Origin: Clostridia bacterium
GTDB taxonomy: Bacteria; Bacillota; Clostridia; Oscillospirales; Acutalibacteraceae
Length of the DNA: 44,207 nt
Direction of reading: 5' to 3'
Assembly (NCBI GenBank): GCA_017531385.1
Contig: JAFXLD010000044.1
Location: forward strand, 1 to 44,207
Part shown: piece after piece, positions 1 through 44,207 of the stretch
Layout of the letters: every line of letters starts with the position of its first letter
How positions within the stretch are numbered: the stretch's first letter is position 1
Translations under genes and position numbers: made by a program
Notes under the pieces: generated by a model
Seen by the model: only the letters and a program-made list of their open reading frames with translations
Told to the model about the DNA's origin: nothing
Databases searched by the model: none

Positions 1-66
1 CAAATCATTTAAACTTACGATTTCTCCATCGTTTCTTTTGTTTATATTCTTCTTTTCTTCCAACAT
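1..66 (-). CDS. N-terminal 22 codons of an unidentified protein, cut by the window edge
   Basis: Reading the minus strand, an ATG at 64-66 opens a frame that stays open to the edge. It gives a charged, Lys/Glu/Asn-rich N-terminus beginning MLEEKKNINKRNDG. GGTGAT lies about 5 bases upstream as a ribosome binding site, and a TATAAT-like box lies at 83-88, but no good -35 is present. Too little is visible to assign a family. That this is a real gene is inferred from the open frame plus start signals; it could still be spurious. Confidence 0.45.
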   Translation of the reverse strand, partial: MLEEKKNINKRNDGEIVSLNDL

Positions 67-99
67 TTTTATCACCATATACATTATACCACATATATG

Positions 100-129
100 A
101 AAAAAAGCCCAGTTTTTGCTGGACTTTTT
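100..129 (-). terminator. Intrinsic terminator of the B12-regulated operon
   Basis: On the minus strand an 11-bp stem (arms 119-129 and 102-112, one G-U pair) with a 6-base loop runs directly into a U tract formed by the A run at 100-106. It lies about 40 bases after the stop codon of the S-component gene. Confidence 0.85.
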
Positions 130-141
130 CGACAGTCTGAA

Positions 142-164
142 GCAACCATCTGTCAGATGGTTGC
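142..164. repeat. Perfect inverted repeat just after the S-component stop codon
   Basis: GCAACCATCTG and its exact complement CAGATGGTTGC are separated by one base. As RNA it would fold into a strong hairpin between the stop codon at 171 and the true terminator at 100-129. It lacks its own U tract, so it is more likely an RNA-stabilising 3' hairpin or a backup terminator than the main stop signal. Confidence 0.6.
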
Positions 165-170
165 TCCTTA

Positions 171-689
171 TTATGGTTTTCTTGTTAATTTTTCTGCCTG
201 ACGAAGTACGGTGATAATCGGAACAATAAGCAATCCGCAGATAAAATTGCTGACAGCATGAATTACATCCCATGGAAGTCCTGCAACAATCCATGTCATT
301 GATGCCTTAAAATCAAGCCCGAATATCAATGCTTGTACAGGAGCATAAAGTATACCGTAAATCATTCCGTGCAACGCACAGACAGACATATAAACAACAG
401 GTGCGTTTTTTTTCGGCAGGTTTTTCGGAATAAGCATTGCCATGACCCAGAGAACAGTCCAGATGTAAAGATATGCTATCCACCATGTTGCAAAACCCGA
501 AAATAAACCTGTTACAAAAACAAAAATATATAACGGATACAGCGCTTTTTTTCTGTAAACAACCGTCGTCGCAACTATGAATACGCCTATAAGATGAATG
601 TTGGGCAGCAAATCCATCATAATCTTTGATGCGTACATCAGTGCTCCGAGCATACCGAAAATCGCAACTTCTTTTACATCAGGTTTCAT
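171..689 (-). CDS. ECF transporter S component (predicted cobalamin or cobalamin-precursor specificity)
   Basis: A 172-residue membrane protein with about five to six hydrophobic segments and few charged residues, the size of energy-coupling factor substrate-binding (S) subunits. An AxxxA motif (Ala16 to Ala20) sits in the first helix, where S components of this class pack against EcfT. No EcfA or EcfT gene is adjacent, so it would use a shared module encoded elsewhere (group II ECF). Its ATG overlaps the stop of the upstream lipoprotein gene by one base (TAATG), so translation is coupled, and the pair is transcribed behind a cobalamin riboswitch. Specificity for B12 or a precursor is inferred from that riboswitch and the DUF4430 partner, not from the protein itself. 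Relationship to the CblT or CbrT families is possible but not established here. Confidence 0.75.
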   Translation of the reverse strand: MKPDVKEVAIFGMLGALMYASKIMMDLLPNIHLIGVFIVATTVVYRKKALYPLYIFVFVTGLFSGFATWWIAYLYIWTVLWVMAMLIPKNLPKKNAPVVYMSVCALHGMIYGILYAPVQALIFGLDFKASMTWIVAGLPWDVIHAVSNFICGLLIVPIITVLRQAEKLTRKP

Positions 690-1171
690 TACTCAGCCTT
701 GAAAGAATATGTTGCACCTTCTGAAATATCGGTAATTTCAACACCAGAAGAAGCATACTCACCGTTTACATAAAACGCCCAGTATTTACCGTCTTTATCA
801 TAATCATAAGTTGCACCGTTTACGGTCTTTACATAAAGTCCGTAAGGACCTTCTTCACCCTGAATCAGATTCAGCTCAATAAGTGCATCACCGACTGTTT
901 TTTTGTCAGTACTGATTTTAAACTTTGTTTCTTTGCCGTTTATATCCGTTACGGTAAAGATAAACTCTGTTTCACCAACACCCAATTCACTGCTCTCTTC
1001 AGCAAGTACATTGCTTTCGTTCTCAGCTGTACTCTGAGTGTCTTGTGTGGTTCCCTCTTCGGGTTTTTCAATTGTGTTATCGTTACAACCTGTTGTAAAC
1101 AGTGCCATAGCCGCAATCAGCACAATACAAAGGAATAACGACAACGAGTTTTTAAATCGTGTCATTTTCAT
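689..1171 (-). CDS. DUF4430 (transcobalamin C-terminal-like) lipoprotein
   Basis: A 160-residue secreted lipoprotein. A Lys/Arg-containing N-terminus and hydrophobic stretch end in the lipobox LFTTGC (Cys at about residue 29), predicting a diacylglyceryl anchor on the outer face of the membrane. A Thr/Glu/Ser-rich linker of about 40 residues follows. Residues about 70-160 form one DUF4430 domain, with TVGDALIELNLI, the aromatic YGLYVKTVNG, and WAFYVNGEYA followed by the closing GATYSFKAE strand. DUF4430 is related to the C-terminal beta domain of animal transcobalamin and intrinsic factor. It is preceded by AAGGAG 9 bases from the ATG. It is the first gene after the cobalamin riboswitch and overlaps the S-component gene. 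I infer a cobalamin-capturing or S-component-docking partner; no solute-binding protein of the BtuF type is present. Confidence 0.8.
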   Translation of the reverse strand: MKMTRFKNSLSLFLCIVLIAAMALFTTGCNDNTIEKPEEGTTQDTQSTAENESNVLAEESSELGVGETEFIFTVTDINGKETKFKISTDKKTVGDALIELNLIQGEEGPYGLYVKTVNGATYDYDKDGKYWAFYVNGEYASSGVEITDISEGATYSFKAE

Positions 1172-1235
1172 GTTTGTATTCTCCTTAGATATTTTTATTA
1201 CCTCTTAACCGGCTCCCGCAGTTATATATCGAGGC

Positions 1236-1405
1236 TTTTGTCATCCAGATATTTCGACTTGGTGCAATCGTTTTCTGCCTTCTCAGAAAATTTCCAATGG
1301 CTTGTCCCCGATTTGCGGCACCGGATAAGAAAACGATTTTTATTGTTGCACCTCACGGCGACGGGCTCGTACAGGATTTTCACCTGTTTCCCTGCAATGA
1401 CAAAA
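1236..1405 (-). promoter_or_regulatory. Cobalamin (adenosylcobalamin-type) riboswitch
   Basis: The minus-strand leader holds the cobalamin aptamer core: GGGAA, then GGTGAAAATCC, then a C-rich segment matching the conserved receptor region, and near the 3' end CCAAGTCGAAATATCTGG, matching the conserved AAGUC...CUGCC block. A perfect 9-bp closing stem P1 pairs 1397-1405 with 1236-1244. GGTGCAA and TTGCACC form an inner stem. Downstream at about 1205-1235 a hairpin exposes GCGGG, which can pair with CCCGU in the aptamer, as in the kissing-loop interaction of this class. No U-tract terminator lies before the start codon, so translational control is more likely than attenuation. Apparent short open frames here are accidental. 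Confidence 0.93.
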
Positions 1406-1407
1406 AT

Positions 1408-1436
1408 ATTATAGCACATCACAAAAAAATATACAA
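1408..1436 (-). promoter_or_regulatory. Sigma-A-type promoter of the B12 operon
   Basis: -35 TTGTAT (1431-1436), 17-base spacer, consensus -10 TATAAT (1408-1413). Transcription would start near 1401, at the beginning of the cobalamin riboswitch P1 stem. Confidence 0.75.
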
Positions 1437-1445
1437 CACAATATC

Positions 1446-1482
1446 AAAAAAATTCTCCCTGCAAAGTCTGTTTGCAAGGAGA
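1446..1482 (-). terminator. Intrinsic terminator of pflBA
   Basis: A 12-bp stem with one G-U pair (arms 1471-1482 and 1454-1465) is followed by a seven-U tract (A run at 1446-1452). It lies immediately after the pflA stop codon. Confidence 0.9.
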
Positions 1483-1489
1483 TTACTTA

Positions 1490-2203
1490 TTATTTAGTGA
1501 GCAATGGTTCAAGTTTTTTTATAACTTCCGAGTCGGCTGCCGGAATGTGAGAAAACGGAAAGTCAATCCCCATATCATCATATTTGACCTGGCAAATTTT
1601 TCTGAAAGGAAGAAGTTCCGTCTTGTCGATGCCGGAATATTTTTTCCTGAGTTCATTCAGGAAAATAACACTTTCTGCATTGTCATTGAGTGTGGGGATT
1701 ATGACCTGTCGCAATGTGACGGGGATATTCTGCTCATTGAGATAAGCAAGAAATTCAAGCGGCCTTGCAAGTGAACAACCGACATATTTACGGTAAGATT
1801 CATCATCAGCATACTTTATATCAAGAAGTACGCGGTCAGTTTCAGTCAAAAGTTTTTTCACATCGTAATTAAGGAGTGAACCTGAAGTGTCAAGACAGGT
1901 ATTGATGCCGTTTTTATGACAGAGTGTAAACAATTCATGTGCAAATTCACTCTGCAGAAGCGGTTCTCCGCCTGAAAGGGTTATGCCACCTTTATCGCCG
2001 AAATATTCACAAAAACGAAGAACCTTTGCGAGAACTTCATCTGCTGTGTATTCAGTTCCTGCTGACATTTCCCATGTATCGGGATTGTGACAACAACCAC
2101 ATCTGAGATTACACCCCTGCATAAAGACAACAAATCTTATTCCGGGACCATCAACAGTTCCAAGTGACTGAAATGAATGGATTCTGCCTTTTATATCACT
2201 CAT
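1490..2203 (-). CDS. pflA: Pyruvate formate-lyase activating enzyme
   Basis: A 237-residue radical S-adenosylmethionine enzyme that installs the glycyl radical on PflB. The iron-sulfur motif CxxxCxxC is Cys31, Cys35 and Cys38 ([14 protein letters not shown]), with an additional Cys37 where most PflA proteins have an aromatic residue. [10 protein letters not shown] further in is the conserved SAM-binding GGE segment. Length matches the family. The start codon overlaps the pflB stop by 4 bases (ATGA), so the two proteins are translationally coupled, and both depend on the ZTP-riboswitch promoter upstream of pflB. Cytoplasmic. Assignment is secure from sequence and context. Confidence 0.96.
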
Positions 2204-4431
2204 ATTGCTTCATGGAATGTTCTGCTGATGACTTCTCTCTGCTGTTCACGGGAAAGCTTATTGAAGTTAACGGCATAACCTGAAACTCTGATTGTAAGAT
2301 TGGGATATTTTTCGGGATTCTCATAAGCATCCATAAGTGTTTCACGATTAAGAACATTGATGTTGATATGGTGTGCTTTCTTTGAGAAATATCCGTCAAG
2401 AATTGTCACAAGATTTGTGATTCTTTCATCCTCTGACTTACCGAGAGCTTCGGGAGTGATTGAGAATGTGTTTGAAACACCGTCACGGCAGTCGTCATAG
2501 CTGATTTTTGCAACAGAATTTAGCGAAGCGAGAGCACCGTTCTTTTCTCTGTTGTGCATGGGGTTTGCACCGGGAGCAAAGGGTGCTGATGCTTTTCTGC
2601 CGTCAGGAGTAGCTCCCGTATTCTTGCCGTACATAACGTTTGATGTAATTGTAAGAACTGACAGTGTGTGCACAGCATCTCTGTAAGTGGGAGTTTTTCG
2701 AAGCTCTGTAATCACACGGTGAGCCATATCCTTTGCAATAAGGTCTACCCTGTCATCATCATTACCGTAAGTTGGGAAATCACCGACAGTATTGAAATCA
2801 ACGATAAATCCTTTGGAATCTTTGACAGGCTGAACATCGGCAAATTTAATTGCACTCAGTGAGTCAGCTACAACAGAAAGACCTGCAATACCAAAAGCCA
2901 TAAGTCGCTCTACATCCGTGTCGTGAAGTGCCATCTGAGTCTTTTCATAACAATATTTGTCATGCATGTAATGAATAATGTTCATTGTGTTTACATAAAG
3001 ACGGCTGAGCCACTGAATGTAAATATCGAAACGCTCCATAACTTTATCGAAATCAAGCTTGTCTGCATCCATAACATCCATCTGAGGACCGATGTGCATA
3101 CCGCTTGTTGTGTCGTAACCACCGTTGATTGCGATGAGAAGAAGCTTTGCAAGGTTACATCTTGCACCGAAAAACTGCATCTGCTTGCCGATTTTCATTG
3201 CCGATACACAGCATGCAATGGCATAGTCATCCCCATAGTGAGGACGCATGATATCGTCATTTTCATACTGAATAGAGTCTGTGTCTGCAGAAACTTTTGC
3301 ACAGAATCTCTTGAAGTTTTCGGGTAGTGCTGTTGACCAGAGAATTGTCAGGTTGGGTTCGGGTGATGAACCGAGTGTGTAAAGAGTATTGAGCATGCGG
3401 AAGCTTGACTTGGTGACAAGAGTTCTGCCGTCTTCACCCATTCCGCCCACTGCTTCTGTGATCCACATTGGGTCACCGCCGAAAAGCTCATTATATTCAG
3501 GTGTTCTCAGATGTCTTGCAATACGGAGCTTCATGACAAAATCGTCCATGAGCTCCTGTGCAGTTTCTTCCGTAAGAACACCGTTTTCAATATCTCTTTC
3601 AATATAAATATCAAAGAATGTGCTTACTCTGCCCAAAGACATTGCTGCACCGTTCTGCTCTTTGATTGCACCAAGATATGCAAAATAAGTCCACTGAATA
3701 GCTTCTCTTGCATTTTCTGCGGGTTTGCTGATGTCAAAGCCGTACATCTGAGCCATTTCCTTGAGTTTACCCATGAATGCAATCTGCTGGAAAAGTTCCT
3801 CATCAAGTCTTGTCTGATTTGCATCAAAAGTGCCGCCTGAGAGCGCATCTTTATCTTTTTTCTTTTCTTCAATAAGTCTGTCAACACCGTAAAGGGCAAC
3901 TCTTCTGTAGTCGCCGATGATTCTGCCTCTGCCGTAAGCATCGGGCAGACCTGTGATGACATGACACTTTCTTGCCATACGCATTTCGTCGGTATAAGCA
4001 CGGAAAACACCGTCATTATGAGTTGTACGGTAATGGAATTCTTCTTCGATTTTATCGCTGAGTTTATAGCCGTATGCTTCACAAGCCTGTCTTGCCATTC
4101 TGATACCGCCGAAAGGACATACACCCCTTTTGAGAGGTCTGTTTGTCTGCATTCCGACGATAATTTCGTTGTCTTTATCTATATAACCGGGTGAATAGCT
4201 TGTAAGTGAAGATACTGTTGCTGTGTCAATTTCAAGCACACCGCCAAACTGTCTTTCAAGAGCAAAAAGTCCCTGAATATTCTTCATGAGGTTCTGCGTT
4301 CTTTCTGTCGCACCTGCAAGAAATGAATCGTCACCCGTATATTCTTTATAATTAGTCTGAATGAAATCACGGACATTTATTTCATTTTTCCATGTTTCAC
4401 CTTTGAAGCCGTTCCAATTTTTGTGTTCCAT
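2200..4431 (-). CDS. pflB: Formate C-acetyltransferase (pyruvate formate-lyase)
   Basis: A 743-residue glycyl radical enzyme converting pyruvate and CoA to acetyl-CoA and formate. The adjacent catalytic cysteines are Cys407 and Cys408 in IACCVSAM, and the radical glycine is Gly718 in RVSGYAVNF near the C-terminus. The end ([17 protein letters not shown]) follows true PFL rather than glycerol dehydratase or choline lyase relatives. Start chosen at the ATG preceded by GGAGG. Its about 160-base leader contains a ZTP riboswitch and terminator, tying formate production, and hence formyl-tetrahydrofolate supply for purine synthesis, to accumulation of the AICAR phosphates ZMP and ZTP. Followed by coupled pflA. 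Confidence 0.98.
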
Positions 4432-4472
4432 AAAATTTTACCTCCATACTGTTCGATTTGCCCTACAGAGTT

Positions 4473-4517
4473 AAAAAAAGGACAAATCAGCTTTAACAAA
4501 ATAAAACCAATTTGCCC
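4473..4517 (-). terminator. Riboswitch-controlled leader terminator upstream of pflB
   Basis: On the minus strand GGGCAAATTGG (4507-4517) pairs along its whole length, using G-U pairs, with CTGATTTGTCC (4480-4490), followed by seven U (4473-4479). Its first bases, GGGC, are also the last bases of the aptamer pseudoknot strand, so aptamer folding and termination compete. This is the arrangement expected of a transcriptional ON switch. Confidence 0.88.
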
Positions 4518-4592
4518 AGACGGTCGGCATTTCTATATTAAATAAGAACATTCCCCTGCGGTGAATCCGCATTATCCGTCAGTCGTGTCCTT
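4514..4592 (-). promoter_or_regulatory. ZTP riboswitch (pfl-motif RNA)
   Basis: Downstream of the promoter the RNA carries CACGACTGACGG, a GCGGATTCACCGC hairpin followed by AGGGGAA, an AU-rich linker, then CCGACCGTCTGGGC. The conserved features of the pfl motif are the CGACUGrCGg strand pairing with a 3' CCGyCUGGGC pseudoknot strand and an intervening small hairpin, and all are present in order. Known members bind ZMP/ZTP and act as ON switches for one-carbon and purine genes; pfl genes gave the motif its name. Placement directly before pflB and a terminator supports the call. Confidence 0.92.
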
Positions 4593-4600
4593 ACATGCTT

Positions 4601-4629
4601 ATTATACAATATCTATATATAGTTGTCAA
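4601..4629 (-). promoter_or_regulatory. Full-consensus promoter of pflBA
   Basis: -35 TTGACA (4624-4629), 17-base spacer, -10 TATAAT (4601-4606). Every consensus base matches, fitting a strong promoter whose output is then gated by the leader riboswitch. Confidence 0.92.
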
Positions 4630-4676
4630 TTAATATTTTTGACATATTGAACGACAATTTATAGTATATATTTATG

Positions 4677-4705
4677 CAAAAAAAGCACCCATAAATGAGT
4701 GCTTT
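4677..4705 (-). terminator. Intrinsic terminator of pfkA
   Basis: A 10-bp stem (arms 4695-4704 and 4683-4692, one G-U pair) with a 2-base loop, extended by A-U pairs, runs into a U tract. It lies 8 bases past the pfkA stop codon. Confidence 0.88.
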
Positions 4706-4712
4706 GATAAAA

Positions 4713-5687
4713 TCAGATTGAGATTTCGTGTGCAATTCTGTAAAGATCGAGGTTGATTGTGTTTTTCATGTTAAGAGCTTCGTAAATATCAAAGTCCATA
4801 ACATCTTCCTTCTGCATTGCAACAACTCTGTTACCCACACCCTTCATGAGAAGGTGAACAGCATAGTTACCCATTTCACTTGCAACAAGTCTGTCACGAA
4901 GTGAGGGTGAACCACCTCTCTGAACATGTCCGAGAACAGTAGCACGGCTTTCAACGCCTGTCTTCTCTTCAATGATTTTGGCAAGGTTATTAACACCGCC
5001 GATTTTCTCAGAAACACCTTCAGCAACGATGATGATAAAGTGCTTTTTATCAGTCTTCTGAGTTCTCTTCATTCTTTCGATAACATCTTTTTCGATATCA
5101 AAATCAACTTCGGGAATAAGGATTGATGTTGCACCGATTGCGATACCGGAGTTAAGAGCAATATAACCTGCTCTTCTGCCCATTACTTCAACAACTGAGC
5201 AGCGGTCATGTGATTCTGTTGTGTCACGGATTCTGTCAACCATATCCATAACTGTGTTCATAGCTGTATCGTAACCGATTGTGTAGTCACAGCAAGCAAT
5301 ATCGTTGTCGATTGTGCCGGGAACACCGATTGTGGGAATACCACGGAGAGAAAGGTCACGGGCTCCTCTGAATGAGCCGTCACCGCCGATAACTACAACG
5401 CCTTCAATTCCGTTTGCTTTACACACATCAAGAGCTTTCTGCATGCCTTCTTCTGTCTTGAATTCAGGGCTTCTTGCAGAATAGAGCATTGTGCCGCCTC
5501 TGTGTATAATATCGGAAACAGTACGAAGATTCATTTCGTACATATCACCGTTCATAAGTCCGTTATAACCTCTGCGAACACCGAGAACACGCATTCCGTT
5601 TTCGCAACCTGTTCTTACAACAGCTCTGATAGCTGCGTTCATGCCGGGTGCGTCACCACCACTTGTAAGTACAGCAATAGTCTTCAT
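4713..5687 (-). CDS. pfkA: ATP-dependent 6-phosphofructokinase
   Basis: A 324-residue glycolytic enzyme phosphorylating fructose 6-phosphate. GGDAPGMNAAIRAVVR at the N-terminus, GGDGSFRGA at residues 101-109 and PGTIDND at 123-129 are the nucleotide, ATP-discriminating and catalytic segments; Asp127 is the expected base. GGDGS rather than GGDDS indicates ATP, not pyrophosphate, as donor. EVMGRRAGYIAL and RATVLGHVQRGGSPS are the substrate and allosteric-site segments of the bacterial short form. It has its own promoter and terminator but follows dnaE on the same strand with no clear terminator between, a linkage common in Firmicutes. Assignment is secure. Confidence 0.97.
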   Translation of the reverse strand: MKTIAVLTSGGDAPGMNAAIRAVVRTGCENGMRVLGVRRGYNGLMNGDMYEMNLRTVSDIIHRGGTMLYSARSPEFKTEEGMQKALDVCKANGIEGVVVIGGDGSFRGARDLSLRGIPTIGVPGTIDNDIACCDYTIGYDTAMNTVMDMVDRIRDTTESHDRCSVVEVMGRRAGYIALNSGIAIGATSILIPEVDFDIEKDVIERMKRTQKTDKKHFIIIVAEGVSEKIGGVNNLAKIIEEKTGVESRATVLGHVQRGGSPSLRDRLVASEMGNYAVHLLMKGVGNRVVAMQKEDVMDFDIYEALNMKNTINLDLYRIAHEISI

Positions 5688-5731
5688 AAGAGTTAATACC
5701 TCCGCTTAAAATACATATATTTACAGATAAT

Positions 5732-5760
5732 ATAATACTATTTGGGAAAATTTTATTCAA
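5732..5760 (-). promoter_or_regulatory. Promoter of pfkA
   Basis: -35 TTGAAT (5755-5760), 17-base spacer, -10 TATTAT (5732-5737), giving a leader of about 40 bases with GGAGG before the ATG. Confidence 0.65.
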
Positions 5761-5792
5761 TTGATATTTTCGTCAAAAAAGTACACAATTTT

Positions 5793-8700
5793 TCAGTTTT
5801 TTAATACAACATTACTATTGCCGAGAATATTCTGCAATTTTCCGTAAAGAGTTGCCGTAACAGAAGTTTTTATACCTGTTTCCATGTTGTATTTTTTGGC
5901 ATCCGTGTAATAGAAATGAACAGGTGTCGGACCTGAAAATTCAGTTATCATAGGCATAATCTGTGAAAGTTCGGGGCAATTTTCACTGGGCAGACGCAGG
6001 AAAAGACCTCTGTTTGACTTTTTCTGCTGAACAGTTGCTGCCTGAGGTGCAGGAGCAGTGACAGGCTCACTTGCAGATGCAAGAGGAATATCTCTCTTTA
6101 TAGGCGTATATTCGGGAGGTGGCGGTGCTGCTGAGGCTCTGCCGGAGCCCGAAAGCTGTTCAACTGTAGGTGCAAGTTCGATTGAATCAAGTGAGATTTT
6201 TGATGCAGAGTCATCACTGAGTTCAAGTCTGCCTTCAATCACAACAATATTATCCTCAACAAGCAGATCTGCAACCTGTTCCATTTTTTTCGGAAAAACA
6301 ACGCATTCAATAGAGCCTGTAACATCTTCTGCCTGCAAAAATGCCATTGTAGTATTATTCTTTGTAACTTTTTTCTTGACAGCAGAAAGAATTGTTAAAA
6401 TTCTTACTCTCTGACCGCTTTTATAGAATGATGATTTATCATTCACATCAGCTTCAAGCAGATCAATTGTTTTTGCCGCATGAATTTTCTTTGCATAATC
6501 TTTATATGCAGACATGGGATGTCCTGACATATATATACCCGTTGATTCTTTTTCAAGCTGAAGAATTTCTTTTTCAGAAAACTCAGGAACATCGGGAATT
6601 TCAGGCTCGGAAGCCTTTGCAAGCTCCTGACTCATATCAAAAAATCCCATCTGTCCCGAAACACTTGCTTTCTTTTCGGTTTCAAGACTTTCCACGACAA
6701 CATCCATCATCTGAAGCATCTGCTTTCTGTTGGCACCAAGATTATCGAGTGCACCGGCTTTTATCAGATGTTCAACACTTCTGCGGTTAAATTCCTGACC
6801 GTAAGTACGCTTACAGAAGCTGTAGAATGACTCATAATCACCGTTTTCCTTACGTTCACGGATAATAAGCTCAACATATGACTGAGCGACATTCTTAACG
6901 GCAAGAAGACCGAAACGGACTGCGTTTTCTTCAACTGTAAATTCCTCTGACGAAGCATTTACATGAGGAGGAAGAACAGAAATACCTAAGTTTCCGCATT
7001 CGGCAATGTTTGCAACAAGCTTATCTGCGTTGGACAGAACGCTTGTAAGCATAGCAGCCATAAATTCACAAGGATAATGACAGCGGAGCCATGCTGTCTG
7101 ATAAGTAACATAAGCATAGGCTGCTGAATGTGATTTATTGAACGCATATGATGCAAATGAAGCCATGTCATCGAAAATAGCATTTGCAGCTTCGGGAGTA
7201 ATGCCACGCTTCACACAACCGTCACAGGGGGAACTTCCGTCTGAGCCGTCTGAGCCGTAAAGGAAATATTTTCTTTGCTGCTCAAGAACGTCAGCCTGTT
7301 TTTTTGCAACTGCTCGACGGACCATATCCGCAGCACCGAGTGAATAACCTGCAAGGTCCTGGAAAATACGCATAACCTGTTCCTGATAAACAATGGTACC
7401 GTAAGTAACATCGAGAATGGGAGCAAGTTCGGGTGTATGATACTTTATCTGATCAGGATGTGCTCTGTTTTCAAGATAACCGGGAATGAAATCCATGGGG
7501 CCGGGACGATAAAGAGCAATAACAGCGATGATATCTTCAAGACAGTTGGGATGCATGTTGATCATCAGAGCTCTGATACCTGCAGATTCGCACTGGAACA
7601 CACAGCTTGTACCGCCCTGTGAAAGCATTTCATAAGTTTCGGGATCGTCTATATCAATATCATAGACATCAAAATCGGGTACTTTTTCACGGACAAGCTT
7701 TTCGGCATCTGTAACAACAGTCAGTGTGCGAAGTCCGAGGAAGTCCATTTTAAGAAGTCCGAGAGATTCAACCCAGCCTTTATAATACTGAGTTACAACG
7801 GAGTCGCCACTCTTGAAAAGAGGTACATATGAATCAACAGGATCACGGCAGATAACAACGCCTGCAGCGTGCATACCTGTATTACGTACCATACCCTCAA
7901 TTTTCATTGAAATATCAACAAGATTCTTGATCTGAGAATCACCGTCATAAAGTTTTCTGAAATCCTGGCTTGCTTCAAGTGCCTTTGCAATTGTCATACC
8001 GAGATCTCCCGGTATTTCCTTTGTAACTGCCTGTACAATATTAAGAGGTATACCGAGAACTCGTCCGACATCTCGTACAGCACCTTTTGCGGCCATTGTA
8101 CCGAATGTTGCAATCTGAGCAACATGGTCATCGCCGTATTTTCTCTTAACATACTCGATAACTTCAGGTCTTCTTACGTAACAGAAGTCAATATCAAAGT
8201 CGGGCATACTGACTCGTTCGGGGTTAAGGAAACGTTCAAACAGCAAATCGTAACGCATAGGGTCGATTGCCGTGATACCTACGCAATATGCGGCTATACT
8301 GCCCGCACCTGAGCCTCGTCCGGGACCTACGGGAATACCGACAGAACGTGCATAGTTGATATAGTCCCACACGATAAGGAAATAGTCAGTAAAGCCCATT
8401 GAATCGATGATTCCGAGCTCATAGTCAAGTCTGTCTTTGTATTCCTGAGGACCGTCTTTGCCGTATCTTTTCTCAAATCCCTCATAACAAAGCTTCCGAA
8501 AATATTCAAAATGTGTAAGTCCTTCGGGAACATCATAATTGGGAAGAATAGAGTTGCCGAATGTAAACTCAATATTACACATTTCAGCAACCTTATTGGT
8601 ATTTTCAATCGCATCGGGATATTCCGGGAAAAGCGAAAGCATCTCTTCTCCCGATTTTACATAAAATTCATCGGTTGAAAATCCCATTCCTGTGTCTTCA

Positions 8701-9392
8701 TTTATAGTTTTCTTTGTCTGTATGCAAAGAAGAATTTTCTGAATTTCAGCGTCTTCTTTTTTTACATAATGAGCATCGTTGGTTGCAACAAGAGGAATAT
8801 CGAGTTCTCTTGCAATTCTGATTATATCGGGGTTTGTCCTGTGCTGTTCATCAATACCGTGATCCTGAATTTCAAGATAATAATTCCCCTCACCGAACAG
8901 ATTTTTATACCACAGAGCAGTATTTTTAGCTCCCTCATAATCATTTTTAAGAAGTGCCTGAGGAATTTCACCTGCAAGACAGGCAGAAAGGCAGATAAGG
9001 TCTTCGTGGTACTGCTCAAGAATATCATGGTCGATTCTGGGCTTTGTGTAAAAACCCTCTGTCCATGCTGCAGAAACAAGTTTTATAAGATTTTTATATC
9101 CGTTGTAATTCTTTGCAAGCAGCACAAGATGGTATCGCTGATTATCAATCCCGTGCACCTTGTCAAAACGTGTTCTTGGTGCAACATAAACCTCACAGCC
9201 GATAATAGGTTTTATACCCTCGGCTTTACAGGCTTTATAAAAATCTATACAGCCGTGCATAACACCATGATCAGTGATTGCAATAGCAGTCTGCCCCATC
9301 TCTTTTACATGTTTGAGAAGAGGCTTGATGCGGCATGCACCGTCAAGAATACTGTATTCCGAATGTATATGAAGATGAGTAAATTCTACCAT
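5793..9392 (-). CDS. dnaE: DNA polymerase III alpha subunit, DnaE type
   Basis: A 1199-residue replicative polymerase subunit. The N-terminal PHP domain begins HLHIHSEYSILDGACR. The polymerase active site includes GPGRGSGAGS, PDFDIDF with Asp400 and Asp402 as metal ligands, and a later MDFLGLRTL. FNKSHSAAYA lies in the fingers region. An OB-fold region follows (about residues 990-1080) and the C-terminus is an Ala/Pro-rich linker plus a tail. It is the DnaE1/DnaE3 type, not PolC. Just before the FNKSH region is a low-complexity SDGSDGSS insert ending in CDGC. The start is 2 bases after araD, with its ribosome binding site inside araD. A role in housekeeping replication is from family knowledge. 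Confidence 0.97.
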   Translation of the reverse strand: MVEFTHLHIHSEYSILDGACRIKPLLKHVKEMGQTAIAITDHGVMHGCIDFYKACKAEGIKPIIGCEVYVAPRTRFDKVHGIDNQRYHLVLLAKNYNGYKNLIKLVSAAWTEGFYTKPRIDHDILEQYHEDLICLSACLAGEIPQALLKNDYEGAKNTALWYKNLFGEGNYYLEIQDHGIDEQHRTNPDIIRIARELDIPLVATNDAHYVKKEDAEIQKILLCIQTKKTINEDTGMGFSTDEFYVKSGEEMLSLFPEYPDAIENTNKVAEMCNIEFTFGNSILPNYDVPEGLTHFEYFRKLCYEGFEKRYGKDGPQEYKDRLDYELGIIDSMGFTDYFLIVWDYINYARSVGIPVGPGRGSGAGSIAAYCVGITAIDPMRYDLLFERFLNPERVSMPDFDIDFCYVRRPEVIEYVKRKYGDDHVAQIATFGTMAAKGAVRDVGRVLGIPLNIVQAVTKEIPGDLGMTIAKALEASQDFRKLYDGDSQIKNLVDISMKIEGMVRNTGMHAAGVVICRDPVDSYVPLFKSGDSVVTQYYKGWVESLGLLKMDFLGLRTLTVVTDAEKLVREKVPDFDVYDIDIDDPETYEMLSQGGTSCVFQCESAGIRALMINMHPNCLEDIIAVIALYRPGPMDFIPGYLENRAHPDQIKYHTPELAPILDVTYGTIVYQEQVMRIFQDLAGYSLGAADMVRRAVAKKQADVLEQQRKYFLYGSDGSDGSSPCDGCVKRGITPEAANAIFDDMASFASYAFNKSHSAAYAYVTYQTAWLRCHYPCEFMAAMLTSVLSNADKLVANIAECGNLGISVLPPHVNASSEEFTVEENAVRFGLLAVKNVAQSYVELIIRERKENGDYESFYSFCKRTYGQEFNRRSVEHLIKAGALDNLGANRKQMLQMMDVVVESLETEKKASVSGQMGFFDMSQELAKASEPEIPDVPEFSEKEILQLEKESTGIYMSGHPMSAYKDYAKKIHAAKTIDLLEADVNDKSSFYKSGQRVRILTILSAVKKKVTKNNTTMAFLQAEDVTGSIECVVFPKKMEQVADLLVEDNIVVIEGRLELSDDSASKISLDSIELAPTVEQLSGSGRASAAPPPPEYTPIKRDIPLASASEPVTAPAPQAATVQQKKSNRGLFLRLPSENCPELSQIMPMITEFSGPTPVHFYYTDAKKYNMETGIKTSVTATLYGKLQNILGNSNVVLKN

Positions 9393-9394
9393 AA

Positions 9395-10093
9395 TTACTT
9401 TCCTTGTCCGTAGTATGCGTTTGCTCCGTGTTTGCGAAGATAATGCTTATCAAGAAGATATGAATTAATATTTGAAACATTTCCGTTTAACATAAATGTA
9501 TGAAGTGCCATATCGGCAACTATTTCAAGTGTTGCTGCATTTTCAGATGCCTTCACTGCATTCTTTCCCCATGCAAATACACCGTGTGAATGAACTAACA
9601 CACCCGGTACTGCATTTGCATCAAGGTTGTTTTCTCTGAAGTGCTCACAGATTACAACACCTGTATTTTTTTCATAAGCTGAGTTAATTTCTTCCTCAGT
9701 AAGACTTCTCGTACAGGGTACGGCTCCGTAAGCGAAATCTGCATGAGTTGTACCGAGAGGAGGAATTTCTCTGCCTGCCTGCGCAAATGCTGTTGCAAAC
9801 TTTGAATGAGTATGCACAGCACCGCCGATATCGGGAAATGCTTTGTAAAGCTCTATATGAGTAAGTGTATCAGAAGATGGATTGTAACGGCTGTCAATGA
9901 CATTTCCGTCAAAGTCTACAACAACCATCATCTCCCATGTAAGATCGGGATAAGGCACACCGGAAGGCTTTATAACGATAATATTATTTTCTCTGTCAAC
10001 AGCAGATGCATTACCCCATGTAAAAGGTGCAAGTCCGTATTCGGGCAAAAGCATATTTGCTTCGTATACTTCTTTTTTCAGCGTTTCAAACAT
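9395..10093 (-). CDS. araD: L-ribulose-5-phosphate 4-epimerase
   Basis: A class II aldolase-fold, zinc-dependent enzyme converting L-ribulose 5-phosphate to D-xylulose 5-phosphate in pentose catabolism. Diagnostic segments are WGNASA, KPSGVPY, the catalytic-site PSSDTLTHIELY, VHTHSKFATAFAQAG carrying two zinc histidines, LGTTHADFAYG and the third-histidine segment VHSHGVFAWGK. Start taken at the ATG at 10091-10093, eight bases after AAGGTGG, instead of a GTG four codons upstream that lies in the ribosome binding site; this gives 232 residues. No araA or araB is nearby; instead it is tightly followed by dnaE with a 2-base gap, an unusual operon partner. Confidence 0.93.
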   Translation of the reverse strand: MFETLKKEVYEANMLLPEYGLAPFTWGNASAVDRENNIIVIKPSGVPYPDLTWEMMVVVDFDGNVIDSRYNPSSDTLTHIELYKAFPDIGGAVHTHSKFATAFAQAGREIPPLGTTHADFAYGAVPCTRSLTEEEINSAYEKNTGVVICEHFRENNLDANAVPGVLVHSHGVFAWGKNAVKASENAATLEIVADMALHTFMLNGNVSNINSYLLDKHYLRKHGANAYYGQGK

Positions 10094-10139
10094 ATTAACA
10101 ACCACCTTAAAGCATAATACTCATTATAATACATTATAT

Positions 10140-10168
10140 ATTCTATATTATTTACACGTTGTTTTCAA
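10140..10168 (-). promoter_or_regulatory. Promoter of araD-dnaE
   Basis: -35 TTGAAA (10163-10168), 17-base spacer, -10 TAGAAT (10140-10145). A second TATAAT-like box lies slightly downstream, so the exact start site is uncertain. Confidence 0.6.
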
Positions 10169-10192
10169 GAGAAATTTTCTGAATTATTATAT

Positions 10193-10220
10193 AAAAAAAG
10201 ATACAGCAAAAAGCTGTATC
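10193..10220 (-). terminator. Intrinsic terminator of the lipoprotein-fabG operon
   Basis: Perfect 8-bp stem GATACAGC/GCTGTATC with a five-U loop, followed by seven U (10193-10199). Confidence 0.93.
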
Positions 10221-10233
10221 CGATAATATGTTT

Positions 10234-10977
10234 TTATACGACCATTCCGCCGTTAACACCTATGATCTGTCCTGTTATATAAGATGCTCCGTCAGACGCA
10301 AGAAAAGCAACAACATTTGCTATTTCATCAGGTGAACCCAAGCGTCCCATCGGGATTTCTTCACAAAGATTTTTAATATCTTCCTGTGAAAATGAAGACA
10401 TCATTTTTGTTTCAATTGCACCGGGAGCAACGCAATTAACGGTGATTCCCGACGGTGCAACTTCCTGTGCAAGTGCCTTTGTAAGACCTATCACACCGGC
10501 TTTTGATGCAGAATAATGCGCCTCACATGATGCTCCGACCTGTCCCCACATTGAAGAAATATTTATAATTTTTCCTTTTTTTTTATGAATCATAAAAGGC
10601 AATACTGCACGGCAGGTATTGAAAACACCAGTAAGATTTACACCTATCATTGCGTTCCAGTCACCATCGGTAATATCAGTTAACAGTTTCTGCTGTGCAA
10701 TACCTGAATTATTGACAAGAACTTCGGGAGCACCCAGAATTTGTTTCACAGTTTTCATCATTTCATCGGTCTGCTGAGACGATGCTACATCTGCTTTTAT
10801 CGTTATAACATTGCTTCCTTCAGCACAAAGCTCTGAAGCCAGTGCAAAAGCCTGTGCCTCAGAGCGATTGTAATTTATAGCTACGGCAAAACCGTCACGG
10901 CACAATGCACGTACAATTGCTTCGCCGATACCGGAAGCTCCGCCTGTTACAACGGCAATTCTTCCGTTATTCATCAT
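10234..10977 (-). CDS. fabG: SDR-family 3-oxoacyl-ACP reductase (FabG-like)
   Basis: A 247-residue short-chain dehydrogenase/reductase. It has the NAD(P) glycine motif TGGASGIGEAI, NNSGIA after strand 4 (usually NNAG), the catalytic Ser in ISSMWGQVG, YSASKAG with the catalytic Tyr and Lys, and PGAIETKM. A GASYITGQIIGVNGGMVV C-terminus is typical of FabG. It would reduce 3-oxoacyl-ACP with NADPH, but it is not in a fatty acid synthesis cluster. It overlaps the upstream lipoprotein gene by 4 bases (ATGA). A different SDR substrate is therefore possible, and the symbol is tentative. Confidence 0.8.
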   Translation of the reverse strand: MMNNGRIAVVTGGASGIGEAIVRALCRDGFAVAINYNRSEAQAFALASELCAEGSNVITIKADVASSQQTDEMMKTVKQILGAPEVLVNNSGIAQQKLLTDITDGDWNAMIGVNLTGVFNTCRAVLPFMIHKKKGKIINISSMWGQVGASCEAHYSASKAGVIGLTKALAQEVAPSGITVNCVAPGAIETKMMSSFSQEDIKNLCEEIPMGRLGSPDEIANVVAFLASDGASYITGQIIGVNGGMVV

Positions 10978-11729
10978 AGTGTAATTGAATTCATAAGACC
11001 TTTGATAAAGCTTGTGGGAGTTGCTTCTTCAAGACCTTTGAGTGTAAGCTGATCAGCGGGGATCTGAGCTGAAAGTTCGTCAACAACAATCTGCATAGTC
11101 ATTGTGTCATCAAGATCAAAGCTTTCGATCTGAATGAGTTTATCACCGATTGAGTAAAGCTTGAAATATGAATCTGCAAAAGTATAAACTGTGCAAAGAC
11201 CGGCTTCACCATTGATAGTAACCGAAAACTGAGACATAGAAGCATTACTTACACCTTCATTTTCGTTAGTAATTGCCTGAAAATCATTTACACCAAGACC
11301 TTCATCAAGATCAAGAGCACTGATGAGAGCTTCTGAAAGCACAGCATACTGCTTTTCTCTGGGAAGAACAACATATGTTGAATCATCAAGAAGAAGCATA
11401 CCCAATGATACACCTGAATAATTTGCAGTAAACTGATAGTTTTTACCGTCTGTAGCAAGAATCAAAGGCATAACTTCGCCTTCACTGTAAACAACGCCTT
11501 CAAGGTAATATTTACCGCTGATGAATGTCTCAACACCAACACCGAGTTCTTCCTCAACAGTTGTTGCACCTTCCTCAATTTTGTTATCACTGAGAATAAC
11601 GTCACCGTTTACAACATTATCATTATCTGAATGATCAACTACTCCACCCTTGGGTGAATCACCACAACCTGCAAACAAAACAACCATACACATAAGCAGG
11701 GCAAAAATAACACAAAGAATTTTTTTCAA
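10974..11729 (-). CDS. Lipoprotein of unknown function
   Basis: A 251-residue secreted lipoprotein with a Lys-Lys N-terminus, a hydrophobic core and the lipobox LFAGCGD, then an acidic Asp/Asn-rich linker. The mature part looks like an all-beta or alpha/beta domain (repeated short strands such as GKYYLEGVVYSEGE and STYVVLPREKQYAVL) without a family I recognise. I place the start at a TTG (11727-11729) seven bases after AAGGTGA, since the longer frame starts at a GTG inside the ribosome binding site. Its stop overlaps the fabG start, so synthesis of the two is coupled. A lipid- or envelope-sensing role is speculation. Confidence 0.75.
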   Translation of the reverse strand: MKKILCVIFALLMCMVVLFAGCGDSPKGGVVDHSDNDNVVNGDVILSDNKIEEGATTVEEELGVGVETFISGKYYLEGVVYSEGEVMPLILATDGKNYQFTANYSGVSLGMLLLDDSTYVVLPREKQYAVLSEALISALDLDEGLGVNDFQAITNENEGVSNASMSQFSVTINGEAGLCTVYTFADSYFKLYSIGDKLIQIESFDLDDTMTMQIVVDELSAQIPADQLTLKGLEEATPTSFIKGLMNSITL

Positions 11730-11777
11730 ATCAATCACCTTTTTACAATTTTTTTAAAGTTTATTCTTATATCCTTA

Positions 11778-11806
11778 ATAATACCTTGATTTTCATAAAA
11801 AATCAA
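11778..11806 (-). promoter_or_regulatory. Possible promoter of the lipoprotein-fabG operon
   Basis: -35 TTGATT (11801-11806), 17-base spacer, -10 TATTAT (11778-11783). The boxes lie in the two arms of the imperfect inverted repeat at 11780-11812. Confidence 0.4.
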
Positions 11807-11809
11807 GTA

Positions 11810-11812
<3 letters not shown>
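11780..11812. repeat. Imperfect AT-rich inverted repeat over the lacZ stop codon
   Basis: The arms (about 13-14 bases each, one bulge) could form a hairpin at the end of the lacZ transcript. No U tract follows on the minus strand, so terminator activity is uncertain. Confidence 0.45.
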
Positions 11813-14926
<3,114 letters not shown>

Positions 14927-14928
14927 TC

Positions 14929-14957
14929 ATTATATCAAACTTGTATATAAAAGGCAA
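14929..14957 (-). promoter_or_regulatory. Promoter of lacZ
   Basis: -35 TTGCCT (14952-14957), 17-base spacer, consensus -10 TATAAT (14929-14934), with a short leader to AAAGGAGA and the ATG. Confidence 0.72.
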
Positions 14958-14962
14958 GGGTA

Positions 14963-14999
14963 ATAAACAATAATTTATCAGAGCAAAATTATTGTTTAT
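14963..14999. repeat. Perfect 14-bp AT-rich inverted repeat between ROK gene and lacZ promoter
   Basis: Arms 14963-14976 and 14986-14999 are exact complements around a 9-base loop and span the ROK-gene stop codon. There is no U tract on either strand. It may act as a weak terminator of the ROK transcript, or as an operator, since it ends about six bases from the lacZ -35 box. Confidence 0.6.
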
Positions 15000-15966
15000 C
15001 TACTGCAACAGCCAATGCTGCATAGTCACCTATGTTGTCACCGAGAATTGCAGGCACGACTCTGCATACGGATGCAGAAATACTGAGAGCTTCACTATCT
15101 ATAGATTTCTGCATTGTTTTTTTCAGCAGTTCATTGCTTCTCTCATAAATACTTCCGATTACTATAACTTCAGGATTCAGAATATCAATCAGAACGGAAA
15201 GCCCTCTTCCAAGATATTTTCCACACTTTTCGTAAATTTTGATTGCAAGATCCTCACCGTTTTTTGCAGCTTCGGCAACAGTTTTTGCCGTAACAGAATC
15301 AAGTTCATCAATGCTTTCACAGAAAGACGGCTTTTCACCTTTCTGCAAAGCTTCAAGAATCATTGTTTTTGCTGTCTGAGCAATTCCTCCACCTGAACAG
15401 AACCCCTCAAATGAACCTTCTTTACCGTAACCGACAGGACCGTTATTCTCCATTCTGATATGACCTATCTCTCCTGCCATGCCGTTTGTGCCATCATAAA
15501 GTCTTCCTCCGAGAATAAGACCTGCACCCATGCCTGTTCCGAAAGTAAGAAAAACTGCATTTTCTGTCCCCTTGGCAGCACCGAATTTCCATTCTGCAAC
15601 TGCACAGGCGTTTGCATCATTCTGAAGATATGCCTTTACACCAAACTTTTCTTCACACATTTTTGTAATGGGCACATTATCCCAACCGGGAAGATTCGGC
15701 GGTGACATTATCACACCTTTTTTGCTGTCAAGAGGTCCTCCGCAACTGATTCCGATTGCTTTTATATCTTCTTTTCGAAGAAAATTTTTCCCGAGCAAAT
15801 CAAAGGCTGAGGTAAAAATATTATTTATCGAATATTCCCAGCCCTTTTCTGTTTTTGTGGGAAATGATTTTTTATCAAGAATTGTCATCACATCATCTTC
15901 GTAAACACCGAGTACTGCCCCACATTTTGTGCCGCCTATATCAAAGCCTAAGTAGTATTCTTTCAT
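14989..15966 (-). CDS. ROK-family sugar kinase
   Basis: A 325-residue actin-fold protein with the phosphate-1 motif GFDIGGTKCGAV, catalytic region LQNDANACAVAEWKFG, phosphate-2 motif LTFGTGMGAGLI and GEIGHIRM. The segment that normally carries the ROK zinc cysteines (CGCGxxGCxE) reads GYGKEGSFEGFCSGGG, so three ligand cysteines are missing. There is no N-terminal helix-turn-helix, so it is a kinase and not a repressor. Glucose, N-acetylhexosamine or a sugar released by LacZ are candidate substrates. Start placed at the second ATG (MKEYYLGFDIGG); an ATG three codons upstream is an alternative. It lies upstream of lacZ on the same strand, with a hairpin and separate lacZ promoter between. Confidence 0.85.
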   Translation of the reverse strand: MKEYYLGFDIGGTKCGAVLGVYEDDVMTILDKKSFPTKTEKGWEYSINNIFTSAFDLLGKNFLRKEDIKAIGISCGGPLDSKKGVIMSPPNLPGWDNVPITKMCEEKFGVKAYLQNDANACAVAEWKFGAAKGTENAVFLTFGTGMGAGLILGGRLYDGTNGMAGEIGHIRMENNGPVGYGKEGSFEGFCSGGGIAQTAKTMILEALQKGEKPSFCESIDELDSVTAKTVAEAAKNGEDLAIKIYEKCGKYLGRGLSVLIDILNPEVIVIGSIYERSNELLKKTMQKSIDSEALSISASVCRVVPAILGDNIGDYAALAVAVDKQ

Positions 15967-15997
15967 TAAAAACATCCGTTCATTCGTTTTTATTTAG

Positions 15998-16026
15998 ATA
16001 ATAAAACTTTATTTTTCAATTGTCAA
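15998..16026 (-). promoter_or_regulatory. Promoter of the ROK kinase gene
   Basis: Consensus -35 TTGACA (16021-16026), 17-base spacer, -10 TATTAT (15998-16003). It is divergent from the regulator promoter about 70 bases away. Confidence 0.75.
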
Positions 16027-16056
16027 GATGAAAAGAAACGGCTATTCTGCGTGGTG

Positions 16057-16069
16057 CAACAAATTGTTG
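16057..16069. promoter_or_regulatory. Short palindrome, candidate operator
   Basis: CAACAAATTGTTG is an exact palindrome around a central base, lying between the divergent ROK and regulator promoters. It could bind a dimeric regulator; the match is short, so chance is possible. Confidence 0.35.
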
Positions 16070-16092
16070 ACATAGATTTTTATTAAAAATGC

Positions 16093-16121
16093 GTGACATT
16101 TCTGAAAAAATGTGCTTATAT
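16093..16121 (+). promoter_or_regulatory. Probable promoter of the membrane-regulator operon
   Basis: -35 GTGACA (16093-16098), 17-base spacer, -10 TTATAT (16116-16121), overlapping the palindrome at 16114-16127. The leader would be only about 12 bases before the GTG start codon. Confidence 0.5.
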
Positions 16122-16127
16122 ATAAGC
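16114..16127. promoter_or_regulatory. 14-bp palindrome over the -10 box, candidate autoregulatory operator
   Basis: GCTTATATATAAGC is an exact palindrome between the -35 region and the GGAGG of an XRE regulator gene. The position fits repression by that regulator. Binding is inference. Confidence 0.45.
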
Positions 16128-16140
16128 GGAGGTGACAGCC

Positions 16141-17589
16141 GTGACAAAGGTATCCAAGAACATCAGAAAAATCAGAACGGCAAAAAATCTGACACAGGAT
16201 GACCTTGCTCAGAAATTGTTTGTAACCAGACAGACCATTTCAGGTTGGGAAAACGGAAGAACCCAGCCCGATATTGATACTCTGTGCAAGCTCTCGGAAA
16301 TATTCGGTGTGCCTGTAGAAGATTTAATATACGGTGAAAAAAGATTTACAACTGCCGAGGAAAAAGCTCAAAGCTCAAAACGGACTCTTATAATAATATT
16401 TTCAATTATTGCATCTGTTCTTATGGGAACGGGACTTATACTGATTTTTGTAACATATTGGACGAACTTCCCTGTTCCTCTTCAGACTGTTTTCTCATTT
16501 GTACCTATGCTTGCAGGTCAGGCTGCGGCTGTTTATACATTTATAAAACACCGTGACAGCATCGCCTGGCGTGAAGGCGCATCGGTTCTCTGGTGTGCAG
16601 GAATGGCAGCAACAGTTGCACTCATTGACGGTGTTTTTCTTTTACCGACAGATTTCGCAGAATGTCTTCTGATTGATGCACTGCTGTTTTTACCTGTAAT
16701 ATACATTCTTGATGCTGTAACACCGCTGTTAGTGTATTTCGGCTCGGCTCTGTTTTTCACCGTGTGTGCATTTGATTACGGTTCTCCTGCATTGATTGTA
16801 CTACTCTCAATAGTATTCTTTGCGTCAGGTTTTATATATGTATTGTTAAACCGAAAGAAAAAAGACGATTGGCGACATATTTTTACATTGTGGATTTCTG
16901 TCATGACAGGATTTGGTTTTCTGTTAATCAATACTTTTGCCTTTGATTTCAATGAACCTGTAATTTTTTCAGTTATAGCAACATTTTTCCTTTGTCTTTA
17001 TGCTGCTGACAAGAGTGATTCATGGGCTTTACCATACAAGCCTTTGGGACTTTTCGGAACAATTGTAATATCTTTGGTTTCCGTTTTTCTTTTAAATCCC
17101 GAAGTGATGGCATATCCTTACAACGGTTACAATTTATCAGAAAGAATCGGATTTGCTGCCGCTTCATTTGTATGTCTGATTGCTGTTACCGTAACAGGTG
17201 TGATAAACAGAAAAACATTCATGAAAAACATCATGAAAACGGTTTATTGCTCATGTGCGGCTGTATTTCTTCTTGCAGAGCTTACTTGCTGTGTTTTCTT
17301 CCCCGACAATAACCACATCATAGTGTACACGATAATTCAATTGTCTGCCCTTGCTATGGCAATTTCTCTTATTGCAGAGGGTGTAATTGCAAGTAAATTT
17401 ACCACACTCAACGCAGGTCTTATCGCAACGGCAATTCTTACAGGATATATCATATATAATCTTGTAGAAATCAGTATGCTTGGTGCAGGAATACTGCTTG
17501 TGATTTTCGGCTGCGTTCTTTTTGCTGTAAACTATCTTCTTGCAAGAAAGATAAAAATGAAGAAAAAGGAGGAAAATCAGGATGCGTAA
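16141..17589 (+). CDS. XRE-family regulator fused to a polytopic membrane domain
   Basis: A 482-residue protein. Residues about 4-65 are an XRE helix-turn-helix (IRTAKNLTQDDLAQKLFVTRQTISGWENGRTQP, shown here only as the key run LTQDDLAQKLFVTRQTISGW). From about residue 80 to the end there are roughly 12-14 hydrophobic helices with short loops, closing with a Lys-rich tail. The last two helices and their spacing resemble DUF2157/DUF4401 membrane proteins. I chose the GTG at 16141, six bases after GGAGGTG; an in-frame GTG at 16132 lies inside that binding site. The next gene overlaps by 8 bases. A membrane-tethered, signal-responsive DNA-binding protein is inferred; the ligand is unknown. Confidence 0.85.
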   Translation: MTKVSKNIRKIRTAKNLTQDDLAQKLFVTRQTISGWENGRTQPDIDTLCKLSEIFGVPVEDLIYGEKRFTTAEEKAQSSKRTLIIIFSIIASVLMGTGLILIFVTYWTNFPVPLQTVFSFVPMLAGQAAAVYTFIKHRDSIAWREGASVLWCAGMAATVALIDGVFLLPTDFAECLLIDALLFLPVIYILDAVTPLLVYFGSALFFTVCAFDYGSPALIVLLSIVFFASGFIYVLLNRKKKDDWRHIFTLWISVMTGFGFLLINTFAFDFNEPVIFSVIATFFLCLYAADKSDSWALPYKPLGLFGTIVISLVSVFLLNPEVMAYPYNGYNLSERIGFAAASFVCLIAVTVTGVINRKTFMKNIMKTVYCSCAAVFLLAELTCCVFFPDNNHIIVYTIIQLSALAMAISLIAEGVIASKFTTLNAGLIATAILTGYIIYNLVEISMLGAGILLVIFGCVLFAVNYLLARKIKMKKKEENQDA

Positions 17590-18160
17590 AAAATTACCGT
17601 TTGTAATCCTCGCAATTATTATTTTTATTCAGATTTGTGTACCTGTAGGACTGATAACATATCACAAAATCGACAGCAATTTAGCTGAAGCTAAAGGTGA
17701 AAAATTCAGATTTTATATAGACAATTTATCATATCATCCCGGACCTAATAATGGAATCTTATTTTTCGCTGTTGAAGAAAGAACTCCTTGGGAGTGGGGC
17801 TGCATTTATGCAGATATTGAGGTTGATGAAGAGGGGTTTGCAATACTTAATTATTCAGAAAAGAAACCAAAAGGCAATTATTATATCAAAAGCTCGGAAC
17901 ACAAAGATTTTTATTTCCCGATAGATGAGGTAAAGACAAATTCTTATGAGCACCTTTATGAAATGCATTTTAATAAAAAATACTCAGACTTTTATGTTTC
18001 CGTCCCGGGCATAGAAAATTTCTATTATGAAGAGGCATACCTTGAAGCTTATGTATATAAAGGCAGAGTAGGTGCACCGAAGGTTTATATCGACGGTATG
18101 GAAGCAGATGAATTCCTTTCAATTCTTAATGAAAAAATAAAACAACAAAAAATTATATAG
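17582..18160 (+). CDS. Single-pass membrane protein, GDYXXLXD-like partner of the upstream regulator
   Basis: A 192-residue protein with a short basic start, one hydrophobic helix (residues about 5-27) and an outside-facing domain of about 165 residues rich in aromatic beta strands. Just after the helix, GEKFRFYIDNL followed by a WGCIYADIEVDEEG segment loosely parallels the organisation of GDYXXLXD proteins, which are typically encoded after DUF2157 membrane proteins. The exact GDYxxLxD motif is absent, so this link is tentative and rests partly on gene order. It starts inside the regulator gene (8-base overlap), so the two products are probably made together and may form one membrane complex. 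Confidence 0.6.
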   Translation: MRKKLPFVILAIIIFIQICVPVGLITYHKIDSNLAEAKGEKFRFYIDNLSYHPGPNNGILFFAVEERTPWEWGCIYADIEVDEEGFAILNYSEKKPKGNYYIKSSEHKDFYFPIDEVKTNSYEHLYEMHFNKKYSDFYVSVPGIENFYYEEAYLEAYVYKGRVGAPKVYIDGMEADEFLSILNEKIKQQKII

Positions 18161-18189
18161 AAAAAACGATCTGTAAAAAAAACTGCTGA

Positions 18190-18435
18190 ATAAAAAAGAA
18201 GGGGCACTATCACGGCAAAGACGGCTTCGATACCTTTACCCATTACACAAGCATTGTTGACAAAAAAATCTGGATTGATCTGGGGCAGAGATATCAGCCT
18301 TATAACAAGTTGAATATCTGGTTATCAAGGAATCTGAATGTCGGCACAACAATTCATAAATCACTCCGGACCAATTACAAATTATTACCCAATTCATTCA
18401 GAGAATTTATAAGCTTCTGTTTCAGAAATAAATAA
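18190..18435 (+). pseudogene. Remnant of an aldehyde dehydrogenase C-terminus
   Basis: An 81-codon frame with no start codon, preceded in frame by TGA at 18187-18189. Its translation contains HGKDGFDTFTHYTSIVDK, then IDLGQRYQPYNK and a Leu-rich basic segment. This matches the C-terminal end of class 3-type aldehyde dehydrogenases (GKxxFDTFSHxxSV...RYPPY). The NAD-binding domain and catalytic cysteine are gone. A good terminator follows directly, as expected for the tail of a former gene. The gene was most likely lost by deletion after the neighbouring membrane-protein gene. Confidence 0.8.
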
Positions 18436-18442
18436 TACAGTT

Positions 18443-18465
18443 TAACCCACCGTTTCGGTGGGTTA
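18443..18465 (+). terminator. Terminator hairpin after the aldehyde dehydrogenase remnant
   Basis: A perfect 10-bp stem, TAACCCACCG with CGGTGGGTTA, and a 3-base loop, followed by a mixed T/G tract (AGTTGTTTG). It would terminate transcripts from the 16-18 kb operon. Confidence 0.7.
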
Positions 18466-18529
18466 GTTGTTTGTATATGTTTTAATTATTCAGCAGGCAG
18501 ATCCTTGTGTGTTAAGTGCTGAAAGAGAT

Positions 18530-18558
18530 AAAAAATGAGGCTGCAACTCTCATTTTTT
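18530..18558. terminator. Symmetric terminator-like hairpin
   Basis: AAAAAATGAG and CTCATTTTTT pair perfectly around a 9-base loop, giving a U run on either strand. It lies in the 590-base gap between the pseudogene and the ligase gene, with no gene closely attached on either side; it may be a relic of the lost segment or a bidirectional insulator. Confidence 0.55.
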
Positions 18559-18748
18559 GGTAGACAGGTGTAGTTAATATACACTTTGCTCACATTTGTC
18601 TATAAATATGAGCAAAAAGTTAGAATTATTCAATTGTTTTTTAAAAATTGTTATCAACCAGTTAACAATCTCCTTTTTGTTTGTTGTTACAATGTAATAG
18701 TTATAACAATAAGTTTTAATAAAAAACTTATCTAAGGAGAAAAATTTT
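18559..18748. other. AT-rich upstream region of the first acyl ligase gene
   Basis: No gene is supported here. It contains an 8-bp inverted repeat (TTTGCTCA 18585-18592 with TGAGCAAA 18609-18616), several TTGTT repeats with TATAAC-like boxes from which one promoter cannot be chosen confidently, and a 9-bp hairpin (18709-18717 with 18723-18731) ending two bases before the AAGGAG ribosome binding site. The last hairpin could influence translation initiation. Confidence 0.5.
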
Positions 18749-20410
18749 ATGTTAAAATCCCCCGAAAACAAAAACTGCTACCAGTACCTTAAAGAGTGTA
18801 CGGAAATTTACGACGATGTTTATATGATGCAACACTTCGGTGTAAAGTATTATCGTTCGGAAATTTTCAGAGATATGAATTATCTTGCAGGTTATGTCCA
18901 GAAGGAACTGGGAATCAAACGAGGCGATGTTGTTACTGTTTTTATGCCTACCACAGTACAGAGCATTGTTGCATTCTATGCTCTTAACAGTATCGGAGTA
19001 ATCACAAACTTTGTTCACCCTCTTATGTCAACTGACTTCCTTAAAGAAAGAATCGAAGAGGTAGATTCAAAGTGTGTAATGATTCTTGACCTTCTTGCAA
19101 AGGATCACATAAAAACCATCAATGACGCAGGTATTCCCTGTATCGTCTGCTGTTCATCAGATTATTCTGAAGGTATCAAGGGGGCAGGCTGTAAGGTAGG
19201 CGAAGCACTTGTAAAAAAACTTTTCCCCAAATACAATAAAGCTGTTTATTATAAAGATGTTCTTGCAAAAAAATATATGCCGGAATTTGTAAACGATAAC
19301 GGTGATGAGACCGGTGCTTTCCTTAACGGCGGCGGTACAACAGGCAAAAGCAAGACTATCAGCATTACTTCAAAGTCAATCAACGAGCTTGTATGGAGAG
19401 TTTCAGACCTTGATGAAATCCATGCTCCCGGTGAAGAAGCAGAGGTTATCGTTCTCCCCCTTTTCCATTGCTTCGGTCTTTGCATAGGTATTCATATGGC
19501 TATGTGTAACAGTGCAAGAATTATCCCCATGATGCAGTTTGATGCAAAACTTTTCGTAAAGCTTCTGAAGCAGAACAGAGTTGCCGGTGTTGTCGGTATA
19601 CCCCTTATGTTCCAGAAACTTATGAAGCAGAAAGGCTTTGACGGTCCTCATCTTAAAAATATGAGAATTATGTTCTGCGGCGGTGACGATGTTTCAGACA
19701 GCTTCCTCGATGAATTCAACTCTTACTTTGAAAAATGGGGTTCTACCGCCAGACTCCGCCAGGGTTACGGTCTTACAGAAACCAACTCCGTATGCACCAC
19801 AAACTCAAACGATGATTTCCGCCGCGGCAGCGTAGGCAAACCCCTTCGTGGTGTTGAAGTTGAAATATGGGATGATGAACACCACAAACTTCCCAACGGT
19901 GAAATCGGTGAATTTGCTATATCCGGCCCCACCATTATGGAAGGTTACTTTATGGACGGTGAGGATAAAGACTACGGCATCTATACCGACGAAAACGGCC
20001 ATAAATGGGTACTTTCAGGTGACCTTGGATACCAAGATGACGACGGATATTTCTACTTCTCCGGCAGAAAAAAGAGACTTGTTATCATTTCCGGATACAA
20101 TGTTTATCCTACAGATATCGAAAAAGTTGTCGGTGAGCTTGATGAAGTCAAGGAATGCTGTGCAGTTCAGGGCTGGGAAAATGGCCGTTCCATGGTAAGA
20201 CTTTATCTCATCATGAGTGATAAAAAATATGAAACAGATGAAACAAAAGCAAAGATAGCAAAGCTTCTTGAGGATAACTTCTCAAAATTCTATGTTCCAC
20301 GTGATTACGTCTTTATGGACAAGCTTCCCGAAACTCCTCTTATGAAAGTTGACTTTATGAAGCTTACTGCCGCAGATCCTGAAAAGGCAAGAGCAGAAAG
20401 AAAAATTTAA
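18749..20410 (+). CDS. AMP-forming acyl-CoA (or acyl-ACP) synthetase, divergent
   Basis: A 553-residue adenylate-forming ligase. The usual phosphate-binding loop (SGTTGxPKG) is altered to NGGGTTGKSKTI. Later signatures are intact: LPLFHCFGLCIG, QGYGLTETNS, the ribose-binding SGDLGYQDDDGYFYFSGRKK, and a Lys in ETPLMKVDFMKL where the catalytic C-terminal lysine is expected. It would activate a carboxylic acid as acyl-AMP and probably form a CoA thioester. It precedes a 2-oxoacid:ferredoxin oxidoreductase operon by 110 bases, suggesting that the acid and the oxidoreductase's acyl-CoA are chemically linked. It is a paralogue of the ligase at 25551-27248. The substrate is not determinable from sequence. 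Confidence 0.85.
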   Translation: MLKSPENKNCYQYLKECTEIYDDVYMMQHFGVKYYRSEIFRDMNYLAGYVQKELGIKRGDVVTVFMPTTVQSIVAFYALNSIGVITNFVHPLMSTDFLKERIEEVDSKCVMILDLLAKDHIKTINDAGIPCIVCCSSDYSEGIKGAGCKVGEALVKKLFPKYNKAVYYKDVLAKKYMPEFVNDNGDETGAFLNGGGTTGKSKTISITSKSINELVWRVSDLDEIHAPGEEAEVIVLPLFHCFGLCIGIHMAMCNSARIIPMMQFDAKLFVKLLKQNRVAGVVGIPLMFQKLMKQKGFDGPHLKNMRIMFCGGDDVSDSFLDEFNSYFEKWGSTARLRQGYGLTETNSVCTTNSNDDFRRGSVGKPLRGVEVEIWDDEHHKLPNGEIGEFAISGPTIMEGYFMDGEDKDYGIYTDENGHKWVLSGDLGYQDDDGYFYFSGRKKRLVIISGYNVYPTDIEKVVGELDEVKECCAVQGWENGRSMVRLYLIMSDKKYETDETKAKIAKLLEDNFSKFYVPRDYVFMDKLPETPLMKVDFMKLTAADPEKARAERKI

Positions 20411-20433
20411 TAAATAAAGTTAATATTTATTAA

Positions 20434-20462
20434 TTTACAAACCGCAATATATGTGCTATAGT
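20434..20462 (+). promoter_or_regulatory. Promoter of the oxoacid oxidoreductase operon
   Basis: -35 TTTACA (20434-20439), 17-base spacer, -10 TATAGT (20457-20462). It gives the ferredoxin-alpha-beta-gamma genes independent transcription; a small hairpin (ACCTTTT/AAAAGGT) lies in the leader. Confidence 0.6.
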
Positions 20463-20520
20463 AAAGAGTACATAAATAAACACCTTTTTTTCAGAAAAGG
20501 TAAAAGGAGTAAACAGCTAA

Positions 20521-20726
20521 TGGTTACCATTAATGAACTTATGTGCAAGGGTTGCGCTTACTGCATTAAATTCTGCCCGAAGCATATATTGGAAATGGGT
20601 AAGGAAAGGTCACAGAAAGGACATTTCTATCCCGTGAATATCAATGAAGAAGCCTGCACAACCTGTGCGATATGTGCTTTGATGTGTCCCGAAGGGGCCA
20701 TCGAGGTTACAGCAAAGGAGGGGTAA
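20521..20726 (+). CDS. 2x[4Fe-4S] ferredoxin subunit of a 2-oxoacid:ferredoxin oxidoreductase
   Basis: A 68-residue protein with two complete CxxCxxCxxxCP motifs (CKGCAYCIKFCP and CTTCAICALMCP), binding two [4Fe-4S] clusters. It is the delta or ferredoxin subunit that carries electrons between the thiamine-diphosphate site and external ferredoxin. The start is the ATG at 20521, after AAAGGAG; an open frame continues 23 codons upstream but has no binding site and no family similarity. It is followed by the alpha subunit gene after 4 bases. Such four-gene order (delta, alpha, beta, gamma) is typical for Kor/Vor-type enzymes. Confidence 0.93.
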
Positions 20727-20730
20727 GAAA

Positions 20731-21798
20731 ATGGAAAAGAGATTTATGAAAGGCTGTGAGGCAATAGCTGAAGCAGCAGTCAGAGGAGGATGCCGTTTCT
20801 TCGCCGGCTACCCTATCACTCCCCAGAACGAAATCCCCGAATATCTTTCAAAGAGACTTCCCGAAGTAGGAGGAGCTTTTGTACAGGGTGAAAGCGAAGT
20901 TGCATCTATCAACATGGTTTACGGTGCAGCTGCAACAGGTACACGTGCTCTTACAAGTTCTTCAGGCCCCGGTATCAGTCTTAAAGCTGAGGGTATTTCT
21001 TATCTTGCTTCATCACAGCTTCCTGCTGTAATCGTAAACATTTCCCGCGGAGGTCCCGGTCTCGGATCTATCCAACCGGCACAGTCTGACTATCTTCAGG
21101 CTACAAAGGCTCTCGGTCACGGCGGTTTCAGAGCAATGGTATTTGCTCCTGCTACATTACAGGAAGCTGTTGACCTTACATATGACGCATGGGAATATGC
21201 TGAAAGAGATAAAGGTCCCGTTCTTATCCTTATGGATGGCTGTCTCGGTGCAATTATGGAAGAAGTTGAGCTTCCCGAAATGAAGGAACTCAGCTATGCA
21301 AACACTGAAGATTGGTGTCTTGCACGTGTAAACGGAAGAGAAGAAAGCCATATGATTACTCCCATTCTTCCCGAGCTTGGTCTGGAAATGCTCAACAGAT
21401 TCAAGGGCATGACCTATAAGATGTGGGAAATGAATGATGTAAAAGTTGAAGAGTATATGCTTGAAGATGCTGAGTATGTAGTTGTTGCATATGGTATCGC
21501 AGCAAGAGTTGCAAAAGAAGCAATCAATACTCTTCGTGAACAGGGACATAAAATTGGTATGATCAGACCGATTACCCTTTATCCTTTCCCCAAAGCAAGT
21601 CTTGATAATCTTGACTATGACAAGGTAAAAGGTATTATTGATATCGAAATGACAATTCCTGCCCAGATGCGTGATGACATCGAGCTTCAGGTAAAGGGCC
21701 GTTGCCCCGTACACGAATACGGACGTTCAGGCGGTATCCTTCTTGATGACGAAGGCGTATTAGAGGCTATCGAAAATATAGTGAAAGGAGAAGCATAA
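20731..21798 (+). CDS. 2-oxoacid:ferredoxin oxidoreductase alpha subunit (VorB/KorA type)
   Basis: A 355-residue subunit carrying the pyrimidine-binding half of the thiamine-diphosphate site. FAGYPITPQNEIPEYL, GESEVASINMVYGAAATG and LTSSSGPGISLKAEGISY are characteristic of the family, as is the later VRGxxxVEYG-like segment (VKGRCPVHEYGRSGG). Closest resemblance is to proteins annotated as 2-ketoisovalerate or 2-oxoglutarate ferredoxin oxidoreductases; the VorB form is favoured from overall sequence feel. It works with the subunits encoded downstream: 2-base gap to beta, then 1-base overlap with gamma. Direction in vivo (oxidative decarboxylation or reductive carboxylation) cannot be read from sequence. 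Confidence 0.9.
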   Translation: MEKRFMKGCEAIAEAAVRGGCRFFAGYPITPQNEIPEYLSKRLPEVGGAFVQGESEVASINMVYGAAATGTRALTSSSGPGISLKAEGISYLASSQLPAVIVNISRGGPGLGSIQPAQSDYLQATKALGHGGFRAMVFAPATLQEAVDLTYDAWEYAERDKGPVLILMDGCLGAIMEEVELPEMKELSYANTEDWCLARVNGREESHMITPILPELGLEMLNRFKGMTYKMWEMNDVKVEEYMLEDAEYVVVAYGIAARVAKEAINTLREQGHKIGMIRPITLYPFPKASLDNLDYDKVKGIIDIEMTIPAQMRDDIELQVKGRCPVHEYGRSGGILLDDEGVLEAIENIVKGEA

Positions 21799-21800
21799 TT

Positions 21801-22544
21801 ATGCCGTCATATAAAAGACCAAGTGCACTGCTTCCTATGTCAACAGGCTACTGCCCCGGCTGCCTTCATGCACTCGGAACAAGGCTTGTGGCTGATGTAG
21901 TGGATGAACTCAATCAGCAGCAGAATGCAATTAATGTTATTTCAGTCGGCTGTAGTGCTCTTAACCTTTATTCCTGGAGCGGTGACGATATAGGTGCTGC
22001 TCACGGCAGAGCCCCCGCAGTTGCTACAGGCATCAAGAGATGTCTCCCCGACCGTCTTGTTTTCACTTATCAGGGAGACGGTGACCTTGCAGCTATCGGA
22101 CTTGCTGAGATTATGTCTGCAGCAAACCGTGGTGAAAACTTTACTGTTATTTTCGCAAATAACCAGACCTACGGTATGACCGGAGGTCAGATGGCACCCA
22201 CAACCCTTATCGGTCAGAAATCCACAACTACTCCTTTCGGAAGAGATGCGCAGACAACAGGTTATCCTCTTAAAATGTGTGAACTTATTTCTGTTTTAGA
22301 GGCACCCGTTTTCGTAGCAAGATATGCACTCAATTCTCCAAAGGGTGTTGCCGATGCAAAAAAAGGCATCAAAAAAGCTTTTGAGCTTCAGCTTGCAGGT
22401 AAAGGCTTTACATTTATCGAGCTTCTTACAAACTGTCCCACCAACTGGGGCATGAGTCCTCTCGATACACTTGAATATATGAATACAAACACCATTCCTT
22501 ATTTTGTCCCCGGTGTTTACAAAGATAAGGAGAGTGAAAAATAA
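21801..22544 (+). CDS. 2-oxoacid:ferredoxin oxidoreductase beta subunit, thiamine diphosphate-binding
   Basis: A 247-residue subunit. CPGCLHALG near the N-terminus and GDGDLAAIGLAEIMSAANRG followed by NNQTYGMTGGQMAPTT form the magnesium/thiamine-diphosphate motif (GDG...N). LLTNCPTNWGMSP near the C-terminus is a family hallmark. It pairs with the alpha subunit to bind coenzyme and with ferredoxin to pass on electrons. Its stop overlaps the next start by one base (TAATG), indicating stoichiometric synthesis. Confidence 0.93.
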   Translation: MPSYKRPSALLPMSTGYCPGCLHALGTRLVADVVDELNQQQNAINVISVGCSALNLYSWSGDDIGAAHGRAPAVATGIKRCLPDRLVFTYQGDGDLAAIGLAEIMSAANRGENFTVIFANNQTYGMTGGQMAPTTLIGQKSTTTPFGRDAQTTGYPLKMCELISVLEAPVFVARYALNSPKGVADAKKGIKKAFELQLAGKGFTFIELLTNCPTNWGMSPLDTLEYMNTNTIPYFVPGVYKDKESEK

Positions 22545-23089
22545 TGAAACAGTCTTTTGTGTTTTCAGGTTCAGGCGGACAGGGTATTATGAGTGCCGGT
22601 ATTACTCTTGCTCACACAGCTATTGATATGGGCAATCATTCTACGTTCCTTCCGGAATACGGTCCCGAACAAAGAGGCGGCAGCGCAAAATGTACAGTTA
22701 TTATCAGTGACGATCACATTGTTTCTCCCCTTCCGAAAAAATGCGACACTCTTATCGCTATGAATGAACAGGCCTATTCAAAATTCATTGACGATGTAAA
22801 AGAAGGCGGCACAGTAGTTGTTAACTCAAGCCGTGTAACGGAAATTGAAAGACAGGATGTAAAGACAATTTCTGTTCCCGTAGACGATGTTGCACTTGAA
22901 CTCGGCAATGAAAAAGTTGCAAACACTGTTATCATCGGTGCACTCATCGGTGCCACAGGCATCGTAAGCAAAGATGCGGCTATTGCTTCTCTTGAAGACA
23001 AATTCAAGGCAAAAAGCCCGAAGATTATGGAGCTTAATATTGCTGCTCTTGAAAAAGGCATTGCACTTGGTAAAGGTGCAGCCGAATAA
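22544..23089 (+). CDS. 2-oxoacid:ferredoxin oxidoreductase gamma subunit
   Basis: A 181-residue subunit with the CoA-interacting N-terminus GSGGQGIMSAGITLAH, PEYGPEQRGGSAKCTVIISD, and the later ANTVIIGALIGATG segment. It completes the four-subunit enzyme. No terminator separates it from the next small gene, but that gene has its own promoter. Confidence 0.93.
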   Translation: MKQSFVFSGSGGQGIMSAGITLAHTAIDMGNHSTFLPEYGPEQRGGSAKCTVIISDDHIVSPLPKKCDTLIAMNEQAYSKFIDDVKEGGTVVVNSSRVTEIERQDVKTISVPVDDVALELGNEKVANTVIIGALIGATGIVSKDAAIASLEDKFKAKSPKIMELNIAALEKGIALGKGAAE

Positions 23090-23092
23090 ATC

Positions 23093-23120
23093 TTGTATAC
23101 TATTAATTTAGTAATATAAT
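23093..23120 (+). promoter_or_regulatory. Possible promoter of the 73-residue protein gene
   Basis: -35 TTGTAT (23093-23098), 16-base spacer, consensus -10 TATAAT (23115-23120), followed by AAAGGAG before the ATG. Confidence 0.55.
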
Positions 23121-23148
23121 AATACAAAATATAAAGGAGACTATTATT

Positions 23149-23370
23149 ATGGCAAAGTATAGTTTTGACACAAAATTCAGTGTGCTTATGAAGGATCCCG
23201 ATGTTATGAAGATCGTTGACGATCTTTGTCCCGACCTTCTTAATCATCCAATGAAGAACATGGCTGTTGCTATGGGATTCACACCTAATATGGCTATGGT
23301 TGTTCTCAGCAAAATGTACTCTAAGGAAAAGATTGAAGAGTTCAAAAAGAGACTCGCAGAAATCGAATAA
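23149..23370 (+). CDS. Small helical protein of unknown function
   Basis: A 73-residue soluble, mostly alpha-helical protein with no signal peptide or membrane helix. The pattern KDPDVMKIVDDLCPDLLNHPM...AMGFTPNMAMVVL recalls short helical modules (PExxxhhxxhhP...PMhxxhxxM) that occur at the ends of some Firmicutes enzymes, but I cannot name a family. It has a good ribosome binding site, its own promoter and a strong terminator, so it is a genuine gene. It stands directly after the ferredoxin oxidoreductase genes and may be an accessory of that enzyme or of the ligase. Confidence 0.75.
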   Translation: MAKYSFDTKFSVLMKDPDVMKIVDDLCPDLLNHPMKNMAVAMGFTPNMAMVVLSKMYSKEKIEEFKKRLAEIE

Positions 23371-23387
23371 TTATCTTAAAAAAAGCC

Positions 23388-23423
23388 AGAGACGGTCAGA
23401 AAAAATTGACCGTCTCTCTTTTT
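23388..23423 (+). terminator. Intrinsic terminator of the oxidoreductase cluster
   Basis: A perfect 11-bp stem (AGAGACGGTCA with TGACCGTCTCT, loop of 8) followed by CTTTTTC. Confidence 0.9.
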
Positions 23424-23433
23424 CTTATATACG

Positions 23434-23470
23434 AAAAAAAGAACTGATTCAGAAATAAATCAGTTCTTTT
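23434..23470 (-). terminator. Intrinsic terminator of the acyl ligase-acyltransferase-patatin operon
   Basis: A perfect 13-bp stem (arms 23458-23470 and 23437-23449) overlapping the patatin stop codon, followed by further U residues. It is convergent with the terminator at 23388-23423. Confidence 0.9.
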
Positions 23471-24323
23471 CAAGCAATCTTTGAATTTCTTTAATATTGT
23501 TAAGACCGTCACGATAACCATTATCATAAAGTTTATCAATAACTTCGCGATCTTTAGCAAGAACTGTCGCTCCGGAGATTTCTTCCGGGGAAAGCAACAA
23601 TGCACGTCCCTTTAATTCATATTCTCTGATGCATCTTATCAGGTAATTATAAATAATCGGCCTGTCAGCAATTCTGTCGTCAAGTAGCGGATATTCTCTC
23701 AAAAGCGCCGGTGCTATTATGTTCACACCGGGAACCTGTTCTCTTTTCTGATCAGCAGGAGCAGACAGAACAACAACGATATTATCACAACCATCATCAA
23801 ATGCTTTTCTGAACGGAATCGGGTCTACAATTCCTCCGTCAAAATACTCCTTGTCATTAATCTTAATAGCTTTGCTTACAAGAGGTATGCAACAAGAAGC
23901 ACTTATAATATCAAGAATACTTTTTCTGTCGGTCATGGCACTTCGGTCAAAATACTCAGTTACTGCACCAACTGCTTCGGTTGCACAAATAACAAAAGGT
24001 TTTTCAGAATTGAAAAATGCCGAAAAATCAAACGGATCAATCCCCTCATCAGAATAAAAATCCTCACCGACTTTTTCATAATTCATGTATGCGCCTGAAT
24101 GAATAAGGTTAGAAAAACCAAGATACTCATTACCCTCTGCACTGCTCCGGTAAATTTTAATATTTCTGCCTCTCTCACCTGCTATGTACGACAATAAATT
24201 CATACTGCCTGCAGAAACACCGAGATAATAGTCAAATTCAATACCGTTATCCATGAAATAGTCATAAAGACCTGCAGAATAGGCACATTTCATGCCTCCG
24301 CCTACATCAATAAGACCTGTCAA
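23460..24323 (-). CDS. Patatin-like phospholipase
   Basis: A 287-residue patatin-fold serine hydrolase of bacterial RssA/YlbK-like size. The oxyanion-hole glycines are in DVGGGMKCAYSAG, the nucleophile in GVSAGS (GxSxG), and the catalytic Asp of the Ser-Asp dyad in DGGIVDPIP. It has no signal peptide, so it should act on the cytoplasmic membrane face. The start is a TTG nine bases after GGGAGG; no ATG is available in frame. It is the last gene of an operon with a PlsC-type acyltransferase (25-base gap) and an acyl ligase. I infer phospholipid deacylation whose fatty acid and lysolipid are re-joined by the partners. Confidence 0.87.
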   Translation of the reverse strand: MTGLIDVGGGMKCAYSAGLYDYFMDNGIEFDYYLGVSAGSMNLLSYIAGERGRNIKIYRSSAEGNEYLGFSNLIHSGAYMNYEKVGEDFYSDEGIDPFDFSAFFNSEKPFVICATEAVGAVTEYFDRSAMTDRKSILDIISASCCIPLVSKAIKINDKEYFDGGIVDPIPFRKAFDDGCDNIVVVLSAPADQKREQVPGVNIIAPALLREYPLLDDRIADRPIIYNYLIRCIREYELKGRALLLSPEEISGATVLAKDREVIDKLYDNGYRDGLNNIKEIQRLLEKN

Positions 24324-24348
24324 ATCAACATGCCTCCCATTGATTTAA

Positions 24349-25554
24349 TCAAATGAAATCTTTACCTCTGAGATACATCCATGCAGCAACATATTTTATT
24401 GCTGCTCTCTTTACTTCATGGCAACCGACATCAAAATAATGTTCATCATTAACAATAATCAATGAATCCTTTGCAGCAATCCAGACTCTGTTAAGACTTG
24501 CTATGGGCATTTCAATTATTTCGTCTTCAGTAATAACAACAAATTTATCCTTATAAAGCTGAAGTGTTGCATGTTCTGATACGGGGATTTTCTGATCATC
24601 TTTAATTGTTTGAATTATCTGATCAGTGTCTTCAAAAATAAGTTCTCCGTCTTTTGCAGCAAGAACTTTTTCTTTCCATTCTTTACGCTGCCATTTATCC
24701 CAATCAAGAACGTTATCAAAAACAACTTCATTATCTTCACTGTGGAAAAATGCATCTGTTCCGTATTCTACCTTATATCCGCAAGCATGACACTTGAAGA
24801 AATCGCCTTTACTGTGAAGATGGCCGATTTCTTTACACTTGGGACAAACATAAAGAATTCTCTCAAGATATTCAGCCATATTTTCGCCTGTGTATACATC
24901 TTTCTTTTCTCTCTGCACTTCAAAAGCATTAACATATGTGTCACGGCGGATAGCTTCATTTACTTCTTCGACTGTCATTGCTGCAAGCTCTTCAGGTGAA
25001 TATTCTCTTACAACACCGCCTCTGACGGGACCTTTTTTATTTGTGTTTGCCCATCTGGGGCTACGGAGGTAACCGCCTGTAAAACGCCATGTAATAAGTG
25101 CTGCACCTGAATCCTTTACAAGTTTGCCTGTGTTTTCAGACATATAACCTGTTTCACCGTTAAGACTTGTGCTTCCTTCTGCAAAAAGTCCTACAGATAC
25201 ATCTGCTTTAAGTGAATCAATAATATCATTGATAAGCACTTCAGGCGGATTTCCTCTTCTTTTTACGATGCAACCGCATAAAATTTTTACAAAAGGTCCG
25301 AGCAAAGGTGCTCTTGTTACATGGTCACTTGCAACAAAACGGATATATCTGTCCATACCGCCTACTATAAATCCGGGATCAAGAGCATCCGTATGGTTTG
25401 CAATAAGCAAAAATGTCTTATTCTTGGGTTCATAATACTCCATTTCCACATTGAGCTTTTTGAACACAATAGGTCCCAATGTTCTTATGACTGCCATTGA
25501 AAAAAGTCTGTTTCTCAGATAACCTTTTCTCATTTCTTTTCTGCTTCTGCTCAT
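24349..25554 (-). CDS. PlsC-type acyltransferase with zinc ribbon and C-terminal extension
   Basis: A 401-residue protein. Residues about 25-215 are a lysophospholipid acyltransferase domain with the catalytic HxxxxD motif (His54 and Asp59 in NHTDALD) and the substrate motif EGSTS at 126-130. Residues 237-258 form a zinc ribbon (Cys237, Cys240, Cys255, Cys258). Residues about 265-401 contain strand-rich sequence that could be a small PH-like or TPM-like domain (ELIFEDTDQIIQ..., ATLQLYKDKFVVI, DEIIEMPIASLNRVWI). PlsC enzymes are usually near 240 residues, so the extension is notable. It overlaps the upstream ligase gene by 4 bases. It probably acylates a lysolipid at the inner membrane face. 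Confidence 0.85.
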   Translation of the reverse strand: MSRSRKEMRKGYLRNRLFSMAVIRTLGPIVFKKLNVEMEYYEPKNKTFLLIANHTDALDPGFIVGGMDRYIRFVASDHVTRAPLLGPFVKILCGCIVKRRGNPPEVLINDIIDSLKADVSVGLFAEGSTSLNGETGYMSENTGKLVKDSGAALITWRFTGGYLRSPRWANTNKKGPVRGGVVREYSPEELAAMTVEEVNEAIRRDTYVNAFEVQREKKDVYTGENMAEYLERILYVCPKCKEIGHLHSKGDFFKCHACGYKVEYGTDAFFHSEDNEVVFDNVLDWDKWQRKEWKEKVLAAKDGELIFEDTDQIIQTIKDDQKIPVSEHATLQLYKDKFVVITEDEIIEMPIASLNRVWIAAKDSLIIVNDEHYFDVGCHEVKRAAIKYVAAWMYLRGKDFI

Positions 25555-27248
25555 TTGTTTTTTTCCTCCTCTGCGGCTTCTTCTTCAAGAACACGGTAAG
25601 CAACTTTACCTACCAGCGTTCTCGGAAGTTCCTTTTTAAAAACAATCTCTCTGGGACGTTCTATCACATCAAGATATTTTTTACAGTATTCAAGAATTTT
25701 TATTTTTTCTTCGGGTGTTTCAGGAACACCTTTCTTGAGAACAATATATGCTCTTACCTTGTGCATTTTGTAAGCATCTTTAATACCGATAGCACATGAA
25801 TAGTCAATATCAGGATGCCTGTCAAGCACCTTTTCAATCTGTGCAGGATAAACATTATAGCCGCTTGAAACAATCATGCGCTTGATACGCTGTTTAAAAT
25901 AAACATATCCTTCTTCGTCGATACTGCCAAGATCGCCTGTAAAAAGCCATTTTGTTCCGTTTTTATCATAACGAAGAGTTTTCTCATTTTCCTCTTCGTT
26001 TTTCATATAGCCAAGCATAACGGTCGGACCTGAAATAATGATTTCGCCAAGTTCACCGGCAGGTAATTCGTTGAAAGTTCCGGGTTCGACAATTTTAAAT
26101 ATCATATCACGCAAAGGAACACCAATGCTGCCTTCTTTTGATTTATGAAGAGGGGTCAGACATGCTGCATTAACGCTTTCGGTAAGACCGTAACCTTCGC
26201 GGATCTGTACATTTGCATTATGGTCTCTGAAAAATTTATCACATCTCTTTTTAAGTTCCGGAGAAAGTGCATCTCCGCCGCAGAAAACACCGACAAGGAA
26301 TGAAAGATCTGCATCTTTGAAAACATCAACATTAAGAAGTGCTTCGTAAAGTGTGGGAACACCTGCAATAAAATTCGGTTTTTTCTTAAGAACTGCCTGT
26401 GCGTATGTTTCTTTTGTAAATTGCGGAATGAGAATACACTCAGCACCGTTTTCAAGAATTGTGTGAATACCGATTCCCAGACCGAAACCGTGGAAAATAG
26501 GCATAACTGAAAGAAACTTGCAACCGCAGGTAAGATTACATCCGCAAACTTCGCCAACCTGCATACCGAGTGCATTAAAGCCGAAATCTGAAAGACGGAT
26601 ACCTTTCGGAGTTCCGCTGGTGCCACCGCTGTAAAGAATGATTGCAGTTTTTTCCTTATCATACTTTACAGGTGGGATTTTTGTATTCCAGCCTGTCTTT
26701 ACAAAGTCGTTCCAGAGAACACCACGGCCCTTTTCTGGATATTTCATGTACGCTTTGCCTGTTTTTATTGTATAACCGAGAGCGAGAACAGGATTGAGCT
26801 CCTCCTGAATTCTTGCAACAATTATACCGATATCTCTCTTGGTATCAGCAACTGCAGCGCTGACCTTTTCATAAAAATTATCAAGTGTTAAAATCATTTT
26901 ACTGTCAGAATATTCAAGATAATATGCAATATTATTCTGAGAAGAAAGTGGATGAATTACACTTGCAATTGCTCCGATTCTGTTGAGCGCATAAATACAA
27001 ACAACAGCCTGAGGTATGTTAGGAGTACAGATTGTTACAACATCATCTCTTCTTATACCTGATTTATAAAATGCGGCTGCAGCCTGCTCAATTTTTCTTA
27101 TCAGTGAACTGTATGTCGTGATATTACCCATGAAATCAAGCGCAGAACCTTTCGGAAAACGATCGGCAGCAGCTTTTACAGCACCGAACATCGTTGTTTC
27201 CGGATAAGGATGACTGACCTGAGTCATATCAAGTACCTGTTTTTTCAT
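25551..27248 (-). CDS. AMP-forming acyl-CoA/acyl-ACP synthetase
   Basis: A 565-residue adenylate-forming ligase with canonical motifs: phosphate loop YSGGTSGTPKG, MPIFHGFGLGIGIH, REGYGLTESVN, TGDLGSIDEEGYVYF, and the catalytic lysine in TLVGKVAYRVLE. It activates a fatty or related acid. Its stop overlaps the acyltransferase start (ATGA), with a patatin-like lipase next, so an endogenous or exogenous fatty acid delivered to lysolipid is the likely substrate, similar in logic to the fused Aas protein of enterobacteria (family knowledge; the fusion itself is absent). GGAGGA precedes the ATG. Confidence 0.9.
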   Translation of the reverse strand: MKKQVLDMTQVSHPYPETTMFGAVKAAADRFPKGSALDFMGNITTYSSLIRKIEQAAAAFYKSGIRRDDVVTICTPNIPQAVVCIYALNRIGAIASVIHPLSSQNNIAYYLEYSDSKMILTLDNFYEKVSAAVADTKRDIGIIVARIQEELNPVLALGYTIKTGKAYMKYPEKGRGVLWNDFVKTGWNTKIPPVKYDKEKTAIILYSGGTSGTPKGIRLSDFGFNALGMQVGEVCGCNLTCGCKFLSVMPIFHGFGLGIGIHTILENGAECILIPQFTKETYAQAVLKKKPNFIAGVPTLYEALLNVDVFKDADLSFLVGVFCGGDALSPELKKRCDKFFRDHNANVQIREGYGLTESVNAACLTPLHKSKEGSIGVPLRDMIFKIVEPGTFNELPAGELGEIIISGPTVMLGYMKNEEENEKTLRYDKNGTKWLFTGDLGSIDEEGYVYFKQRIKRMIVSSGYNVYPAQIEKVLDRHPDIDYSCAIGIKDAYKMHKVRAYIVLKKGVPETPEEKIKILEYCKKYLDVIERPREIVFKKELPRTLVGKVAYRVLEEEAAEEEKNK

Positions 27249-27298
27249 CTGAGTTCCTCCTGTTTTCTGGCAGCCTGTTTAAAACACATATTTAATAA

Positions 27299-27327
27299 AT
27301 TATACAAGATTATTTCATCTTTTTCAA
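27299..27327 (-). promoter_or_regulatory. Promoter of the ligase-acyltransferase-patatin operon
   Basis: -35 TTGAAA (27322-27327), 17-base spacer, consensus -10 TATAAT (27299-27304). The remaining intergenic DNA up to 27430 is very AT-rich with no other feature seen. Confidence 0.8.
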
Positions 27328-27432
27328 GATTAATATTATATTTTCTTTCTTTTATTATTTTATTTATTTATAAAATTATATAACACTACTCAATTTACTA
27401 ATAAATATATAAATTAACATTGAATTATAATA

Positions 27433-27461
27433 TTGAAATCAACAGAAGTTACATGTATAAT
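27433..27461 (+). promoter_or_regulatory. Promoter of the GH29 gene
   Basis: -35 TTGAAA (27433-27438), 17-base spacer, consensus -10 TATAAT (27456-27461), divergent from the acyl ligase promoter. Confidence 0.8.
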
Positions 27462-27488
27462 ATAAAAAAATGTCAATGAGGTGTTCAG

Positions 27489-28910
27489 ATGAAAATACGT
27501 CATGCCTGGTGTACGGATAACGGAGGTATGCCGCTTTACGATAATAATGTAAAAAAATATATAGCAGTACGTCCATCCGAAAGACAACTGAAATTCAATG
27601 AAATGAAATATTACAACTTTATTCATTTCGGTATAAATACTTTTACGGGCCGTGAATGGGGTGACGGCACCGAAGATCCGAAAGTTTTTAATCCAAAAAC
27701 TCTTGACACGGATCAATGGTGCAGAATTCTGAAAAAAACCGGTTCAAAGGGAATAATTTTCACTGCAAAACATCATGACGGATTTTGTCTTTTTGACACA
27801 AAATATACTGAACATTCAGTAATGTACAGTCCCTACAAAAAAGATATTGCAAAAGAACTTGCAAAAAGCTGTAAAAAATACGGCATGAAGCTCGGTATTT
27901 ATCTTTCACCGTGGGACAGACACGAAAAAACATACGGCACAGACGAATACAACGACTACTTTATCAATCAGCTCACTGAACTTTGCACAAATTACGGTGA
28001 AATTTTCTGTTTCTGGTTTGACGGTGCCTGCGGTGAAGGTACAAACGGCAAAAAGCAGTTCTATGACTGGAACAGATATTATGAAGTAATAAGAAAATAT
28101 CAGCCTGATGCAATTATTGCAAACTGCGGTCCTGATGTAAGATGGATAGGCAATGAAGCAGGCAAAGTTAGAAATTCTGAATGGAGCGTTATCCCCTGGA
28201 CAGAAAACACTCTTGACGATATTGCTGCAAACTCACAGAAAACGGAAGGGCTTGGCTACAACTTTTTTGACAGAACCCAGCAGGATTTGGGCAGCAGAGA
28301 TAAGCTTTACAATATGGCAGACCTTCGTTGGTGCCCTGCAGAAGCTGATGTTTCGATAAATTACGGTTGGTTCTGGCAAGAAGAAAAATATTACAAAGAA
28401 CAAAACTTGCCTGTAAGCAGAACTGCAGAGGAGCTTGCAAAAATATATTTCAATACCGTAGGCGGAAATGCCTCATTACTGCTGAATGTTCCTGCAGATA
28501 AAAACGGGCTTATAAACCCCAGAGAAATAAAAACTCTCAAAGAATTTACAAAAATAATTGAAGATACTTTCAAAGAAAATATGCCCTATGATTTATCTTT
28601 AACAACTACAGACGATGAAGAGGTTATTCCCGGCACTGACAGCTTTATGATGCAGGAAAATGAAGCCGGAATAAAGCTCAGACCGAACGGAAAATTCAGA
28701 ACAATGGTTCTTGAAGAAGATATTAGATATTCACAGAGAGTTGAAGCTTTTTCAATTTATGCTGACGGCAAAAAAATCAAAGATTGTACTGTTATCGGTT
28801 CAGGAAAAATCATCCGATTCCCCGAAGGTGTTGATGCAGACGAAATTGATATTGTCATTACACAATCAAGATCAAATCCGATCATCAAATCAATAAGACT
28901 CTACAAATAA
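27489..28910 (+). CDS. Alpha-L-fucosidase, GH29
   Basis: A 473-residue glycoside hydrolase. The TIM barrel shows NFIHFGINTFTGREWGDG, TAKHHDGFCLFDTKYT, LGIYLSPWDRH and the nucleophile Asp178 in FWFDGACGEG; these are characteristic of GH29. A short beta domain closes the protein from about residue 375. No signal peptide or carbohydrate-binding module is present, so it acts in the cytoplasm on imported fucosylated oligosaccharides, consistent with host mucin or milk glycans. It is monocistronic, with its own promoter and terminator. The GH29-A or GH29-B specificity cannot be decided by eye; the organisation leans to subfamily B. Confidence 0.93.
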   Translation: MKIRHAWCTDNGGMPLYDNNVKKYIAVRPSERQLKFNEMKYYNFIHFGINTFTGREWGDGTEDPKVFNPKTLDTDQWCRILKKTGSKGIIFTAKHHDGFCLFDTKYTEHSVMYSPYKKDIAKELAKSCKKYGMKLGIYLSPWDRHEKTYGTDEYNDYFINQLTELCTNYGEIFCFWFDGACGEGTNGKKQFYDWNRYYEVIRKYQPDAIIANCGPDVRWIGNEAGKVRNSEWSVIPWTENTLDDIAANSQKTEGLGYNFFDRTQQDLGSRDKLYNMADLRWCPAEADVSINYGWFWQEEKYYKEQNLPVSRTAEELAKIYFNTVGGNASLLLNVPADKNGLINPREIKTLKEFTKIIEDTFKENMPYDLSLTTTDDEEVIPGTDSFMMQENEAGIKLRPNGKFRTMVLEEDIRYSQRVEAFSIYADGKKIKDCTVIGSGKIIRFPEGVDADEIDIVITQSRSNPIIKSIRLYK

Positions 28911-28914
28911 AATC

Positions 28915-28944
28915 AAGGAGACAGATCAAACTGTCTCCTTTTTT
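28915..28944. terminator. Bidirectional terminator between the fucosidase and YbaK genes
   Basis: A perfect 10-bp stem, AAGGAGACAG with CTGTCTCCTT, with T tracts on both strands (TTTTTT on plus; GATTTTATTTG on minus). It serves the convergent genes on both sides. Confidence 0.88.
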
Positions 28945-28953
28945 ATATGGTTG

Positions 28954-29424
28954 TTATTCAGGTAATTTACATACATCTATCCATTTGACAAAACCTGAAT
29001 GTTCTTCAAGCTCAGGAATAGTTAATTCTATTGCACTGTTTGAACTTCCGCAAGCGGGAAAAACAGTTTCAAAACGCTTGAGAGATTCATCAAGATAAAC
29101 TTCAACACCGGCATTCACAGCAAAGGGACAAACACCTCCGACTGCATGACCAATAAGACTTTCTGCCTCATCAAATGAAAGCATTTTTGCTTTTGCATGA
29201 AACTCTGCTTTGTACTTAGGGTTATCTATTTTTGCATCGCCTGCTGCAACAATAAGCACTACCCTGTCCTCAACATGAAAAGAAAGTGTTTTTGCGATTC
29301 TTTTTCCCTCACAACCGAGAGCCTGTGCTGCAAGTTCAACTGTTGCACTTGAAACATTAAATTCAAGAATCCTGTTTTCCATTCCCTTAGAAGAAAAATA
29401 TTCTCTTACTCTTTCAATAGACAT
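28954..29424 (-). CDS. YbaK/EbsC-type aminoacyl-tRNA deacylase
   Basis: A 156-residue single-domain protein of the family that hydrolyses mischarged tRNAs, such as Cys- or Ala-tRNA(Pro). KTLSF carries the conserved lysine of the active site; IGHAVGGVCPFAV and PACGSSNSAIELTIPEL are the conserved loop and C-terminal segments. Length and domain match YbaK-like, free-standing editing proteins. It is last in the ABC exporter operon (12-base gap after the preceding gene), an arrangement with no obvious functional link. Confidence 0.9.
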   Translation of the reverse strand: MSIERVREYFSSKGMENRILEFNVSSATVELAAQALGCEGKRIAKTLSFHVEDRVVLIVAAGDAKIDNPKYKAEFHAKAKMLSFDEAESLIGHAVGGVCPFAVNAGVEVYLDESLKRFETVFPACGSSNSAIELTIPELEEHSGFVKWIDVCKLPE

Positions 29425-29436
29425 TTTTATCCTCCG

Positions 29437-31377
29437 TTACTCCACATCTTCAGGGATTCCACCCGTAAACTGACTATAATGAAGCATTGCATAGAAACCG
29501 TCCGCCTCAAGCAATTCCTTGTGAGTACCCTGTTCGACAATTGAACCGTGACGCATGACAATAATGTTATCTGCGTGCTTTATTGTTGAAAGTCTGTGAG
29601 CAATAACAAAGCTTGTTCTGCCTTTCATGAGCTCCTGCATAGCTTCCTGTATGAGCAACTCCGTTCTTGTATCAACAGAAGATGTGGCTTCATCAAGAAT
29701 AAGAATCTTAGGATTTTTAAGCAATGCTCTGGCAATGGTTATAAGCTGACGCTGTCCCTGTGAAATATTTGTACCGTCTTCTGTAAGTTCGGTATCATAG
29801 CCTTTGGGAAGCGACATGATATAGTCATGGATATTTGCTGATTTTGCGGCTGCCTCAATCTGTTCGTCAGTGGCATCATCAACACCATATCTGATATTTT
29901 CTTTTATAGTACCTTTGAAAAGCCATGTATCCTGAAGCACCATACCGAAATTATCTCTCAGGGCATTTCTTGACATTGTCATTATATCCGTTCCGTCTAT
30001 AAGGATCTGACCGCTCTGAATATCATAAAAACGCATAAGAAGATTTACGATTGTTGTTTTTCCGGCACCTGTGGGACCGACTATGGCTATAATACTGCCC
30101 GGATGTGCAGAAAGAGAGAAATCCTCAATAAGCGGAACATCTTCTTTATATTTGAATGAAACATTTTTAAATTCTACATTACCTTTAAGAAGACCTTCGG
30201 GCTCATTTTCTGTATTATCCGGTGTCTGTTCTTCTTCATCAAGAAGTTCAAAAACTCTCTCTGCAGAAGCAAGCGATGACTGAATGTTGTTTATCATTCT
30301 CGAAATGCTTGTGATGGGTGTTGAAAACATTGATGAATAAGAAAGGAATGCTTCAATTGATCCAAGACTCAGTGTATTGGTAATAGTTATTCCCGTATTG
30401 AACCAGCTTCCGATATAATAGCAGCCACCGATGATACAGACAGAAACATAGTTGACATTTTTACAAAATGTAAGAACAGGATTAAGCACACCTGCTATCA
30501 TATTGGCAACAAAGCTGTTTTTTCTCAGGTTATTATTGATTATTTTAAAATCTTCAACAGACTGCTTTTCATGATTGAAGATTTTAACAAGACTGTGCCC
30601 TGAAAACATTTCCTCAGCATGTCCGTTCATGGCACCCATTGATTTCCAATATTTAGAGAACCATTTTTTTGATATTTTTGCAACTTTATATGCAATTGTA
30701 CCGCTGAATGGTACAAGGAAAATTGCTGCGAAAGTCATTATCCAGTTGCCTGATTTCAGCATCATATAAAGAGCACCGACAACCTGAATAATTCCTGTAA
30801 GAACAGTAAGAAAGCTGTTCTGAAGATTCTGTGAAACATTATCAATATCATTGACAACTTTACTGATTATTTCACCTTTTGTATTCTTATCAAAATAGCT
30901 GAGCGGTAAATTTGAGAGTTTGACATTTACCTGTTGTCTGAGATTGAATACAAGTTTCTGTGTAACACCTGCACCCACAAACTGCTGTATAAAGCTCATA
31001 AAACCAATCATAAAATACACAGCACCAAGAGTCACAAGCTGATAAACTATAGATGTGGGATCGGCTATACTGCCGAAATTTATAGGAATGCCGTGCATTG
31101 CATAATTTTCAATAGCCTGCTGAATACTGTCGATAATATCAGCCATGTAATCAGGGGCAACAACACCTGCCAGTGTTGATATAATTGACGATACACATAC
31201 AACAGAAACACCGAACCAATAGGGTTTCAGAAGCATGAAAAATCTTGAAGCCGTTCCTTTTGCATTTGCAACCTTTTTATCATCGTCTTTATTACTGTTG
31301 TATGACGAATACTTGTTTTCAAGGTAGGTATCTTCGGATTTTAAAATATCTTTGAATTTCAGATCATTTTTACTCAT
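29437..31377 (-). CDS. Heterodimeric ABC exporter, canonical-site subunit (pair 2)
   Basis: A 646-residue half-transporter with an N-terminal six-helix type IV exporter domain and a C-terminal ATPase. Walker A is GPTGAGKTT, the signature is a non-canonical SQGQRQ, Walker B ends with the catalytic Glu in ILILDEATSSVDT, and the switch His follows in VIAHRLST. It overlaps the partner gene at 31374-33263 by 4 bases. Partner and order match TM287/288, LmrCD and BmrCD-type exporters, which move drugs, peptides or lipids; the substrate here is unknown. There is an unusually long polar N-terminal tail of about 45 residues before the first helix. Confidence 0.92.
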   Translation of the reverse strand: MSKNDLKFKDILKSEDTYLENKYSSYNSNKDDDKKVANAKGTASRFFMLLKPYWFGVSVVCVSSIISTLAGVVAPDYMADIIDSIQQAIENYAMHGIPINFGSIADPTSIVYQLVTLGAVYFMIGFMSFIQQFVGAGVTQKLVFNLRQQVNVKLSNLPLSYFDKNTKGEIISKVVNDIDNVSQNLQNSFLTVLTGIIQVVGALYMMLKSGNWIMTFAAIFLVPFSGTIAYKVAKISKKWFSKYWKSMGAMNGHAEEMFSGHSLVKIFNHEKQSVEDFKIINNNLRKNSFVANMIAGVLNPVLTFCKNVNYVSVCIIGGCYYIGSWFNTGITITNTLSLGSIEAFLSYSSMFSTPITSISRMINNIQSSLASAERVFELLDEEEQTPDNTENEPEGLLKGNVEFKNVSFKYKEDVPLIEDFSLSAHPGSIIAIVGPTGAGKTTIVNLLMRFYDIQSGQILIDGTDIMTMSRNALRDNFGMVLQDTWLFKGTIKENIRYGVDDATDEQIEAAAKSANIHDYIMSLPKGYDTELTEDGTNISQGQRQLITIARALLKNPKILILDEATSSVDTRTELLIQEAMQELMKGRTSFVIAHRLSTIKHADNIIVMRHGSIVEQGTHKELLEADGFYAMLHYSQFTGGIPEDVE

Positions 31378-33263
31378 ACTGCAGCCTCCTCTTCATCATC
31401 GGAAAGCTGAGAAGCAACTATACTTTTATATACTTCACAGTTTTCAAGCAGTTCTTCATGAGTACCTATTCCGACAGCTTTTCCCTCATCCATAACAATA
31501 ATTCTGTCAGCGTTGATTACTGTGCCCACACGCTGTGCAACAATAATTATATTTGCGTCGGGAAGATTTGCTCTGAGTGCAGCACGGAGTCTTGCATCAG
31601 TAGCAAGATCAAGAGCTGAAAAACTGTCGTCAAAGATATATATTTCAGCATTTTTGACAATAGCTCTTGCAATTGCAAGACGTTGTTTCTGGCCGCCCGA
31701 ATAGTTCTTGCCTGCCTGTGAAACAAAACTGTCGATTCCGTCTGCCATACTGCTGACAAAGGCTTTTGCCTGTGCAATTTCTATGGCTCTCCATACTTCA
31801 TCATCAGTTGCATCGGGATTTCCGAATTTAATATTTTCTTTTACTGTACCGCTGAAAAGATAGCTCTGCTGAGGAACATATGCAATTCTTGAATGAAGAT
31901 CTTCAAACGATAAATCTCTTACATCCACACCGTTTATAAGAATCTGACCTTCGGATACATCGTAAAGTCTGGGAATCAGATTGACGATTGTGGATTTTCC
32001 GCAACCCGTTACACCTATGATAGCAGTAATCTCACCCGGACGTGAAACAAAATTTATATCATAGATTGCATCTTTATCAACATTATTATCGTCAGGTTCT
32101 TCATCAGGAACAGTCTGTACTGTATCTTCTGTTTTATCTTTTTTCTTCTTTTTGCTGTCAGATGTAAGCCATCTGACAAACCATGATTTTTTCTTTTTGT
32201 CATCATCAACAGGCTTGTAGCGGAATGATACGTTTCTGAACTCAACAGTACCCCTGACATTTTCATCAGGTTTTACGGGATTTTCAGACTCCTGAATTTT
32301 AGGAACCGAATCAAGAATTTCATTGATACGCTTCGCTGAAACGGCAGCTCTCGGAAAACCGACAACAATACCCACTATTGCACCCAACGCACCGATGATA
32401 AGTGTAAAATATGTTATAAACATATACATATTGGGAATTGTTTCAAGCATCTGTTGCTGTGTAAGCCCCGGCTCCATAACATCAAGAACACTGACATAAA
32501 TGATATAGCAGATAAGAGAATACAGTGCCACTGTTATTACAGGTAAAAGGCTTGATATGATTCTTGTTGCACGAAGACTGATTTTAGTAAGCTTTGCATT
32601 ACTTTCATCAAATCGCTCATCTTCATAGTCTGTTTTATTGAATGCTCTTATAACTCTGATGCCACTTATTTTACCTCTAAGTATAAAGTTGAGTTTATCA
32701 AGAAGTTTCTGAACTTTTGAAAACATCGGCATTATAAAAATAAGCAATAAGATTGCAACAGCAATAAGTATCGGGATAATGATAAAAATAAGTCTGAGCA
32801 ATTTCTGATTGGTGGTATAAGCCATATAGAAACCGCCTATAAGCATAATCGGAATGGGAAGAATTGATTTGAGTGAATTAAGAATAACATCATGCACCTG
32901 ACGGACATCGTTGGTTGTTCTTGTCAGCATTGAAGAAACACCGATTTTATCCACATCACACTGAGAAAGATGTGCGATCTTTTCAAATACAATATTCCTT
33001 ATACCCATTGCATAATTTACAGAGGTCTTGGTTGAAAAATAAGTATTAAGAACGGATACGATACCACCAACAAGTGTCAGAAGCAACATTATTGCTCCGT
33101 AGTAGATGATATTTCCCATGTCTTTTGATATAATTCCTTCACTCAGAATATACTTTGTAAATATAGGAATTGCAATCTCAAGCACAGCATACAAAGCAGA
33201 AAACACGATTGATAAAATCAATGTTCCTCTGTAAGGCTTGAGCATTTTCAACATTTTTAACAT
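31374..33263 (-). CDS. Heterodimeric ABC exporter, degenerate-site subunit (pair 2)
   Basis: A 629-residue half-transporter. Walker A is GVTGCGKST and the signature SGGQKQR is canonical, but the Walker B catalytic residue is Asp (IYIFDDSFSALD) and the switch His is Gln (VAQRVGT). This marks the degenerate partner of an asymmetric pair. Within the ATPase, between the A-loop strand VSFRYKP and YDINFVSRPGE, there is an extra charged insert of about 55 residues with two Lys clusters and an acidic stretch. The N-terminus has three consecutive possible starts (MLKMLKMLKPYRG); the first is kept, following GGATGTG. Confidence 0.92.
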   Translation of the reverse strand: MLKMLKMLKPYRGTLILSIVFSALYAVLEIAIPIFTKYILSEGIISKDMGNIIYYGAIMLLLTLVGGIVSVLNTYFSTKTSVNYAMGIRNIVFEKIAHLSQCDVDKIGVSSMLTRTTNDVRQVHDVILNSLKSILPIPIMLIGGFYMAYTTNQKLLRLIFIIIPILIAVAILLLIFIMPMFSKVQKLLDKLNFILRGKISGIRVIRAFNKTDYEDERFDESNAKLTKISLRATRIISSLLPVITVALYSLICYIIYVSVLDVMEPGLTQQQMLETIPNMYMFITYFTLIIGALGAIVGIVVGFPRAAVSAKRINEILDSVPKIQESENPVKPDENVRGTVEFRNVSFRYKPVDDDKKKKSWFVRWLTSDSKKKKKDKTEDTVQTVPDEEPDDNNVDKDAIYDINFVSRPGEITAIIGVTGCGKSTIVNLIPRLYDVSEGQILINGVDVRDLSFEDLHSRIAYVPQQSYLFSGTVKENIKFGNPDATDDEVWRAIEIAQAKAFVSSMADGIDSFVSQAGKNYSGGQKQRLAIARAIVKNAEIYIFDDSFSALDLATDARLRAALRANLPDANIIIVAQRVGTVINADRIIVMDEGKAVGIGTHEELLENCEVYKSIVASQLSDDEEEAAV

Positions 33264-33316
33264 TTTTTCACATCCGTTGATAAATTAATAAAAAGCAACA
33301 TGCCATAATTATTTAA

Positions 33317-33345
33317 ATTATAACACATTGCTTTATATTATTCAA
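33317..33345 (-). promoter_or_regulatory. Internal promoter of exporter pair 2
   Basis: -35 TTGAAT (33340-33345), 17-base spacer, consensus -10 TATAAT (33317-33322), in the 88-base gap between the two exporter pairs. Confidence 0.75.
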
Positions 33346-33360
33346 GTATAATTATTCAAG
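33337..33360. repeat. Direct repeat over the -35 region between exporter pairs
   Basis: The 10-mer ATTATTCAAG occurs twice (33337-33346 and 33351-33360) with a 4-base spacer, the first copy containing the -35 box and the second spanning the preceding stop codon. A third partial TTCAA follows at 33361. It could be a binding site for a regulator. Confidence 0.5.
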
Positions 33361-35319
33361 TTCAAAAGTACCTGTGTAAAGCTGATAATATTTACCCTTT
33401 TCGGCAATAAGCTTTTCGTGGTTACCTCTTTCGATGATTCTGCCCTGTTCAAGAACCATGATAACATCGGAATTCTTGACAGTTGAAAGCCTGTGAGCAA
33501 TGACGAAAACAGTTCTGCCGTGCATAAGAGCATCCATACCGCGCTGCACAATTGCTTCCGTTCTTGTGTCGATTGATGATGTGGCTTCGTCAAGAATCAT
33601 TACGGGCGGGTCTGCAACTGCGGCACGTGCAATTGAAATGAGCTGTCGCTGTCCCTGTGAAAGTCCGCTGCCGTCACCCTCAAGAATTGTGTTATAACCG
33701 TCAGGCAACATTCTGATAAAACCGTCTGCATTTGCAAGTTTTGCCGCTGCAATACATTCTTCGTCAGTTGCATCAAGCTTGCCGTAACGGATATTATCCA
33801 TAACTGTACCCGTAAACAGGTTTACATCCTGCAGAACAATACCCATTGAGCGTCTGAGGTCTGCTTTTTTGATTTTATTGATATTTATGCCGTCATATCG
33901 GATTTTACCGTCTGCAATGTCATAAAATCTGTTAATAAGATTAGTTATGGTCGTCTTACCTGCACCTGTTGCGCCGACAAATGCAACTTTCTGACCGGGC
34001 TGGGCATAAAGAGAAACATTATGGAGAACGGTTTTGCCCTCAACATATGCAAAATCAACATCGTCAAGCACAATATCGCCTTTAAGAGGTGTGTATGTGA
34101 CCGTGCCGTCACCGTGGGGATGTTTCCATGCCCACTCACCTGTTCTTGTTTCACTTTCAGTAATATTTCCGTCTTTGTCTGTCCTGGCATTGACAAGTGT
34201 AACATATCCGTCATCAGTTTCGGGTGATTCATCAATCAGACTGAAAATTCTTTCTGCACCCGCCATAGCCATTGCAATTGCATTAATCTGCTGAGAAATA
34301 TGTGAAATCGGCATTACGAAATTTCTTGACATTGTAAGGAATGATGCAATAGCGCCGAGTGTTATCGGTTCATCTTCAAAACCGAAGAGCGTAAGATTTG
34401 TGACACCCTTTATGGCAAGTACACCGCCGAGAATTGCAAGAGCGACGTACAGAATATACCCCATATTGTTCATAATAGGACCGACAATATTACCGTAGGT
34501 ATTAGCTGTTGTCATATTGTGACAGAGTTCTTCGTTACGGGAATCAAATTCAGCCTTGTTTTTGTCTTCATGACAGAAAACCTTAACGACTTTCTGTCCG
34601 TTTATCATTTCTTCGATAAAACTGTTTACGGAAGCAACAGAACGCTGTTGTTTCACGAAGTATGATCCGCTTTTCTTACCTATAAAACCGATTATTCTTG
34701 TTATTGCAAACAGGAAAACAACCACAAAAAGAGTAAGCCATACACTCTGACGGAGCATTGAGAAAAAGATCGAAACAATTGTGACAAGTGATGACATTGC
34801 CTGAGGCACAGACTGCGCAATCATCTGTCTGAGAGCATCTGTATCATTTGTGTAGAAGCTCATTGTGTCGCCGAAATTGTGGGAGTCAAAATACTTTATG
34901 GGAAGAGTCTGCATATGTGCAAACATTCTGTCACGGATTTTCTTGAGAATACCCTGTGAAACATTTGCCATAATACGATTATAGAGCAAACCTGCAAGAG
35001 CACCACAGATATACAGACAACCGATTTTACAAAGAGCAACAAAAAGGTCTGTGAATGTAACCGATGAATTCGGCAACAACATCGGAGTTATGTAATCATC
35101 AATCAGTGTTTCAAGGAAAAGTGATGATGCAACACTTGCAACAGCACTGAGAATGATGAAAAACATAACAAAGATAAGATGAAACTTATATTTACCGAAG
35201 TAGCCGAAAAGTCTTTTTACGGTATCTTTGTTGATTTTAACATCGGGTTTTCCAACCATTCCGCCTCGTCTTCCCGGACCGCCCATAGGTGGCATCTGAC
35301 GTGTTTTTTCCTCAGCCAT
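33352..35319 (-). CDS. Heterodimeric ABC exporter, canonical-site subunit (pair 1)
   Basis: A 655-residue half-transporter. A Pro/Gly-rich N-terminal tail (MPPMGGPGRRGGM) precedes six membrane helices. The ATPase has Walker A GATGAGKTT, signature SQGQRQL, Walker B VMILDEATSSIDT with catalytic Glu, and switch VIAHRLST. Between the membrane and ATPase domains is an insert of about 45 residues (GEWAWKHPHGDGTVTYT segment) seen in a subgroup of clostridial exporters. It overlaps the upstream partner by 8 bases. Function as a drug, peptide or lipid exporter is inferred from the family. Confidence 0.92.
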   Translation of the reverse strand: MAEEKTRQMPPMGGPGRRGGMVGKPDVKINKDTVKRLFGYFGKYKFHLIFVMFFIILSAVASVASSLFLETLIDDYITPMLLPNSSVTFTDLFVALCKIGCLYICGALAGLLYNRIMANVSQGILKKIRDRMFAHMQTLPIKYFDSHNFGDTMSFYTNDTDALRQMIAQSVPQAMSSLVTIVSIFFSMLRQSVWLTLFVVVFLFAITRIIGFIGKKSGSYFVKQQRSVASVNSFIEEMINGQKVVKVFCHEDKNKAEFDSRNEELCHNMTTANTYGNIVGPIMNNMGYILYVALAILGGVLAIKGVTNLTLFGFEDEPITLGAIASFLTMSRNFVMPISHISQQINAIAMAMAGAERIFSLIDESPETDDGYVTLVNARTDKDGNITESETRTGEWAWKHPHGDGTVTYTPLKGDIVLDDVDFAYVEGKTVLHNVSLYAQPGQKVAFVGATGAGKTTITNLINRFYDIADGKIRYDGININKIKKADLRRSMGIVLQDVNLFTGTVMDNIRYGKLDATDEECIAAAKLANADGFIRMLPDGYNTILEGDGSGLSQGQRQLISIARAAVADPPVMILDEATSSIDTRTEAIVQRGMDALMHGRTVFVIAHRLSTVKNSDVIMVLEQGRIIERGNHEKLIAEKGKYYQLYTGTFELE

Positions 35320-37054
35320 TGTCGTCTCCTCCCTTCACTTGTGATTCATATACTTCTCTGTAAATACTGCTTGTTTTCAGCAATTCATCGTGATCCCCCA
35401 CAGCGGAAATCCTGCCGTCGTCAAGAACGATGATTCTGTCTGCATCCTGAACGGATGAAACACGCTGAGCAATGATAATTTTTGTGGTTTCGGGGATTTC
35501 TTCCCTGAACGCTTTTCTGATTTTTGAATCTGTAGCGGTATCAACTGCACTTGTTGAATCGTCAAGAATAAGGATTTTGGGTTTTTTGAGAAGCGCACGG
35601 GCAATACAAAGTCTCTGCTTCTGACCGCCTGATACATTTGCACCGCCCTGTTCGATATATGTATCATACTTATCGGGAAATTTTTCAACAAATTCATCTG
35701 CACAGGCAAGTTTACAGGCATTTATGATTTCTTCGTCCGTTGCATCATCCTTGCCCCAACGGAGATTCTCTTTGATTGTACCTGAGAACAGGACATTTTT
35801 CTGAAGCACCATTGCAACTTCGTTTCTCAGTGCCTCAATAGAATAATCACGGACATCAGTTCCGCCGACTTTTACACAGCCGTTTCTGACATCGTAGAGT
35901 CTCGGAATCAGCTGAACAAAGGTTGATTTAGATGAACCCGTACCGCCGATAATGCCTATTGTTTCGCCTGATGCGATTGAAATATTGATATTGTCAAGGC
36001 AGAGTTTATCTGCATTCTTTGAATATGAAAAATCAACATTCTCGAAGACAATTGAGCCGTCTTTTACTGTTGTTTCTGCGTTTTCTTTTTCTGTTATGTC
36101 GCTTTTTTCATCAAGGACTTCAACAATTCTTTCAGCACTTGCCTTTGACATGGTCATCATAACGAAAATCATTGAAAGGAACATAAGGCTGTTAAGAAGT
36201 TGTGCTGTGTATGTAAACAAGCTCATCAGTTCACCCGTTGTAAGCTCAGTTGCACCTGTATCAACAATAAGCTTTGCTCCGAACCATGAAATGAGCATCA
36301 TACATGTGTAAACACTCATCTGCATAAGCGGAGCATTGAATGCGATTGTTTTTTCTGCTTTTACAAAGTCGTTATAAATACTGCTTGAAATTTCCTGAAA
36401 TTTATCTGTTTCAAAACCTTGTCTGTTGAATGATTTAACAACACGAATGCCTCTGACATTTTCTTCAACGATACCGTTGAGCTTATCGTATGTCTTGAAT
36501 ACTCTTTTGAACAAAGGATGTGCTTTTCTGATGATAAGAAACATTCCGAGCATCAGAAACGGAACGACACACAGGAAAACAGAAGCCAGTTTTGCATTGA
36601 TTCCGTATGCAAAAATAAAGCTAAAGATAAACATCATAGGGCTTCTTACAGCCATTCTGATAATCATCATAAATGACTGCTGAACATTATTAACATCGGT
36701 TGTAAGCCTTGTAACAAGACTTGCCGTTGAGAATTTATCAATATTTGAGAAGGCATAATTCTGCACACTGTAGAACATATCGTGTCTGAGATTTTTTGCA
36801 AATCCTGCACTTGCAACAGCACATGTTCTGCCTGCAACACCGCCGAAAAACATTGAAATGACTGCACACACAAGAAGTGCAACACCCATTTTAAGCACAA
36901 AATTCATACTTCCGGCATTTATGCCGTTATCAATAAGACTTGCCATAAGCAGAGGGATAACCACTTCCATGACAACCTCGCCTATAACAAATACTGGGGT
37001 CATTATGGCTGATTTTTTATATTCACGCACACATTTTGCCAATCTTTTTATCAT
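35312..37054 (-). CDS. Heterodimeric ABC exporter, degenerate-site subunit (pair 1)
   Basis: A 580-residue half-transporter, first gene of the exporter operon. The ATPase has an atypical Walker A (GGTGSSKST, with Ser replacing the usual Gly before Lys), canonical signature SGGQKQR, Walker B ending in Asp (ILILDDSTSAVDT) and Gln in the switch position (IAQRVSS). These mark the non-hydrolysing site of an asymmetric heterodimer. The start is the ATG after AGAGAGGC. Order (degenerate then canonical) is repeated by pair 2, implying duplication of a two-gene unit. Confidence 0.92.
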   Translation of the reverse strand: MIKRLAKCVREYKKSAIMTPVFVIGEVVMEVVIPLLMASLIDNGINAGSMNFVLKMGVALLVCAVISMFFGGVAGRTCAVASAGFAKNLRHDMFYSVQNYAFSNIDKFSTASLVTRLTTDVNNVQQSFMMIIRMAVRSPMMFIFSFIFAYGINAKLASVFLCVVPFLMLGMFLIIRKAHPLFKRVFKTYDKLNGIVEENVRGIRVVKSFNRQGFETDKFQEISSSIYNDFVKAEKTIAFNAPLMQMSVYTCMMLISWFGAKLIVDTGATELTTGELMSLFTYTAQLLNSLMFLSMIFVMMTMSKASAERIVEVLDEKSDITEKENAETTVKDGSIVFENVDFSYSKNADKLCLDNINISIASGETIGIIGGTGSSKSTFVQLIPRLYDVRNGCVKVGGTDVRDYSIEALRNEVAMVLQKNVLFSGTIKENLRWGKDDATDEEIINACKLACADEFVEKFPDKYDTYIEQGGANVSGGQKQRLCIARALLKKPKILILDDSTSAVDTATDSKIRKAFREEIPETTKIIIAQRVSSVQDADRIIVLDDGRISAVGDHDELLKTSSIYREVYESQVKGGDDNG

Positions 37055-37127
37055 TTTATCAGTGCCTCTCTTTATATGTATGTATTAATTCTTACACATT
37101 AATCTCAAACTATATACATTACAGCAT

Positions 37128-37156
37128 ATTATAATAAAATAAAAAATAAATGTCAA
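37128..37156 (-). promoter_or_regulatory. Promoter of the ABC exporter operon
   Basis: Consensus -35 TTGACA (37151-37156), a 17-base all A/T spacer, consensus -10 TATAAT (37128-37133). Confidence 0.9.
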
Positions 37157-37188
37157 TACAGCGCAAAGTACACTATGATAATAAATTC

Positions 37189-37224
37189 TAAAAAACTACA
37201 CCCTGTGCAAACTACACAGGGTGT
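37189..37224 (-). terminator. Terminator of the envelope protein gene at 37243
   Basis: A perfect 10-bp stem, ACACCCTGTG with CACAGGGTGT (loop of 7), then AGTTTTTTAG on the minus strand. Confidence 0.9.
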
Positions 37225-37242
37225 TGAGATATATTAAAATAA

Positions 37243-38196
37243 TTACCAAACGATGTCTTTATACTTTGTTTCACTGAGAAGTTTTGCATCAACATCTGTT
37301 GTGATAACAGCAATTTTTGCATCCTTAAGAATCATGTTAATATTAAGAGTTGTTTCGTATGCTACAACTTTACCATCGGGTGAGATTGTTGCCGTTGCAG
37401 AACAATTGGAGAAAAGAAGTGAAACATTGCTTCTGTCAACTGTTGCGCCCATATCGGGAGCATATGAATTCATAACCTCATCAACAGTCAGGAACACAAA
37501 AATTCTGCCGTAAGGACCTGATATGTCGGGACTTGTCATTTCAGGCATTGCAATTGTTATTACGTAGTTACCATTTGAATCTGTGGTATGAGTAATTGAT
37601 TTAATGTCAGACATTCCAAGTGTTGATACGTATGACTTGCCGTCTGGAGAAATATTTGCAGCGGCTGCAGCTTTATCACCCTTTGCAATGGGTGTTACAA
37701 CAACTTCTTCAGAAAGAAACTTGTCCTTTGCAACTGAAACAACTGTCTGACCGAGAGGATTTGACAACTTTACATCTGTTGTTACAACCTGCTTTTCTTT
37801 AGTCAGTGCAGGGCCGTCAGTTTTGAGCTTGTTGAGTGCAGTATTGAAAAATGTAAGCCATTCTGCATCAGTCTGAGGTGCCGATGTGTTTGAAGGAGTT
37901 GAATTATTGTCAGGAGTGACAGGTGTGTCAGTGTTCTGAGATGCAGTTGTAGTCTCAGGCTGATTGTTAATGACAGGAACATCATTCTGTATAACCTGAT
38001 CATTCTGTATGGGAGCCTGTGTTGTTGTTTCTGCTACAGGAGCTTTTGAAATATTAACCATTCCTGCTACGGATACGCCGAGCAGACATACACCCACAGC
38101 AAGAATTCCGACAAGCAATCCTACAATCTTACTGTCAGAAGAACTTTTGGAATATGATGATGCCTTTTTAGTGCTTTTATTCTCTTCAGTTGACAT
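37243..38196 (-). CDS. Membrane-anchored extracytoplasmic protein of unknown function
   Basis: A 317-residue protein with a Ser/Lys-rich cytoplasmic tail, one hydrophobic helix (residues about 24-46), then a Thr/Pro/Asn-rich spacer of about 70 residues, as seen in proteins that cross the peptidoglycan. The distal about 190 residues look beta-rich with repeated ISPDGKxx motifs. I do not recognise the domain. The start is the ATG six bases after AGAGGG; a longer frame upstream has no binding site. It is divergent from the zinc-ribbon membrane protein gene, with both promoters in 170 bases, so the two may share envelope-related control. Confidence 0.75.
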   Translation of the reverse strand: MSTEENKSTKKASSYSKSSSDSKIVGLLVGILAVGVCLLGVSVAGMVNISKAPVAETTTQAPIQNDQVIQNDVPVINNQPETTTASQNTDTPVTPDNNSTPSNTSAPQTDAEWLTFFNTALNKLKTDGPALTKEKQVVTTDVKLSNPLGQTVVSVAKDKFLSEEVVVTPIAKGDKAAAAANISPDGKSYVSTLGMSDIKSITHTTDSNGNYVITIAMPEMTSPDISGPYGRIFVFLTVDEVMNSYAPDMGATVDRSNVSLLFSNCSATATISPDGKVVAYETTLNINMILKDAKIAVITTDVDAKLLSETKYKDIVW

Positions 38197-38227
38197 GTTA
38201 TACCCTCTTATCAATATATTTTAGCCT

Positions 38228-38256
38228 ATAATATCATATTTTTTGTTGTTTGTAAA
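38228..38256 (-). promoter_or_regulatory. Promoter of the 37243-38196 gene
   Basis: -35 TTTACA (38251-38256), 17-base spacer, -10 TATTAT (38228-38233). Confidence 0.6.
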
Positions 38257-38306
38257 TTGTTTTTTTAAAATTTTTTATAATGTTTTATCTCAATGATGTT
38301 TCTAAC

Positions 38307-38335
38307 TTGACAAAATTCGACAGATACATTATCAT
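38307..38335 (+). promoter_or_regulatory. Promoter of the zinc-ribbon membrane protein gene
   Basis: Consensus -35 TTGACA (38307-38312), 17-base spacer, -10 TATCAT (38330-38335). Confidence 0.7.
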
Positions 38336-38367
38336 TATAAAAAAAGGACACAGAGGTGTATATTATT

Positions 38368-39258
38368 ATGCAATGCAAAGAGTGTAAAACACAGATACCT
38401 GACGGAGTAAAATACTGTCCTGATTGCGGTGCAATGGTTCAGACTGATCCGATACCTCAGAACCAACCGATTTATCAAAACTCTTTTGATCCGACAATAA
38501 ATCCGGACGCTCAGCAGTTTCCTTATGAAGGACAACCTGCACCTAAAAAAAAGAAAAAAATCAATATTCCCGGACTAATTATTTCTGTAGTCTTAGCTGT
38601 CATTATTCCCGTTGTTTCATCATATTTTTACTCAAACAGATCAGGTTCAGGTAATGCGCCGAAAACCGATTATGAAAGTGTAGCTGTAAGCTACATGGAA
38701 AATATTTTAAGCGGAACAAGCACTGATGATGCAATAAACGCATCTGCAATTGATTTTGTTCTTGTTTATGATGATCTTATAGATTATTACAGCAAAGCAT
38801 CTGCCGCAACTCCTGAAGAATATCTGGACTTTCTCAGTGACAATTATATGATCAAAATTACCAATTCAGAAGAATTGCTTAATGCTGATTTTTCATTCAT
38901 TTACGATTCATTTGATGAATTTATACGTGATGAGTTCGGTTCTTACACATTTTCTTGTGCCGTTGCTGATTGTGACGAACTGACTGATGAAGAAATCAAA
39001 TACTATTATGAGAAAATTGATAAAAATCTGAATAGTATCGAAAAATCTACCAATGACTACATCAACAAATCAGAGATAACCGATGCATATAAAGTTAAAG
39101 TCGAATATGTTATTGACGGATCAAAAACATCAGACGAATATACAAATATCGACGAGTTCACAACGATTATTGTCGGAACAGAAGACGGATATAAAGTTCT
39201 TTACGATGACTATTTTATAGACACGTTGTTAACACTGATGACAGAGGAAGCTGAATAA
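38368..39258 (+). CDS. Zinc-ribbon, single-pass membrane protein with extracytoplasmic domain
   Basis: A 296-residue protein. Residues 1-25 are a zinc ribbon of two CxxC knuckles (MQCKECKTQIPDGVKYCPDCG), then an Asn/Pro/Gln-rich linker, a KKKKK stop-transfer-like stretch and one membrane helix (about 69-91). The rest is acidic, largely helical and probably outside, with no recognised domain. Such zinc-ribbon plus single-helix proteins are frequent but poorly understood in Clostridia. Start taken at the ATG ten bases after AGAGGTG; a GTG in the binding site opens four extra codons. It has its own promoter and terminator. Confidence 0.78.
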   Translation: MQCKECKTQIPDGVKYCPDCGAMVQTDPIPQNQPIYQNSFDPTINPDAQQFPYEGQPAPKKKKKINIPGLIISVVLAVIIPVVSSYFYSNRSGSGNAPKTDYESVAVSYMENILSGTSTDDAINASAIDFVLVYDDLIDYYSKASAATPEEYLDFLSDNYMIKITNSEELLNADFSFIYDSFDEFIRDEFGSYTFSCAVADCDELTDEEIKYYYEKIDKNLNSIEKSTNDYINKSEITDAYKVKVEYVIDGSKTSDEYTNIDEFTTIIVGTEDGYKVLYDDYFIDTLLTLMTEEAE

Positions 39259-39267
39259 TAATCATTC

Positions 39268-39299
39268 AAGGTACAGTTTAACAAGCTGTACCTTTTTTT
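39268..39299 (+). terminator. Terminator of the zinc-ribbon protein gene
   Basis: A perfect 9-bp stem, AAGGTACAG with CTGTACCTT, followed by a T run. Confidence 0.92.
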
Positions 39300-39325
39300 A
39301 TAAAATCTTTAACTATTTATAAATA

Positions 39326-39354
39326 TTGACTTTACTTATCTTGTGTTATATAAT
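39326..39354 (+). promoter_or_regulatory. Promoter of the polysaccharide operon
   Basis: -35 TTGACT (39326-39331), 17-base spacer, consensus -10 TATAAT (39349-39354). Confidence 0.82.
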
Positions 39355-39385
39355 TAATTGATAATAATAAGATGGAGACTTTCTG

Positions 39386-40849
39386 ATGGACAACACAAAA
39401 GGAAAAGTCCTTTCGGGACTTATATGGAAATTCGGTGAACGAATAACAGCACAAATCGTAACATTCGCTGTTTCTGTTGTTCTTGCAAGACTGTTGCCTA
39501 CTGAGGCATACGGTCTGATAACACTTGTCACAATTTTCATAACTTTTGCCAATTGTATAGTCACCAACGGCTTCGGCAGTTCGCTGATTCAGAAAAAAGA
39601 TTCAGACAATCTGGATTTCTCTTCTGTTTTATACTTCCAGCTCGGCGCATCACTGATTCTTTATTTTATTCTGTTTGTTTCATCTCCGCTGATTGCCTCT
39701 TTCTTTGGTGATGGATATGAGTTACTTTCCCCGGTTCTGCGAGTACTCGGACTCCGTATTCCGCTGACTGCTGTAAACAACGTTCAGCAGGCTTTTGTTT
39801 CAAAACAGATGATTTTCAAAAAATTCTTCTTTTCAACCATCATCGGTACTGTATGTTCTGCTTTTGTCGGAATTTACATGGCATATAAGGGCTACGGCGT
39901 ATGGGCATTGGTCGGACAATATCTTACAAACACAGTTATGGATACCTTAATTCTCGGTCTTACAATTCATTGGAAACCTGAACTGAAGTTTTCATGGAAA
40001 AGATTACAGGAATTGTTCAGATACGGCTGGAAGATACTTGTTGCCGGTCTTATCGGAGAAATATATAACGAGCTTCGTTCAATCGTAATCGGAAAGCTTT
40101 ACACCAGTAATGATCTTGCGTTTTTTGACAAGGGTAAGCAAATACCGAATCTTATTGTTACAAACATAAATACATCAATTTCAAACGTTCTGTTCCCTGC
40201 TATTTCAAACGCACAGAACAACCCGAATGATGTAAAAAACATAACACGCAGAGCCATAAAAACAAGTGCATACATCATGTGTCCGATGATGTTCGGACTT
40301 GCTGTTGTGGCAGAGCCGTTGATAACTCTTCTTCTTACAGAAAAATGGTTACCTTGTGTACCCTATCTTCAGATCTACTGCATAGCTTTCTGTTTTGAAC
40401 CGATTCAGACAGCAAATCTTCAGGCAATAAAAGCAGTCGGCAGAAGTGATATACTGCTCAAACTTGAAATATTGAAAAAAGGTTCCAGCATTCTTATTCT
40501 ATTAGCCGTGATGTGGCACAGCGTTGATGCAATTGCATACAGCCTTCTTCTTACAACACTGATTGCTTCAATCGCAAATACTGCACCAAACAACAAACTC
40601 ATATCTTACAGCTTCAAGGAACTTCTGGGGGATATGGCTCCCGGCCTGTTAATTTCTGGAATTATGGCTGTAATTGTATATCTGGAAGGATTATTTCTCA
40701 GCATTTCTGCTCTTCCGTTACTCATAATTCAGGCAGCAACCGGTGGAATTATTTACCTGATTATTTCTGTCATTTTCAAAGTTGAAGCTTTCACTTACCT
40801 TAAAAACACTGCACTGGAAATTTTTAAGAAAAATATTAAAAAGAATTAA
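39386..40849 (+). CDS. Polysaccharide flippase (MOP superfamily, Wzx/PST type)
   Basis: A 487-residue polytopic protein with about 12-14 membrane helices. The N-terminal stretch GLIWKFGERITAQIVTF and VLARLLPTEAYGLITL is typical for lipid-linked oligosaccharide flippases of Gram-positive and Gram-negative capsule or O-antigen clusters. It should move undecaprenyl-linked glycan units across the membrane. It heads an operon with two GT2 enzymes and a glycerophosphotransferase-type protein (gap of 17 bases to the next gene). Confidence 0.92.
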   Translation: MDNTKGKVLSGLIWKFGERITAQIVTFAVSVVLARLLPTEAYGLITLVTIFITFANCIVTNGFGSSLIQKKDSDNLDFSSVLYFQLGASLILYFILFVSSPLIASFFGDGYELLSPVLRVLGLRIPLTAVNNVQQAFVSKQMIFKKFFFSTIIGTVCSAFVGIYMAYKGYGVWALVGQYLTNTVMDTLILGLTIHWKPELKFSWKRLQELFRYGWKILVAGLIGEIYNELRSIVIGKLYTSNDLAFFDKGKQIPNLIVTNINTSISNVLFPAISNAQNNPNDVKNITRRAIKTSAYIMCPMMFGLAVVAEPLITLLLTEKWLPCVPYLQIYCIAFCFEPIQTANLQAIKAVGRSDILLKLEILKKGSSILILLAVMWHSVDAIAYSLLLTTLIASIANTAPNNKLISYSFKELLGDMAPGLLISGIMAVIVYLEGLFLSISALPLLIIQAATGGIIYLIISVIFKVEAFTYLKNTALEIFKKNIKKN

Positions 40850-40866
40850 AAACAGGAGTAATATTT

Positions 40867-41835
40867 ATGAAACCATTAGTCTCTGTTATAGTACCGATTT
40901 ATAATGTTGAAAAATATTTAAACAAATGTGTTGATTCAATAATCAGTCAATCTTATAAAAATCTTGAGATTCTGCTGATAGATGACGGATCAACAGACAG
41001 TTGCCCTGCAATATGTGACAATTATGCTGAAGCTGATCCCAGAGTTAAGGTTTTTCACAAAAAAAATGAAGGTCTTTCAAAAACAAGAAATTTTGCAGTA
41101 TCCGTTATGACAGGTAATTATTACTGTTTTGTCGATGGCGATGATTCTGTACATTGTGACTATATAATGACAATGTACAACACAATGATTGATAATCAGG
41201 CCGACATATCAATGTGTTCATATTTTTACGTCTGGAATGACGGAAGAAAAAAACTCACACGAAATACTGAGTTTTCAGAGGACACCGTTTTTACAGACAC
41301 AGGACTTGACGCTCTCAGAAAGATTCTTTACGGAAAAACATATGCGCCGTCATGTTGGTGTAAATTATATGACAAATCAAAAACAAATCTATACTGTCAG
41401 CCATATTTAACAGGCGAAGATGTACTTGCAGCAGCAGGATATTTCCCTGCTTTCAATAAAGTTGCAATGTCAAACAAACCGCTGTACTTTTATTTGCAAA
41501 ATGATGCAAGCCTTACTAAGGTGTTTAAACCAAAGAATATTTATGACACGGTTCTTACAGCAGATGAAATATATAAAATCAGCGTTGAAACTTCAAAAAC
41601 ACTGACTAATGCTGCTGCTTATTATCTTATTGAAAAAAACCTTATGGTTTTAATGAAATTATACGGTCATGAAGGTCAGGAAGATAAAATCAAGCACATA
41701 AAAGAAAACATAAAAAAACACAGAAAAACTGTAATTATGGATTCTGAAGCTGAATTGCGCACAAGAATTGCATGTCTGATATCTTATTTCGGCATTGGTA
41801 CTCTTTGCAGAATCAGAAATATGATAACTAAATAA
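40867..41835 (+). CDS. GT2 family glycosyltransferase (copy 1)
   Basis: A 322-residue GT-A fold enzyme. PLVSVIVPIYNVEKYL opens the nucleotide-binding domain, DDGSTD is at 39-44 and the metal site is FVDGDDS (Asp90, Asp92, Asp93). The usual NxGxSxARN segment reads NEGLSKTRN. A C-terminal region of about 110 residues ends in CRIRNMITK. No membrane helix, so it adds a sugar on the cytoplasmic face. It is a paralogue of the next gene, most similar at both ends. Donor and acceptor cannot be assigned. Confidence 0.92.
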   Translation: MKPLVSVIVPIYNVEKYLNKCVDSIISQSYKNLEILLIDDGSTDSCPAICDNYAEADPRVKVFHKKNEGLSKTRNFAVSVMTGNYYCFVDGDDSVHCDYIMTMYNTMIDNQADISMCSYFYVWNDGRKKLTRNTEFSEDTVFTDTGLDALRKILYGKTYAPSCWCKLYDKSKTNLYCQPYLTGEDVLAAAGYFPAFNKVAMSNKPLYFYLQNDASLTKVFKPKNIYDTVLTADEIYKISVETSKTLTNAAAYYLIEKNLMVLMKLYGHEGQEDKIKHIKENIKKHRKTVIMDSEAELRTRIACLISYFGIGTLCRIRNMITK

Positions 41836-41848
41836 GGAGACAAAAAAT

Positions 41849-42820
41849 ATGAATCCTTTAATCTCTGTTATTATTCCTGTATATAATGTTGAAAAATTTA
41901 TAAACAACTGTTTAGACTCGATTATAAATCAGACATACAAAAATCTTGAAATAATTCTTATTAATGACGGATCCACAGATAACAGCGGAAAAATATGCGA
42001 TGAATATAAAAATCAAGACAACAGAATAATTGTTATTCACAAAGAAAATGCAGGTGTTTCTGTTGCAAGAAACACAGGTCTTGAACAATCATCAGGAGAG
42101 TTTTACTGCTTCATTGACAGTGATGACTGTGTTGCTGATAACTACATAGAATTATTGTATAACGCCATTACAGAACATGATGCAGATATATCATGTTGTT
42201 CATTCACATACCTGTATCCCGATAGCAGTACATATTGTCCTCTCGGAAAAGACCTTGATGAAACCTTTATCTGTACTGAAAAAGGTTCCGATATTCTTGA
42301 AAATATGCTTTACGGAAACAGCAATTATATGCCCGGATGCGTTTGCAAGCTTTTCAACAGAAAAAAAACAGGAAACATCAGTTTTCCTGCATATAGAATC
42401 GGAGAAGATTTTTTAGCTGCTCTTGATTATTTCAACAATGCTGAAAAAGTTGTATATATAAACAAACCGCTTTACTTCTATTTCCAGAATACTGAAAGTG
42501 TGATGCATAGTCATAATCCCGAAAAGTATTACGACAGAGTTCTTTCAGCTGATCTTATATATGATAAAGCTGTAAAGATAAGCCCTCTGCTGAAAAAATC
42601 CGCATCCCATTACCTCATGGAAATGAATATGATTGTGTTGATGAAACTTCAGAACAGCGATGATAAAGAAAAACTGACACATATCATAAGCAACATAAAA
42701 GCACACAGAAATACTGTTGTCGCAGACAAAAAAGCACGTAACAGAATCAGGATTTCTGCATTTTTATCTTTTTTCGGCATAAAATTCTTATGTAAAATCA
42801 GAAATATGATAACAAAATAA
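41849..42820 (+). CDS. GT2 family glycosyltransferase (copy 2)
   Basis: A 323-residue tandem paralogue of the preceding enzyme. It has PLISVIIPVYNVEKFI, NDGSTD (39-44), the canonical NAGVSVARN segment and FIDSDDC at the metal site (Asp90, Asp92, Asp93). The C-terminus ends CKIRNMITK, nearly identical to copy 1. The two genes are 13 bases apart. Duplication then divergence of substrate specificity is the simplest explanation. Confidence 0.92.
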   Translation: MNPLISVIIPVYNVEKFINNCLDSIINQTYKNLEIILINDGSTDNSGKICDEYKNQDNRIIVIHKENAGVSVARNTGLEQSSGEFYCFIDSDDCVADNYIELLYNAITEHDADISCCSFTYLYPDSSTYCPLGKDLDETFICTEKGSDILENMLYGNSNYMPGCVCKLFNRKKTGNISFPAYRIGEDFLAALDYFNNAEKVVYINKPLYFYFQNTESVMHSHNPEKYYDRVLSADLIYDKAVKISPLLKKSASHYLMEMNMIVLMKLQNSDDKEKLTHIISNIKAHRNTVVADKKARNRIRISAFLSFFGIKFLCKIRNMITK

Positions 42821-42829
42821 GGTGTAGTT

Positions 42830-43975
42830 ATGAAAATCACGGACAAAATTATTGAATTTATTCTCAATGCAACAAAAAACTTTCCCAGAAGTAACATTAT
42901 TATATTTGAATCTCAGCCGAACTTTGCAGATAACACTTACTGGTTTTTCAAATATTTGACAGAAAACACAGATATACCGAAAAAATATAAGTTGGTATGG
43001 TTAGTAAAAGATAATTCGGAATTCAGATCATCTCTCTGTGATACAAAAATCGAATGTATTGCAAGAAATCAAAAAAGTTTCATTGAAAAATTAAAATATC
43101 TGTACTATTACAATTTTGCGAAATTTATAATTGACTGCAACGGTTATGTATACAAAAAAAATCACAAGCAGAAAAGAATTTTCCTCGGTCACGGCATGCC
43201 TCTTAAAATCGTAAAAGAGTACGACCTTATCAAAGGTGAAGTTGACATGAACATGATAACATCATACAACTTTAACAAGCACTTTTATGATATCGGCGAC
43301 ACAGATGAAAACATGAGAAACTACGGTTACTGCAGAACAGATATCATGGCAGAAAATGCCGATATCCGCAAAAACAGAGACAAGACATATATCATCTGGA
43401 TGCCCACATACCGTCAGCATACAAGATCTGCAACATTCAGAATAGAGAACAACTTCCCTCTTGGACTGCCTGTCATCAAGTCGCATGAGCAGATGGCTGA
43501 AATCAATGAATTTCTGAAAGAAAACAACACTGTCCTCTATTTAAGACCGCATCCCGCACAGGATGTCAGTGTTATGAAACTTGACGAAATGAGCAACATT
43601 GTCATTGCTGACAATAATTATCTTGACGGCAGACAGATATATGATTTCCTCACAGAAACTGATGCACTTATCACCGACTATTCTTCTGTTTATTATGATT
43701 ATCTTATGATTGACAGGCCAATTGCAATGGCTATTGAAGATCTTGAAGATTTCAGCTCCAAATGGCCGATGTTCTATGACGATTTCAAAGCTAACTACAA
43801 ATGTCCCTACATCTACACACTGGATGACCTGAAACAGTTCATTAAAGATGTTGCAAATGATAATGACACGTACAAAGAAGAACGAACAAAAGCTCTTAAC
43901 CGTTTTTATGATTATACAGACGGAAAGACCTGTGAAAGAATCTATACCTTCATGGTAAATGAATACGGACTATAA
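42830..43975 (+). CDS. CDP-glycerol glycerophosphotransferase family protein
   Basis: A 381-residue GT-B fold protein. LGHGMPLK near residue 127, WMPTYRQ at about 188, LYLRPHP at about 240 and LITDYSSVYYDYLMIDRPI at about 280 are the hallmarks of the TagB/TagF family, which transfers glycerol phosphate units. Members also modify capsules and other glycans, so the product here may be a glycerophosphate-decorated polysaccharide or a teichoic-acid-like polymer. No N-terminal membrane helix. GGTG precedes the ATG. It is the last intact gene before the insertion sequence at 43991. Confidence 0.9.
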   Translation: MKITDKIIEFILNATKNFPRSNIIIFESQPNFADNTYWFFKYLTENTDIPKKYKLVWLVKDNSEFRSSLCDTKIECIARNQKSFIEKLKYLYYYNFAKFIIDCNGYVYKKNHKQKRIFLGHGMPLKIVKEYDLIKGEVDMNMITSYNFNKHFYDIGDTDENMRNYGYCRTDIMAENADIRKNRDKTYIIWMPTYRQHTRSATFRIENNFPLGLPVIKSHEQMAEINEFLKENNTVLYLRPHPAQDVSVMKLDEMSNIVIADNNYLDGRQIYDFLTETDALITDYSSVYYDYLMIDRPIAMAIEDLEDFSSKWPMFYDDFKANYKCPYIYTLDDLKQFIKDVANDNDTYKEERTKALNRFYDYTDGKTCERIYTFMVNEYGL

Positions 43976-43990
43976 AAAAATCTCCCGTTA

Positions 43991-44207
43991 TGAAGTGAAC
44001 CCCAAAGTTTAGACAAATTAATTATTAAATTAGAAGTGAATGAGTTCGGTATTGTACCGGGCTCATTCCTTTTAATTTTGTTGAAATCCTATCGTTGTTG
44101 TAATAATGAATATAATTCTTCAATTCATCAATGAAAGTGTTAACACTTTTAAATTTTTCGCCATAAAACATTTCAACTTTAAGTCTGCCGAAAAAGTTTT
44201 CCATGGC
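43991..44207 (-). mobile_element. IS3-family (IS150-like) insertion sequence, partial
   Basis: The element begins at 43991 with TGAAGTGAACCCCAAAGTTT, then AGACA, a terminal inverted repeat like those of IS150-group elements (TG...GAACCCC-AAAGTTT-GACA), and contains the end of an OrfB transposase reading from the right edge. The rest lies outside the window. Target duplication cannot be tested. Confidence 0.87.
44025..44207 (-). CDS. IS3-family transposase OrfB, C-terminal 60 codons
   Basis: The minus-strand frame from the right edge ends at TAA (44025-44027). It reads ENFFGRLKVEMFYG, then YIHYYNNDRI, then KLKGMSPVQYRTHS, the C-terminal part of the DDE integrase core with the third acidic residue (the Glu of AMENFFG) and the conserved tail of IS150/IS3 transposases. 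The N-terminal part and the orfA partner are beyond the window. The frame is intact as far as it can be seen. Confidence 0.9.
   Translation of the reverse strand, partial: AMENFFGRLKVEMFYGEKFKSVNTFIDELKNYIHYYNNDRISTKLKGMSPVQYRTHSLLI

Follow-up and report, generated by a model that had tools for sequence, protein, structure and literature searches.

A candidate riboswitch-controlled B12 uptake pair: a DUF4430 lipoprotein and a putative CbrT-type ECF S component in a Clostridia bacterium

What do two small genes do together when they lie directly behind a cobalamin riboswitch, one encoding a lipoprotein with a DUF4430 domain and the other a membrane protein? Such an arrangement (riboswitch, lipoprotein gene, membrane-protein gene) occupies the minus strand in the first 1.5 kb of a 44,207-nucleotide stretch of DNA from a Clostridia bacterium of the family Acutalibacteraceae, hereafter the window. 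A sequence-only reading of this DNA had proposed that the lipoprotein hands cobalamin or a precursor to an ECF transporter, without a BtuFCD system. To follow up this proposal, we analyzed the riboswitch, the predicted folds of both proteins, the occurrence of the gene pair in other genomes, and the B12-related genes of the organism itself. The genome of the window is 83% complete; all absences reported for it are therefore provisional.

The cobalamin riboswitch and the layout of the locus

An Rfam scan of the window detected a cobalamin riboswitch aptamer (RF00174) at positions 1227–1436 of the minus strand, with a score of 45.9 bits (gathering cutoff 31.5; E-value = 1.8e-8), in agreement with the riboswitch named in the sequence-only reading. 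The same class was found before this gene pair in relatives. Apart from this aptamer, a ZMP-ZTP riboswitch at positions 4507–4596 was the sole feature of the window to score above an Rfam gathering cutoff.

The P1 stem described earlier could also be verified. Its 5' arm (minus strand, about 1392–1406) and its 3' arm (minus strand, about 1235–1248) form a duplex of 14 pairs, two of them G-U, with one bulged base; nine consecutive Watson-Crick pairs (UUUUGUCAU/AUGACAAAA) can be read directly from the sequence. Rfam's alignment puts P1 elsewhere. We computed per-sequence duplexes for 20 aligned riboswitches, including that of the window, and compared them with 500 between-sequence permutations of the arms; the alignment (A6) omitted one partial match (L018) and one locus with another riboswitch class (L033). 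The summed duplex energy was -229.8 kcal/mol within sequences versus -125.8 ± 11.7 kcal/mol for swapped arms, and none of the 500 permutations was as stable as the real pairing. The P1 helix at these positions is real, and its arms co-vary. The fold of the whole leader was not exceptional (z = -1.19). An intrinsic terminator was rejected as the expression platform, since a pattern scan of the minus strand found none between the aptamer and the start codon.

An RBS-like AAGGAG (1181–1186, minus strand) lies 5' of the start of the lipoprotein gene (689–1171, minus strand; 160 amino acids), which is followed by the membrane-protein gene (171–689, minus strand; 172 amino acids). The stop codon of the former and the start codon of the latter overlap by one base (TAATG), as judged from the sequence and the reading of open reading frames. 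This coupling had been taken to support a physical partnership; the overlap is real, but an overlap does not prove contact. Downstream of the second gene, the sequence contains a terminator-like hairpin (97–127, minus strand; AGTCCAG-loop-CTGGGCT, then Ts, i.e., a U run in the transcript), for which the pattern scan returned the plus strand only. According to Pfam, the riboswitch is preceded by a gene for a radical-SAM protein and, before that, by a pyruvate-formate-lyase-type gene. Given these neighbors, the riboswitch probably starts its own transcription unit.

The two encoded proteins

The lipoprotein matched PF14478 (DUF4430) with 34.7 bits (cutoff 23.8) over nucleotides 713–901 of the minus strand, and no other Pfam domain was found in its 160 residues. 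Its lipobox cysteine, Cys29, was invariant in all 28 aligned sequences, that of the window included. The AlphaFold model had a mean pLDDT of 81.8, with residues 61–160 reaching 96–99 per block. When this model was compared with solved structures using Foldseek, 19 matches had an E-value of 1e-3 or lower, and the 20th dropped to 0.06. Two of the 19 were chains of 3u7z, a DUF4430 protein (RUMGNA_00854) that matched the lipoprotein both by sequence profile (E-value = 3.4e-18) and by fold (E-value = 3.3e-9). All 17 others were chains of haptocorrin, intrinsic factor, or transcobalamin, including the isolated beta domain of transcobalamin without (5no0) and with (5np4) cyanocobalamin.

At the sequence level, a DUF4430 profile built from the family of the window retrieved no transcobalamin-type carrier at an E-value of 10 or lower. 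When the profile was built instead from 21 DUF4430 partners of other lineages, it matched haptocorrin (E-value = 1e-6); intrinsic factor and transcobalamin followed at nonsignificant E-values of 0.06 to 1.4, where unrelated chains scored alike. The two DUF4430 profiles matched each other with an E-value of 2.9e-26. DUF4430 has been placed at the C-terminus of transcobalamin (in the text consulted of PMC4350170), and the link of the two drawn in the sequence-only reading gains weight from the beta-domain matches of the model and from the haptocorrin match of the related profile. Based on its predicted structure, the domain of the lipoprotein resembles the beta-domain fold of haptocorrin, intrinsic factor, and transcobalamin. 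Given the structure of the lone transcobalamin beta domain with cyanocobalamin, one DUF4430 domain might reasonably be expected to suffice for holding a corrinoid. In transcobalamin, the ligand sits between the alpha and beta domains. We rejected the idea that the lipoprotein is a complete transcobalamin, because it has the beta-like domain alone, with no alpha6-alpha6 barrel detected by Pfam in the chain.

The membrane protein had no Pfam or NCBIfam match at an E-value of 1 or lower. A profile of 30 sequences (A1) had exactly one match in the PDB within the same limit, chain A of 6FNP (6fnp_A; E-value = 1.1e-8), which spanned profile positions 4–168 of 171. With a narrower profile, this chain was found at an E-value of 9.1e-6, and the next protein, an unrelated one, at 0.55. 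6FNP is described as the structure of ECF-CbrT, an ATP-dependent importer of cobalamin and cobinamide (PMC5997447, text consulted); from its length of 182 and the same paper, we infer that chain A is CbrT. The AlphaFold model of the membrane protein (pLDDT 87.7) contains five long predicted helices. Its best Foldseek match was another S component, RibU, at a weak E-value of 0.3 (TM-score 0.60), and 6FNP was absent among the best 50 matches listed; with so weak a structural match, the assignment as an S component rests mainly on sequence. The profile evidence supports the protein as a putative distant relative of CbrT, weakly backed by the predicted fold, and the earlier assignment as an ECF S component can be narrowed to this type.

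More distant relatives of the S component were fused to a double ATPase. In one of them (L217), the fused domain matched the S-component families PF07155 (E-value = 8e-11) and PF12822 (E-value = 3.4e-10), as well as the family alignment of the window (E-value = 7.4e-5, probability 62%). An S component for another vitamin was considered and rejected: Rfam scans looking for other vitamin riboswitch classes at the loci of relatives, a pattern that the earlier reading would have counted against its proposal, detected none, and chain A of 6FNP was the sole PDB match at an E-value of 1 or lower.

Conservation of the gene pair and a second riboswitch operon

Matches of the S component (E-value of 1e-3 or lower) were found in 85 of 200 genomes of the window's family, its own included, the later ones being distant or fused. 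We analyzed the best 30 loci, including the window, and dropped two at contig ends (L034 and L036) from the pairing count. The DUF4430 gene preceded the S-component gene in all 28 assessable loci, window included, and all 28 also had a cobalamin-class riboswitch match before the pair, 22 above gathering and 6 below. These six lay in the same place, with E-values of 0.0007–0.05 under permissive filters.

The named genome collection contained at least 591 stretches encoding relatives of the S component, not necessarily from distinct genomes. Among the best 80 of these loci, one with 8 bases upstream (L052) was dropped from the count, and 78 of the remaining 79 had a DUF4430 gene before the S-component gene (77 by script, one by eye; 78/78 confirmed by Pfam). 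The sole exception was L048, which lacked a DUF4430 neighbor. The gap between the two genes was -4 to +5 bases in 73 of the 77 script-found pairs. Two alignments (A3, 60 rows, and A4, 58 rows) covered part of the 80 loci plus the window; A4 omits L070, which has a stop within its coordinates, as well as L106 and L112. Four loci were common to both sets, so that 102 of 103 distinct assessable loci carried the pair. RF00174 was detected before the pair in 22 of 32 scanned loci from the best 80 (14/20 and 8/12), more than 350 bases upstream in two of them (L078 and L087). It was missing in the other ten, three of which were without upstream DNA. Roseburia inulinivorans (L104) had no RF00174 match before the pair in the Rfam scan. 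The gene order proposed earlier for comparative search was thus recovered nearly throughout, with a cobalamin-class riboswitch match in every assessable family locus, and we rejected chance neighbors in view of its conservation across many genera.

The pair extends to more distant lineages. Among distant unfused loci of the family (L123–L130), a DUF4430 gene was located before the S-component gene in seven of eight, all seven confirmed by Pfam; no DUF4430 neighbor was seen in L130. RF00174 was present in three of the six scanned (L124, L125, and L126, not L127, L129, or L130), the scans having left out L123 and L128 as well as L131. Across 398 genomes of the phylum, 11 of the best 14 non-own loci in the search (L133–L146) had a DUF4430 gene, nine of them with a Pfam match, obtained either directly or on the same gene fetched again, and two by eye (L133 and L139).

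We also searched 299 genomes of Bacilli with CbrT of Lactobacillus delbrueckii; no match exceeded 48% identity. Among the 20 listed loci most similar to this protein, two of which also belong to the phylum set, 15 had an adjacent DUF4430 gene and five had none; all 12 neighbors tested matched Pfam, and that of L170 lies downstream. A PduO-like gene was found alongside in 4 of the 20 (one was checked: PF01923, E-value = 3.6e-54). This arrangement resembles the cluster of L. delbrueckii, which is given as nrdJ-cbrS-cbrT-pduO (PMC5997447, text consulted). Based on the DUF4430-S-PduO neighborhoods in related Bacilli, CbrS of L. delbrueckii may be a DUF4430 protein.

The genome of the window contains a second cobalamin riboswitch (78.4 bits) and a second DUF4430 gene, on two short contigs (C75 and C21) with an exact 141-base overlap between their ends. 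Across the joined contigs, the order is riboswitch, small ORF with a homing-endonuclease-associated repeat, toroid-dockerin protein, cohesin protein, DUF4430 lipoprotein, EcfT, and a double ATPase gene that runs off the contig. The toroid-dockerin protein is secreted and 925 amino acids long, and both of its Pfam matches are below cutoff (Prenyltrans, E-value = 2.7e-4; dockerin, E-value = 1.3e-4); the cohesin protein is membrane-anchored, with a match above cutoff (E-value = 9.1e-9). Similar operons were found in two relatives. In G177 (L217), a riboswitch of 78.7 bits, toroid-dockerin, cohesin, DUF4430, EcfT, and ATPase-S fusion genes lie in one stretch, and G008 (L117 and L218; riboswitch 76.6 bits) has the same order with a weak cohesin match (E-value = 0.009). 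Relatives of the cohesin protein occurred in four of the 200 family genomes searched, a number that counts the genome of the window and one weak match. Toroid-dockerin matches were detected in 48 of 150 genomes, many of the weaker ones covering the dockerin alone.

Other arrangements of the same parts were also observed. The toroid protein carries an LPXTG-like end in L119 (weak Pfam match, E-value = 0.048) and L219 (by eye), and SLH domains in L141 and L159. In L222, a DUF4430 domain (E-value = 1.2e-6) and a toroid (E-value = 6e-5, below cutoff) are combined in one chain, and in L053 a 119-bit riboswitch, a toroid protein (E-value = 7e-5, below cutoff), a DUF4430 lipoprotein, and an S component lie in a row. 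No above-gathering RF00174 was present in the stretches L118–L121, L132, L219–L221, and L223, some of which are cut by contig ends.

A profile of the toroid proteins matched squalene-hopene cyclases (E-value = 4e-15) and did not match transcobalamin by sequence. The alpha-alpha toroid is the fold class of the transcobalamin alpha domain. As the profile misses transcobalamin, the likeness of the toroid to this domain is one of fold class. We tentatively suggest, at somewhat less than even odds, a split transcobalamin in Firmicutes, in which B12 would be held between the toroid protein and the DUF4430 lipoprotein beside an ECF importer, with the toroid held in various ways and the pair of the window being a reduced version with the beta half alone. 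In the stretches read, several of these operons, not all, contain a cobalamin riboswitch. The toroid would be held by an LPXTG-like end, by SLH domains, or by a dockerin and a membrane cohesin of the same operon, the last in the genome of the window and two relatives.

With regard to B12 metabolism, six B12-binding domains were found in the genome of the window, five of them above cutoff, the best within a MetH-type methionine synthase (homocysteine S-methyltransferase, pterin-binding, and B12-binding domains). CobS had no match (positive in 10 of 14 control genomes), nor did the FecCD permease (0 matches; positive in 13 of 14). A BtuFCD-type system was rejected on the latter basis, which fits the earlier claim of a route without BtuFCD, within the limits of an 83% complete genome. 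Two EcfT genes are present, one on contig C3 and the other in the second riboswitch operon. Provisionally, the organism appears to use B12 and to own the pair together with ECF parts, without the usual route of completion and without BtuCD.

A proposed B12 capture route and its alternatives

Taken together, the conserved pairing, the riboswitch, the 6FNP match, and the carrier-type fold favor a B12 uptake operon. We propose, with a probability of roughly three in four, that the locus encodes riboswitch-controlled uptake of B12 (cobamides), in which the DUF4430 lipoprotein captures the ligand and passes it to a CbrT-type S component for ECF import. In this model, low intracellular cobalamin would let the riboswitch permit expression of the two genes, which plentiful cobalamin would shut off. 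The lipoprotein, attached to the outer side of the membrane, would capture cobalamin, related cobamides, or cobinamide through its DUF4430 domain and hand the ligand to the S component. The latter would dock on a shared ECF module, with EcfT and the ATPases encoded elsewhere in the genome, and topple, freeing the ligand inside in an ATP-driven entry. We infer the ligand, the direction of regulation, the binding and hand-over, and the docking on an ECF module encoded at another locus.

The main alternative is that the S component imports cobalamin by itself, the lipoprotein being a docking or assembly partner or a binder of some other molecule. ECF-CbrT of L. delbrueckii was reported to be active in proteoliposomes as a purified ECF complex (PMC5997447, text consulted), so that the lipoprotein is not strictly needed, and L048, L130, and five of the 20 listed Bacilli loci have no DUF4430 gene next to the S component. 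In addition, 3u7z entered the PDB as a putative metal-binding protein, which would agree with another role. On the other hand, outside DUF4430 itself the fold neighbors of the lipoprotein at an E-value of 1e-3 or lower were B12 carriers only, and in several lineages CbrT-type genes come together with DUF4430 genes, frequently behind a cobalamin riboswitch. We regard import by the S component alone as unlikely, with perhaps a one-in-five share of plausibility.

Somewhat less probable still is that the pair transports a corrinoid precursor or lower-ligand fragment (cobinamide, alpha-ribazole, or dimethylbenzimidazole) instead of complete cobalamins. Cobalamin riboswitches also govern the salvage of precursors. 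CbrT itself is reported to accept cobinamide (PMC5997447, text consulted), and the two B12-type loci of this genome, the window pair and the operon on C75/C21, could divide substrates between them. However, with no CobS match in the 83% complete genome, cobinamide or alpha-ribazole could not be completed to a cobalamin in the usual way, and the fold of the beta domain speaks for an intact corrinoid. Finally, although gene order alone never proves function, an ordinary neighborhood with no joint function, behind a riboswitch that regulates something else, is very improbable given the same order in 28/28 and 78/79 assessable loci (four shared) of many genera and a cobalamin-class riboswitch match upstream at most scanned loci.

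The proposed uptake operon can be compared with several known systems. The S component of the window resembles that of ECF-CbrT by profile over nearly its whole length and shares its cobalamin context; it is distant in sequence, and the Lactobacillus gene lies in nrdJ-cbrS-cbrT-pduO (by the text consulted of PMC5997447), a paper whose main text contains neither the word riboswitch nor the word lipoprotein. The vertebrate B12 carriers share the beta-domain fold with the lipoprotein, and related operons encode a toroid protein as well; the carriers have alpha and beta domains, whereas the window protein is a lipoprotein with a beta-like domain alone. 3u7z of Ruminococcus gnavus has the same DUF4430 domain by sequence and fold, and its deposition as a putative metal-binding protein differs from the corrinoid role proposed here. 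BtuG of Bacteroides is described as a surface lipoprotein that captures B12 for BtuB with femtomolar binding (PMC6143338, text consulted). By this description it is functionally similar to the proposed capture for a transporter, also in gut bacteria, but it belongs to the Gram-negative outer membrane with BtuB as its partner, and binding by the window lipoprotein is a prediction. The proposed route would equally work in the manner of a binding protein that serves an ABC importer. BtuFCD likewise combines a binding protein with a B12 importer; it uses a FecCD permease, unmatched in the genome of the window, whereas the lipoprotein has DUF4430 as its only Pfam match.

We found no prior account of the pairing in the titles and abstract openings of the literature searched, which covered few subscription papers and no preprints, so that an earlier description may exist; the pairing is not described in the text consulted of PMC2667541, PMC5997447, PMC6593275, PMC7478625, PMC11477304, PMC7299338, and PMC6143338. 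ECF import of B12 is known; the locus would add to it a putative capture lipoprotein, encoded behind a riboswitch next to the CbrT-type S component.

Our analysis suggests a widespread and little-studied B12 capture route in gut-type bacteria, for which the pair provides a concrete candidate whose test would require just two small proteins. It also suggests a function for DUF4430, a domain whose solved bacterial member was deposited under a putative metal-binding role, and leads one to ask what relationship exists between this family and the beta domain of human B12-carrying proteins. If the split-transcobalamin idea is true, the vertebrate carriers would have their two-domain plan in common with a capture system of bacteria, and vitamin uptake, not fiber digestion, would be the task of a cohesin-dockerin pair.

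Other features of the window

A ZMP-ZTP riboswitch (positions 4507-4596, minus strand, 61.6 bits) precedes a pyruvate-formate-lyase-type gene (2200-4431). Four consecutive genes resembling ABC exporter half-transporters were also recognized by eye at 29437-37054 on the minus strand.

Second cobalamin-riboswitch operon and tandem riboswitches

The genome from which the window comes contains a second cobalamin-riboswitch operon, located on two short contigs, C75 and C21 (read as L005 and L006), which overlap by 141 bases. This operon encodes a toroid-dockerin secreted protein, a membrane cohesin, a DUF4430 lipoprotein, EcfT and a double ATPase; a vitamin-uptake operon with a cohesin-dockerin pair is unusual. 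In a relative (L053, 2828-5960), a pair of cobalamin riboswitches scoring 41.2 and 119.3 bits, spaced by approximately 560 bases, is located upstream of consecutive genes for a toroid protein, a DUF4430 lipoprotein and a CbrT-like protein.

In the genome's second operon (L005, 1322-1657) and in a relative (L222, 7424-7699), the cobalamin riboswitch is separated from the toroid gene by a small ORF containing a homing-endonuclease-associated repeat (PF18780).

B12-related or possibly B12-related gene neighbors in relatives

In L120, a cobalamin adenosyltransferase gene (3155-3652; PF02572, E-value = 1.1e-44) adjoins a double-ATPase-S fusion of the toroid/DUF4430 type. Judged by eye, metF-like and metH-like genes are divergent from a CbrT-like gene in L130 (7370-11272), which appears to be another B12 context. 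Genes resembling biotin-dependent decarboxylase subunits, similarly assigned by inspection, adjoin the DUF4430 and S genes in four further stretches (L137-L139 and L142), possibly indicating a methylmalonyl-CoA (B12) context.
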